From NCBI GenBank assembly GCA_024697785.1, contig JAILEU010000025.1:1-40362 (forward strand): a stretch of DNA of 40,362 bases. Direction: 5' to 3'. The position numbers and the translations under genes were made by a program. Positions 1 through 40,362 of this stretch are shown here, piece after piece; position 1 is the stretch's first letter; each line of letters begins with the position of its first letter. The notes below the pieces were generated by a model, which ran no database searches, was not told the DNA's origin, and worked only from the letters and a program-made list of their open reading frames with translations. This stretch comes from Bacteroidaceae bacterium (GTDB lineage Bacteria; Bacteroidota; Bacteroidia; Bacteroidales; Bacteroidaceae).

Positions 1-1521
1 ATCGGAGCCGACGAAGAGGTGGAGAATGGTGTCGTCCATACCATCAACGCTGTGATGAACCCGTCGTCCAACACCGTGCCTGCCCAGATTGAGAAAATGA
101 AGTTCCTCAGCATCTTCTACGAGGCGCTAGAACGTACAGGGCTGGACAGCAAGATGCAGGCGTATAAGGACTTCAACTACACCGACGGTAACAAACGGGC
201 GCCGAACATCTACAAAGACCAGATGTGTCCTTATCCCCCCACGCGGTATTACGGCTACACGGCCTTCTGCGAGCCCGACTCGGTGTTCCATGCGGCCAAC
301 ATATACACCCTGGAGGACCTCTACGCCAAATGCCGCGAGTGGTATCCCTCGGCTACGGACCCTGACTTCAAGAGCCCGAACAACGCGCTCAACAAATTCA
401 TTGCCTACCACCTGCTCGACCGCAAGTTGCTCTACACCCGTCTGGTGTGCTACAACATCACCTGCGGAAACTACTTCAAGTCGGAGAGCAACCTGCTGAA
501 ACGCGGGGACCGCTACGACTACTTCGAGACCATGCAGGGTACGCTCATGAAGGTCACCCTGCCGCTCAGCAATCCCGACTACCCTGGCACCATCCTCATC
601 AACTACACGAAGGACCTCAACAGCCTGGCCAGCACGGATGTCACTGCCTCCACGCCGGCGGGACGGGCCAACGTGCGTATTATGGAACCCACGTCGGTCG
701 TCAACGACAAGGAGCACTACCCCGATTTCCAGCAGGAGGCTCTCAACGGCTCCATTCACCTGCTCGACAAGCTGCTGGTGTATGACGAGGACCTGATGGT
801 GGGCCATGTGCTGAACGAAATCATTCGCCTCGACTTCTCGTCACTCGTTCCCGAATACACCAACAACAACATCCGTTGGTCGGACGGCAACAACATCACC
901 TTCGCGAGCCGTGGCGACTATGAGTTCTACATCCCCGACGGCTATAGCGACCACATCAAGCAAAACACCCCTGAGACGCGCCTCTATTACCTCAGCCCGC
1001 ACACCAGCTGGGCCAACTACCAGGGTGATGAGTGCATGTGCCTGGGCGCCTTCGACTTCGGCTACCGTCTGCCGCATGTGCCTGCGGGAACGTACGAGCT
1101 CCGCATGGGCTATTCCGCCAACAGCAACCGAGGCGTCATCCAGTTCTACCTGGACGATGAGGTCACGGGCATCCCCACCGACCTCCGCAAACTGCTCAAC
1201 GTGCCCGAGGTAGGATGGGTTGCCGACAACCAGACGGACGACAACGGCGTGGCGAACGACAAGCAGATGAAGAACCGCGGCTGGCTGAAGGGCCCAACCA
1301 CCTTCTACTATGGCGGCAGCACACTGGCCCGCAACTACAACGGCGACTGCCGTCGTGTCATCACCACCAAGTATCTCGGCCCGGGCGACCACTGGATCCG
1401 GTTCAAGAACGTCAACGACAAGGATGACGACCTCGACCAGTTCATGCACGACTACCTGGAAATCGTGCCCATCGGCTGGCTGCGCAATGAGAATATATCC
1501 CTGGAAGATAAACGAAAGTAA
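1..1521 (+). CDS. Fasciclin-domain surface protein, 5' truncated by window edge
   Basis: The reading frame is already open at base 1, so the N-terminus lies outside the window. The visible 506 codons align along their whole length with the next gene from about its residue 183, so roughly 180 residues (signal peptide and most of the first fasciclin domain) are missing. The start of the visible part (ENGVVH, then NPSSNTVPA) is the end of one fasciclin (FAS1) domain. A second FAS1-like stretch follows, then a beta-rich C-terminal region with the motifs YELRMGYSANSN and LGPGDHWIRFKNV. FAS1 domains are adhesion and ligand-binding modules; secretion to the outer surface is inferred from the SusC/SusD neighbours. 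Only 18 bases separate it from the next gene, so co-transcription is likely. The natural ligand is unknown. Confidence 0.85.
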   Translation: MGADEEVENGVVHTINAVMNPSSNTVPAQIEKMKFLSIFYEALERTGLDSKMQAYKDFNYTDGNKRAPNIYKDQMCPYPPTRYYGYTAFCEPDSVFHAANIYTLEDLYAKCREWYPSATDPDFKSPNNALNKFIAYHLLDRKLLYTRLVCYNITCGNYFKSESNLLKRGDRYDYFETMQGTLMKVTLPLSNPDYPGTILINYTKDLNSLASTDVTASTPAGRANVRIMEPTSVVNDKEHYPDFQQEALNGSIHLLDKLLVYDEDLMVGHVLNEIIRLDFSSLVPEYTNNNIRWSDGNNITFASRGDYEFYIPDGYSDHIKQNTPETRLYYLSPHTSWANYQGDECMCLGAFDFGYRLPHVPAGTYELRMGYSANSNRGVIQFYLDDEVTGIPTDLRKLLNVPEVGWVADNQTDDNGVANDKQMKNRGWLKGPTTFYYGGSTLARNYNGDCRRVITTKYLGPGDHWIRFKNVNDKDDDLDQFMHDYLEIVPIGWLRNENISLEDKRK

Positions 1522-1539
1522 ACCATTATATACAATAGA

Positions 1540-3600
1540 ATGAACAAACGGACTTCCTTACGAACGAAGCTGACGGCCGTCATCGTGACGACCCTGCTCG
1601 CCGTGACGGTTAACGGTTGTGTCGACACCATCGACATGAGCAACCGCTATACCTTCATGGGGAAGACCGTTGCCCAGTTCCTCGAGGATCATGAAGACAT
1701 GTTCAGTGACTTCATCTACATCCTCAAACGCGGCGAGAAATTCAACCTGATGAAGGCCTACGGCACCTACACCTGCTTTGCCCCCACCAACGAGGCCATC
1801 GAACATTACCTCTTCGAGCAGGACAGTATCTACCGCGCCTCGCTGCTGCCAGGCTCCAAAAAAGTCATCTGGACTGGCATTACCTCTCCCAAGCTGGAAG
1901 AGCTTAGCGACTCGATGTGTGAGGTAATTGCCAAGACGCATATTCTGGGTGAAAGCTACCTCACCACAGAGATGGAAGGCGACGTCGTCCCCACGAAGAA
2001 TCTCAACGACCGGTACCTCACCATGAGCTTCGGCAACGATGCCGAAACGCTGCAAAGCATCATCTTCATCAACGGTGCCCGCGTGATAGACCCCGACGAA
2101 CAGGTAGAGAACGGAGTGGTACACGCCATCTCGAGCGTCCTCAACCCATCGTCCAACACCGTCCCTGCCGTGATTGAAGGCATGCCGTTCCTCACCATCT
2201 TCTCCGAAGCACTCACCAAGACAGGTCTTGAAGACCGTCTGCACGACTTCAAGGACTTCAGCTATGTGGATGGCGAGAGCTATGCCGGCAACTACGATGC
2301 CAACGGCAACAGCTCCTTCCCCCCCACCCGCTATTATGGCTTCACCGCCTTCTGCGAGCCCGACGAGCTGTTCCACTCCGTGGACATCTATACCATCGAC
2401 GACCTCTACGAGCGTTGCAAGCAGTGGTATCCGCAAGCCACCGACCCGGAATTCACCAGTCCGAACAACGCCCTCTACAAGTTCGTTGCCTATCATCTGG
2501 TGAACAAAAAACTGCTCTACACCCGCCTGGTATGCTATAACCTGGTGCTTGAGACCTACAATTCTGAAGTGAACCTCGTGAAGCGTTCCGACCGAATGGA
2601 ATACTACGAGACCATGCAGGGCACCCTGCTGAAGGTGACGCGTCCGCTCAGTCATGCCACCTATCAAGGTGATGTCCTCATCAACTATTCGCGCAGCCTC
2701 ACCAACGCCAGCGACCCCTATCGCAGCACCTGCGGCGCGCGCCACATCCCCGTCAACATCAAGATCTATGACCCGGCCGTTGTCTCGCAAGACAGCGTCC
2801 GCTATCCGGGCTTCAACCAGGAAGCGCTCAACGGCTCCATTCACCTTATCGACAACATCCTTATCTACGACGAAGACGTCATGAGCGGATACGTACTGAA
2901 CGAAATCATGCGCTTCGACTTCTCGTCGCTGGTGCCAGAGTTTACCAACAACGACGTCCGCTGGTGCTCACGCGGCAAGGCCGGCATCCTCAAAACCAAC
3001 GAATTCTACATCCCCAAGGGCTACGGCAGCAACCTTGTCTTTAACACAGAGGAGACCCGACTCTACTACCTCTGCCCCAACCAGACATGGCATAACTACC
3101 AAGGCGACGAGATGATGGGGCTCGGAGCATTCGACTTCAAGTACAAGATGCCTCCCGTGCCCGAAGGAACCTACGAAATCCGCATGGGCTACTCGGCCAA
3201 CAACAACCGCCACGTCATCCAGTTCTATGTCGATGACGAAGTCACCGGTATCCCCGTTGACCTCCGCATCCTGCTTAACACACCGAACATCGGCTACATT
3301 GCCGACGCACAGACCGACGACAACGGCATCGCCAACGACAAGAACATGAAGAACCGCGGCTACGTCAAAGGTCCTACCACCTATTATTATAATGGAAGCG
3401 TACTGGCCCGCGACGACAACTCAGTCGTCCGCAAGGTCATCACCACCAAGTACCTTGGCCCCGGCGAACACTGGGTGCGCTTCAAGAACGTCAAGGAAGA
3501 CGATAACGGCAAGGCGCAATTCATGCACGACTATCTGGAAATCGTCCCCGTCGGGTACCTGCGCCGCGAAGATATCTCATTGGAAGAAAAGCGAAAATAA
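1540..3600 (+). CDS. Fasciclin-domain surface lipoprotein, tandem paralogue
   Basis: This 686-residue protein starts with a lipoprotein-like signal (a hydrophobic stretch followed by NGC at about residue 27). A first FAS1 domain spans about residues 38-200, with the characteristic CFAPTNEAIEHYL segment and a closing ENGVVHAI motif. A second FAS1-like domain covers about 205-390. The C-terminal third is beta-rich, contains IRMGYSANNN and LGPGEHWVRFKNV, and is shared with the upstream gene. The two genes are clearly a tandem duplication, with blocks such as SPNNALYKF and LLYTRLVCYN almost unchanged. The gene lies 51 bases before a third fasciclin gene and upstream of SusC/SusD. A role in binding a ligand at the cell surface for uptake is inferred from context. 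Confidence 0.88.
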   Translation: MNKRTSLRTKLTAVIVTTLLAVTVNGCVDTIDMSNRYTFMGKTVAQFLEDHEDMFSDFIYILKRGEKFNLMKAYGTYTCFAPTNEAIEHYLFEQDSIYRASLLPGSKKVIWTGITSPKLEELSDSMCEVIAKTHILGESYLTTEMEGDVVPTKNLNDRYLTMSFGNDAETLQSIIFINGARVIDPDEQVENGVVHAISSVLNPSSNTVPAVIEGMPFLTIFSEALTKTGLEDRLHDFKDFSYVDGESYAGNYDANGNSSFPPTRYYGFTAFCEPDELFHSVDIYTIDDLYERCKQWYPQATDPEFTSPNNALYKFVAYHLVNKKLLYTRLVCYNLVLETYNSEVNLVKRSDRMEYYETMQGTLLKVTRPLSHATYQGDVLINYSRSLTNASDPYRSTCGARHIPVNIKIYDPAVVSQDSVRYPGFNQEALNGSIHLIDNILIYDEDVMSGYVLNEIMRFDFSSLVPEFTNNDVRWCSRGKAGILKTNEFYIPKGYGSNLVFNTEETRLYYLCPNQTWHNYQGDEMMGLGAFDFKYKMPPVPEGTYEIRMGYSANNNRHVIQFYVDDEVTGIPVDLRILLNTPNIGYIADAQTDDNGIANDKNMKNRGYVKGPTTYYYNGSVLARDDNSVVRKVITTKYLGPGEHWVRFKNVKEDDNGKAQFMHDYLEIVPVGYLRREDISLEEKRK

Positions 3601-3651
3601 ACCCTATAAAACCATTAATCATCAGAATAAACCAATAAATTTTATATCATT

Positions 3652-5325
3652 ATGATGAAGAGAAGTATCATAAAAACATTAGCGTTCGGCTTCATCTTCG
3701 CTCTGGCTCTCACCGCCTGCAACGACCAGTGGAACGAACACTATCAGGAGAAAGCTGAGCTAAACTCCACTGAGACACTTTGGGACATCATCACCTCACG
3801 TGGTGAGCTGTCCGAGTTTGCGGCCATGTTGAAGAAAACGGGCTACGACAAGCTGCTAACGCAGAACCGTTACTACACCATTTGGGCGCCGAAGAACGGG
3901 TTCGGCTACTCCGAGGCTAACGACAGCCTGCTGCGTGTCGAGTTCGTCGAGAACCACATCGCTGACTACAGCTATAACGCCAGCGGACGGCTCGAAGAGA
4001 ACCAGGTGAAGATGATCAACGGCAAGTACAACTACTTCGACGGTGCCGGCGACAACTACATCTTCAAAGGAAAGAAGCTCATCAGCCGTAACATCCCCGC
4101 CAAGAACGGAGTGCTTCACATCATCGACGGCTATGCCAATTTCACCGCTAACATCTGGGAACAGCTGGCCAAGGTTGATAGCCTTTCCGAAATCAACAGC
4201 TTCCTCAAGTCGTTCAACATCGACTACTTCGACGAAGCTCAGAGTGTTCAGGGCCCCATCGTCAACGGACAGATTACCTATCTCGACTCCGTGGTCACCC
4301 TTCAGAACGAATGGTTCAGCTACATCGGCTACCTCGCCCGTGAGGACAGCTCCTACTACATGATTGCTCCGACCAACAAGGCTTGGCGCACCATGTACGA
4401 CAAGGCTCTCACCTACTTCACCTATCCCAACACCAAGGAAGGCGGCGACAGCCTGCAGCGTCTCAACGCCGCCAGCGCCATGTGCCGTCACCTCGTCTTC
4501 AGCCGCATGGCTAACCGACTGAAGGTGACCGACGACCCCAAGACGAAAGACTCTCTCTCGTCCAACTGGTGGCAGACACGCAACTCGTCCTTCCCCTACA
4601 AGAAGACATTCCGCGGCGAAGAGTATCACAACCTCTTCAACAACCTCGTCCAGGTTGACGAGCTCAGCAACGGCACACTCTACGTAACGGACACCTACAA
4701 CTTCGACCCCATCAAGTGCTGGCACGACACCATCCGCATTGAGGGTGAAGACATGGTGAACGTCGAGGTCTCGTCCGGCACAGCCGACATGGTTGCCATT
4801 CCCCGCGACAGTGTTACCCTCTACAAGAAATTCTCACGTGGCGTCTATGGCGTGTTTGCTCCGACGGCCAACAAGGGTAACCCCAAAGTGACGGTTGCCA
4901 TCAACAAGGTGCTTTCCGCTCCCTATCTCGTCAAGTGCGTGTTCGTTCCGGCCAATATCATCGACAAGACGGCTACCACCATGCCGAACCTCTTCACCGT
5001 ACAGCTGAAATACGTCGATCTGGACGGCAAGACGAAGACCATGAACATGGGTACGAAGATTGAGAACTGGACGGACAGCTGCTACAACCAGTTGGACACG
5101 GTCACCTTTATCCCGCAGATGGACGAGGCACACTCCTTCTTCCGCTTCCCGACCAACGAATATGACCTCAGCAATTCCGAAATCGGTCAGACGCAGCTGA
5201 CAATCACCAGCGCTATGACCTCCAAGGATAGCGACCACGACCGTACCATCCGCATCGACTGCATTATCCTCGAACCCATCGACGAAGAGACTTTCGTTGA
5301 CCCCCTTAACCAGCAAGGCGAATAA
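3652..5325 (+). CDS. Fasciclin-domain lipoprotein, divergent third member
   Basis: The 557-residue product begins with a clear lipoprotein signal ending LTAC (Cys at about residue 23) and should be anchored to the outer membrane. FAS1 domain 1 spans about residues 38-160: it has YTIWAPKNGF in the position of the usual 'ftvFAPtN' motif and closes with NGVLHIIDG. FAS1 domain 2 follows at about 165-350 (YMIAPTNKAW near its start, then a large insertion). The remainder is a beta-rich region without recognised motifs. It differs from the two upstream paralogues in length and C-terminal half. It ends 35 bases before the SusC gene, so it probably belongs to the same operon. Confidence 0.85.
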   Translation: MMKRSIIKTLAFGFIFALALTACNDQWNEHYQEKAELNSTETLWDIITSRGELSEFAAMLKKTGYDKLLTQNRYYTIWAPKNGFGYSEANDSLLRVEFVENHIADYSYNASGRLEENQVKMINGKYNYFDGAGDNYIFKGKKLISRNIPAKNGVLHIIDGYANFTANIWEQLAKVDSLSEINSFLKSFNIDYFDEAQSVQGPIVNGQITYLDSVVTLQNEWFSYIGYLAREDSSYYMIAPTNKAWRTMYDKALTYFTYPNTKEGGDSLQRLNAASAMCRHLVFSRMANRLKVTDDPKTKDSLSSNWWQTRNSSFPYKKTFRGEEYHNLFNNLVQVDELSNGTLYVTDTYNFDPIKCWHDTIRIEGEDMVNVEVSSGTADMVAIPRDSVTLYKKFSRGVYGVFAPTANKGNPKVTVAINKVLSAPYLVKCVFVPANIIDKTATTMPNLFTVQLKYVDLDGKTKTMNMGTKIENWTDSCYNQLDTVTFIPQMDEAHSFFRFPTNEYDLSNSEIGQTQLTITSAMTSKDSDHDRTIRIDCIILEPIDEETFVDPLNQQGE

Positions 5326-5360
5326 AACGGTGTTCCTGTAATCTATTAATAAGAAAGACA

Positions 5361-8300
5361 ATGAAGACTAATATGATGAAACATTTCAGATTGGCAACTG
5401 CAGTATTCTGCATGGCGTGCATAGCTGGAAGCAGCTCCCTATTTGCACAAGAAGTACAGGAAACAGCGACCAAAGCCCCTGCCGTGAGCAACATCCCGAC
5501 GACCCCCATCTCGGGCCAGGTGATTGATGCTGCCACCAAGGAGCCTATCCCCGGTGTCCGCGTAGAAGGTTACGGAAACAACCGCACCACGGCCATGACC
5601 GGCGCTGACGGTAAGTTCACCGTCAGGGTGCCCGAGACCGTCACCTCACTCTACGTCTCTACCCCCGGCTACACCAGCGTGATTATCCCGGCCAAGCAGC
5701 CCAAGGGCGACATGGTCATCCAGCTGTTCACCGACAAGTTCAACGAATATGTGAAGAACGAGTTTGACGTCACCGCCAAGGCCATCGCCGACATCAACAC
5801 CAACACGGCCCTGACCGTCGAGAGCGAGATGCAGCGCCAGCTGGGCAGCGACCTCCGCATCATCAACCGTTCCGGCACGCCCGGCATGGGCTCCCTGATG
5901 ATGTTGCAAGGCATCAACACCCTGAACTCATCCACACAACCCCTTATCGTCCTCGACGGTGTGGTGCAGGACCTGCAGGACGGCTATGCAGCCGTACACG
6001 ACGGTTTCTTCAATAACATCCTCGCTGCAATCGACGTCGATGACATCGAGAAGGTCACCGTCCTGAAGAACGGAACATCCATCTACGGTGCCAAGGGCGC
6101 CAACGGTGTCATCCTCATCGACACCCGTCGCGGCCACAGCATGGCAACCCGCATCGACGCCGTGGCATACGGCGGCTACACCATGGAGCCCAACCTCCCC
6201 TCGATGATGAACGCCCAGCAATACCGCATCCTGGCCAACGAGCTCATGGGCGGCGTGGAGACACGTCAGAACCGTTTCCCCTTCCTGTGGGACAACCCCA
6301 ACTACTACTACAACATGTATCACAACGATACGAAGTGGTCGGACTACGTCTATCGTGAGGCCTGGTCGCAGAACTACAAAGTCAACGTGCAGGGTGGTGA
6401 CGATGCCGCTATGTACAACTTCTCCCTGGGCTACGCCGATGCCGAAAGCACTATCAACAACAACGCCTTCAACCGCCTGAACATCCGCTTCAACACGGAC
6501 GTCATCCTCTCCAACACGTTGAAGACCCGTTTCGACATTGCCTACTCGCGCATCAACCGCAACCTCCGCAACGACGGCATCCAGCCGGACCTCGACACAG
6601 CACCCGTGTCGGCCCCGGGCTTCCTCTCGCTGATTAAGTCCCCGTTCCTGAACCCCTACAAGTTCAATAACGACGGCTCGCTTTCACCCATGCTTGAGGG
6701 TGCCGACACCTATGCCAACATCGATGTCAACACCCGCAACAACACGTTGGGTAACCCCCTCTCCATCTTCGAATATGCCGAGGGTAACAACAAGAACGTC
6801 CAGGAATACACGGTGTTCGACGTCACCTTCGCTCCCGAATGGCAGCTGGGCAAGGGCTTTGTGGTGAACGGCTTGTTCAACTACACCCTGCACCGCACCA
6901 ACGAGAAGTCCTTCCGTCCCATGACGGGCATGCCTAACTTCTACATTGCAGGTCTGGGTTACTCACAGAACGAGGTCCGTTCGTTCTTCTCGAAGGAGAG
7001 CAGCATCTATGCCGATGCACACCTCAACTGGAAGAAGCGCATGGGAAGCCACTTCGTCAGCGCCTTCGCTGGCGTCCGCTACTCCAACTTCGCATACGAC
7101 AGCAGCTACCAGTCCTGCCACAACACCGGTAACGACAAGCTGCCTGACATCAGCTCCAGCTACGACTACCTCGACCAGAACGGCGAAGACAATGTCTGGC
7201 GCAACATGGCCTGGTATGCCAATGTCGATTACAACTTCCGCAACAAATACTTCGTGCAGGGCAGCGTATCTGCTGAAACCTCGTCACGCTTCGGCCGCGA
7301 AATCACCAGCGGTCTCCGTCTGGCCGGCGTCAGCTGGGGCATCTTCCCCTCCCTGCAGGCAGGCTGGCTGATGAGTGCCGAGCCCTGGTTCAACACCAAC
7401 GTCTTCAACTTCCTCAAGCTGAACGCCGGTTTCGACATGTCGGGTAACGACAACATCAACAACAATGCCGCCTTCGCCTACTTCAGCACCGTGAAGTATC
7501 AGAACCGCGCCATGGGCCTCCAACTCACCAACATCGAGAATCAGGCCATCCAGTGGGAGACCACCTCACGCTTCAACTTCGGCATCGAGGGTGTCACCCT
7601 CAACAATCGCCTGAAGCTGGCTGCCAACCTCTACCACAACGTCACCAACAACCTGCTCACACTGAAAGACCTCAACTACCTGACGGGTCTGGAGCAGTAC
7701 TGGTGCAACGACGGTTCGCTGGAGAACAACGGCTTCGACGTGAAGCTGACCGGTAAGGTCATCAACACGAAGAACTGGCAGTGGGAACTGGGTGCCAGCG
7801 TTGCCCACTATCAGAACAAGGTCACGGCTCTGCCTGACGGCGATTTTGAGACCAGCGTCTATGGAGGTAAAATCCTGACGGCTGTCGGCTCTCCCGTAGG
7901 ACTTTTCTACGGCTACAAGACCGAAGGCGTCTATGCCACGGCAGCCGACGTCCCCAGTCAGGGCAGCACACTCCTCCACACCGCCAACACCAAGACGGGT
8001 GAGACCGCCTACTTCGGTGCCGGCGACGTGAAGTTCGTGGACAAGGACGGCAACAACGTCATCGACGACAACGACCGCTTCGTCATCGGCGATCCCAACC
8101 CCGCCGTCTTCGGCAACATCCAGTCCGACCTCACCTTCAAGCATGTCACCCTCAGCGCTACGTTCAGCTATGTCTATGGCAACGACATCTACAACTACCA
8201 GCGTAGCATTCTGGAGAGCGCCGACCGCTTCTACAACCAGACGGTTGCCGTCACCAACCGCTGGCGCACCGAAGGCGACGTCACCACCATGCCTAAGGCA

Positions 8301-8588
8301 TCCTATGGCGACCCCCTCGGCAACAACCGCTTCAGCGACCGCTGGATTGAGGATGGCTCCTTCCTGCGTCTGCGTAACCTCACCCTCACCTACAACGTCC
8401 CCGTCAACTTCCCGTGGCTGCAGGGTCTCAAGGTGTGGTGTGCCGCCAACAATGTGTTCACCCTCACCAACTATCTGGGCAGCGACCCCGAGTTCTCATG
8501 CAGCAACAATGTCCTCTATCAGGGCATCGATACCGGTCTGCTCGGACAGAGCCGCAGCTTCCACGTCGGTGTAAAGATTAACCTCTAA
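5361..8588 (+). CDS. SusC/RagA-type TonB-linked outer-membrane transporter
   Basis: This 1075-residue protein has a signal peptide (cut near SLFAQ, residue 30). A carboxypeptidase-regulatory-like beta domain follows at about 49-128 (ISGQVIDAATKEPIPGV, then GADGKFTVRV). A TonB plug domain covers about 140-255 (PLIVLDGV, ...IEKVTVLKNGTSIYGAKGANGVI), and a long beta-barrel ends in RSFHVGVKINL with a terminal hydrophobic residue, typical of SusC proteins. SusC proteins import oligosaccharides or peptides across the outer membrane with SusD as the lid. No STN domain precedes the plug, so there is no sign of anti-sigma signalling through this receptor. It is followed directly by susD. The substrate cannot be read from sequence, and no CAZyme is visible beside it. 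Confidence 0.95.
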   Translation: MKTNMMKHFRLATAVFCMACIAGSSSLFAQEVQETATKAPAVSNIPTTPISGQVIDAATKEPIPGVRVEGYGNNRTTAMTGADGKFTVRVPETVTSLYVSTPGYTSVIIPAKQPKGDMVIQLFTDKFNEYVKNEFDVTAKAIADINTNTALTVESEMQRQLGSDLRIINRSGTPGMGSLMMLQGINTLNSSTQPLIVLDGVVQDLQDGYAAVHDGFFNNILAAIDVDDIEKVTVLKNGTSIYGAKGANGVILIDTRRGHSMATRIDAVAYGGYTMEPNLPSMMNAQQYRILANELMGGVETRQNRFPFLWDNPNYYYNMYHNDTKWSDYVYREAWSQNYKVNVQGGDDAAMYNFSLGYADAESTINNNAFNRLNIRFNTDVILSNTLKTRFDIAYSRINRNLRNDGIQPDLDTAPVSAPGFLSLIKSPFLNPYKFNNDGSLSPMLEGADTYANIDVNTRNNTLGNPLSIFEYAEGNNKNVQEYTVFDVTFAPEWQLGKGFVVNGLFNYTLHRTNEKSFRPMTGMPNFYIAGLGYSQNEVRSFFSKESSIYADAHLNWKKRMGSHFVSAFAGVRYSNFAYDSSYQSCHNTGNDKLPDISSSYDYLDQNGEDNVWRNMAWYANVDYNFRNKYFVQGSVSAETSSRFGREITSGLRLAGVSWGIFPSLQAGWLMSAEPWFNTNVFNFLKLNAGFDMSGNDNINNNAAFAYFSTVKYQNRAMGLQLTNIENQAIQWETTSRFNFGIEGVTLNNRLKLAANLYHNVTNNLLTLKDLNYLTGLEQYWCNDGSLENNGFDVKLTGKVINTKNWQWELGASVAHYQNKVTALPDGDFETSVYGGKILTAVGSPVGLFYGYKTEGVYATAADVPSQGSTLLHTANTKTGETAYFGAGDVKFVDKDGNNVIDDNDRFVIGDPNPAVFGNIQSDLTFKHVTLSATFSYVYGNDIYNYQRSILESADRFYNQTVAVTNRWRTEGDVTTMPKASYGDPLGNNRFSDRWIEDGSFLRLRNLTLTYNVPVNFPWLQGLKVWCAANNVFTLTNYLGSDPEFSCSNNVLYQGIDTGLLGQSRSFHVGVKINL

Positions 8589-8619
8589 TTTAATGAACAA
8601 CCCTATAAGCCATATCACC

Positions 8620-10380
8620 ATGAATAAGAAATCAATTATAGGCCTTCTCTTTGTTGGAGCGCTGACGTTCATGACCTCCTGTGCCGACATGTTCGACATC
8701 AGCTCCAGCCGTGTTGTTTACGATTACGACCATACGCTGGGCTCCTCGGCCGACTCCGTTTATACCACCGTTGGCATTCTCCACGCCTTCCAGCAGATTG
8801 CCGACCGCTATGTCATCCTCGGTGAAGTCCGCGGCGACATGGTCGATATCAACAAGAACACCAAGGCATCCCTCCGTAACATCGCCGAGTTCAACTTCGA
8901 CGAAGACAACGAGTACCTGCAGATTCGCGATTACTACAAAGTCATCAACAACTGCAACTACCTCATTGCCCACATGGACACCACCATCCGCCACAACAAC
9001 GAGCGCGTCATGACAGACGAGTATGTAGCCGCCCTCAGCATCCGTGCGTGGACCTACATGCAGATGGCACTCAACTACGGCAAGGTGACCTACTACACCA
9101 ACCCCATCACGAAGGAAGCTCAGGCCGATGTGAGCAAATATCCCAGCTACGATGTCAAGGAGCTGGCACTTGTCCTCATTCCCCAGCTCCTCCCCTACAT
9201 GGAGTATAAGCTCCCCGCGTGGAGTGACCTTCAGGCTAACGGCACATCTGTCACCTCCGAGCTCTTCCCCCCCATCCAGCTCATCCTCGGCGACCTCTAC
9301 CTCTGGTTAGGCGACTATCAGAACGCATGGCTTACCTATCGCGACTTCATCACCGACAACCCCAACAGCCTCATGCGTGCCCAGACAGGATCCGAGACAA
9401 CCACCTTTACCGGCTACATGCCTCTGGGCAATGGTCAGGTGGTAACCGACAACCGTATGACAGGACGCGACACCCGAGCAATCAACTTCCCCTCCTACGT
9501 GAATGGTCTGAACGGCATTCTGGGCGGCAAGGGTGAGGCCATCACCGTCGTTCCCATGCAGGAGTCCACTGAGGACGGCACCGTCTCCGAGGTTCCAGGA
9601 CTCTTCATGTCAAGGCAGAATACCCACCAGCTGAACGGCTCTGCCCTGTGGCAGGAACTCAGCCTTGCTCAGGACTATGTCCTGGGTGCCCAAGGCCCAG
9701 CCACCGGTGGTGTCAGAGGCTACAGCTACCTCAGCAACAAGGGTGACCAGCGTATCAACTACTACGTCCGCGAAATGCAGAACGAAGAAGATGAGTTCGA
9801 AGTGATAGATAAGTTTGTCGGACGTACACGTACTACCGGAACAAGCGAGACATACACCATCGGTTACCTGACGCTCTATCGCCGCGCCCTCGTCTATCTG
9901 CGTGCTGCCGAGGCCCTCAACTGCCTTGCCGAGCAGCAGCACGACGGTGCAAAGGCCGTCCAGGCCTTCGGCATTTTGCGCGACGGGTTCGACATTCTCT
10001 TCCCCAACGGCAGCATCTATAAGGCCGAGCTGCAGCCCTACACCCTCGGCGTACACGCCCGTGGCTGTGGCGACGTCTATCTCGACACGGCCAAGTATGT
10101 CGTCAAGGATGCCGTCATTGCCGAGTTCTACGGCAAGGAGGTTGAAGATGTCAACTTCACCGACACCATCCACTACGTGGAGGATCGCATCTGCAACGAA
10201 CTCGCTCTGGAGACCACACTCGAAGGCAACCGCTTCACCGACCTCGTCCGCTTTGCCCAGCGCCGCGGCGCAGACTATCTGGCCAGCAAGGTCGCCTGCC
10301 GCAAGGGTACCGAGAACCGCGACGAGGCACTCTACCAGAAACTGCTCAACAAAGCCAACTGGTACCTGCCCACCAAGTAA
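8620..10380 (+). CDS. SusD/RagB-type surface lipoprotein, lid of the SusC transporter
   Basis: A start at 8620 is preferred over the in-frame ATG at 8593 because it gives a compact lipoprotein signal (MNKKSIIGLL... ending FMTSC, lipid-bearing Cys21); starting upstream would add nine residues before the charged region. The protein is about 586 residues. SusD hallmarks are present: an N-terminal helical TPR-like region, LTLYRRALVYLRAAEALNCL (the usual 'R-aE-yLnyAEa' helix) and ELALETTLEGNRFTDLVRFA (the 'eRa-ElafEg-R--DLiRw' motif). It begins 31 bases after susC and should form the ligand-binding lid of the same complex on the cell surface. Confidence 0.94.
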   Translation: MNKKSIIGLLFVGALTFMTSCADMFDISSSRVVYDYDHTLGSSADSVYTTVGILHAFQQIADRYVILGEVRGDMVDINKNTKASLRNIAEFNFDEDNEYLQIRDYYKVINNCNYLIAHMDTTIRHNNERVMTDEYVAALSIRAWTYMQMALNYGKVTYYTNPITKEAQADVSKYPSYDVKELALVLIPQLLPYMEYKLPAWSDLQANGTSVTSELFPPIQLILGDLYLWLGDYQNAWLTYRDFITDNPNSLMRAQTGSETTTFTGYMPLGNGQVVTDNRMTGRDTRAINFPSYVNGLNGILGGKGEAITVVPMQESTEDGTVSEVPGLFMSRQNTHQLNGSALWQELSLAQDYVLGAQGPATGGVRGYSYLSNKGDQRINYYVREMQNEEDEFEVIDKFVGRTRTTGTSETYTIGYLTLYRRALVYLRAAEALNCLAEQQHDGAKAVQAFGILRDGFDILFPNGSIYKAELQPYTLGVHARGCGDVYLDTAKYVVKDAVIAEFYGKEVEDVNFTDTIHYVEDRICNELALETTLEGNRFTDLVRFAQRRGADYLASKVACRKGTENRDEALYQKLLNKANWYLPTK

Positions 10381-10417
10381 TCCATTCATTCATCCCATTT
10401 GCTAAAACCACATCGTT

Positions 10418-10972
10418 ATGAAAAAGACAATAAGATTTGGATATTTGTTCGCACTTTTGGCTGTATCAGCTTTGTTCGCTTGCAACCAAAATGAAAACGA
10501 GGATAACACCATTGTCAACGACAGCCCGTTCGTCGGTACTTGGAAGCTGAAAAGTATGGTTACCAACGAAAAGTTGGAACTGCTTGACTCGCTGGGCAAG
10601 GTCATTGAGACCATCGACCCTTGGAAGCAGAACAACGAAGCCTACACCAACGCTACCATCGAGTTTAAGGACGACTGGACTGCCCTGAGCATCATTCGCG
10701 ATGGAGACGCCATCAACACCGGCGCCTATAAGTGGAATGATCTTGGCGATAAGCTGGAGCTGAAGACTTATGCCACCTATCAGAAGGTACAGATTGACAC
10801 ATTCAGCATCGCTAAGAGCGGCAACGCCGTTACCCTCAAGACCTTGCGCAAAGACAAAGGCACGTACCTCAGAGATGAAACAATTCAAGTGGATGACACA
10901 ACGACAACTACGGTGTCACGTAGGTACGACATCAACCACTTTACCGACATCACCATCAACATCGACAAGTAA
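10418..10972 (+). CDS. Lipocalin-like lipoprotein
   Basis: This 184-residue protein has a lipoprotein signal ending ALFAC (Cys22). The mature part starts with FVGTWKLKSM, the typical first strand of bacterial lipocalin-like domains. An alternating beta pattern follows (ATIEFKDDWTALSI, GAYKWNDLGDKLEL, TLKTLRKDKGTYL). The fold suggests binding of a small hydrophobic or cyclic ligand in the periplasm or at the outer membrane; the ligand is unknown. It lies 37 bases after susD and 9 bases before the amidase gene on the same strand, so it could belong to either transcription unit. Assignment to the lipocalin-like superfamily rests on pattern only. Confidence 0.75.
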   Translation: MKKTIRFGYLFALLAVSALFACNQNENEDNTIVNDSPFVGTWKLKSMVTNEKLELLDSLGKVIETIDPWKQNNEAYTNATIEFKDDWTALSIIRDGDAINTGAYKWNDLGDKLELKTYATYQKVQIDTFSIAKSGNAVTLKTLRKDKGTYLRDETIQVDDTTTTTVSRRYDINHFTDITINIDK

Positions 10973-10981
10973 TCACCCGTC

Positions 10982-12310
10982 GTGTTGATTCGCAACAGAC
11001 TCCTCCCCCGCCGTCTCTTCGGTTTGCTGGCTGCCCTCTGTATGGCAATCAGCCTGACGGCAGCGGAGGAGTTTGTTGTTGTTATTGATGCCGGCCACGG
11101 CGGCAAGGACCCCGGAGCGCAGAGTGCCAACCGTAAAGTCAACGAAAAAGACATCGCCCTTAAGGTAGCCCTCCGCGCCGGAGAGCTCATCCGAACCGCC
11201 CACCCCGAGGTCACCGTGAAATACACCCGCCGTACCGATGTCTTTGTCGAGTTGAAGGAACGCGCCAACATAGCCAACAAGGCCAAGGCCGACCTCTTTA
11301 TATCCATCCATTGTAACGCTGCCGAAAGCCGCAAGGCCCACGGTGCCGAAGTCTATGTGCTCGGATCCGAAGAAGGGCGCACGCAGGCTAACCTCAACGC
11401 CGCCAAACGCGAGAACAGCGTCATCCTCCTCGAGAAAGACTACAAGGAAAGCTATCAAGGTTTCGACCCCTCGTCGCCCGAAAGCTACATCATCTTCGAA
11501 TATATGCAGAGCGAGTACTTGAAAGAGAGCATTGAACTAGCCCAGTGCATCCAGACTCAGCTCAGCACCACCGCCAAGCGCTACAACCGCGGCGTCCATC
11601 AGGCTGGCTTCCTTGTTCTTCACGCCACCTCTATGCCTAGCATCTTGGTCGAGCTGGGATACATCAGCCATGCCGAGGAGGAAAAATTCCTCAACTCAGC
11701 CGACGGCAAGGAAAAGCTGAGCAAAAGCATTGCCAACGGTTTCAGCACCTACTACAAAAACCTGAAGAAGGACAAGCAGAACGCCGAAAAGGACAAACAG
11801 AACGCCGAAAAGGGCAAGCAGAAAGACACCCAGCCCACCACCTCCGGCACCCCTAACAAAGCTCAGACAGCGGCCGCCAAAGAAGGGCCTTCTAAAACCC
11901 AGGAAAGGCCTTCTAAAATAGAAGAAGGGCCTTCTAAAACAGAAGAAGGAGCTTCTAAGAAAACAGAAGTATCTTCTAACGAAAAACAAACAAACAGACA
12001 AGAGCAGGCAAAAGAGGAAAAAGCCGCCTCGTCGTCATCCGACGATATCATCTTCAAGGTGCAGTTCCTTACCTCCTCCACCAAGCTCCCTGACAACAGT
12101 CCCAAGCTGAAGGGACTCCCCGACGTCAGCTACTACGAGGAAGGAGGCACCTACAAATACACCTGCGGCAACTCCTCAGACCTCAACGCCATGCAGCAGT
12201 TGCGCAAGAAAGTATCCGCCACCTACAAAGATGCCTTTCTGGTTGCCTTCCGCGGTGGCAAACGCATCAACACCACCGATGCCATCAACACCTACAAGTC
12301 CCGCCACTAA
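10982..12310 (+). CDS. N-acetylmuramoyl-L-alanine amidase (Amidase_3) with C-terminal SPOR-like region
   Basis: The enzyme hydrolyses the bond between N-acetylmuramic acid and the stem peptide of peptidoglycan in the periplasm. A GTG start at 10982 (or the adjacent TTG) supplies a signal peptide ending LTAA; the later ATG at 11042 would remove most of it. The catalytic domain (about residues 30-250) shows the zinc ligands and catalytic acid: DAGHGGKDPGA (His39), NEKD, SIHCNA and ILVELGYIS. A charged low-complexity linker follows (repeats of DKQNAEK, then EEGPSK), rich in Lys, Glu and Ser. The final 90 residues resemble a divergent SPOR-type domain (VQFLTSSTKL, DAFLVAFRGGKRI). The following MCE gene starts 12 bases downstream, an arrangement common in Bacteroidetes. 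Confidence 0.93.
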   Translation: MLIRNRLLPRRLFGLLAALCMAISLTAAEEFVVVIDAGHGGKDPGAQSANRKVNEKDIALKVALRAGELIRTAHPEVTVKYTRRTDVFVELKERANIANKAKADLFISIHCNAAESRKAHGAEVYVLGSEEGRTQANLNAAKRENSVILLEKDYKESYQGFDPSSPESYIIFEYMQSEYLKESIELAQCIQTQLSTTAKRYNRGVHQAGFLVLHATSMPSILVELGYISHAEEEKFLNSADGKEKLSKSIANGFSTYYKNLKKDKQNAEKDKQNAEKGKQKDTQPTTSGTPNKAQTAAAKEGPSKTQERPSKIEEGPSKTEEGASKKTEVSSNEKQTNRQEQAKEEKAASSSSDDIIFKVQFLTSSTKLPDNSPKLKGLPDVSYYEEGGTYKYTCGNSSDLNAMQQLRKKVSATYKDAFLVAFRGGKRINTTDAINTYKSRH

Positions 12311-12322
12311 CCATCCACCATC

Positions 12323-13216
12323 ATGAACAAGCGCAATAAGATACTCTTAGGAGCAATCTTCATCGTGGCATTGGGACTGCTCTACGGTGGTATCAGCTTC
12401 TTAAAAGGGCACAACATCTTCTCCACTAACCACACCTATTATGTCCGCTACACCGATGTGACGGGGCTCTCCAACTCCAGCCCCATCTACGTCAACGGCG
12501 TTCGTGTCGGCATCGTCAACGACATCTGCTACAACTACCGCCACCCCGGCGACATCGTCGTCCGCATCGGCATTAACAAGCAGCTGCCCATTCCCCGCGG
12601 CAGCCGTGCCCTCTTAGTGAGCGAGCTGCTCGGCTCCGTCAGCGTCAAGCTTGAACTGGCATCCGACAACGGAAACTACTTCGCCCCCGGCGACACCCTC
12701 ATGGGCTACACACACTCCGGCATTCGCAGCGAGATAAGCCGGCTCATGCCCCAGGTCACGCGGCTGATGCCCCGAGTCGATTCTATACTCGTTGCCCTCA
12801 ACCGTGTTGTCCACGACCCTGCCGTAGTCCAGACGCTCCACCACACCGAGGCGCTGACAGCCGATGCACAGACGACGCTGGCCGAACTATCCACCACCAT
12901 GCGCCGCCTTTCCACGCTCGCCGACACGTATCAAGGCGTCGGGGAGAAGCTCGACACCTTAGCTGGGAAAATCAACACCCTGACTGCCGACGAGAGGCTC
13001 AACGCACTCCTCACGAACCTCGACGCCACCGTTCACAATCTTAATAACCTCACCGACGGCCTCTCCTCCGGCGAAGGCACCGCAGGCAAACTGCTTTCCG
13101 ACCCCATCCTCTACGACCGCGTCAACACCGTCTGCACCGAGGCCACGGCCCTCATCGACGACATCCGTAAAAATCCTTCCCGCTATATCCGCCTTTTCGG
13201 CCGCAGTAAAGAGTAA
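12323..13216 (+). CDS. MCE/MlaD-family substrate-binding protein
   Basis: The product has 297 residues. An N-terminal membrane anchor (about residues 8-27) is followed by an MCE domain (about 38-115: YVRYTDVTGLSNSSPIYVNGVRVGIV, VSELLGSVSVKLEL). The C-terminal half is helical and probably coiled, with DTLAGKINTL and NLNNLTDGLSSGEGTAGKLL, as in MlaD-like proteins. Family members form hexameric rings that carry lipids between inner and outer membrane with an MlaE/MlaF ABC transporter. No permease or ATPase is present in this window, so partners must be encoded elsewhere. Its position after a cell-wall amidase suggests one envelope-maintenance transcript. Confidence 0.92.
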   Translation: MNKRNKILLGAIFIVALGLLYGGISFLKGHNIFSTNHTYYVRYTDVTGLSNSSPIYVNGVRVGIVNDICYNYRHPGDIVVRIGINKQLPIPRGSRALLVSELLGSVSVKLELASDNGNYFAPGDTLMGYTHSGIRSEISRLMPQVTRLMPRVDSILVALNRVVHDPAVVQTLHHTEALTADAQTTLAELSTTMRRLSTLADTYQGVGEKLDTLAGKINTLTADERLNALLTNLDATVHNLNNLTDGLSSGEGTAGKLLSDPILYDRVNTVCTEATALIDDIRKNPSRYIRLFGRSKE

Positions 13217-13686
13217 ACCGGCAAACAGTGCAGAAAATATGCATTTAGCACGGTGAACTATGCCCGTGAACGATGAATTCTGAGCCGCTAAAAGAGCATT
13301 ATATAAAATTTTTCTAAATAAAAGCCCTTTAGGACACGAAAAGGGCAAAAGCCTTCAAAAGCCCCGAATCGGCTGCATTTTCCGCCCTATGATTCGTTGC
13401 TTCAGCGCCCCAACTTTTCCCATAAAAAATCTAATAAGTTACTGAGCGCCAAACGGGTTCAAACCTACAACTTTTTTTTGCAAAGCAAGAATTAGCAAAG
13501 CAAAAGAAGTTGGATTTTAGTCAATTAAAAACCATACAAAAATAGGCAGACAACGAAGGCTTGCACAGGTCGCAAAAAAATCGGAACTTTGCAGCGTAGA
13601 AAACATAAGGTTGATTCGTGCAGGTGATAAAATAGAGAGCAGTGTAACCCACTACTCCCAATTTTTTGCCCGCAAAAGAGTGAAAA
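13217..13686. other. 470-base non-coding region upstream of dnaA
   Basis: No gene is visible here. The stretch is AT-rich compared with its neighbours. It holds a hairpin GCCCTTT/AAAGGGC (13324-13330 with 13340-13346) soon after the MCE gene. A larger imperfect hairpin pairs 13468-13481 with 13500-13512 (CAACTT...TTTTGC with GCAAAAGAAGTTG). A candidate dnaA promoter lies at 13561-13591. No clear cluster of DnaA boxes (TTATCCACA-like) was found by eye, so I do not call an origin. Confidence 0.6.
13561..13591 (+). promoter_or_regulatory. Candidate dnaA promoter
   Basis: TTGC at 13561-13564 and GAACTTTG at 13584-13591 are separated by 19 bases. This is close to the Bacteroidetes consensus (TTTG, 19-20 bases, TAnnTTTG). 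The predicted leader to the dnaA ATG is about 90 bases. Confidence 0.5.
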
Positions 13687-15102
13687 ATGAAACAAGAAGA
13701 ACTGGAACAACGATGGAACGAATGTCTGTCAATCATCAACGACAACATTCCTGCCTCTGCATATAACATCTGGTTTGCGAACATCCGTCCCTTGGAGTTC
13801 ACAGACCATGTTCTCTGGTTGGCTATACCCAGCCAGTTCGTGTATGAGTACATTGAAGAGCACTATGTCGATCTGCTTTACGCCACCATTTGCCGTGTGT
13901 TTGGCAACAACACCGACCTGATGTACCGCGTGCTGGCCGACAAGGCAAACCAGCTCACCATCGACCAGGAATCGACCACGCGCCGTGTCATCACCAGTCA
14001 GCCGGCAAGCGCGACGCCCCACAAGAGTACCAACAAGGCTCCTGGCCCCGTTAACGTGGCCACGCAGGACCTTGACCCCATGCTCCGCCCCAACTACAAC
14101 TTCGAGAACTTCATCGAAGGGACCAGCAACAAACTGCCCCGCGCAGCCGGCGAGAGCATAGCCGACAACCCTGGCCACACCATCTTCAACCCCCTGTTCG
14201 TCTATGGCGCCAGCGGTGTCGGCAAAACCCACCTCATCAACGCTATCGGTCTGCGCGTCAAGGAGCACTATCCGGACAAGCGCGTCCTCTATGTCTCAGC
14301 CAACCTTTTCAAGGTGCAGTATATGGATGCCGTGCGAAAGAACGCCCTCACTGACTTCATCAACTTCTACCAGACCATCGATGTCCTCATCCTTGATGAC
14401 GTGCAGGAATTCGTTGGCGCCGACAAGACGCAGAACACCTTCTTCCACATCTTCAACCACCTGCACCAGAACGGCCGCCAGATCATCATGTCGTGCGACC
14501 GCGAGCCGTCCGCCCTGCAAGGCATGGAAGACCGCCTCATCACCCGTTTCAAGTGGGGGCTAGTGGCCGAAATCGATCGTCCCAATTTCGAGCTGCGCAA
14601 AGCCATCCTCGTCAGCAAGGTACACCGCGACGGCCTTTCCATCAACGACGAGGTGCTAGAGTATATTGCCGACAACGTCACCGACAGCGTACGCGAACTC
14701 GAGGGCATCCTGAACTCTATCATTGCCCACGCCACCATCCTGAACCGCGAGCCGGATGTCACGCTGGCTGAGCGCATCATCAACAAGGCCATCCGCCGCG
14801 CCCCGCGCGAAGTAACCCTCGACGCTATCCTCCAGACTGTCTGCTCCAAATGCAACATCACACAGCAAGAGATTGCCTCCTCCAGCCGCAAGCGCTCCAT
14901 CGTCCAGGCACGTCAGATTGCTATGTATCTTGCCCAGAAGCACGTGAAGGAAGTCACCCTCGCCCGCATTGGCGAGTGTATCGGCGGCAAGGACCACACC
15001 ACCGTACTCCACTCGTGCCGTCTTATCAGCGGACAACTCGAGTACGACAAACAACTGCAGGATAACCTGGCCGATATCGAGAAGGCCATCCTCACCCGCT
15101 GA
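13687..15102 (+). CDS. dnaA: Chromosomal replication initiator protein DnaA
   Basis: This 471-residue protein has all four DnaA domains. Domain I covers about residues 1-85 (WNECLSIINDNIPASAYNIWF). A linker follows to about 135. The AAA+ ATPase has Walker A GASGVGKTH (174-182) and Walker B VLILDDVQ (Asp-Asp at 237-238), and the C-terminal helix-turn-helix carries the DnaA signature GGKDHTTV (433-440). The length is normal for the family. DnaA binds DnaA boxes and opens the origin to start replication. It has its own candidate promoter and a terminator immediately downstream, so it appears to be a single-gene unit. Confidence 0.98.
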   Translation: MKQEELEQRWNECLSIINDNIPASAYNIWFANIRPLEFTDHVLWLAIPSQFVYEYIEEHYVDLLYATICRVFGNNTDLMYRVLADKANQLTIDQESTTRRVITSQPASATPHKSTNKAPGPVNVATQDLDPMLRPNYNFENFIEGTSNKLPRAAGESIADNPGHTIFNPLFVYGASGVGKTHLINAIGLRVKEHYPDKRVLYVSANLFKVQYMDAVRKNALTDFINFYQTIDVLILDDVQEFVGADKTQNTFFHIFNHLHQNGRQIIMSCDREPSALQGMEDRLITRFKWGLVAEIDRPNFELRKAILVSKVHRDGLSINDEVLEYIADNVTDSVRELEGILNSIIAHATILNREPDVTLAERIINKAIRRAPREVTLDAILQTVCSKCNITQQEIASSSRKRSIVQARQIAMYLAQKHVKEVTLARIGECIGGKDHTTVLHSCRLISGQLEYDKQLQDNLADIEKAILTR

Positions 15103-15133
15103 CATCCAGGTTCCCCGTTTTAGGAAACCTCAG

Positions 15134-15165
15134 ACATCCCGGTCATGGCCGGGATGTTCCTTTTC
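15134..15165 (+). terminator. Rho-independent terminator of dnaA
   Basis: A perfect 9-bp stem (ACATCCCGG at 15134-15142, CCGGGATGT at 15149-15157) with a 6-base loop is followed by TCCTTTTC. It starts 31 bases after the dnaA stop codon. Confidence 0.8.
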
Positions 15166-15313
15166 TGACTACCTTCAGCCGCCCCATCTCCCTCAGAATT
15201 TTCTTTTTAGATAACTTTTTCCCTTCCTCAAAAAAGCAACCGCCTGATTTCCTGTCAGAAGAAAAATAAAAACAGAAAACATCCACCGCCGATGCAAATT
15301 CTCACGTTTTTAT

Positions 15314-15344
15314 TTTGTCAACTGAAAAAACATTCGTAGTTTTG
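15314..15344 (+). promoter_or_regulatory. Promoter of the class II ribonucleotide reductase gene
   Basis: TTTG at 15314-15317 and TAGTTTTG at 15337-15344 are exactly 19 bases apart, a full match to the Bacteroidetes housekeeping consensus. The predicted leader is about 75 bases. That is too short to contain a cobalamin riboswitch, which would be the obvious control for a B12-dependent enzyme. Confidence 0.75.
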
Positions 15345-15427
15345 CACACTGTTTCACCGAAAAGGCATTATGCTTTCTACAAAAAACAGAATAACTCAGG
15401 TTTAACAGCAACAATCAGATACCTCAC

Positions 15428-17977
15428 GTGGAAAAGAAAACGTACACCTACGACGAGGCCTATCAGGCCACCCTTGCATACTTCGACGGCGACGAACTGG
15501 CCGCCAAGGTATGGGTCAACAAGTATGCCATGAAAGACTCTTTCGGCAACATCTACGAGCAAACACCCGCCGACATGCACCGCCGCATCGCCAGCGAGAT
15601 AGCCCGCATCGAACAGCGCTACCCCAACCCTATGAGCGCTAACGAGATCTTCAGCCTGCTCGACCACTTCCGCTACATTGTGCCTCAAGGCAGCCCTATG
15701 ACCGGCATCGGCAACGACTTCCAGATTGCCTCGCTTTCCAACTGCTTTGTCATCGGCATGGATGGCGACGCCGACAGCTATGGTGCCATCATCCGCATCG
15801 ACGAGGAACAAGTGCAACTGATGAAACGTCGCGGCGGCGTCGGCCACGACCTTTCGCATATCCGTCCGAAGGGCTCACCCGTCAAGAACTCCGCCCTCAC
15901 CTCCACCGGTCTCGTGCCCTTCATGGAGCGCTATTCGAATAGCACGCGCGAGGTGGCACAGGATGGCCGTCGCGGCGCGCTGATGCTTACCGTCTCCATC
16001 AAGCACCCCGACAGCGAGGCCTTCATCGACGCAAAGATGACCGAGGGCAAGGTCACCGGCGCCAACGTCTCCGTCAAGATGGACGATGCCTTCATGCAGG
16101 CTGCCGTCGAGGGCAAGCCTTACGTACAGCAGTACCCCATCGACAGCGATACCCCCCTCTACTCCAAGGAAATCAATGCCGGCGAGCTTTGGCATAAGAT
16201 TATCCATAACGCCTGGCAGTCCGCCGAACCTGGCGTCCTTTTCTGGGACACCATCCTGCGCGAGAGCATCCCCGACTGCTACGCCGACCTCGGCTTCCGC
16301 ACCGTCAGCACTAACCCCTGCGGCGAGATTCCCCTCTGCCCTTACGACAGCTGCCGCCTGCTGGCCATCAACCTCTATTCCTACGTACGCAACCCCTTCA
16401 CCCCCGAGGCCACCTTCGACTACGACCTTCTGCGCACGCACGTCGCCAAGGCTCAGCGCATCATGGACGACATCATCGACCTCGAGATTGAGAAAATCCA
16501 GAAGATACAGGATAAGATCGAAAGCGACCCCGAGAGCGAGGAGATCAAGTTCGCCGAGCGCAACCTGTGGAAGAAAATCATGGACAAGAGCACCAAGGGG
16601 CGCCGTACGGGCGTGGGCATCACCGCCGAAGGCGACATGATAGCCGCCATGGGGCTGTGCTACGGCACCGACGAGGCCACCGACTTCGCCGTCAGCGTAC
16701 AGCAGACCGTAGCTCTCAGCGCCTACGGCAGCTCCGTCGTCATGGCCCGCGAGCGCGGTGCCTTCGCCATCTACGACGCCGGCCGCGAAAAGGACAACCC
16801 CTTCATCCGCCGCATCGCCGAGGCCGACCCGAAGCTCTATGCCGACATGGTCCGCTACGGCCGACGCAACATCGCCTGCCTCACCATCGCCCCCACCGGC
16901 ACCGTCAGCATCCTCACCCAGACCACCAGCGGCATTGAACCCGTCTTCATGCCCGTCTATAAGCGCCGCCGCAAAGTCAACAAGGACGACCCCGGAGCAC
17001 ACGTGGACTATATCGACGAGACGGGCGACTGCTTCGAGGAGTTCATCGTCTATCACCATAAGTTCCTCACATGGATGCGCGTCAACGGCTACGACACCAC
17101 CCGCCGCTACACGCAGGACGAAATCAACGACCTCCTCGCCCGTTCGCCCTACCACCATGCCTCTGCCAACGACATCGACTGGGTGAAGAAAGTGCAGATG
17201 CAGGGCCGCATCCAGAAATGGGTTGACCACAGCATCAGCGTCACCATCAACCTCCCCGCCGACACCACTGAGGAGCTCGTCAACGAGCTCTACATCGAAG
17301 CCTGGCGTCAGGGCTGCAAAGGCTGCACCGTCTATCGCGACGGCTGCCGCAGCGGTGTCCTCGTCGCCACCGACGTGAAGAAGGACGACAAAGCCAAGCG
17401 CTGCGAGCCCTGCGACTGCCGTCAACCCGTCGTCGAAGTCCGCCCGCGCGTCCTCAAGTGCGACGTCGTCCGCTTCCAGAACAACCGCGAGAAGTGGGTG
17501 GCCTTCGTCGGCCTCCTCGACGGACGGCCCTACGAAATCTTCACCGGCCTGCAGGACGACGACGAGGGCATCCTTCTGCCCAAGAGTGTCACCGAGGGCG
17601 TTATCATCAAGAACATCGACGACAACGGCGTAAAGCACTACGACTTCCAGTTCACCAACAAGCGCGGCTACAAGACCACCATCGAGGGACTCTCCGAGAA
17701 GTTCAACAAGGAGTTCTGGAACTACGCCAAGCTCATCAGCGGCGTGCTCCGCTACCGCATGCCCATTGACCAGGTAATCAAGATGGTCGGCAGCCTTGAG
17801 ATGGACAACGAAACCATCAACACCTGGAAGGTTGGCGTGGAACGAGCGCTGAAGAAGTACATCGTCGATGGCACCGCCGTCAAGGACCAGGCTTGCCCCT
17901 CGTGCGGCGAGCAGACACTCGTCTATGAGGAAGGCTGCCTCCATTGCACCAACTGCGGCTACTCACGCTGCGGATAG
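15428..17977 (+). CDS. nrdJ: Adenosylcobalamin-dependent (class II) ribonucleoside-diphosphate reductase
   Basis: The 849-residue enzyme reduces ribonucleotides to deoxyribonucleotides using adenosylcobalamin to make the radical, so it needs neither oxygen nor a separate radical subunit. The GTG start at 15428 gives the expected N-terminus (MEKKTYTYDEAY). The ten-stranded barrel core shows NPCGEIPL with the active-site Cys at about 298 and GIEPVFMP in the radical-site region. A C-terminal extension holds CxxC pairs (QACPSCGEQTLVYEEG, then CTNCG at about 832-845), a zinc-finger-like tail common in this subfamily. It lies between dnaA and folB, with its own promoter. A hairpin array begins three bases after its stop codon. 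Confidence 0.95.
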   Translation: MEKKTYTYDEAYQATLAYFDGDELAAKVWVNKYAMKDSFGNIYEQTPADMHRRIASEIARIEQRYPNPMSANEIFSLLDHFRYIVPQGSPMTGIGNDFQIASLSNCFVIGMDGDADSYGAIIRIDEEQVQLMKRRGGVGHDLSHIRPKGSPVKNSALTSTGLVPFMERYSNSTREVAQDGRRGALMLTVSIKHPDSEAFIDAKMTEGKVTGANVSVKMDDAFMQAAVEGKPYVQQYPIDSDTPLYSKEINAGELWHKIIHNAWQSAEPGVLFWDTILRESIPDCYADLGFRTVSTNPCGEIPLCPYDSCRLLAINLYSYVRNPFTPEATFDYDLLRTHVAKAQRIMDDIIDLEIEKIQKIQDKIESDPESEEIKFAERNLWKKIMDKSTKGRRTGVGITAEGDMIAAMGLCYGTDEATDFAVSVQQTVALSAYGSSVVMARERGAFAIYDAGREKDNPFIRRIAEADPKLYADMVRYGRRNIACLTIAPTGTVSILTQTTSGIEPVFMPVYKRRRKVNKDDPGAHVDYIDETGDCFEEFIVYHHKFLTWMRVNGYDTTRRYTQDEINDLLARSPYHHASANDIDWVKKVQMQGRIQKWVDHSISVTINLPADTTEELVNELYIEAWRQGCKGCTVYRDGCRSGVLVATDVKKDDKAKRCEPCDCRQPVVEVRPRVLKCDVVRFQNNREKWVAFVGLLDGRPYEIFTGLQDDDEGILLPKSVTEGVIIKNIDDNGVKHYDFQFTNKRGYKTTIEGLSEKFNKEFWNYAKLISGVLRYRMPIDQVIKMVGSLEMDNETINTWKVGVERALKKYIVDGTAVKDQACPSCGEQTLVYEEGCLHCTNCGYSRCG

Positions 17978-17980
17978 TCG

Positions 17981-18157
17981 TTTTTGCTGCGCAAAAAGGT
18001 TTAGTTTTTTTGCTCGCAAAAAAAGTTTAATGATTTTGCATGGCAAAATCGGTTTAGTGTTTTTGTTGGAACAAAAAAGGTTTAGTTAAACCGCCGACGA
18101 AGCCAATCTAAACCTTGCCGAAGGCAAAATAAACTGCCGCCGAAGTCGGCGCTAAAC
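17981..18157 (+). repeat. GTTTAG-linked hairpin array A (between nrdJ and folB)
   Basis: Short hairpins alternate with a GTTTA-containing spacer. Left-arm stems: TTTTTGC/GCAAAAA (17981-17997), TTTTTTTGC/GCAAAAAAA (18005-18024), ATTTTGC/GCAAAAT (18033-18049) and TTTTTGTT/AACAAAAA (18060-18077). Left spacers: GGTTTAG at 17998 and 18051, GTTTAAT at 18025. The centre is GGTTTAGTTAAACC at 18079-18092. After it the spacer is inverted (CTAAACC at 18108, ATAAAC at 18129, CTAAAC at 18152) and hairpins are GC-rich: TTGCC/GGCAA (18115-18127) and CGCCG/CGGCG (18138-18151). Left and right spacers can pair in nested order. The array fills the whole gap between the two genes. Function is unknown. Confidence 0.85.
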
Positions 18158-18164
18158 GATTAAA

Positions 18165-18566
18165 ATGATAGAACTGAACAACATGGCCTTTTATGCCTAC
18201 CACGGGGTGCTTCCTGAGGAGCGCACCGTGGGCGGGCATTATACAGTCAGTCTGCGTCTGTCTGCAGACATCAGGGAAGCTTGCCGCACCGATGACCTTA
18301 CGGACACCATCGACTACGCTGCCGTCTGCGCTATCGTCAAGTCCGAGATGGAACAGCCCGCCAACCTCATCGAGCATGTCGCCGCCCGCATCGGCCACAG
18401 CCTGCTTGACGCCTTCCCTACCCTAAACAGCGTCGAGGTCCGCCTCTGCAAACTCCATCCCCCCGTCCCTGGCATGGAAATTGCCGAAGCCTGCTACACC
18501 GACACCTTCGTCCGCCCTACCAGCCCGCCACCTTTTAGCCTCGACCCGCTGATGGGCATTTTTTGA
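18165..18566 (+). CDS. folB: Dihydroneopterin aldolase
   Basis: The enzyme converts dihydroneopterin to 6-hydroxymethyl-dihydropterin and glycolaldehyde in folate synthesis. The 133-residue product matches the small FolB fold: IELNNMAFYAYHGVLPEER at the N-terminus with the conserved Tyr-His-Gly, DTIDYAAVCAIV in the middle, and VRLCKLHPPVPG holding the active-site Lys near residue 95. A Pro-rich 15-residue tail after the core is unusual but short. The start is only 8 bases after the last spacer of hairpin array A, so the array should be part of its leader if it is transcribed from the nrdJ promoter. The next gene is convergent. Confidence 0.93.
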   Translation: MIELNNMAFYAYHGVLPEERTVGGHYTVSLRLSADIREACRTDDLTDTIDYAAVCAIVKSEMEQPANLIEHVAARIGHSLLDAFPTLNSVEVRLCKLHPPVPGMEIAEACYTDTFVRPTSPPPFSLDPLMGIF

Positions 18567-18625
18567 GGAGAGAGAAGGGGGAAGAAATGAAGGTTCCTCC
18601 CCGAATTGAAGGTTATTTCGTGATA

Positions 18626-19072
18626 TTATTTGTTCTTAAGCGACTCAATTAACTTGTCGAGCTGCAGGGAGAGGCTGGCGTAGTCCTCCTCGGCTAACGG
18701 ACAGACAGCGAGTTTCTCTCTCATCCCTTCTGGAATCAGGCCGTAAGCCTGCTCCTCCATGGCACGGCCCTTTTCCGTCAAGCTTACAATCTGTTGACGC
18801 TTGTCCTGCTCACCTTTCTTGCGGGTGACAAGGCCCAGTTTTTCCATGCGCTGGAGCAGAGGGGTAATGGTATTTGTCTCTAAAAGCAGTCGGTGGGCTA
18901 TGTTGTTCACGGGCTGGTTGTCCCTCTCCCAAAGCACCATCAGCACCAGATACTGCGGATAGGTGATACCCAGTTCCGTCAGCATCGGCGTGTAGGCCTG
19001 CGTTATCAATCGTGCTGCCGTATAGAGACGGAAACAGACCTGGTTGTCAAGTTGCAATTCTTTGTATGCCAT
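18626..19072 (-). CDS. OhrR/MarR-family peroxide-sensing transcription regulator
   Basis: The start at 19072 (MAYKELQLDNQVCF, 148 residues) is chosen because a tandem operator-like repeat sits just upstream and because OhrR proteins start this way; an upstream ATG at 19111 would extend through that repeat. Cys13 in LDNQVCF matches the reactive Cys of OhrR sensors that is oxidised by organic peroxides. The winged helix is seen in YPQYLVLMVLWERD, NNIAHRLLLETNTITPLLQRMEKLGL and the DKRQQIVSLTEKG wing. It is the last gene of a same-strand cluster with a bacterioferritin-like protein and glutathione peroxidase, which fits an oxidative-stress regulon. The exact inducer is inferred. Confidence 0.88.
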   Translation of the reverse strand: MAYKELQLDNQVCFRLYTAARLITQAYTPMLTELGITYPQYLVLMVLWERDNQPVNNIAHRLLLETNTITPLLQRMEKLGLVTRKKGEQDKRQQIVSLTEKGRAMEEQAYGLIPEGMREKLAVCPLAEEDYASLSLQLDKLIESLKNK

Positions 19073-19073
19073 T

Positions 19074-19096
19074 TTAACGATAACGTTAACGATAAC
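19074..19096 (-). promoter_or_regulatory. Tandem operator-like repeat in front of the OhrR/MarR gene
   Basis: TTAACGATAAC occurs twice (19074-19084 and 19086-19096) with one base between, and contains the palindrome TAACGTTA (19081-19088) at the junction. It ends one base before the ATG. MarR-family regulators usually bind such sites in their own promoters, so autoregulation is likely. It is also possible that it acts on translation. Confidence 0.55.
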
Positions 19097-19115
19097 TGTC
19101 CAGCCATTCATATTA

Positions 19116-19147
19116 GCAATAAGGAGAGCTGATGCCCTCCTTATTGC
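19116..19147 (-). terminator. Hairpin between the bacterioferritin-like gene and the regulator gene
   Basis: A perfect 11-bp stem (GCAATAAGGAG at 19116-19126, CTCCTTATTGC at 19137-19147) encloses a 10-base loop. It has no strong T-run on the minus strand, so it may be a partial terminator or an mRNA stabiliser between two genes of one transcript. Confidence 0.55.
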
Positions 19148-19187
19148 CGCATTCCAGGCTGTCTGATTAGAATACTATCTCGTGTAA

Positions 19188-19658
19188 TTAAATGGCAACC
19201 TTAACCAGCCAGAGCTGCGAACCGATGGCTTCGATGAGGCCCAGCTGCTCCTCGCTCCAGTACATGTCTTCCTCCTCGTCCTTCAGGTACTCCTTCATCA
19301 TGTCAAAGGTTGTCAGGTCATCCTTGATGCCATCGATGCACTTGCGCAGCAGCTCGATGCCGTCAACAGACACTTTGTAGTCTGCCTTCAAAAACTCAAA
19401 GGGATCCTGATAGAGGGTCTGAGCGGGTACGGCCTCCTGCTTCAGTTCGCCGCCCAAGTCGAGCAGACGGTCGATGAACCGTTCCACGAAGCCCTGCTCT
19501 TCTGCAGCATGTCCCATGTACTTCTCCTCAAGCTTCTTATAGCCGAGAGAACCGAAAATCTTAGCCTGCAACTTGTGCTGGAACGACTGTGCGTTCAGGT
19601 TTGTCACAAAAAACTGTAATGCCTCAATTGATTTCTGCTTGTCCATCATATCTATCAT
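19188..19658 (-). CDS. Bacterioferritin-like diiron protein
   Basis: This protein of about 152-156 residues is a predicted four-helix bundle. Helix B/C motifs EEKYMGHAAEEQGFVERF (ligand pattern E-x(2)-Y-x(2)-H-x(2)-E) and the C-terminal KDEEEDMYWSEEQLGLIEAIG match the iron-site helices of bacterioferritins. Family members oxidise ferrous iron with peroxide or oxygen and store it, limiting Fenton chemistry in the cytoplasm. Methionines at residues 1, 4 and 5 are all possible starts. It lies 38 bases after the glutathione peroxidase gene and upstream of an OhrR-like regulator, supporting a joint oxidative-stress role. Whether it assembles with haem cannot be told. Confidence 0.85.
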   Translation of the reverse strand: MIDMMDKQKSIEALQFFVTNLNAQSFQHKLQAKIFGSLGYKKLEEKYMGHAAEEQGFVERFIDRLLDLGGELKQEAVPAQTLYQDPFEFLKADYKVSVDGIELLRKCIDGIKDDLTTFDMMKEYLKDEEEDMYWSEEQLGLIEAIGSQLWLVKVAI

Positions 19659-19696
19659 TTTTATAAATTGAATAATCGTGTTACTATCTCACTTCG

Positions 19697-20239
19697 TTAC
19701 AGCATCTCCTGGATGTCCTTTTCGAAATCTTTCGGCGCCGTAGTGGGTGCGAAGCGCTTGATGGTCTCGCCGTCCTTTGAGATAAGGAACTTGGTGAAGT
19801 TCCACAGGATGTCGCTGTCCTTCTCGACGCTTGTGCTCAATTTCTTCAGCAGCGCGTGGGTGGTCTTTGCCTTCAGCCCCTTGTACTCTTCGGTGGGAGC
19901 CTGCGCTTTCAGGTACTCGAAAATGGGCTCGGCAGCAGGGCCGTTCACGTCTGTCTTTTTCATAATCTGAAAAGTCACGCCGTAGTTCAACTGGCAGAAC
20001 TCTTCAATCTGTGCATCGCCCGCCGGGTCCTGCTCCTTGAACTGGTTGCAGGGGAATCCGATGACGACGAGCCCCTGGTCCTTGTACTTTTTGTTCAGCT
20101 CCTCCAGTCCTGCGAACTGAGGGGTGAATCCACACTTGCTGGCGGTATTGACAATCAGCAACACCTTGCCCTGAAACTCCGAGAAGTCAATCTCCTTGCC
20201 TTTGCTTGAAAGGGCTTTGAAATCATAAATCTTTTGCAT
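19697..20239 (-). CDS. Glutathione peroxidase-family thiol peroxidase
   Basis: The start at 20239 (MQKIYDFKALSSKG, 180 residues) is preferred; the longer frame to 20308 would run through the promoter. The fold is thioredoxin-like. The peroxidatic cysteine is Cys36 in NTASKCGFTPQF, and the second conserved motif is GFPCNQFKEQDP with the likely resolving Cys. ILWNFTKFLI supplies the conserved Trp-Asn. Bacterial Cys-type members usually reduce peroxides with thioredoxin rather than glutathione. It is first in the cluster peroxidase, bacterioferritin-like, OhrR-like and has a good promoter. Confidence 0.92.
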   Translation of the reverse strand: MQKIYDFKALSSKGKEIDFSEFQGKVLLIVNTASKCGFTPQFAGLEELNKKYKDQGLVVIGFPCNQFKEQDPAGDAQIEEFCQLNYGVTFQIMKKTDVNGPAAEPIFEYLKAQAPTEEYKGLKAKTTHALLKKLSTSVEKDSDILWNFTKFLISKDGETIKRFAPTTAPKDFEKDIQEML

Positions 20240-20278
20240 AACTATTATTATAAATATTGATTTTTGTCGTTTGCGATG

Positions 20279-20309
20279 CAAATGTAAGGACATTATTTTA
20301 TATCGCAAG
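20279..20309 (-). promoter_or_regulatory. Promoter of the glutathione peroxidase cluster, with overlapping palindrome
   Basis: On the minus strand CTTG and TACATTTG (complement of 20279-20286) are 19 bases apart, matching the Bacteroidetes consensus. ATCGCAAGCGAT (20302-20313) is a palindrome over the upstream element and a related TCGCAAA half lies near the downstream element. This could be a regulator site. Confidence 0.65.
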
Positions 20310-20414
20310 CGATTTATCTGTTTTTTTAAGATTGATTAACAAAATACCCGTTCAGCACCCGAACAAAAGAAGGAATCGCCAGCGAAGACGTCATTTTCCT
20401 ATTGTTTGAGCATA

Positions 20415-20441
20415 TTTATAAACACGGCCCGTGTTTATAAA
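20415..20441. repeat. Perfect 27-base palindrome
   Basis: Arms TTTATAAACACGG (20415-20427) and CCGTGTTTATAAA (20429-20441) flank a single C. It lies between the peroxidase promoter and the tail-only gene remnant. It could be a regulator site or part of a terminator; the loop is too tight for a simple RNA hairpin unless inner pairs open. Confidence 0.7.
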
Positions 20442-20487
20442 ACGTTTCTTACGTTGGCAAAACAGCCGCGTGGAATAACAAAAATTT

Positions 20488-20524
20488 ATAATCCGTTCAG
20501 GCGGATGTAGCCTGAACGGATTAT
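20488..20524 (-). terminator. Strong hairpin, probable terminator of the leftward gene remnant
   Basis: A perfect 15-bp stem (20488-20502 and 20510-20524, core CCGTTCAGGC/GCCTGAACGG) with a 7-base loop is followed on the minus strand by AAATTTTTG. It lies about 96 bases after the stop codon of the remnant at 20620. A short palindrome CTCGAGCT/AGCTCGAG (20563-20579) lies between them. Confidence 0.7.
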
Positions 20525-20619
20525 TCGAGAGGAAAGGCAGATGCCTATTACTTCACCAGCACCTCGAGCTAAGCTCGAGCTCGTTCACGTTCGGAAGTGC
20601 CAGCGAGCTTTCACTTCTC

Positions 20620-20973
20620 TCACTTAATCATGACCTTCTTGCCGCCAATGATGTTGATGCCCTTGGCGGGTGCGGTCAGACGCTGGCCCATGATGTTGTA
20701 GATGCGGCCGTCTGAGGCTTCGGAGCCGGTGAGCATGGGGGGCGTGACGGCGTCGTTGATGGTCTCGCCACCTTCGGCTTCCATCTGGGCCTTGGTGATG
20801 ATGAGCATGCGACGGACGTAGATGTCGAAGGTGCCGCTCGCAGCGAGGTCCCAGCGCATCCAGTGGTCGGCCGATGTGCCCCAGCCGTAGTCGTTGCGGA
20901 TGGCGATATAGGCCCTCTTCCACTCGATGGAGGCGGGCAGCGTGCCGTAGGCGACGACCTCGTCGGTGCTCAA
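20620..20973 (-). pseudogene. Remnant of a secreted protein: C-terminal 117 codons with sorting-type tail
   Basis: The frame has no convincing start: a TTG at 20973 is the only local option, there is no signal peptide, and the frame stays open into the promoter region of the neighbouring gene. The visible part has a beta-rich stretch (IEWKRAYIAIRNDYGW, MRWDLAASGTFDIYVRRM). It ends in GRIYNIMGQRL...GINIIGGKKVMIK, the same kind of C-terminal tail found on the CotH and M6 proteins here, which resembles type IX secretion sorting tails. I infer that a larger extracellular protein lost its 5' part. The break coincides with a copy of the promoter module at 20971. A terminator remains downstream. Confidence 0.7.
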
Positions 20974-21099
20974 ATAAATTTGGCAATTCTCTCGCCTTGC
21001 ACTATCTTTAATCCCCCTTCGGAGGATTTTAGATAGGGGTCGCCTCGGATAATTGCAAATAAATTTGCATTATCGCTCGGCTCACCCTATCTTTGCAGC
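20971..21099. promoter_or_regulatory. Duplicated palindromic promoter module upstream of the CotH gene
   Basis: Two direct copies of a 40-base unit start at 20971 and 21056. Each has CAAATAAATTTG, with TTTG at 20979 or 21064, then 20 bases, then TATCTTTA (21003-21010) or TATCTTTG (21088-21095). The second copy is half of an imperfect inverted repeat centred on GCAAATAAATTTGC (21055-21068): on the minus strand TTTG is followed 20 bases later by TATCTAAA. So three promoter-like units overlap. The last box ends only 5 bases before the ATG at 21100. Confidence 0.65.
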
Positions 21100-24000
21100 A
21101 TGGAAAGAACACTTAGAAACCTGAGCCTGCTTAGCATCCTGGTGATGGCATTCGGCTCAGCTCATGCACAGGAGGGATGGATAGACCTCACATCGGAATA
21201 TATCGTCAACCCTAACTTCGACGAAGCCTCGAACGAAGGGTGGGAAGGCTCGGACATCGGCCACGCTCAGGGATGGGTGTGGGCAGGCGAATTCTGGAAT
21301 ACCACCTTCGACACCTACCAGCACGTCCGCGACCTGCCCAACGGCCACTACCGCGTCTCCGTCAGCGCCCTCTACCGCCCGGGCAACAGCAGCCAGAGCC
21401 TCCTCGACCGGCACTTCGCCGCAGACGAAATCATCAACGCCTACGTCTATGCAGGCACGGAGAAGAAGACCGTGAAGGCATGCTACGGCGAATATGCCAC
21501 CGTCGATGCAAACGGCGCTCACCTGCTCTACAACGCCGAAATCGGCGCAAGCGTCTATTACCCCAACAGCATGGAGAGCGGCGAATACTACTTCTCGCTC
21601 GGCATGTACCGAAACGAGCTTGAGGTGGATGTCACCGACGGCGAGCTCATCCTCGGCATCTGCTGCAACGACTATCAGCAGTACAACTGGTGCCTATTCG
21701 ACAGCTGGAAACTGGAGCTGTGGGGCACCATCCGCCCGGTTGAGCGTATCGTGCTCGAGCCCTCGTCGCTACGCATCGGTCTTGGCGAACCGGTCTCCAT
21801 CAGCGCCGCTGTCTATCCCGAGGATGCCACCTACCGCAAGCTCGCATGGAGCAGCACGGATGAGTCGGTCGTCAGCGTCAGCGCGGACGGCATCGTCAAA
21901 GGCATCGGCAGGGGCACAGCCACCGTCATCGCCACCGCCACCGACGGCAGCGGCGCCAGCGCGGCATGCTCCGTCACCGTCACGGCGGGCGGTGCCACCC
22001 CCGAGTCGCTCATCATCAACGAAATCATGGTGGCCAACCTCGACACCTATCTCGACCCCTCGCTGAACTACGGCGGCTACGTAGAACTCTACAACCCCAC
22101 CGACGTGAGCGCCAACCTCTCGCGCTACTACGTCAGCGACGACCCCCACGACCTCACCAGGTTCCGCCTGCCTGTGGACATCGGCGCCATCCCCGCACAC
22201 GGCTATAAGAACCTGTGGTTCGACCACTACGACTGGCGCTACGGCCACTACCAGGTGGACATCGAGCTGAACCCCGAGGGGGGTACGCTCTACATTGCCG
22301 ACGACGAAGGCACACTCATCGCCTCGCAGGCCTATCCGCCCTCGGTCAGCCGAGCCTCCTACGCCCGCACCACCGACGGTGCCGACGAATGGCGCTACAC
22401 CTCCACCCCCAGCCCCGAGGCCACGAACGACGGCTCAACCTTTGCCGACGAACAGCTGCCCGCCCCCGTGGTGCAGCAGGACTCGCAAATCTTCACCGAC
22501 GCCCTCACCGTGCGCGCCACCATCCCCGAGGGCACCCTGTTGCGCTACACCACCGACGGCTCCGTGCCCACCCTCGCGAACGGCACCACCAGCCGCACGG
22601 GCATCATCAACATCAAGCGCACCACCTCGTTCCGCTTCCGCCTGTTCAAGGACGGCATGCTGCCCAGCCCCGTCACCACCCGTACGTATATCTATAAGGA
22701 TAAGGAGTACTCGCTGCCCATCCTCGCCGTCACCACCGCCCACGACAACCTCTACAGCTCGGCCTACGGCCTCTTCGAGAAAGGCCCCAACGGACGTGCC
22801 GGCAATGGACAGGACGCCAAGTGCAACTGGAACATGGACTGGGACCGCCCCGTCAACTTCGAACTCATCACCGAGGACGGCCGGATGGCCATCAACCAGG
22901 AGGTGAACCTCTCGACCTGCGGCGGCTGGAGCCGAGCCTGGGGACACCACTCGTTCAAGCTCAAGGCCGACCGCCAGTACGACGGCCACCGGAACTTCTA
23001 CGAATACGCCATCTTCGACGAGAAACCCTTCAACCGCAACAAGACGGTGCAGATCCGCAACGGCGGCAACGACAGCGACTGCCGCATCAAGGACGCCGCC
23101 CTGCAGGCCATCATCGCACGTTCGGGCATCGATGCCGACTGCCAGGCCTACGTCCCCGTCATGCACTTCATCAACGGCACCTACATCGGCCTCATCAACA
23201 TGCGCGAGCCCAACAACAAGCACTTCGCCTTTGCCAACTACGGCCTCAGCGCCGACGAGCAGGACCAGTTCGAGATGTCGCCCGACAGCGGCTACATCCA
23301 GATGGCAGGCACGAAGGAGGCCTTCGACCGCTGGTACCGGCTGGCGGAGAACGCCGCCAACGACGACGTCTATGAGCAGATTAAGAAGCTGGTGGACATC
23401 GACAACTTCATCAACTACATCGCTCTGGAGTTCTACCTCGGCAACTGGGACTGGCCAAAGAACAACCTCAAGGCCTTCCGTCCCCGCACCGAGGACGGGC
23501 GTTTCCGCTTCGTGGTGTTCGACCTCGACGGCTCGTTCAGCGTCGGCAACCCCTTCACCACCTTCGAGGACAAGCGCATCTTCACCTTTGATGCCCTGCG
23601 CGGCGAATTCAAAGGACAACTGACGGCCGAGATTGAGGTGGTCACCATCTTCCTTAACATGCTTCAGAACGCCCAGTTCCGCCGTCAGTTCATCGACGCC
23701 TTCTGCCTCGTGGCGGGCAGCGTCTTCGAGCCCACGCGATGCCGCGAAATCATCACCGAGCTGGCTACCCGCATCGAGGAACCCCTCTCATACGAATGGC
23801 GCAACCCTTGGGGCACGGCCAACGACCTTATCAACCGCCTCAACGCCAGCTACCAGACGAGGAACATCGGCTACCTGAAGACCTACTCGCGGATGAAGCT
23901 CGGCAGCACCCCCGCCGTCAACGCCACTCTCCGTGCCAATACCCCCGAGGCACAGCTCACCGTCAACGGCCTCCCCGTGCCCACGGGCCGCTTCTCGGGC

Positions 24001-25362
24001 AAGCTGTTTGCCCCTGCCACCGTCCGCGCCCACGCTCCCGCCGGCTACGTCTTCAAGGGATGGAGCAGCGCATCGAGCACCACCACCAAGGAGATCCTTG
24101 CCCGCGGCAGCGCCTGGCACTACTACGACCAGGGTAGCCTCGACGGCACCTCGTGGAAAACCTCTGGCTACAACGACAGTCAGTGGGCCGTCGGCAACGC
24201 ACCGCTGGGCTACTTCGTCACCGACGCCAGCAACAGCCGGGGCTACAACACCTTCATCAGCTACGGCGGCAACACCAACGACAAGTACCCCACCAGCTAC
24301 TTCCGCATCCCCGTTGACCTCAGCGATGCCCCCGCCTCGGGCGACGTCTTCACCCTCGACTTTTCGTGCGACGACGGCTTCGTCATCTACGTTAACGGCG
24401 CCGAGGCCGGACGCTACCTGATGCCTTCCGGCACACCGACGTTCAGCACCTTCGCCAGCAGCTATGCCCCCGACAACCCCGACAGCGGCACCATGACCCT
24501 TAAGGCATCGCTCTTCAAGAAAGGGCGCAACATCATCGCAGTCGAGCTCCACAACAACGCCGCAAACAGCACCGACCTCTACTGGGACGCAGCCCTCACA
24601 GCTGAGGTGACCACCACGGGCGGCACCAACATTGTCTCTACCGATGAGACCTACACCCTGCCCTCGTCAGGCACCGTCAGCCTCACGGCCATCTTCGAAG
24701 CAGCCACCCCCCACTCCTCCACAGCCAGGACAGGAGCCCTGCGCATCAACGAGGTGAGCCCCGCCAACGACATCTTCGTCAACGACCTCTGGAAAAGACA
24801 GGACTGGATTGAGCTCTACAACGGCACCGACGAGGACATCGACCTTACGGGCTGGTACCTGAGCGACGACACGCTGAACCGCCAGAAGTTCCAGATTCCC
24901 GCCGTCGAGGGCGTCAGCAACGTCATCCCTGCCTATGGCTACAAGGTCATCTGGTGCGACAAGGTGGAACCCTACAACCAGGTCCACGCCAACTTCAAAC
25001 TGGCCTCCGAGGGCGGTTTCGTCCTGCTCACCTCTGGTGACGGCCATGAGGGGACGGGTGAGGCCGTTACGGACTATTTCCACTACCCTGCCTGCGCCAG
25101 CTACCAGACGGTCGGCCTCTACCCCGACGGCGGCAGCGAGACCTACGTCATGCAGCGTCCCACCATCGGCAAGACCAACGTCATCACCACCGCCGACCTT
25201 GCCCACACCCAGCTCCGTCCCACGGCCGTCCGAGCCATCGAGGGGGACAGCGACCTTCTCCGCCGCGACGATGCCCTCTACGACTTGATGGGCCGCCGTG
25301 TCCAAAACCCGCAGCCCGGCACCATCTACATCCGAAACGGCAAGAAAGTGCTGTTTAAGTAA
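21100..25362 (+). CDS. Large secreted CotH-kinase/lamin-tail-domain protein
   Basis: This 1420-residue protein has a signal peptide (cut near AHAQ, residue 24). Approximate domain order: an N-terminal carbohydrate-binding-like region (25-210); a bacterial Ig-like Big2 domain (214-297); a lamin-tail domain (301-434, SLIINEIMVANLDTY); a chitobiase C-terminal-like module (454-531, LLRYTTDGSVPT); a CotH-like kinase domain (537-934, with VFDLDGSFSVGNPF and NWDWPKNN); a jelly-roll-like module (997-1174); a second lamin-tail domain (1213-1344, ALRINEVSPAND); and a C-terminal tail (1392-1420, YDLMGRRVQNP) resembling type IX sorting tails. CotH proteins phosphorylate spore-coat proteins in Bacillus; the role in Bacteroidetes is not established. 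Surface location is inferred. Confidence 0.88.
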   Translation: MERTLRNLSLLSILVMAFGSAHAQEGWIDLTSEYIVNPNFDEASNEGWEGSDIGHAQGWVWAGEFWNTTFDTYQHVRDLPNGHYRVSVSALYRPGNSSQSLLDRHFAADEIINAYVYAGTEKKTVKACYGEYATVDANGAHLLYNAEIGASVYYPNSMESGEYYFSLGMYRNELEVDVTDGELILGICCNDYQQYNWCLFDSWKLELWGTIRPVERIVLEPSSLRIGLGEPVSISAAVYPEDATYRKLAWSSTDESVVSVSADGIVKGIGRGTATVIATATDGSGASAACSVTVTAGGATPESLIINEIMVANLDTYLDPSLNYGGYVELYNPTDVSANLSRYYVSDDPHDLTRFRLPVDIGAIPAHGYKNLWFDHYDWRYGHYQVDIELNPEGGTLYIADDEGTLIASQAYPPSVSRASYARTTDGADEWRYTSTPSPEATNDGSTFADEQLPAPVVQQDSQIFTDALTVRATIPEGTLLRYTTDGSVPTLANGTTSRTGIINIKRTTSFRFRLFKDGMLPSPVTTRTYIYKDKEYSLPILAVTTAHDNLYSSAYGLFEKGPNGRAGNGQDAKCNWNMDWDRPVNFELITEDGRMAINQEVNLSTCGGWSRAWGHHSFKLKADRQYDGHRNFYEYAIFDEKPFNRNKTVQIRNGGNDSDCRIKDAALQAIIARSGIDADCQAYVPVMHFINGTYIGLINMREPNNKHFAFANYGLSADEQDQFEMSPDSGYIQMAGTKEAFDRWYRLAENAANDDVYEQIKKLVDIDNFINYIALEFYLGNWDWPKNNLKAFRPRTEDGRFRFVVFDLDGSFSVGNPFTTFEDKRIFTFDALRGEFKGQLTAEIEVVTIFLNMLQNAQFRRQFIDAFCLVAGSVFEPTRCREIITELATRIEEPLSYEWRNPWGTANDLINRLNASYQTRNIGYLKTYSRMKLGSTPAVNATLRANTPEAQLTVNGLPVPTGRFSGKLFAPATVRAHAPAGYVFKGWSSASSTTTKEILARGSAWHYYDQGSLDGTSWKTSGYNDSQWAVGNAPLGYFVTDASNSRGYNTFISYGGNTNDKYPTSYFRIPVDLSDAPASGDVFTLDFSCDDGFVIYVNGAEAGRYLMPSGTPTFSTFASSYAPDNPDSGTMTLKASLFKKGRNIIAVELHNNAANSTDLYWDAALTAEVTTTGGTNIVSTDETYTLPSSGTVSLTAIFEAATPHSSTARTGALRINEVSPANDIFVNDLWKRQDWIELYNGTDEDIDLTGWYLSDDTLNRQKFQIPAVEGVSNVIPAYGYKVIWCDKVEPYNQVHANFKLASEGGFVLLTSGDGHEGTGEAVTDYFHYPACASYQTVGLYPDGGSETYVMQRPTIGKTNVITTADLAHTQLRPTAVRAIEGDSDLLRRDDALYDLMGRRVQNPQPGTIYIRNGKKVLFK

Positions 25363-25367
25363 GATTA

Positions 25368-25420
25368 GTAGGAGTGTAGGAGTGCAGGAGTTCGGGAGTG
25401 CAGGAGTGCAGGAGTGCAGA
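25368..25420 (+). repeat. Microsatellite of GGAGTGCA units
   Basis: About six imperfect copies of an 8-9-base unit (GGAGTGTA, GGAGTGCA, GGAGTTCG) begin 6 bases after the CotH stop codon. The rest of the 163-base gap to the next gene shows nothing I can identify; no good promoter was found. Confidence 0.8.
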
Positions 25421-25525
25421 CAATCGCGCGGACAGCGTTTTTTTAACATTCACGCGTGCAGTATTTCTATTTTCGTTGCGTTTATAGAGTGAGACAATTT
25501 TCTATGAACCCTTAAAACAAACAAA

Positions 25526-26131
25526 ATGAGAAAGAAATCTGCTTTTGGGCTTATGGTAGCTGCGCTACTGTTCGCCTCGTGTGACAACGAAATGATTTGG
25601 GACTACGCCTCGGCCTCGATGATAGTCCGCATCACGGATGACTCCGGCACCAACCTGCTCGACACCACTCAGACAGGCCACCTCTTTCAGAAAGGCATGG
25701 GGATGCTGGAAACGTCCTACAAAACGAATGATAAAGACGACCCATACGTCCGTCACGAGGAACCCATTCAAACCCTTGAAGCGTATCGTCAAAAAACAGG
25801 CACCCGCGCTTACATAGGCCCTTGGGCAGGAGCCGTGCTGACGAAGAGCCCCGACAAAAAAGAGCCTGTCCTCTTTATCGGGGAATTCAGCGAGCATAGC
25901 GGCAGCGGGGATATTGAGCTGACGGAGGCGCTTTTCGGTGAACCGGACCAAAGGGAGCTGACCCTGAAGTTCGACGACGGACGAAGTGTCACCATCTCCT
26001 ATGTTCACGCCGCCAGCCTCAGTCATAAGCTGAAGACCAAAGCTAAGGTAGTCGAAAAGTCCGAAGGACTGAATGTCAGCGTCGACTTCGATACCCAATA
26101 CAGCGTTGACTATCTCTACGTAGAGCAGTAG
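25526..26131 (+). CDS. Hypothetical lipoprotein
   Basis: I do not recognise the family. The 201-residue product has a clear lipoprotein signal (MRKKSAFGLMVAALL... ending FASC, Cys19). The mature part is soluble and beta-rich, for example ASMIVRITDDSGTNLLD and ELTLKFDDGRSVTISYVHA, with a final VDFDTQYSVDYLYVEQ. The DDSGTNLLD segment is like the start of small Bacteroidetes lipoproteins of the DUF5034/DUF4843 kind, but I cannot assign one. It lies between the CotH protein and a convergent M6 protease and is followed by a shared bidirectional terminator. Codon use is similar to its neighbours though somewhat less GC-rich. Confidence 0.8.
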   Translation: MRKKSAFGLMVAALLFASCDNEMIWDYASASMIVRITDDSGTNLLDTTQTGHLFQKGMGMLETSYKTNDKDDPYVRHEEPIQTLEAYRQKTGTRAYIGPWAGAVLTKSPDKKEPVLFIGEFSEHSGSGDIELTEALFGEPDQRELTLKFDDGRSVTISYVHAASLSHKLKTKAKVVEKSEGLNVSVDFDTQYSVDYLYVEQ

Positions 26132-26181
26132 CGGCCGCTTCTTTCGGGTTGATTCCCTACTATTACTGTCCGCTAAAAGCG

Positions 26182-26218
26182 CCGTCGGGGCATAACAGTC
26201 GTTGTTACGCCCCGTCGG
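26182..26218. terminator. Bidirectional terminator between convergent genes
   Basis: CGGGGCATAACA (26186-26197) pairs with TGTTACGCCCCG (26203-26214) with one mismatch, extended by CCG/CGG outside a T-T mismatch. It is followed by AACTTTT on the plus strand. It separates the lipoprotein gene from the M6 protease gene. Confidence 0.75.
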
Positions 26219-26249
26219 AACTTTTCATGCAGTCGAACCACAAGGCGGG

Positions 26250-29200
26250 CTATCGCACCCACACTTTCCGGCCGTCGCGGATGTAGAGGCCTCCGGCTTG
26301 CGGGGTGGCGACGGGACGGCCCTGGAGGTCGAACAGACGGCTGCCGGACGACAGGCTGCCCGTGCCTTCGTCCTGCGGACTGCTTATGCCACAGGTGGTG
26401 AGGTCGAGGCGGAATCCGCCGCTGCTGTTGGTCTTATAAAGGTCGCTACCCATCATGATGGAAATGGAATGCGGCGTCGGGAAGGTGATGACCGAGTTCT
26501 CGAACTTGCCGCGATACGCTGCATCGGGCATAGATAGCATCTTGCATGGGCCATAGCCCCAATCGACACCCATCTCCTGCAAGGGGATGGAGACTGCCTG
26601 CGGGTCAGTGGCATCAATCTCTATGTAGTAATCGCCTTCGAGCACCTCTTCAGGTGAATTGTAGGGATGACCCAGGCCATAGGGATTCTTCATGCGGAAG
26701 AAGCCGGGACGGTCCGTGCGCTCCTGCACCTCCACGTCGTAGGTGACCATGTCATAGCCGCTGAACAGCGGGCTGAGGACATCGTCGGTGTAGCGGGCCG
26801 TGCCCAGCACCGTCCACTCACGGCTGGACGAGAAGCGGAAGTTCTTAAAGGCATAACGCTTAGAGTTGCCCGACTCGTCGTACGAGACAGCCAGTAGCGA
26901 ATACTTGCCGCCCGAAACCGTCACCGAGAACTGCTGCGGGCCCTCGGCATACGTGGAGCTGATGTTGCCCTGGGTGACGTCGTTAATCAAGTCACTGATT
27001 ACGGCCGAGTCGTCCGTCAGCTCCTTTTCGATGACCGCATAGCGCCAGTATGCCACACTCGAGCCCGGGGTGACGGTCACGTTCTGCATGCCGGTCCCGT
27101 CTTCGTTCTCCTGCAGGGCGCCTAGGGTGACCTCGATGGAGTAGTCCTTGAAGGTGCTGCCGCTCACGGTGACGGTCTCGACGCCTTCGCCCCAGTACTC
27201 GCGGTTGTCGTACAGGTCGTAATAGGCGACGTAGAGGGTGATGACGCCCGTCGAGGTGTCGAACTTGCTGGGGAAGGAGCTCCAGGCAGCCGTGTAACCC
27301 AGAACATTGTTGTACCAGTACACCTGGTCGGCCACATAGACCTTGCCGCGCTCGCTGTCGGTATAGCCGATATACTGCTGGGCAACGCTGCAGTGGCCGG
27401 TGCTGGAGTCGTAGTCGATGTCGAGCGTCATGTTGCTGCCCCAGCCGTAAAGACGGAACTGGTGCAGGGCGGGGTTCTGGTTGGATGTGCGGACGAAGAT
27501 GGGATAGCTCTTGCTGCCATAGTCGGCGTAGGCACCCGTCGAGGAGTAGCGATAGACGGCCGTGCCGTCGCCGTAAGGCTCCCAGTCGGTCCATTCGCCG
27601 AAACCTTTCAGCTTGACGGTGACGACGTTGCTCCAGCCGGACTCACGTCCGAAGGCAAAGGCCTTCACGCTGTACGTATGGACAACGGTCGAGTCGAGCC
27701 CCGCCACCACGAGGAAGGTGTCCGGGATGCTCTCGTAATAGACGGGGTCGGCGTCGCCCGAGGTGACGGCAAGCGTATAGCTGGTGGCCTTGGGCACCCT
27801 CGACCAATGTGCCGTGAACGAGTGTTCCTTCACGTCCGTAGCCGCCTCGGCATTCGGGGTGCGCAGGGTACCGGCGTCACCACCCATGGCGATGAACGAG
27901 ATGAGGCCGTCCGCCTCCTTGATTTCCTCGATAGGCTTGCCCATCAGCTGGCGGCCGTCGGGAGCATTGTTATAAAGGGTTGCGGCAGGATTGGAGGTGT
28001 CGGTGAGCGACGTGTTCTTGGATGTGCCGGGATAGGGGTCGCCGGCAATGTCCTTGGCCGTAGGATAGTAGCTGTTGTCGGCAGCGATGATGGTGCAGCG
28101 CTGGTGTTTTCTGTCTGCATTGACGGTATTGTCTTCCCACACGCTGGCCGAGTAGTCCACGTGGATCACCAGCATGCCGTGTGCGCCAAGCCCGCTGTCC
28201 CACGACGTCAGCTGGCGGTTCTCGAGCAAGTAGTATTCGTTTCGGTTGGCATCGTTATAGACGATGTATGCCTCGGGCGCCTCCACCAGAGCTTTCATGC
28301 CCCTGACGGTACGGCCTTCAGCCAGCTCCGTGGGCTCAAGCCAGCCGCACGCCATGCGCTCGTAGGACGTGTAGCCACAGGGAATGTTGGCGTGGGTGTA
28401 GCCCTGTGCGTCGATGGTGCCGTTGTAGCAGCCGTAGTCCATAACGCTCCACAGGTTCAGGCCGAAGTTCGTCCCGCCCGACGTGTCGTAGAAGTCGGGC
28501 AGGCCGAGGCAATGGCTGAACTCGTGGCAGGCTGTGCCGATGCCTCCCAGCTCCGTGCCCTTGTTGCCGTGCAGCTCGCCGCTGCAGGCAAACTGGTCGA
28601 CCAACACGCCGTCCATGCGCAGCGAGCGTCCGTAGTCCGAGCTGCTCAGCCACCACTCGACGGGCCAGATGCAGTCGGCCAGTCCTTCGCCGGATGCTTC
28701 GCCGTAGCCGGCATAGACCACGAACACCTGATCGACCTCGCCGTCGCCGTCCCAGTCGTAGTTCTTATAGTTCACGTCATTGTCGGCGAGCCTCACCGCC
28801 TCGGCAGCCATCGTGCCGACGCGCATGTCGGCGTTGTCCTGCCTGGGGTCGTTCTCGCCATAGTATTTCATCCCGTATTCGAGCGTATAGGGGCCGACGA
28901 CGTCGAAGTCAATCTCGAACTGACCGTAGCTCTGCGCCTTGAAGTAGTCGCGCACGCTGCCGACGTGACCGTTATCGCTATAGCCTTCCTCGTTGAACAT
29001 AGCGTCGAACACCTCGCGTGTGTGCTTCTCCTGCATCTTCACGTCGGCGAAGCTGACCAGAATCACCAAGCCCCTCTTCGTGCCCTTGAACGTTCCAGCC
29101 TTGCGGGCGACCTCGGCGCGACGCATACGGCGTTCGTAGGCCATCATACGGCGCTGCTGTGCCCCGATGCGGCGTGCTGCCGACAACCACGGCGACTGTA

Positions 29201-29405
29201 CACGCGAGAAACGGCCGTCGGCCAGACGCACCAGCTCGTGGCCCTCCTCATCGACATAGGCGTGGTAGAACTCGTCGCCTGTCAGACAGACGGTGACCGG
29301 GCTGCCGTCGGCAAGCTTAGCCTGGAACGGCCTGCGCTGAGCCGGAACGGCAAATATGCACACAGTGAACAACACCAACGAAGCAAAGCTGAGAATACGT
29401 TTCAT
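26250..29405 (-). CDS. Secreted M6-family metalloprotease with C-terminal sorting-type tail
   Basis: The 1051-residue protein has a signal peptide (cut near FAVPA, residue 22) and a propeptide-like region rich in Arg (RRIGAQQRRMMAYERRMRR). The M6 catalytic domain (about 110-440) shows the zinc motif HEFSHCLGLPDFYD at 294-307, preceded by DWDGDGEVDQVFVVYAGY. M6 enzymes (immune inhibitor A family) are extracellular zinc endopeptidases. Fibronectin-III-like and other beta modules follow (ATDVKEHSFTAHWSRVP near 530). The end, LFDLQGRPVATPQ...LYIRDGRKVWVR, matches the tail seen on the CotH protein. A good promoter lies 50 bases upstream. Confidence 0.93.
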   Translation of the reverse strand: MKRILSFASLVLFTVCIFAVPAQRRPFQAKLADGSPVTVCLTGDEFYHAYVDEEGHELVRLADGRFSRVQSPWLSAARRIGAQQRRMMAYERRMRRAEVARKAGTFKGTKRGLVILVSFADVKMQEKHTREVFDAMFNEEGYSDNGHVGSVRDYFKAQSYGQFEIDFDVVGPYTLEYGMKYYGENDPRQDNADMRVGTMAAEAVRLADNDVNYKNYDWDGDGEVDQVFVVYAGYGEASGEGLADCIWPVEWWLSSSDYGRSLRMDGVLVDQFACSGELHGNKGTELGGIGTACHEFSHCLGLPDFYDTSGGTNFGLNLWSVMDYGCYNGTIDAQGYTHANIPCGYTSYERMACGWLEPTELAEGRTVRGMKALVEAPEAYIVYNDANRNEYYLLENRQLTSWDSGLGAHGMLVIHVDYSASVWEDNTVNADRKHQRCTIIAADNSYYPTAKDIAGDPYPGTSKNTSLTDTSNPAATLYNNAPDGRQLMGKPIEEIKEADGLISFIAMGGDAGTLRTPNAEAATDVKEHSFTAHWSRVPKATSYTLAVTSGDADPVYYESIPDTFLVVAGLDSTVVHTYSVKAFAFGRESGWSNVVTVKLKGFGEWTDWEPYGDGTAVYRYSSTGAYADYGSKSYPIFVRTSNQNPALHQFRLYGWGSNMTLDIDYDSSTGHCSVAQQYIGYTDSERGKVYVADQVYWYNNVLGYTAAWSSFPSKFDTSTGVITLYVAYYDLYDNREYWGEGVETVTVSGSTFKDYSIEVTLGALQENEDGTGMQNVTVTPGSSVAYWRYAVIEKELTDDSAVISDLINDVTQGNISSTYAEGPQQFSVTVSGGKYSLLAVSYDESGNSKRYAFKNFRFSSSREWTVLGTARYTDDVLSPLFSGYDMVTYDVEVQERTDRPGFFRMKNPYGLGHPYNSPEEVLEGDYYIEIDATDPQAVSIPLQEMGVDWGYGPCKMLSMPDAAYRGKFENSVITFPTPHSISIMMGSDLYKTNSSGGFRLDLTTCGISSPQDEGTGSLSSGSRLFDLQGRPVATPQAGGLYIRDGRKVWVR

Positions 29406-29454
29406 ATCCAGTGAAGATTAAAGATGGTATTATCGTTTTAAATGATATCAGGTG

Positions 29455-29486
29455 CAAAAGTAACACAAGCCGAGCGAAAAAACAAA
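29455..29486 (-). promoter_or_regulatory. Promoter of the M6 protease gene
   Basis: On the minus strand TTTG (complement of 29483-29486) and TACTTTTG (complement of 29455-29462) are 20 bases apart, a full consensus match. It sits directly after the tRNA terminator on the same strand. Confidence 0.75.
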
Positions 29487-29489
29487 TAA

Positions 29490-29526
29490 AAATAAAGAAA
29501 AACGCACTGGAACAAAGTCCCAATGC
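29490..29526 (-). terminator. Rho-independent terminator of tRNA-Lys
   Basis: On the minus strand GCATTGGGAC and GTTCCAGTGC (complement of 29517-29526 and 29504-29513) form a 10-bp stem with two G-U pairs and a TTT loop, followed by GTTTTTCTTTATTT. Confidence 0.85.
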
Positions 29527-29541
29527 ATTTTCCTCTCCTCG

Positions 29542-29614
29542 TACACCCTCAGGGGCTCGAACCCTGGACACCCTGATTAAGAGTCAGGTGCTCTACCAAC
29601 TGAGCTAAGGGTGC
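29542..29614 (-). tRNA. tRNA-Lys, anticodon CTT
   Basis: The minus strand folds as a 73-base cloverleaf: acceptor GCACCCT/AGGGTGT (first pair G-U), D arm GCTC...GAGC, anticodon stem CCTGA/TCAGG with loop CTCTTAA (anticodon CTT), and T arm CAGGG-TTCGAGC-CCCTG. The discriminator base is A and CCA is not encoded. It reads AAG lysine codons. Confidence 0.96.
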
Positions 29615-29639
29615 AACGTGCTTCTCTCGAAAAGCGCGG

Positions 29640-29671
29640 CAAAGGTACTGCCTTTTTCGGAACTAACCAAA
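29640..29671 (-). promoter_or_regulatory. Promoter of tRNA-Lys
   Basis: On the minus strand TTTG (complement of 29668-29671) and TACCTTTG (complement of 29640-29647) are 20 bases apart. The box ends 25 bases before the mature 5' end. Confidence 0.75.
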
Positions 29672-29832
29672 CGTTTTCCGCTTTTTTTTAAGACATCCGC
29701 GCATTTTTCCACTTTTTCCGATTTTTTACTTCTGCCTTTTCTATATTTTGCCCGAAATAGATCAAAAACAATTCTAATGAAAAGTCCGCTACAAGGATTA
29801 AAGCCCAACAAGGACAAACGGACCAGCATACT

Positions 29833-29901
29833 CCAATTCCACGCGCTTGGATCTCAAGTTTCACGTGCTTGGATTTAAAGTTTCAAGCCCGTGGAATTTG
29901 G
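29833..29901. repeat. Three-unit inverted/direct repeat (about 22-26 bases each)
   Basis: Units at 29833-29858 and 29859-29880 are direct copies (CACGCGCTTGGAT and CACGTGCTTGGAT, followed by TCAAG or TAAAG). The third, 29881-29901, is inverted (CAAGCCCGTGGAATT). The outer ends CCAATTCCACG and CGTGGAATTTGG can pair. The sequence is in the 404-base gap between the tRNA and the metallo-hydrolase gene, which otherwise holds only the tRNA promoter and the 28-base repeats. Confidence 0.75.
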
Positions 29902-29954
29902 TTTTACTCAAACAATTTTCGCGTTACGCCAAACGCTTATTTACGCGGCTCGGG

Positions 29955-30023
29955 GTATGGCGTCAGCAGCGCTGATGAGCCCGTGTGGCGTCAGCAACGC
30001 TGATGAGCTCGTGCGGCGTCAGG
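29955..30023. repeat. Tandem 28-base hairpin repeats reaching into the metallo-hydrolase stop codon
   Basis: Two full units (29955-29982, 29983-30010) and one partial unit (from 30011) share GGCGTCAGC and GCTGATGAGC. Each full unit contains a small hairpin, TCAGC/GCTGA with a 3-base loop. The partial copy overlaps the last codons and stop of the gene ending at 30019. Confidence 0.8.
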
Positions 30024-30915
30024 CGTTATTGTCGTCCTGCGGTTGGGCGTCGATGCTGGCGTCGTCCACGTCGAACTCGAAGAGGGCGGAGGGGGTGGTG
30101 CGTTTGAGGGCAGCGAGGTAGAAGTCCTTGCCGGCGATGATGCCGCGTTCGCGCAGACGCCACTCGACGGTCTTGTAGGCAAGGTCGGGGTGATTGTTTT
30201 CGGCGCTGAGGTGGCAGAGCCAGACGTGTGAGGTGTGGGGGGCGAGGTGGTCGGCGAGGTAGTCGGCCGTCTCCTCGTTACTAAGATGGCCATTGGGGCC
30301 GGAGATACGTTTCTTGAGGTGGGGAGGATAAGGGCCTCGCTGCAACATTTCGGGGTCGTAGTTGGCTTCGAGGATGAGGTAGTTGGCACGGTCGATGTAA
30401 GCGGAAGCGGTGTCGGTGATCTGCCCGACATCGGTGGCAAAGACAAAGGTACGTCCCAGCAGTTCAACGCAGTAGCCCACGGTGTCGTTGGCGTCGTGCG
30501 GTACCTCGAAGGGGGTGATGGTGAAGTCGCGGAAGGTGAGCGGCTTGTCCTTCTCCACATAGCGCATGCACGAGGTGAGCTTATGGGTGGTGACGTAGTT
30601 GTGGTTGATGCCGACGTGCGTTTCGCGTGTGGCATAGATGGGCAGGTTGCAACGCTCGCCGAGGGTGCCGAGCGACTTGATGTGGTCGGCGTGGTCATGG
30701 GTGACGAAGACGGCGGACACGCGTTCGAACGGAATGCCGACATCGCGCAGGCTCTTACGGATGGTGCGCACGGCGATGCCCGCATCGATGAGGATGCCGT
30801 ACGACTCACCTTCCTTTTCTATCAGAGGAGGGTCGGACGGAGTAACGCCTATGTAGTAGCAGTTGCCCGAACTGCCGGAGGCAAGACAGATAAATTGTAT
30901 TTTCATATTACTCAT
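30019..30915 (-). CDS. WalJ/YycJ-like metallo-beta-lactamase-fold hydrolase
   Basis: The 298-residue protein has the metallo-beta-lactamase fold with ASGSSGNCYYIG at the N-terminus and the metal motif THDHADH (His73, Asp77, His78). Further metal ligands are likely in VPHDANDTVGY, FATDVG and CHLSAENN. This arrangement is that of the WalJ/YycJ group, which in Firmicutes is linked to cell-wall and DNA homeostasis; the substrate is probably nucleic acid. The start at 30915 leaves 3 bases after the TamL stop; the start at 30906 (MKIQFI) is equally possible. It is translated with or just after tamL. Repeats at its 3' end have reached the stop codon and may have altered the Asp/Asn-rich C-terminus (QPQDDNNA). 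Confidence 0.9.
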   Translation of the reverse strand: MSNMKIQFICLASGSSGNCYYIGVTPSDPPLIEKEGESYGILIDAGIAVRTIRKSLRDVGIPFERVSAVFVTHDHADHIKSLGTLGERCNLPIYATRETHVGINHNYVTTHKLTSCMRYVEKDKPLTFRDFTITPFEVPHDANDTVGYCVELLGRTFVFATDVGQITDTASAYIDRANYLILEANYDPEMLQRGPYPPHLKKRISGPNGHLSNEETADYLADHLAPHTSHVWLCHLSAENNHPDLAYKTVEWRLRERGIIAGKDFYLAALKRTTPSALFEFDVDDASIDAQPQDDNNA

Positions 30916-30918
30916 TGG

Positions 30919-33153
30919 CTAGAATGGATAGCCGACAGCGAAGTGCCAGGCGAAGTCGCGCTTGAGGCTGGGGTTCACAATGGGATAGCGCTGTGGGCCG
31001 CTGACGTAGGCGGGGTTGATGGCTTTCATGCCGGCATCGAAGCGCACGACGATGAAGTTGAGGTCGAGCCGCAGGCCAGCGCCGTAGGCAACGGCAATCT
31101 GCCGCCAGAAGGTGTCGGGGCTGAACTGTCCGCCGGGCTGGTCGTCGTAGTCGTAGATGGTCCAGATGTTGCCGGCATCGACGAAGAGTGCGCCATCGAC
31201 CTTCCAGAAGAGGTGGGGCCGGTACTCGATGCTGGCATAGAGCTTCATGTCGCCCGACTGGTTGATGTAGTCGATGGTGCCGTCGCGTGTGACGTAGCTG
31301 CCGGGTCCGAGGCTGCGCAGCGACCATCCGCGCACGCTGTTGGCGCCGCCGGCATAGTAGCGCTTTTCGAAGGGCAGCATGCGGGCGTTGCCGTAGGGGA
31401 AGGCGATGCCCGCCGACAGGTGGGCGACAAGGGCGTTGCGGCGATTGATGTTGATGTTCGTCGTCCACGAGAGGTCGCCCTTGACGTACTGTGCAAAGGC
31501 GATGCCGCCCACACGGTACTGCCCCAGCGAATCGGTGGCGGCGTGGGTGAGCTTCGAGAGGCCGTAAAGCAGGTTGCCCGCCGTCTCGATGCCGGCACGA
31601 ACGGTATAGTAGGTGTAGAAGGAGCTGCGATCGACCAGCGTAGGCATAGAGTTGTAGTAGAACGAATAGCCCGTGCGCATGATGAAGAGGTCTTCGTAGT
31701 TGAACTTCAGGATGGAGTTGCGGCTGTTGTACTGGCTGAGGTAGTTGTCGATGAAGTACTGGTCCTTGACGGGTACGGAGACGAAGTTGACGCCGAGCAG
31801 GTCATAGCGGTGCTGTAGGTAGCTGGAGCCGTTCCAGAGGAATCCCCATCCGGCCGAGAGGACGCGACGGGTGAACTCGGGACGGTCCTGCGAGTTCCAG
31901 CCGAAGTCGAGCTGGGTGGTGGCGCGGCTGCGAGCCTGGAAGCGTTCGCTGACGAAGGGCATGATGAGCTTCGGGAAGTTGAGCCCCACGTCGGCGCCAT
32001 ACTCGATATAGTGGTCGCCGGCATAGTCCTGCAGCTGGGTGATGGCCTCGTAGGCACCGCGAAGCTTGACGGAGAGCTGCTCCGAGCCGTGGAAGAGGTT
32101 GCGGTTGGTGAACGAGAGCGCCGTCGAGACGCCCAGGTCGCCAGCCGTGTTGGTGCCGTCGAGCTCGAGGCTGACGGACATCCGCTTGGCAGGCGAGACG
32201 GAGATGTGGCACGCCAGCGTGCTGTCGGACGTCTCGGTGAAGCTGATGTTGGTGTACTTCACCGCGCCGAAGCGGGCGAACGAGCGGTAGGTGTCCTTCA
32301 CCACCTGAGCGTTGTACATCTGTCCGGGACGGATGCGCGAATGGTTCATCAGCAGGGTGGGACGGATGAAGGGTTCGCCGCCGCCCATCTCGTAATAGAC
32401 GCTGTCAACGGTGAAGCGGCGGAAGGACGTCCGGATGCGCACCGAGAGGTCAATCTCCGTGCTGCCTTTGGCGGTATCGGCCAGGAAAGTGATATTGTTT
32501 TTCTGGAAATTGTAGAAGCCCTGGTTGTGCAGATGCTCCGTGATGCGTGTGCGCTCGTCAGCAAGCACGGTGGTGTTGAAGGGCATGCCCCGCGACAGCA
32601 GAGTGTTGAGGGTGTCGGCCAGCACGCAGTCGATGAGTTCGCTGCGGAGAGGCTCGCGTGACGTTGTACGCATCGTGCCCGGCCAACGGATGGAACGCAC
32701 CGTATAGACCTCGCCGGGATTGACGGTGTACGTCACCTTGGCCTTCCGCCCCTGTGTGGCAGTTTCGGAATCGACGGAGGCTTTCAGATATCCCCTGCCC
32801 ACGAGACGCTGGCGGATGACGTGCGCGCTCTGGTCGGTGAGCGCAGGACTATAGACGCGCGGCTCCTCGCCGAACTTGCGCAGCGTGCGGTTGAAGTAGT
32901 TGTCTGCTTTCCCTGACAGGCAATAGACGCGCATGGGCCAGCGCACGAGCCCCAGCAGCCGCGTGTTGGGACGCTGCAGCACCTGACTCTTGAACTGTGA
33001 CGAGGGCATTTTCTTGTCCGTTGAGACCACCTCCACATCGTCCAGCAGATAGCCGTCGGCGGGCAGGTACTTCGTGACGCTGCACGACGACAGCGCCATC
33101 AGCGCCACCGCCAGCACATACACAAAAACGAGTCCCTTCTGCGTCCTTCTCAT
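30919..33153 (-). CDS. tamL: TamL-type Omp85 outer-membrane lipoprotein
   Basis: The start at 33153 is preferred to the ATG at 33177, because the promoter box at 33175-33182 overlaps the latter. It gives a lipoprotein signal ending ALSSC (Cys24), followed by SVTKYLPADGYLLDDVEV, the usual N-terminus of TamL. POTRA-like repeats follow (VIRQRLVGRGYLKASVD, ITEHLHNQGFYNF), then an Omp85 barrel of about 400 residues with YYAGGANSVRGWSLRSLGPG (the conserved VRGF/Y loop motif) and a final aromatic AVGYPF. TamL is the lipidated TamA homologue of Bacteroidetes and works with TamB in assembling or supplying lipids to the outer membrane. TamB is not in this window. Confidence 0.92.
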   Translation of the reverse strand: MRRTQKGLVFVYVLAVALMALSSCSVTKYLPADGYLLDDVEVVSTDKKMPSSQFKSQVLQRPNTRLLGLVRWPMRVYCLSGKADNYFNRTLRKFGEEPRVYSPALTDQSAHVIRQRLVGRGYLKASVDSETATQGRKAKVTYTVNPGEVYTVRSIRWPGTMRTTSREPLRSELIDCVLADTLNTLLSRGMPFNTTVLADERTRITEHLHNQGFYNFQKNNITFLADTAKGSTEIDLSVRIRTSFRRFTVDSVYYEMGGGEPFIRPTLLMNHSRIRPGQMYNAQVVKDTYRSFARFGAVKYTNISFTETSDSTLACHISVSPAKRMSVSLELDGTNTAGDLGVSTALSFTNRNLFHGSEQLSVKLRGAYEAITQLQDYAGDHYIEYGADVGLNFPKLIMPFVSERFQARSRATTQLDFGWNSQDRPEFTRRVLSAGWGFLWNGSSYLQHRYDLLGVNFVSVPVKDQYFIDNYLSQYNSRNSILKFNYEDLFIMRTGYSFYYNSMPTLVDRSSFYTYYTVRAGIETAGNLLYGLSKLTHAATDSLGQYRVGGIAFAQYVKGDLSWTTNININRRNALVAHLSAGIAFPYGNARMLPFEKRYYAGGANSVRGWSLRSLGPGSYVTRDGTIDYINQSGDMKLYASIEYRPHLFWKVDGALFVDAGNIWTIYDYDDQPGGQFSPDTFWRQIAVAYGAGLRLDLNFIVVRFDAGMKAINPAYVSGPQRYPIVNPSLKRDFAWHFAVGYPF

Positions 33154-33174
33154 GCCACTTCTACAAAATTCTCG

Positions 33175-33182
33175 CAAATATA
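33175..33182 (-). promoter_or_regulatory. Downstream promoter box of tamL
   Basis: The minus strand reads TATATTTG, a full TAnnTTTG match; no good TTTG is seen 19-20 bases upstream. A transcript would start near 33170, which excludes the ATG at 33177 as the start codon. Confidence 0.5.
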
Positions 33183-33253
33183 GCGCTTATTTTTCATTTT
33201 CCATCTCAGATTGCTCCTTTTTTATTAAATTCGCAGCCTGAAAACCCGATGTT

Positions 33254-34060
33254 ATGCTGAGCAAAGCCAAGATTAAACTCATCCGTTCACTGGAACAGAA
33301 GAAGAACCGACAGGCCGAGGGCCTCTTCGTGGCCGAGGGGCCGAAGGTGGTGGGCGACCTGCTGCCCTATTTCCGTCCTCGCTTCGTGATAGCGACGCGG
33401 ACGTGGATAGAGAGCAATGTCTGTCCGTCCGATGCCGAGATTATCGAGGTCACCGAGGACGAACTGGCCAAAGCCAGTTTCCTGAAGACGCCCCAAGAGG
33501 TGCTGGCCGTGTTTGAGGCAACGGACAGACGGACAGAGAAGACTTCAGATAAGACTTCAGATAAGACTTCAGACCTCAGACTTCAGCCTTCAGACAACAG
33601 CCTGACGCTGGTGCTTGATGATGTGCAAGACCCCGGTAATCTCGGTACCATTATCCGCACGGCCGACTGGTTTGGTGTGCGCCAGATTGTCTGTTCGCAC
33701 GGTACGGCAGATGCCTTCAGCCCTAAGGTGGTGCAGGCCACGATGGGTGCTATTGCCCGTGTGCACGTCCGTTATGCCGACTTACCCACATTCCTGTCCG
33801 CTGTCCCTGCGGGGACACCCATCTACGGCACCTTCCTTGAGGGGGAAAACATCTACCGCCACCCGCTCTCGGCTGGAGGCCTCATCGTGATGGGCAACGA
33901 GGGCAACGGCATTTCGCCCGCCGTTGGCCGCTACATTACGGATAAGCTGTTTATCCCCCCCTACCCCACTGGCTGCGCCACCAGCGAATCGCTCAACGTC
34001 GCTATCGCTACGGCCGTCACGCTGGCAGAATTCCGAAGCAGAACGTATATTAATAATTGA
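33254..34060 (+). CDS. TrmH/SpoU-family RNA 2'-O-methyltransferase
   Basis: This 268-residue enzyme transfers a methyl group from S-adenosylmethionine to a ribose 2'-OH of tRNA or rRNA. The N-terminal substrate-binding domain is about residues 1-95 (KIKLIRSLEQKKNRQAEGLF, FVAEGPKVV). The SPOUT knot domain has all three motifs: DPGNLGTIIRTADWFG, IVMGNEGNGIS and ESLNVAIATAVTLAE. The linker at about residues 97-115 is encoded by a microsatellite (33541-33598) that gives repeated KTSD, so it is longer than usual. It is divergent from tamL and convergent with the lipoprotein gene downstream. Which RNA it modifies cannot be told. Confidence 0.92.
   Translation: MLSKAKIKLIRSLEQKKNRQAEGLFVAEGPKVVGDLLPYFRPRFVIATRTWIESNVCPSDAEIIEVTEDELAKASFLKTPQEVLAVFEATDRRTEKTSDKTSDKTSDLRLQPSDNSLTLVLDDVQDPGNLGTIIRTADWFGVRQIVCSHGTADAFSPKVVQATMGAIARVHVRYADLPTFLSAVPAGTPIYGTFLEGENIYRHPLSAGGLIVMGNEGNGISPAVGRYITDKLFIPPYPTGCATSESLNVAIATAVTLAEFRSRTYINN
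33541..33598 (+). repeat. In-frame microsatellite in the trmH-family gene
   Basis: Copies of GACTTCAGATAA at 33541 and nearby, then shorter CTTCAGA/CCTTCAGA units, fill 58 bases between the two domains. The reading frame is kept. Confidence 0.85.
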
Positions 34061-34170
34061 CAGCCTCCCCCGTCCCCTCCTAAAGGAGGGGGGACTGATT
34101 ACTTCCGCACACGGCTCCCTTCCCTTTAGGGGAGGGCTGGGGTGAGGCTTCGGGTTGGGGTGAGGCTACC
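34061..34170. repeat. Dispersed-repeat-like hairpins between convergent genes
   Basis: CCCCTCCT/AGGAGGGG (34074-34081, 34084-34091) is a perfect 8-bp stem. A second stem, CCCTTCCC/GGGGAGGG, lies at about 34117-34136. It is followed by two direct copies of TTGGGGTGAGGCT or close variants. G-rich elements of this kind are common in Bacteroidetes intergenic DNA. It probably also ends transcription of both flanking genes. Confidence 0.65.
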
Positions 34171-34179
34171 AAAGGCGCG

Positions 34180-35226
34180 CTATTCCTCTGCATCCATGCG
34201 GACGCGGTCACGACGCGGGGGTTGTTTTGACGGTTGCTCTTTGTCCGGTTTTTGTTTGGTCGGTTTTTGTTTTGCTGGTTTTTGTTTGGACGATTTCTTT
34301 TTTGCTGCTTTTTGTTTTGCTGCTTTTTGTCCGGGGGTGGCGCGTTTTCTGTCTGAGGTGACGGAAAGGGTGTCTGCCTTGACGGCCTCGGCGGTGTCCT
34401 TGGGTGCAAGGGTATGGAAGCGCATGAGGCGATGGTGGCTGGCGACGAGGTGGTCGTGGATGCTGTCGCCCTGGAAATAGACGCCCGCCGTGATGTTCTT
34501 CACATTGACGGAGTCGGCATTCTGCAGCGTGATGGTCACCGCCGCATTCTCCCTCAGCACCACATCGCGTCCGAGGACGGAATCGTTGGCGTAGCGGATG
34601 AGCAGGGTGGCGACGGCGAGCCGCCGGTCGGTGGGCTGGCTGCCGATGAACATCACATCGAACGTCCAGCGGATGGTGTCGCAGGGGTGGAAGTTGTTGT
34701 CGTAGGGGATGGAGACCGAGCGGTAGTTGTCGAGGGGTGTAGGGGTGAGGATGAAGTGACGGCTGTCGTACCAGAGGTCGGCCGAGTCGCCCTCGACCGG
34801 CTGTGGGCCGCGCGACGAGACTTTGGCCTGACGTTGCTTGATGAGCTCCATGTCGCGCTCGGTCCTTGCCGCCATACGTTCGTAGATGGCAGAGAGGTCC
34901 TTGGGGTTGCGGGCATACCAGACGAGCGACGAGTCGAGCTGCGCCTCGGTGATGTGGTGTTTCGCATAGACGTAGTCGATGTAGAGCCGTCGCTTGTACA
35001 TGTTCTCGCCCGTCAGGTCACCGCCCATCACCTGTGCCAGATGGTAGTCGTAGAGCACCTCCTCCATTTTGGCAGGAGGCAGCACCTCCTTCGGGCGCTC
35101 GACCTTGCAGGAGACGAGCAGGAATAATGAAAAATGAAGTATGAAAAATGAAAAATACATAGCCTTGCCAGCAGCAGAGCAAGCAGAGGAAAAGGTATGC
35201 GATTTACGATACATTTTATTTTTCAT
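34180..35226 (-). CDS. DUF4296-like lipoprotein with Lys-rich C-terminal repeat tail
   Basis: A lipoprotein signal ends LLVSC (Cys40 from the ATG at 35226). The ATG at 35160 gives a shorter signal without basic residues, so the start is uncertain. The mature N-terminus, RPKEVLPPAKMEEVLYDYHLAQ, matches the DUF4296 pattern seen next to lspA in Bacteroidetes; function is unknown. Residues about 60-290 are soluble. The last 50 residues are a low-complexity tail of KQKPAKQKPTKQKP type, with Lys and Pro repeats, encoded by 34205-34345. Such a tail could bind anionic surface polymers or nucleic acid, but this is speculation. The hydrophobic part of the signal peptide is itself encoded by a microsatellite (35123-35160). 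Confidence 0.82.
   Translation of the reverse strand: MKNKMYRKSHTFSSACSAAGKAMYFSFFILHFSLFLLVSCKVERPKEVLPPAKMEEVLYDYHLAQVMGGDLTGENMYKRRLYIDYVYAKHHITEAQLDSSLVWYARNPKDLSAIYERMAARTERDMELIKQRQAKVSSRGPQPVEGDSADLWYDSRHFILTPTPLDNYRSVSIPYDNNFHPCDTIRWTFDVMFIGSQPTDRRLAVATLLIRYANDSVLGRDVVLRENAAVTITLQNADSVNVKNITAGVYFQGDSIHDHLVASHHRLMRFHTLAPKDTAEAVKADTLSVTSDRKRATPGQKAAKQKAAKKKSSKQKPAKQKPTKQKPDKEQPSKQPPRRDRVRMDAEE
35123..35160 (-). repeat. TTTTTCAT microsatellite encoding a signal-peptide core
   Basis: On the minus strand the unit TTTTTCAT, with variants such as ACTTCAT, is repeated about four times and is read as FSFFILHFSLFL in the lipoprotein signal. A similar run occurs at 35528-35555, at the 3' end of lspA. 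Confidence 0.75.
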
Positions 35227-35265
35227 TCAAGTTTCGAAAGTTAAAAACGGTTCCAGACAGCGATG

Positions 35266-35492
35266 AGCGCCCTGAAAGGGCAGAAAGCCACCAGCCCAGG
35301 GCAACGCCCTGGGTTTATTCGGGCACACATCATTCCGCGCCCTGAAAGGGCAAAAGCATTCCATTCAGAAGGGAACATACAAGCAGCAGCCATGTATTGT
35401 AACGCTTTTGCCCCTTCAGGGCGAAAGTTACTTTGGCCGTTTGTACCCAGGGCGTTGCCCTGGGCTAGGTGCTCATTGCCCCTTCGGGGCGC
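35266..35492. repeat. Symmetric REPIN-like element between lspA and the DUF4296-like gene
   Basis: Left half: GCGCCCTGAAAGGGCA (35267), CCCAGGGCAACGCCCTGGG (35295), GCGCCCTGAAAGGGCA (35337). Right half, in inverted order: TTGCCCCTTCAGGGCG (35408), CCCAGGGCGTTGCCCTGGG (35446), TTGCCCCTTCGGGGCGC (35476). Each unit is itself a hairpin. The layout is P-Q-P, spacer, P'-Q'-P'. The rest of the 314-base gap holds nothing else I can identify. No REP-associated transposase is visible. Confidence 0.85.
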
Positions 35493-35540
35493 TCCTCTCT
35501 GGTAGGAATTCTTACTTGCGAAACTTGAATTTTTCATTCT

Positions 35541-36188
35541 TCATTTTTCTTTCTTTCGCCTTTGACCACGGACGGGGGGCGTGAGGCTCAGGCAGCGGCT
35601 GAAGAAGAGGATGACCATGAAGAGGCCCACGGTGATGCACGAGTCGGCGAAGTTGAAGATGGGGCTGAAGAAGATGAAATGCTTTCCGGCGAGGAGGGGC
35701 ATCCACGAGGGCCAATCCCACTCGACGAGGGGGAAGTAGAGCATATCGACGACCTTGCCGTAGAAGAGGCCTGAGTAGCCGCTGCCCCAGGGGACGGTGG
35801 TGGCGACGCTGTAGGGGGTGCTGGCGCAGAAAATCTGTCCGTAGAAGAGGCAGTCGATGATGTTGCCCGCTGCGCCGGCAATGATGAGGCTGACGGCGAC
35901 GAGATAGCCCTTCGGGAAGCCCTTGCCGACAATCTTGACGACGTACCAGATGATGAACGCTACGGCGATGATGCGGAACGACGTAAGGAACAGTTTGCCA
36001 AACAGCTCCATACCGAACGCCATACCGTTGTTCTCGGTGAAATAGATGTAGAACCAGTCGGTGACGCGTATGCTCTCGTAAAGGCGCATGTTCGTCTTGA
36101 CCAGGATCTTGATGACTTGGTCGCAGACGAGCAGGAGGGAGGCCAGAAGGGTGACCAGCAGGGCGTCGCTACGTTTTCCCGTTTTCAT
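35541..36188 (-). CDS. lspA: Lipoprotein signal peptidase (signal peptidase II)
   Basis: This inner-membrane aspartic protease removes the signal peptide from lipidated prolipoproteins. The 215-residue product has about four membrane segments (roughly 10-28, 67-87, 95-112, 175-200). The catalytic aspartates are Asp112 in AGNIIDC and Asp182 in FNFADSC. ENNGMAFGM is the conserved 'N-G-AFg' motif. The insertion between the two aspartates (about 113-170) is longer than in E. coli, as usual in Bacteroidetes. Its ATG overlaps the stop codon of the preceding DksA-like gene (ATGA), so the two are translationally coupled. It serves the many lipoproteins in this window. Confidence 0.95.
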   Translation of the reverse strand: MKTGKRSDALLVTLLASLLLVCDQVIKILVKTNMRLYESIRVTDWFYIYFTENNGMAFGMELFGKLFLTSFRIIAVAFIIWYVVKIVGKGFPKGYLVAVSLIIAGAAGNIIDCLFYGQIFCASTPYSVATTVPWGSGYSGLFYGKVVDMLYFPLVEWDWPSWMPLLAGKHFIFFSPIFNFADSCITVGLFMVILFFSRCLSLTPPVRGQRRKKEK

Positions 36189-36571
36189 CAGCGGCGTTTC
36201 TTGGAGGCTTGTTTGGCTTCGATGCTCATGGTGGCGTGGGGCACGGCGCGGAGGCGCTCGGCGGGGATGAGCTTGCCCGTCACCCTGCAGATGCCGTAGG
36301 TTTTGTTCTCAATGCGCACCAGGGCTGCCTGCAGGTCGTTGATGAACTTCATCTGGCGCTGTGCCAGACGCATGGTTTCCTCTTTGGCCAGCGTGTTGGC
36401 ACCCTCCTCCAGCACTTTGTAGGTAGGGGCGGTGTCCTGGTCGTCGTTGTCCTTATTCATCAGGCTGTCTTTCAGGTTGTCGTAGTCTCTTTTGGCCAGC
36501 TCTAACTTTTCGAGAATGATGGCGCGGAACTCCTCGAGTTCGGCGTCGGAATAGCGTGTCTTCTCTGCCAT
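36188..36571 (-). CDS. TraR/DksA-family protein with degenerate zinc finger
   Basis: This 127-residue protein has an N-terminal helical hairpin (about 8-90, SDAELEEFRAIILEKLELAKRD; ETMRLAQRQMKFINDLQAAL) and a DksA-type C-terminal segment, YGICRVTGKLIPAERLRAVP. DksA proteins enter the RNA polymerase secondary channel and alter initiation with ppGpp. Only one Cys remains of the usual four-Cys zinc site (the second Cys is replaced by Thr/Gly, and His-Ala-Thr occurs later), which is typical of the Bacteroidetes branch that sits between ileS and lspA. It overlaps lspA by one base and follows hairpin array B. Confidence 0.88.
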   Translation of the reverse strand: MAEKTRYSDAELEEFRAIILEKLELAKRDYDNLKDSLMNKDNDDQDTAPTYKVLEEGANTLAKEETMRLAQRQMKFINDLQAALVRIENKTYGICRVTGKLIPAERLRAVPHATMSIEAKQASKKRR

Positions 36572-36612
36572 AGCTTTATTTGTTGATTTTTGGTTTATTT
36601 TATTGGTTTATA

Positions 36613-36770
36613 GGTTTAGTTCCGGCTGCGCCGGAGGTTTAGTTCGGCCTTTGGCCGAGGTTTAGTTCCGGATATGCCGGAGGTTTATAAACCGATTCTG
36701 TCACGCATAATCATTAAACTTTTTTTGTGAAACATAAAAAAATAAACTTTTTGCAGAGCAAAAACTAAAC
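36613..36770 (-). repeat. GTTTAG-linked hairpin array B (between ileS and the DksA-like gene)
   Basis: Read on the minus strand from the ileS stop: GTTTAG (complement of 36765-36770), stem TTTTTGC/GCAAAAA, GTTTAT (complement of 36742-36747), an A/T stem of 7 bp, GTTTAA (complement of 36714-36719), a degenerate stem, then the central palindrome GGTTTATAAACC (36682-36693). After it come three GC-rich hairpins, each followed by CTAAACC. On the plus strand these read GGTTTAG at 36613, 36636 and 36659 plus GGTTTAT at 36682, an exact 23-base period. Stems: TCCGGC/GCCGGA, TCGGCC/GGCCGA, TCCGG/CCGGA. The remaining bases to the DksA-like ATG hold two more TAAACC copies. Confidence 0.85.
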
Positions 36771-36777
36771 TATTTCT

Positions 36778-39700
36778 TCAATTTTTACATACTTCTGCTT
36801 TGACGGTGAAGTCGTCGAAGGCGAGTTCGTCGGCGGTGTCGGGCAGGGTGTTGCAAATGTCGAGGGTGTCGGCCAGGACCTGTCCGCAGATGTAGTCGTG
36901 ATGGGCTTGGACGGAGGCATCGAGGCGTGCGTCGGACGTCAGGCGGATGCTGACGCGGTCGCTGATCTCGAAGCCGCTGGCCTTGCGGATGTTCTGGATT
37001 TTGCTCACCAGTTCGCGTGCCAGTCCTTCGAGTCGCAGCTCGTCGGTGACGACGATGTCGAGGGCGACGGTCAGCACGCCCTCGTTGGCCACCACCCAGC
37101 CGGGGATGTCCTCGCTGTAGATTTCCACCTCGTCGGCCTCAATCTCTGCCAGCTGCGTGGTGCCGGGGAGCGGCAGGGCGATGTGCCCGTCGGCCTCGAG
37201 CTGGGCTATCTGCGTCTGCGTCATCGACGCGACGGCGACGGCCACCTGCTTCATCAGGGGGCCGAACTTCTTGCCCAGCACCTTGAAGTTGCACTTCACC
37301 TTCTTCACCAGGATGCCCTCGGCGCCCTCGACGAAGTCTATTTCCTTGATGTTCACCTCGTTCATGATGAGCGGGGCGACGGCTTCGAGGCGGGCCTTCA
37401 TCTCGCCCGTAGCGGGAATCATCATCTTCTGCAGCGGCTGCTTGACGATGATGTTCACCTTCTTGCGCAGGGCGAGGCCCATCGACGACACCTTCTGTGC
37501 CAGCTCCATGCGGAGCTCGAGTTCGCGGTCGATGACGCTCTCGTCGGCTTCGGGGAAGCGGGCGAGGTGTACGCTGCAGACGTCGTCGCGTCCCGTGACG
37601 CGGACGAGGTCGGTGTAGAGCTTGTCGGCATAGAACGGGGCGATGGGTGCCATCAGTCGGGCGACGGTCTCGAGGCAGACGTAGAGCGTCTGGTAGGCGG
37701 CCAGCTTATCGGCGGTGTATCCGGCGCCCCAGAAGCGTTTGCGGCAGAGGCGTACGTACCAGTTCGAGAGGTTGTCGGTGACGAAGTCGCTGATGAGTCG
37801 TCCCGCCTTCGTCGGCTCGTAGTCGGCGTAGCAGGCATCGACGCTGCGGATGAGCGTGTTGAGTTCGCTCAGTATCCAGCGGTCGATCTCGGGTCGCTGG
37901 CTGACGGGCACCTCGGCCTCGGCATAGCGGAAGCCGTCGAGGTTGGCGTAGGGGGCGAAGAAGCGGTAGGTGTTGTGGAGGGTGCCGAAGAACTTCGAGA
38001 TGACGTCGGTGACGCCCTTCTCGTCGAACTTCAGGTTGTCCCAGGGGCTTGAGTTGGTGATCATGTACCACCTGACGGCGTCGGCGCCGTACTTGCCGAT
38101 GGCGCCGAAGGGGTCGACGGCGTTGCCCAGTCGTTTGGACATCTTGGCGCCGTTCTTGTCGAGCACGAGGCCGTTGCTGATGACGGCCTTGTAGGCGACG
38201 GAGTGTTTCACCATCGTGCTGATGGCGTGTAGGGTGAAGAACCATCCTCGCGTCTGGTCGACACCTTCGGCGATGAAGTCGGCGGGATAGACGGCGCCGC
38301 TGTCAACGAGCTCCTTGTTCTCGAAGGGGTAGTGCATCTGTGCGAAGGGCATAGCGCCGCTGTCGAACCACACGTCGATGAGGTCCGTCTCGCGCTTCAT
38401 GGGTTTGCCGGTGGGCGAGCAGAGGATGATGTCATCGACGTAGGGGCGGTGGAGGTCGATTTTGTCGTAGTTCTCGGCCGTATAGACGCCCGGCACGAAG
38501 CCCGCCTTCTTGTAGGGGTTCTCGGTCATGAAGCCGGCGGCGACGCTGCGCTCAACCTCGGTGTAGAGTTCTTCGACGCTGCCGATGCAGCGCTCTTCGC
38601 GCGTCTCGGCGTTGCGCCAGATGGGCAGCGGCGTGCCCCAGTAGCGGCTGCGGCTCAGGTTCCAGTCGTTCAGGTTCTCGAGCCATTTGCCGAAGCGGCC
38701 GGTGCCGGTGCTCTCGGGCTTCCAGAGGATGGTCTTGTTCAGCTCCATCATCTCGTCCTTGCGGGCGGTGCTGCGGATGAACCAGCTGTCGAGGGGGTAG
38801 TAGAGCACGGGCTTGTCGGTGCGCCAGCAATGGGGGTAGTTGTGGATGTGCTTCTCGATTTTGAAGGCGGTGCCGGCCTGCTTCATCTCCATGCAGAGGA
38901 CGACGTTGAGGTCCTCGGTCTTTGCCAGCTCCTTCTCGTCCATACCGGCGTACTTGGGGTCGTAGGCGTTTTTCACGAAGTCGCCGCTGTGGGCCCAGTA
39001 GCCGTCGTGCACGCAGAGGCTGACGAAGGTCTCGTCCATATCCTCGCGCAGGAAATACTTGCCGGTGAAATCGACCATCGGGCGTGTGTCGCCGGCCTTG
39101 TCGATGACAAACAGGGCGGGCACTCCGGCGTCCTTGGCGACCTTGGCGTCGTCGGCGCCGAAGGTGGGGGCGATGTGTACGATGCCCGTGCCGTCCTCGG
39201 TGGTGACGTAGTCGCCCGGGATGACGCGGAAGGCGTCGGCCTCCCTGTCGATGACGCGTCCGTCCACCAGTTCGCAGGGCTTGACCCAGGGGAAGAGCTG
39301 CTCGTAGCGCAGCCCCACGAGGTCGGAGCCCTTGCAGCGGCCGACCACCTCGTACTCATCCTCGCTCTTGAAGTAGGCCGAGAGGCGTGCCTCAGCCAGG
39401 ATGTAGATGGCCTCCTGCTTCGTATAGGGGTTCTGTGCCTTTACGGCGACGTAGTCGATATTCGGCCCCACGCAGAGCGCGGTGTTCGAGGGCAGCGTCC
39501 AGGGCGTGGTTGTCCAAGCCAGGATGAAGACGGGCAGGGATGAGGGCTGAGGGATGAGGGATGAGGGCTGAGGGATGAGGGATGAGGAATGAGGGTTGAG
39601 GGATGAGGGCAGAAGGCGGAACTGCGCCGTGACGGTGGTGTCCTTGACGTCGCGGTAGCAGCCGGGCTGGTTGAGCTCGTGGCTGCTCAGGCCGGTGCCC

Positions 39701-40260
39701 GCCGCGGGGCTGTAGGGCTGGATGGTGTAGCCCTTATAGAGCAGGTCCTGCTGATAGAGCTGCTTCAGCAGCCACCAGAGGGTCTCGATGTAGCGGTTGT
39801 CGTAGGTGATGTAGGGGTTGTCGAGGTCCACCCAGTAGCCCATCCTGTGGGTCAGGTCGGTCCACTCCTTGGTGTATTTCATCACCTCCTCGCGGCAGTG
39901 GCGGTTATAGTCCTCGACGCTGATGGTCCGTCCGATGTCCTCCTTGGTGATGCCGAGTTTTTTCTCGACGCCGAGCTCGACGGGCAGCCCGTGGGTGTCC
40001 CATCCGGCCTTGCGTGCCACGCGGTAGCCCTTCATCGTCTTGTAGCGGCAGAAGGTGTCCTTGATGCTGCGTGCCATGACGTGGTGTATGCCGGGCATGC
40101 CGTTGGCCGAGGGGGGACCCTCGTAGAAGACGAACGACGGGCATCCCTCGCGCTCGGTCACACTTTTTCCGAACACGTCCTGCCCATCCCATTTCTCGAG
40201 CACCTCGCTGGCCACGTCGGCCAGGTTCAGCGCCCCATATTCCGTAAATTTCTCGTTCAT
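36778..40260 (-). CDS. ileS: Isoleucyl-tRNA synthetase
   Basis: The enzyme charges tRNA-Ile with isoleucine and edits valine. The start at 40260 (MNEKFTEYGALNL, 1160 residues) is preferred to a TTG at 40281. Class I signatures are present: GIHH (residues 57-60, the HIGH motif) after PPSANGMP, and KMSKR at 706-710. The editing domain has AWTTTPWTLPSNTAL. Just before it, about residues 217-242 are Pro/Ser/Leu-rich repeats (SSLIPQP) encoded by a microsatellite at 39535-39610, an insertion not expected in the family. The C-terminal anticodon-binding region is of the long type found in Bacteroidetes. It has a good promoter and probably leads a transcript with the DksA-like gene and lspA. Confidence 0.97.
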   Translation of the reverse strand: MNEKFTEYGALNLADVASEVLEKWDGQDVFGKSVTEREGCPSFVFYEGPPSANGMPGIHHVMARSIKDTFCRYKTMKGYRVARKAGWDTHGLPVELGVEKKLGITKEDIGRTISVEDYNRHCREEVMKYTKEWTDLTHRMGYWVDLDNPYITYDNRYIETLWWLLKQLYQQDLLYKGYTIQPYSPAAGTGLSSHELNQPGCYRDVKDTTVTAQFRLLPSSLNPHSSSLIPQPSSLIPQPSSLPVFILAWTTTPWTLPSNTALCVGPNIDYVAVKAQNPYTKQEAIYILAEARLSAYFKSEDEYEVVGRCKGSDLVGLRYEQLFPWVKPCELVDGRVIDREADAFRVIPGDYVTTEDGTGIVHIAPTFGADDAKVAKDAGVPALFVIDKAGDTRPMVDFTGKYFLREDMDETFVSLCVHDGYWAHSGDFVKNAYDPKYAGMDEKELAKTEDLNVVLCMEMKQAGTAFKIEKHIHNYPHCWRTDKPVLYYPLDSWFIRSTARKDEMMELNKTILWKPESTGTGRFGKWLENLNDWNLSRSRYWGTPLPIWRNAETREERCIGSVEELYTEVERSVAAGFMTENPYKKAGFVPGVYTAENYDKIDLHRPYVDDIILCSPTGKPMKRETDLIDVWFDSGAMPFAQMHYPFENKELVDSGAVYPADFIAEGVDQTRGWFFTLHAISTMVKHSVAYKAVISNGLVLDKNGAKMSKRLGNAVDPFGAIGKYGADAVRWYMITNSSPWDNLKFDEKGVTDVISKFFGTLHNTYRFFAPYANLDGFRYAEAEVPVSQRPEIDRWILSELNTLIRSVDACYADYEPTKAGRLISDFVTDNLSNWYVRLCRKRFWGAGYTADKLAAYQTLYVCLETVARLMAPIAPFYADKLYTDLVRVTGRDDVCSVHLARFPEADESVIDRELELRMELAQKVSSMGLALRKKVNIIVKQPLQKMMIPATGEMKARLEAVAPLIMNEVNIKEIDFVEGAEGILVKKVKCNFKVLGKKFGPLMKQVAVAVASMTQTQIAQLEADGHIALPLPGTTQLAEIEADEVEIYSEDIPGWVVANEGVLTVALDIVVTDELRLEGLARELVSKIQNIRKASGFEISDRVSIRLTSDARLDASVQAHHDYICGQVLADTLDICNTLPDTADELAFDDFTVKAEVCKN
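39535..39610 (-). repeat. In-frame microsatellite in ileS
   Basis: About ten copies of a 7-base unit alternate (CCCTCAT and CCCTCAG on the minus strand). The frame is maintained and the product is a 25-residue Ser/Leu/Pro-rich segment at the start of the editing domain. Confidence 0.88.
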
Positions 40261-40303
40261 ATCTTGTTGACTTGTTGACAATGTCGTTTTTCGTTTGAAG
40301 GCG

Positions 40304-40335
40304 CAAAGTTACACATTCCCTTTCAATCCTCCAAA
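40304..40335 (-). promoter_or_regulatory. Promoter of ileS
   Basis: On the minus strand TTTG (complement of 40332-40335) and TAACTTTG (complement of 40304-40311) are 20 bases apart, a full consensus match. The box ends 44 bases before the ATG at 40260. Confidence 0.78.
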
Positions 40336-40362
40336 AGAAAACGGAACATTTGATGAAATGTT

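Follow-up and report, generated by a model that had tools for sequence, protein, structure and literature searches.

The window, by which we mean the whole analysed stretch of 40,362 nucleotides, carries a ribonucleotide reductase gene recognised with Pfam (15428-17977, plus strand), which was called nrdJ in an earlier sequence-only reading of this DNA. Downstream on the same strand lies folB, encoding dihydroneopterin aldolase (Pfam FolB, 18165-18566). The gap between the nrdJ stop at 17977 and the folB start at 18165 measures 187 bp and is nearly filled, much as that reading had it, by an inverted hairpin array with the A/T-rich hairpins first, here named array A (17981-18157, plus strand).

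The left part of array A, read on the plus strand, consists of hairpin h1 (17981-17997, TTTTTGC-TGC-GCAAAAA), linker GGTTTAG (17998-18004), h2 (18005-18024), linker GTTTAA (18025-18030), h3 (18031-18050, TGATTTTGC-ATG-GCAAAATC), a second GGTTTAG (18051-18057) and an extra A/T hairpin (18058-18078) that by eye comes closest to h2 of the C128 copy. The direction flips at a central palindrome, GGTTTAGTTAAACC (18079-18092, belonging to neither strand), with the linkers GGTTTAG at 18079 and TTAAACC at 18086. On the right, now on the minus strand, follow a degraded G/C-rich hairpin, GCCGACGAAGCCAAT (18093-18107), linker CTAAACC (18108-18114), the hairpin TTGCC-GAA-GGCAA with a GNA triloop on the TAAACC strand (18115-18128), linker ATAAAC (18129-18134, with TAAAC from 18130), a further G/C hairpin (18137-18151) and a final CTAAAC (18152-18157). 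The layout reported earlier, with four A/T-rich hairpins on GTTTA linkers, the central GGTTTAGTTAAACC and then hairpins with the complementary linker, was recovered, and all four nested linker pairs named at that time are complementary. Of the right-side hairpins, those at 18115-18128 and 18137-18151 pair well and the one at 18093-18107 pairs poorly.

A second array of the same kind, array B (36592-36775, minus strand), lies between a class I tRNA synthetase gene, which we presume to be ileS, and a dksA/traR-type zinc-finger gene. Pairs of GTTTAG spaced 14-30 nt apart occur three times in the window, once in array A and twice in array B, against 0.04 expected. GGTTTAG alone is mildly enriched (7 against 2.94, with 5 of 100 shuffles reaching 7).

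The repeat family in the host genome

Array A belongs to a repeat family and is no private leader of nrdJ-folB. The window's own genome (G000; 3.24 Mb in 201 contigs, 84.6% complete) contained 45 matches to the pattern GGTTTAGN{12,26}GGTTTAG, and the reversed control gave 0. BLAST with one canonical copy and its flanks returned at least 51 matches in the same genome (40 of 167 candidates scored), some of those at the weak end spanning the A/T-rich flank only. At 34 sites examined, arrays A and B included, 130 hairpins with at least 4 contiguous Watson-Crick pairs were identified; they were distributed over 33 sites, the remaining one being a hairpin-free octamer run.

The basic unit is GGTTTA(G/T/A)T followed by a hairpin whose stem is mostly 5-8 bp long and whose loop usually has 3 nt. 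Units are joined head to tail with linker-to-linker periods of mostly 23 and 21 nt, and most sites flip once at a central palindrome, which gives a mirrored block of about 165-215 bp. The left side of a canonical copy is formed by h1 (TTTTGC..GCAAAA), h2 (T6G..CA6) and h3 (GATTTTGC..GCAAAATC), followed by GGTTTATAAACC; on the right there are usually two to four hairpins, of the TCCGGC, TTGCC or TCGGC type, and the copy closes with CTAAACC(T/C)ATAAACC. Array B is such a canonical copy in reverse, and array A is a divergent one with one A/T hairpin more. As candidate terminal inverted repeats of a MITE, AATGGTTTA...TAAACCATT was seen by eye at many array ends, but the linker is inverted all along an array, and clean ends are lacking in array A. 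One linker-plus-hairpin unit (21 columns) and some substitutions separate two similar arrays, C173 and C179, both at contig starts and probably paralogous. The idea that the arrays are seated in 7/8-bp periodic repeats was dropped, as such flanks were present at 9 of 34 array sites against 15 of 58 background sites.

In the C6 copy (L067, 3681-3861) all three A/T hairpins have the two-base centre GC-TA-GC and are full palindromes; no general trend to such shared centres was seen across the array hairpins. A longer palindromic module was also observed in or beside several arrays (L066, L072, L078 and L082; in G009, L239 and L232). Its start, CGTTTTCGTTAAGCC, has 5 matches in the G000 stretches and 1 in G009, and its end, GGCATGGCGAGAAAACG, has 3 and 1.

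Array placement is mostly behind genes. With simple ORF calls, 32 of the 34 sites (octamer run included) could be scored for gene orientation: 24 were co-directional, 7 convergent and 1 divergent. Among 116 array-free gene pairs nearby, 19 had a divergent gap, against this 1 in 32 (P 0.02-0.04). Called genes lay within 75 nt on both sides at 23 of the 32 sites.

Distribution and empty sites

A covariance-model search for further copies, as the earlier reading had advised, found them in relatives. Of 251 genomes of the taxonomic family, 4 had matches to the unit model (R1); all belong to one genus, with at least 28 matches in G000, at least 4 in each of G003 and G009 and at least 2 in G012, where up to 29 candidates per genome were scored under strict filters. 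A strict linker pattern was positive in the same four genomes among 61 relatives. In a collection of 84,980 species, which may omit the window's own record, a three-linker pattern gave 35 stretches, the only true relatives being L123 and L127. Both come from one uncultured Bacteroidales genome, the same as G003, and the second unit of L127 has only 3 contiguous pairs. Five other stretches with 4-5 bp in both units (L108, L113, L117, L119 and L136) were judged unrelated, as they consist of near-identical repeated units; L119 (Bacillus sp. FJAT-49711), for example, is a tandem repeat of a CCCGTTCGGG-type hairpin with GGTTTA between and nearly a single stem sequence. With 2 of 35 stretches of this kind in the genome-contig scan, a wide distribution was dropped. 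A plasmid or phage origin likewise gained no support: one canonical block had no match in plasmid and phage sequence at E 1e-5, and of the 9 stretches that the pattern picked up in viral contigs none had at least 4 bp in both units.

G009 is the nearest relative of G000 by two proteins. In the searched part of G009 both flanks were matched for 7 of the 34 sites, and five of these seven resolvable sites were empty, namely those on contigs C53, C132 and C167 and those of arrays A and B, which argues that array A is probably a lineage-specific insertion. The C175 site, before aspartokinase, holds a hairpin array in G000 and G009 alike, so the copies are not all recent, and the seventh site has an octamer linker run alone in both. 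The nrdJ-folB junction was without an array in G009, G003, G017 and G012, and the aspartokinase junction in G003, G017 and G012. A structured leader dedicated to nrdJ-folB, one of three guesses in the sequence-only reading, gained no support and was rejected, given this absence from the same junction in four relatives. The guess of a non-autonomous mobile element fits best of the three, given the many copies, the near-identical ones beside different genes and the empty sites. In one such pair, C129 and C164, the near-identity spans the block plus about 25 bp to either side, and the called neighbour genes differ in size and orientation. By eye no target-site duplication was visible, the gaps at the five empty G009 sites being too diverged to show one.

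The nrdJ-folB gap of G003 and G017 is occupied by a different repeat of (GTTTAAC)n type. Repeats in which (GTTTAAC)n runs into GAACACGTCC form a second family dispersed between genes, found in L066, L067, L069, L077, L078, L086, L091 and L095 and, in G009, in L232, L244 and L248. Exact matches to GTTTAACGAACACG numbered 13 across the G000 stretches (216 kb) and 5 across 787 kb from G009.

Stems, loops and folding

For the analysis of covariation, units were picked by linker and length alone. In 35 distinct 29-nt units 95.2% of 210 cells were paired, covariation reached 0.718 against 0.190 in shuffled units and at most 0.208 when slid, and both sides had changed in 51 cells against 11.1 in shuffles; as the units share descent, such counts are not independent events. 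Two weak measures gave smaller differences in this set: two-sided change at 6 pairs (all 6) where shuffles gave 4.3 (27 of 500 shuffles did as well), and 13 further pair types against 11.0, reached by 58 of 500. A set of 16 further units of 27 nt, two of which are non-hairpin segments by eye, was 83.8% paired with a covariation of 0.405 (0.204 shuffled) and 7 further pair types against 6.4 (233 of 500 shuffles). Under a looser linker rule, at least 5 contiguous pairs were present in 55% of 106 distinct inner segments, compared to 1.9% after shuffling.

Homologous copies of single hairpins gave a different picture. In h1 and h3, with 17 copies each, changes affected 7 of 476 stem positions and 10 of 102 loop positions (P 0.0001 jointly; significant for h1 alone, P 0.31 for h3 alone). 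For their length, C6 and C201 were left out of the h1 count and C6 out of the h3 count; C150 has no h3. None of the 7 stem changes kept its pair; the one scored as compensated is an A opposite a G. In h2, which varies in length and was not counted, the change was matched in C6 and C90A and unmatched in others by eye. Pairing is thus common across units and decays at single loci, and the compensatory changes that the earlier reading had called for were mostly matched between units but unmatched among homologous copies of h1 and h3. In transcript sense the mismatches among 312 pairs were 5 G-U, 1 A-C and 4 other; these 10 are too few, and the rarity of G-U was dropped as a proof of action at the DNA level.

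Loops of 3 nt were found in 46 of 68 distinct hairpins and other lengths in 22. On the TAAACC strand 35 of these 46 loops were (A/G)NA and 19 were GNA, and on the GGTTTA strand 3 of 46 were (A/G)NA, the units being related and not independent. DNA loops of the d(GNA) triloop type are known to be stable (PMC5815330), and such triloops cap the palindromes of Streptomyces telomeres (PMC7205883). With DNA parameters the mean hairpin energies were identical on both strands; strand-specific stability by these parameters was therefore dropped, and the triloop argument rests on the literature. We take the loop bias as a lead for folding of single-stranded DNA, and not as proof. Concerted loops within one array were not supported (P 0.59, stratified by arm).

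Array A folds better than shuffled sequence, a comparison that had also been proposed earlier. Against dinucleotide shuffles the RNA z was -3.51 for 17975-18170, and for 17981-18157 z was -3.32 as RNA and -4.09 as DNA. The ladder of nested linkers put forward in the sequence-only reading came, together with the hairpins, to -36.7 kcal/mol as RNA and -29.4 kcal/mol as DNA, compared to -30.8 and -28.5 kcal/mol for the hairpins alone and -54.6 and -37.3 kcal/mol for the predicted minimum of array A; by eye the DNA minimum includes much of the ladder. At 10 of 33 sites in the host genome all hairpins face the same way, so an array does not in general need its left and right linkers to pair in nested order. 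The ladder can thus form energetically but is not the predicted minimum.

Related elements and candidate mechanisms

In the literature searched, no paper on GGTTTA-linked hairpin arrays was found. The closest described element found is the BrickBuilt MITE of Porphyromonas gingivalis which, as far as the available text describes it, has intergenic tandem 23-nt units with 19 copies in one strain, one consensus unit, and leader and tail segments with ends resembling IS5-family inverted repeats (PMC4596501). From that description both are repeats of Bacteroidales with tandem periods of about 23 nt, intergenic position, limited host range and predicted stem-loops. Unlike BrickBuilt, the GGTTTA arrays are built of separate hairpins with different but matched arms and usually flip mid-array, and the end strings GAGACCTTTGCA and TGCAAAGGTCTC given for BrickBuilt, exact or as 8-nt cores, were found at none of the 34 sites, each taken with 100 nt of flank to either side.

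REP, BIME and REPIN elements, in the portions of the papers available, are short intergenic palindromes with a constant unpaired tag in inverted dimers or clusters, and some families are described as having several stem sequences (PMC3733652, PMC6006769). The GGTTTA family resembles them in its many intergenic palindromic copies. It differs from these accounts in its tag (GGTTTA + A/G/T, compared to GT[AG]G or CGTC), in the many stems within one linker framework, in its long mirrored arrays and in that RAYT was not found in the host genome. Streptomyces telomere palindromes likewise form a row of hairpins with GNA triloops and sheared purine pairing, in the available account (PMC7205883), but they are chromosome ends and the GGTTTA arrays are dispersed, internal and mirrored, so this is a resemblance only. 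We file the family under interspersed palindromic repeats, as a member of neither BrickBuilt nor REP.

The reading that we favour, and consider probable, is that array A represents a non-coding, interspersed DNA repeat of REP/MITE-like kind, specific to its lineage, and not a dedicated RNA regulator of nrdJ-folB. The mirrored block would be copied as a unit into intergenic DNA, and the hairpins would be important in single-stranded DNA, probably that of the TAAACC strand. Either some enzyme that processes single-stranded DNA may read the hairpins, or template-switch copying at inverted repeats may keep the arms matched; effects on host mRNA would be secondary, though possible. A bolder version, which we offer with considerable doubt, is a new class of mobile repeat with a constant GGTTTA linker and interchangeable hairpins, in which an undescribed single-stranded DNA copying process would rewrite stems as matched pairs, with GNA-type DNA triloops on one strand. 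Many stems in one linker framework within one genome mean that the family records the making, matching and loss of hairpins, and nature here provides a way to ask if palindromes persist through selection on their structure or are perfected by a copying process. It points to a further route by which short repeats may spread in Bacteroidales, and it cautions annotators that covarying intergenic hairpins are not necessarily an RNA regulator.

Selection at the RNA level would give some of the same features. Transcribed hairpins behind genes might stabilise the upstream mRNA, much as in the third guess of the sequence-only reading (an mRNA end stabiliser), block exonucleases or attenuate read-through of the operon, and hence be kept; the under-use of divergent, promoter-bearing gaps (1 of 32), the RNA fold (z -3.3), stems that vary less than loops and two terminator-like sites in array A against 0.6 expected agree with this. 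However, the same operon junctions of close relatives do without the array, and arrays occur in both orientations relative to genes. With Rfam 15 at gathering score array A had no family, the sole match in the window being a tRNA (29542-29614), and a low-score isrC match on the other strand, mostly within the upstream gene (E 0.0069; 23.8 bits, where the cut-off is 39), we take for chance. We regard an RNA element as unlikely. Somewhat less doubtful, but still improbable in our judgement, is an origin without any dedicated enzyme, where GGTTTANN octamer runs would grow by slippage, template switching would make or perfect the hairpins and ectopic recombination would spread the blocks, an account that overlaps the template-switch branch of the favoured one. 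Hairpin-free (GGTTTANN)n runs were indeed detected in G000, G003 and G009, and the 16 remaining genus genomes searched, G012 included, had none; the runs thus occur in 3 of the 4 array-bearing genomes and in 0 of the 15 other genus genomes searched, and the C173/C179 difference shows gain or loss at the level of the unit. Yet G012 has arrays and no octamer run, the block shared by C129 and C164 at different loci is not easily explained in this way, and periodic flanks were not above background.

A classical REP/REPIN moved in trans by a RAYT (TnpA-REP) transposase would account for the intergenic position, the palindromes and their inverted pairs, the unpaired tag beside the hairpin and the limited host range. 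The domain of that transposase, Y1_Tnp, was found in array-bearing G012, but also in six genomes without detected arrays (some matches weak), and it was not found in G000 (84.6% complete), G003 or G009, on which ground mobilisation by RAYT was dropped. Moreover, GTAG, GTGG or CGTC stood 0-2 nt 5' of the stem in 0 of 61 distinct units on either strand, and we hold this origin to be very improbable. The telomere-like octamer had suggested synthesis by a reverse transcriptase or a telomerase-like enzyme; this was rejected, since RVT_1 was found in G009 and not in G000 (84.6% complete), G003 or G012.

Two other tandem repeats were noted in the window. The octamer AGGAGTGC is repeated 6.2 times directly after a long ORF (25370-25419), and within the class I tRNA synthetase gene there are 10.6 tandem copies of the heptamer AGGGATG (39536-39609).
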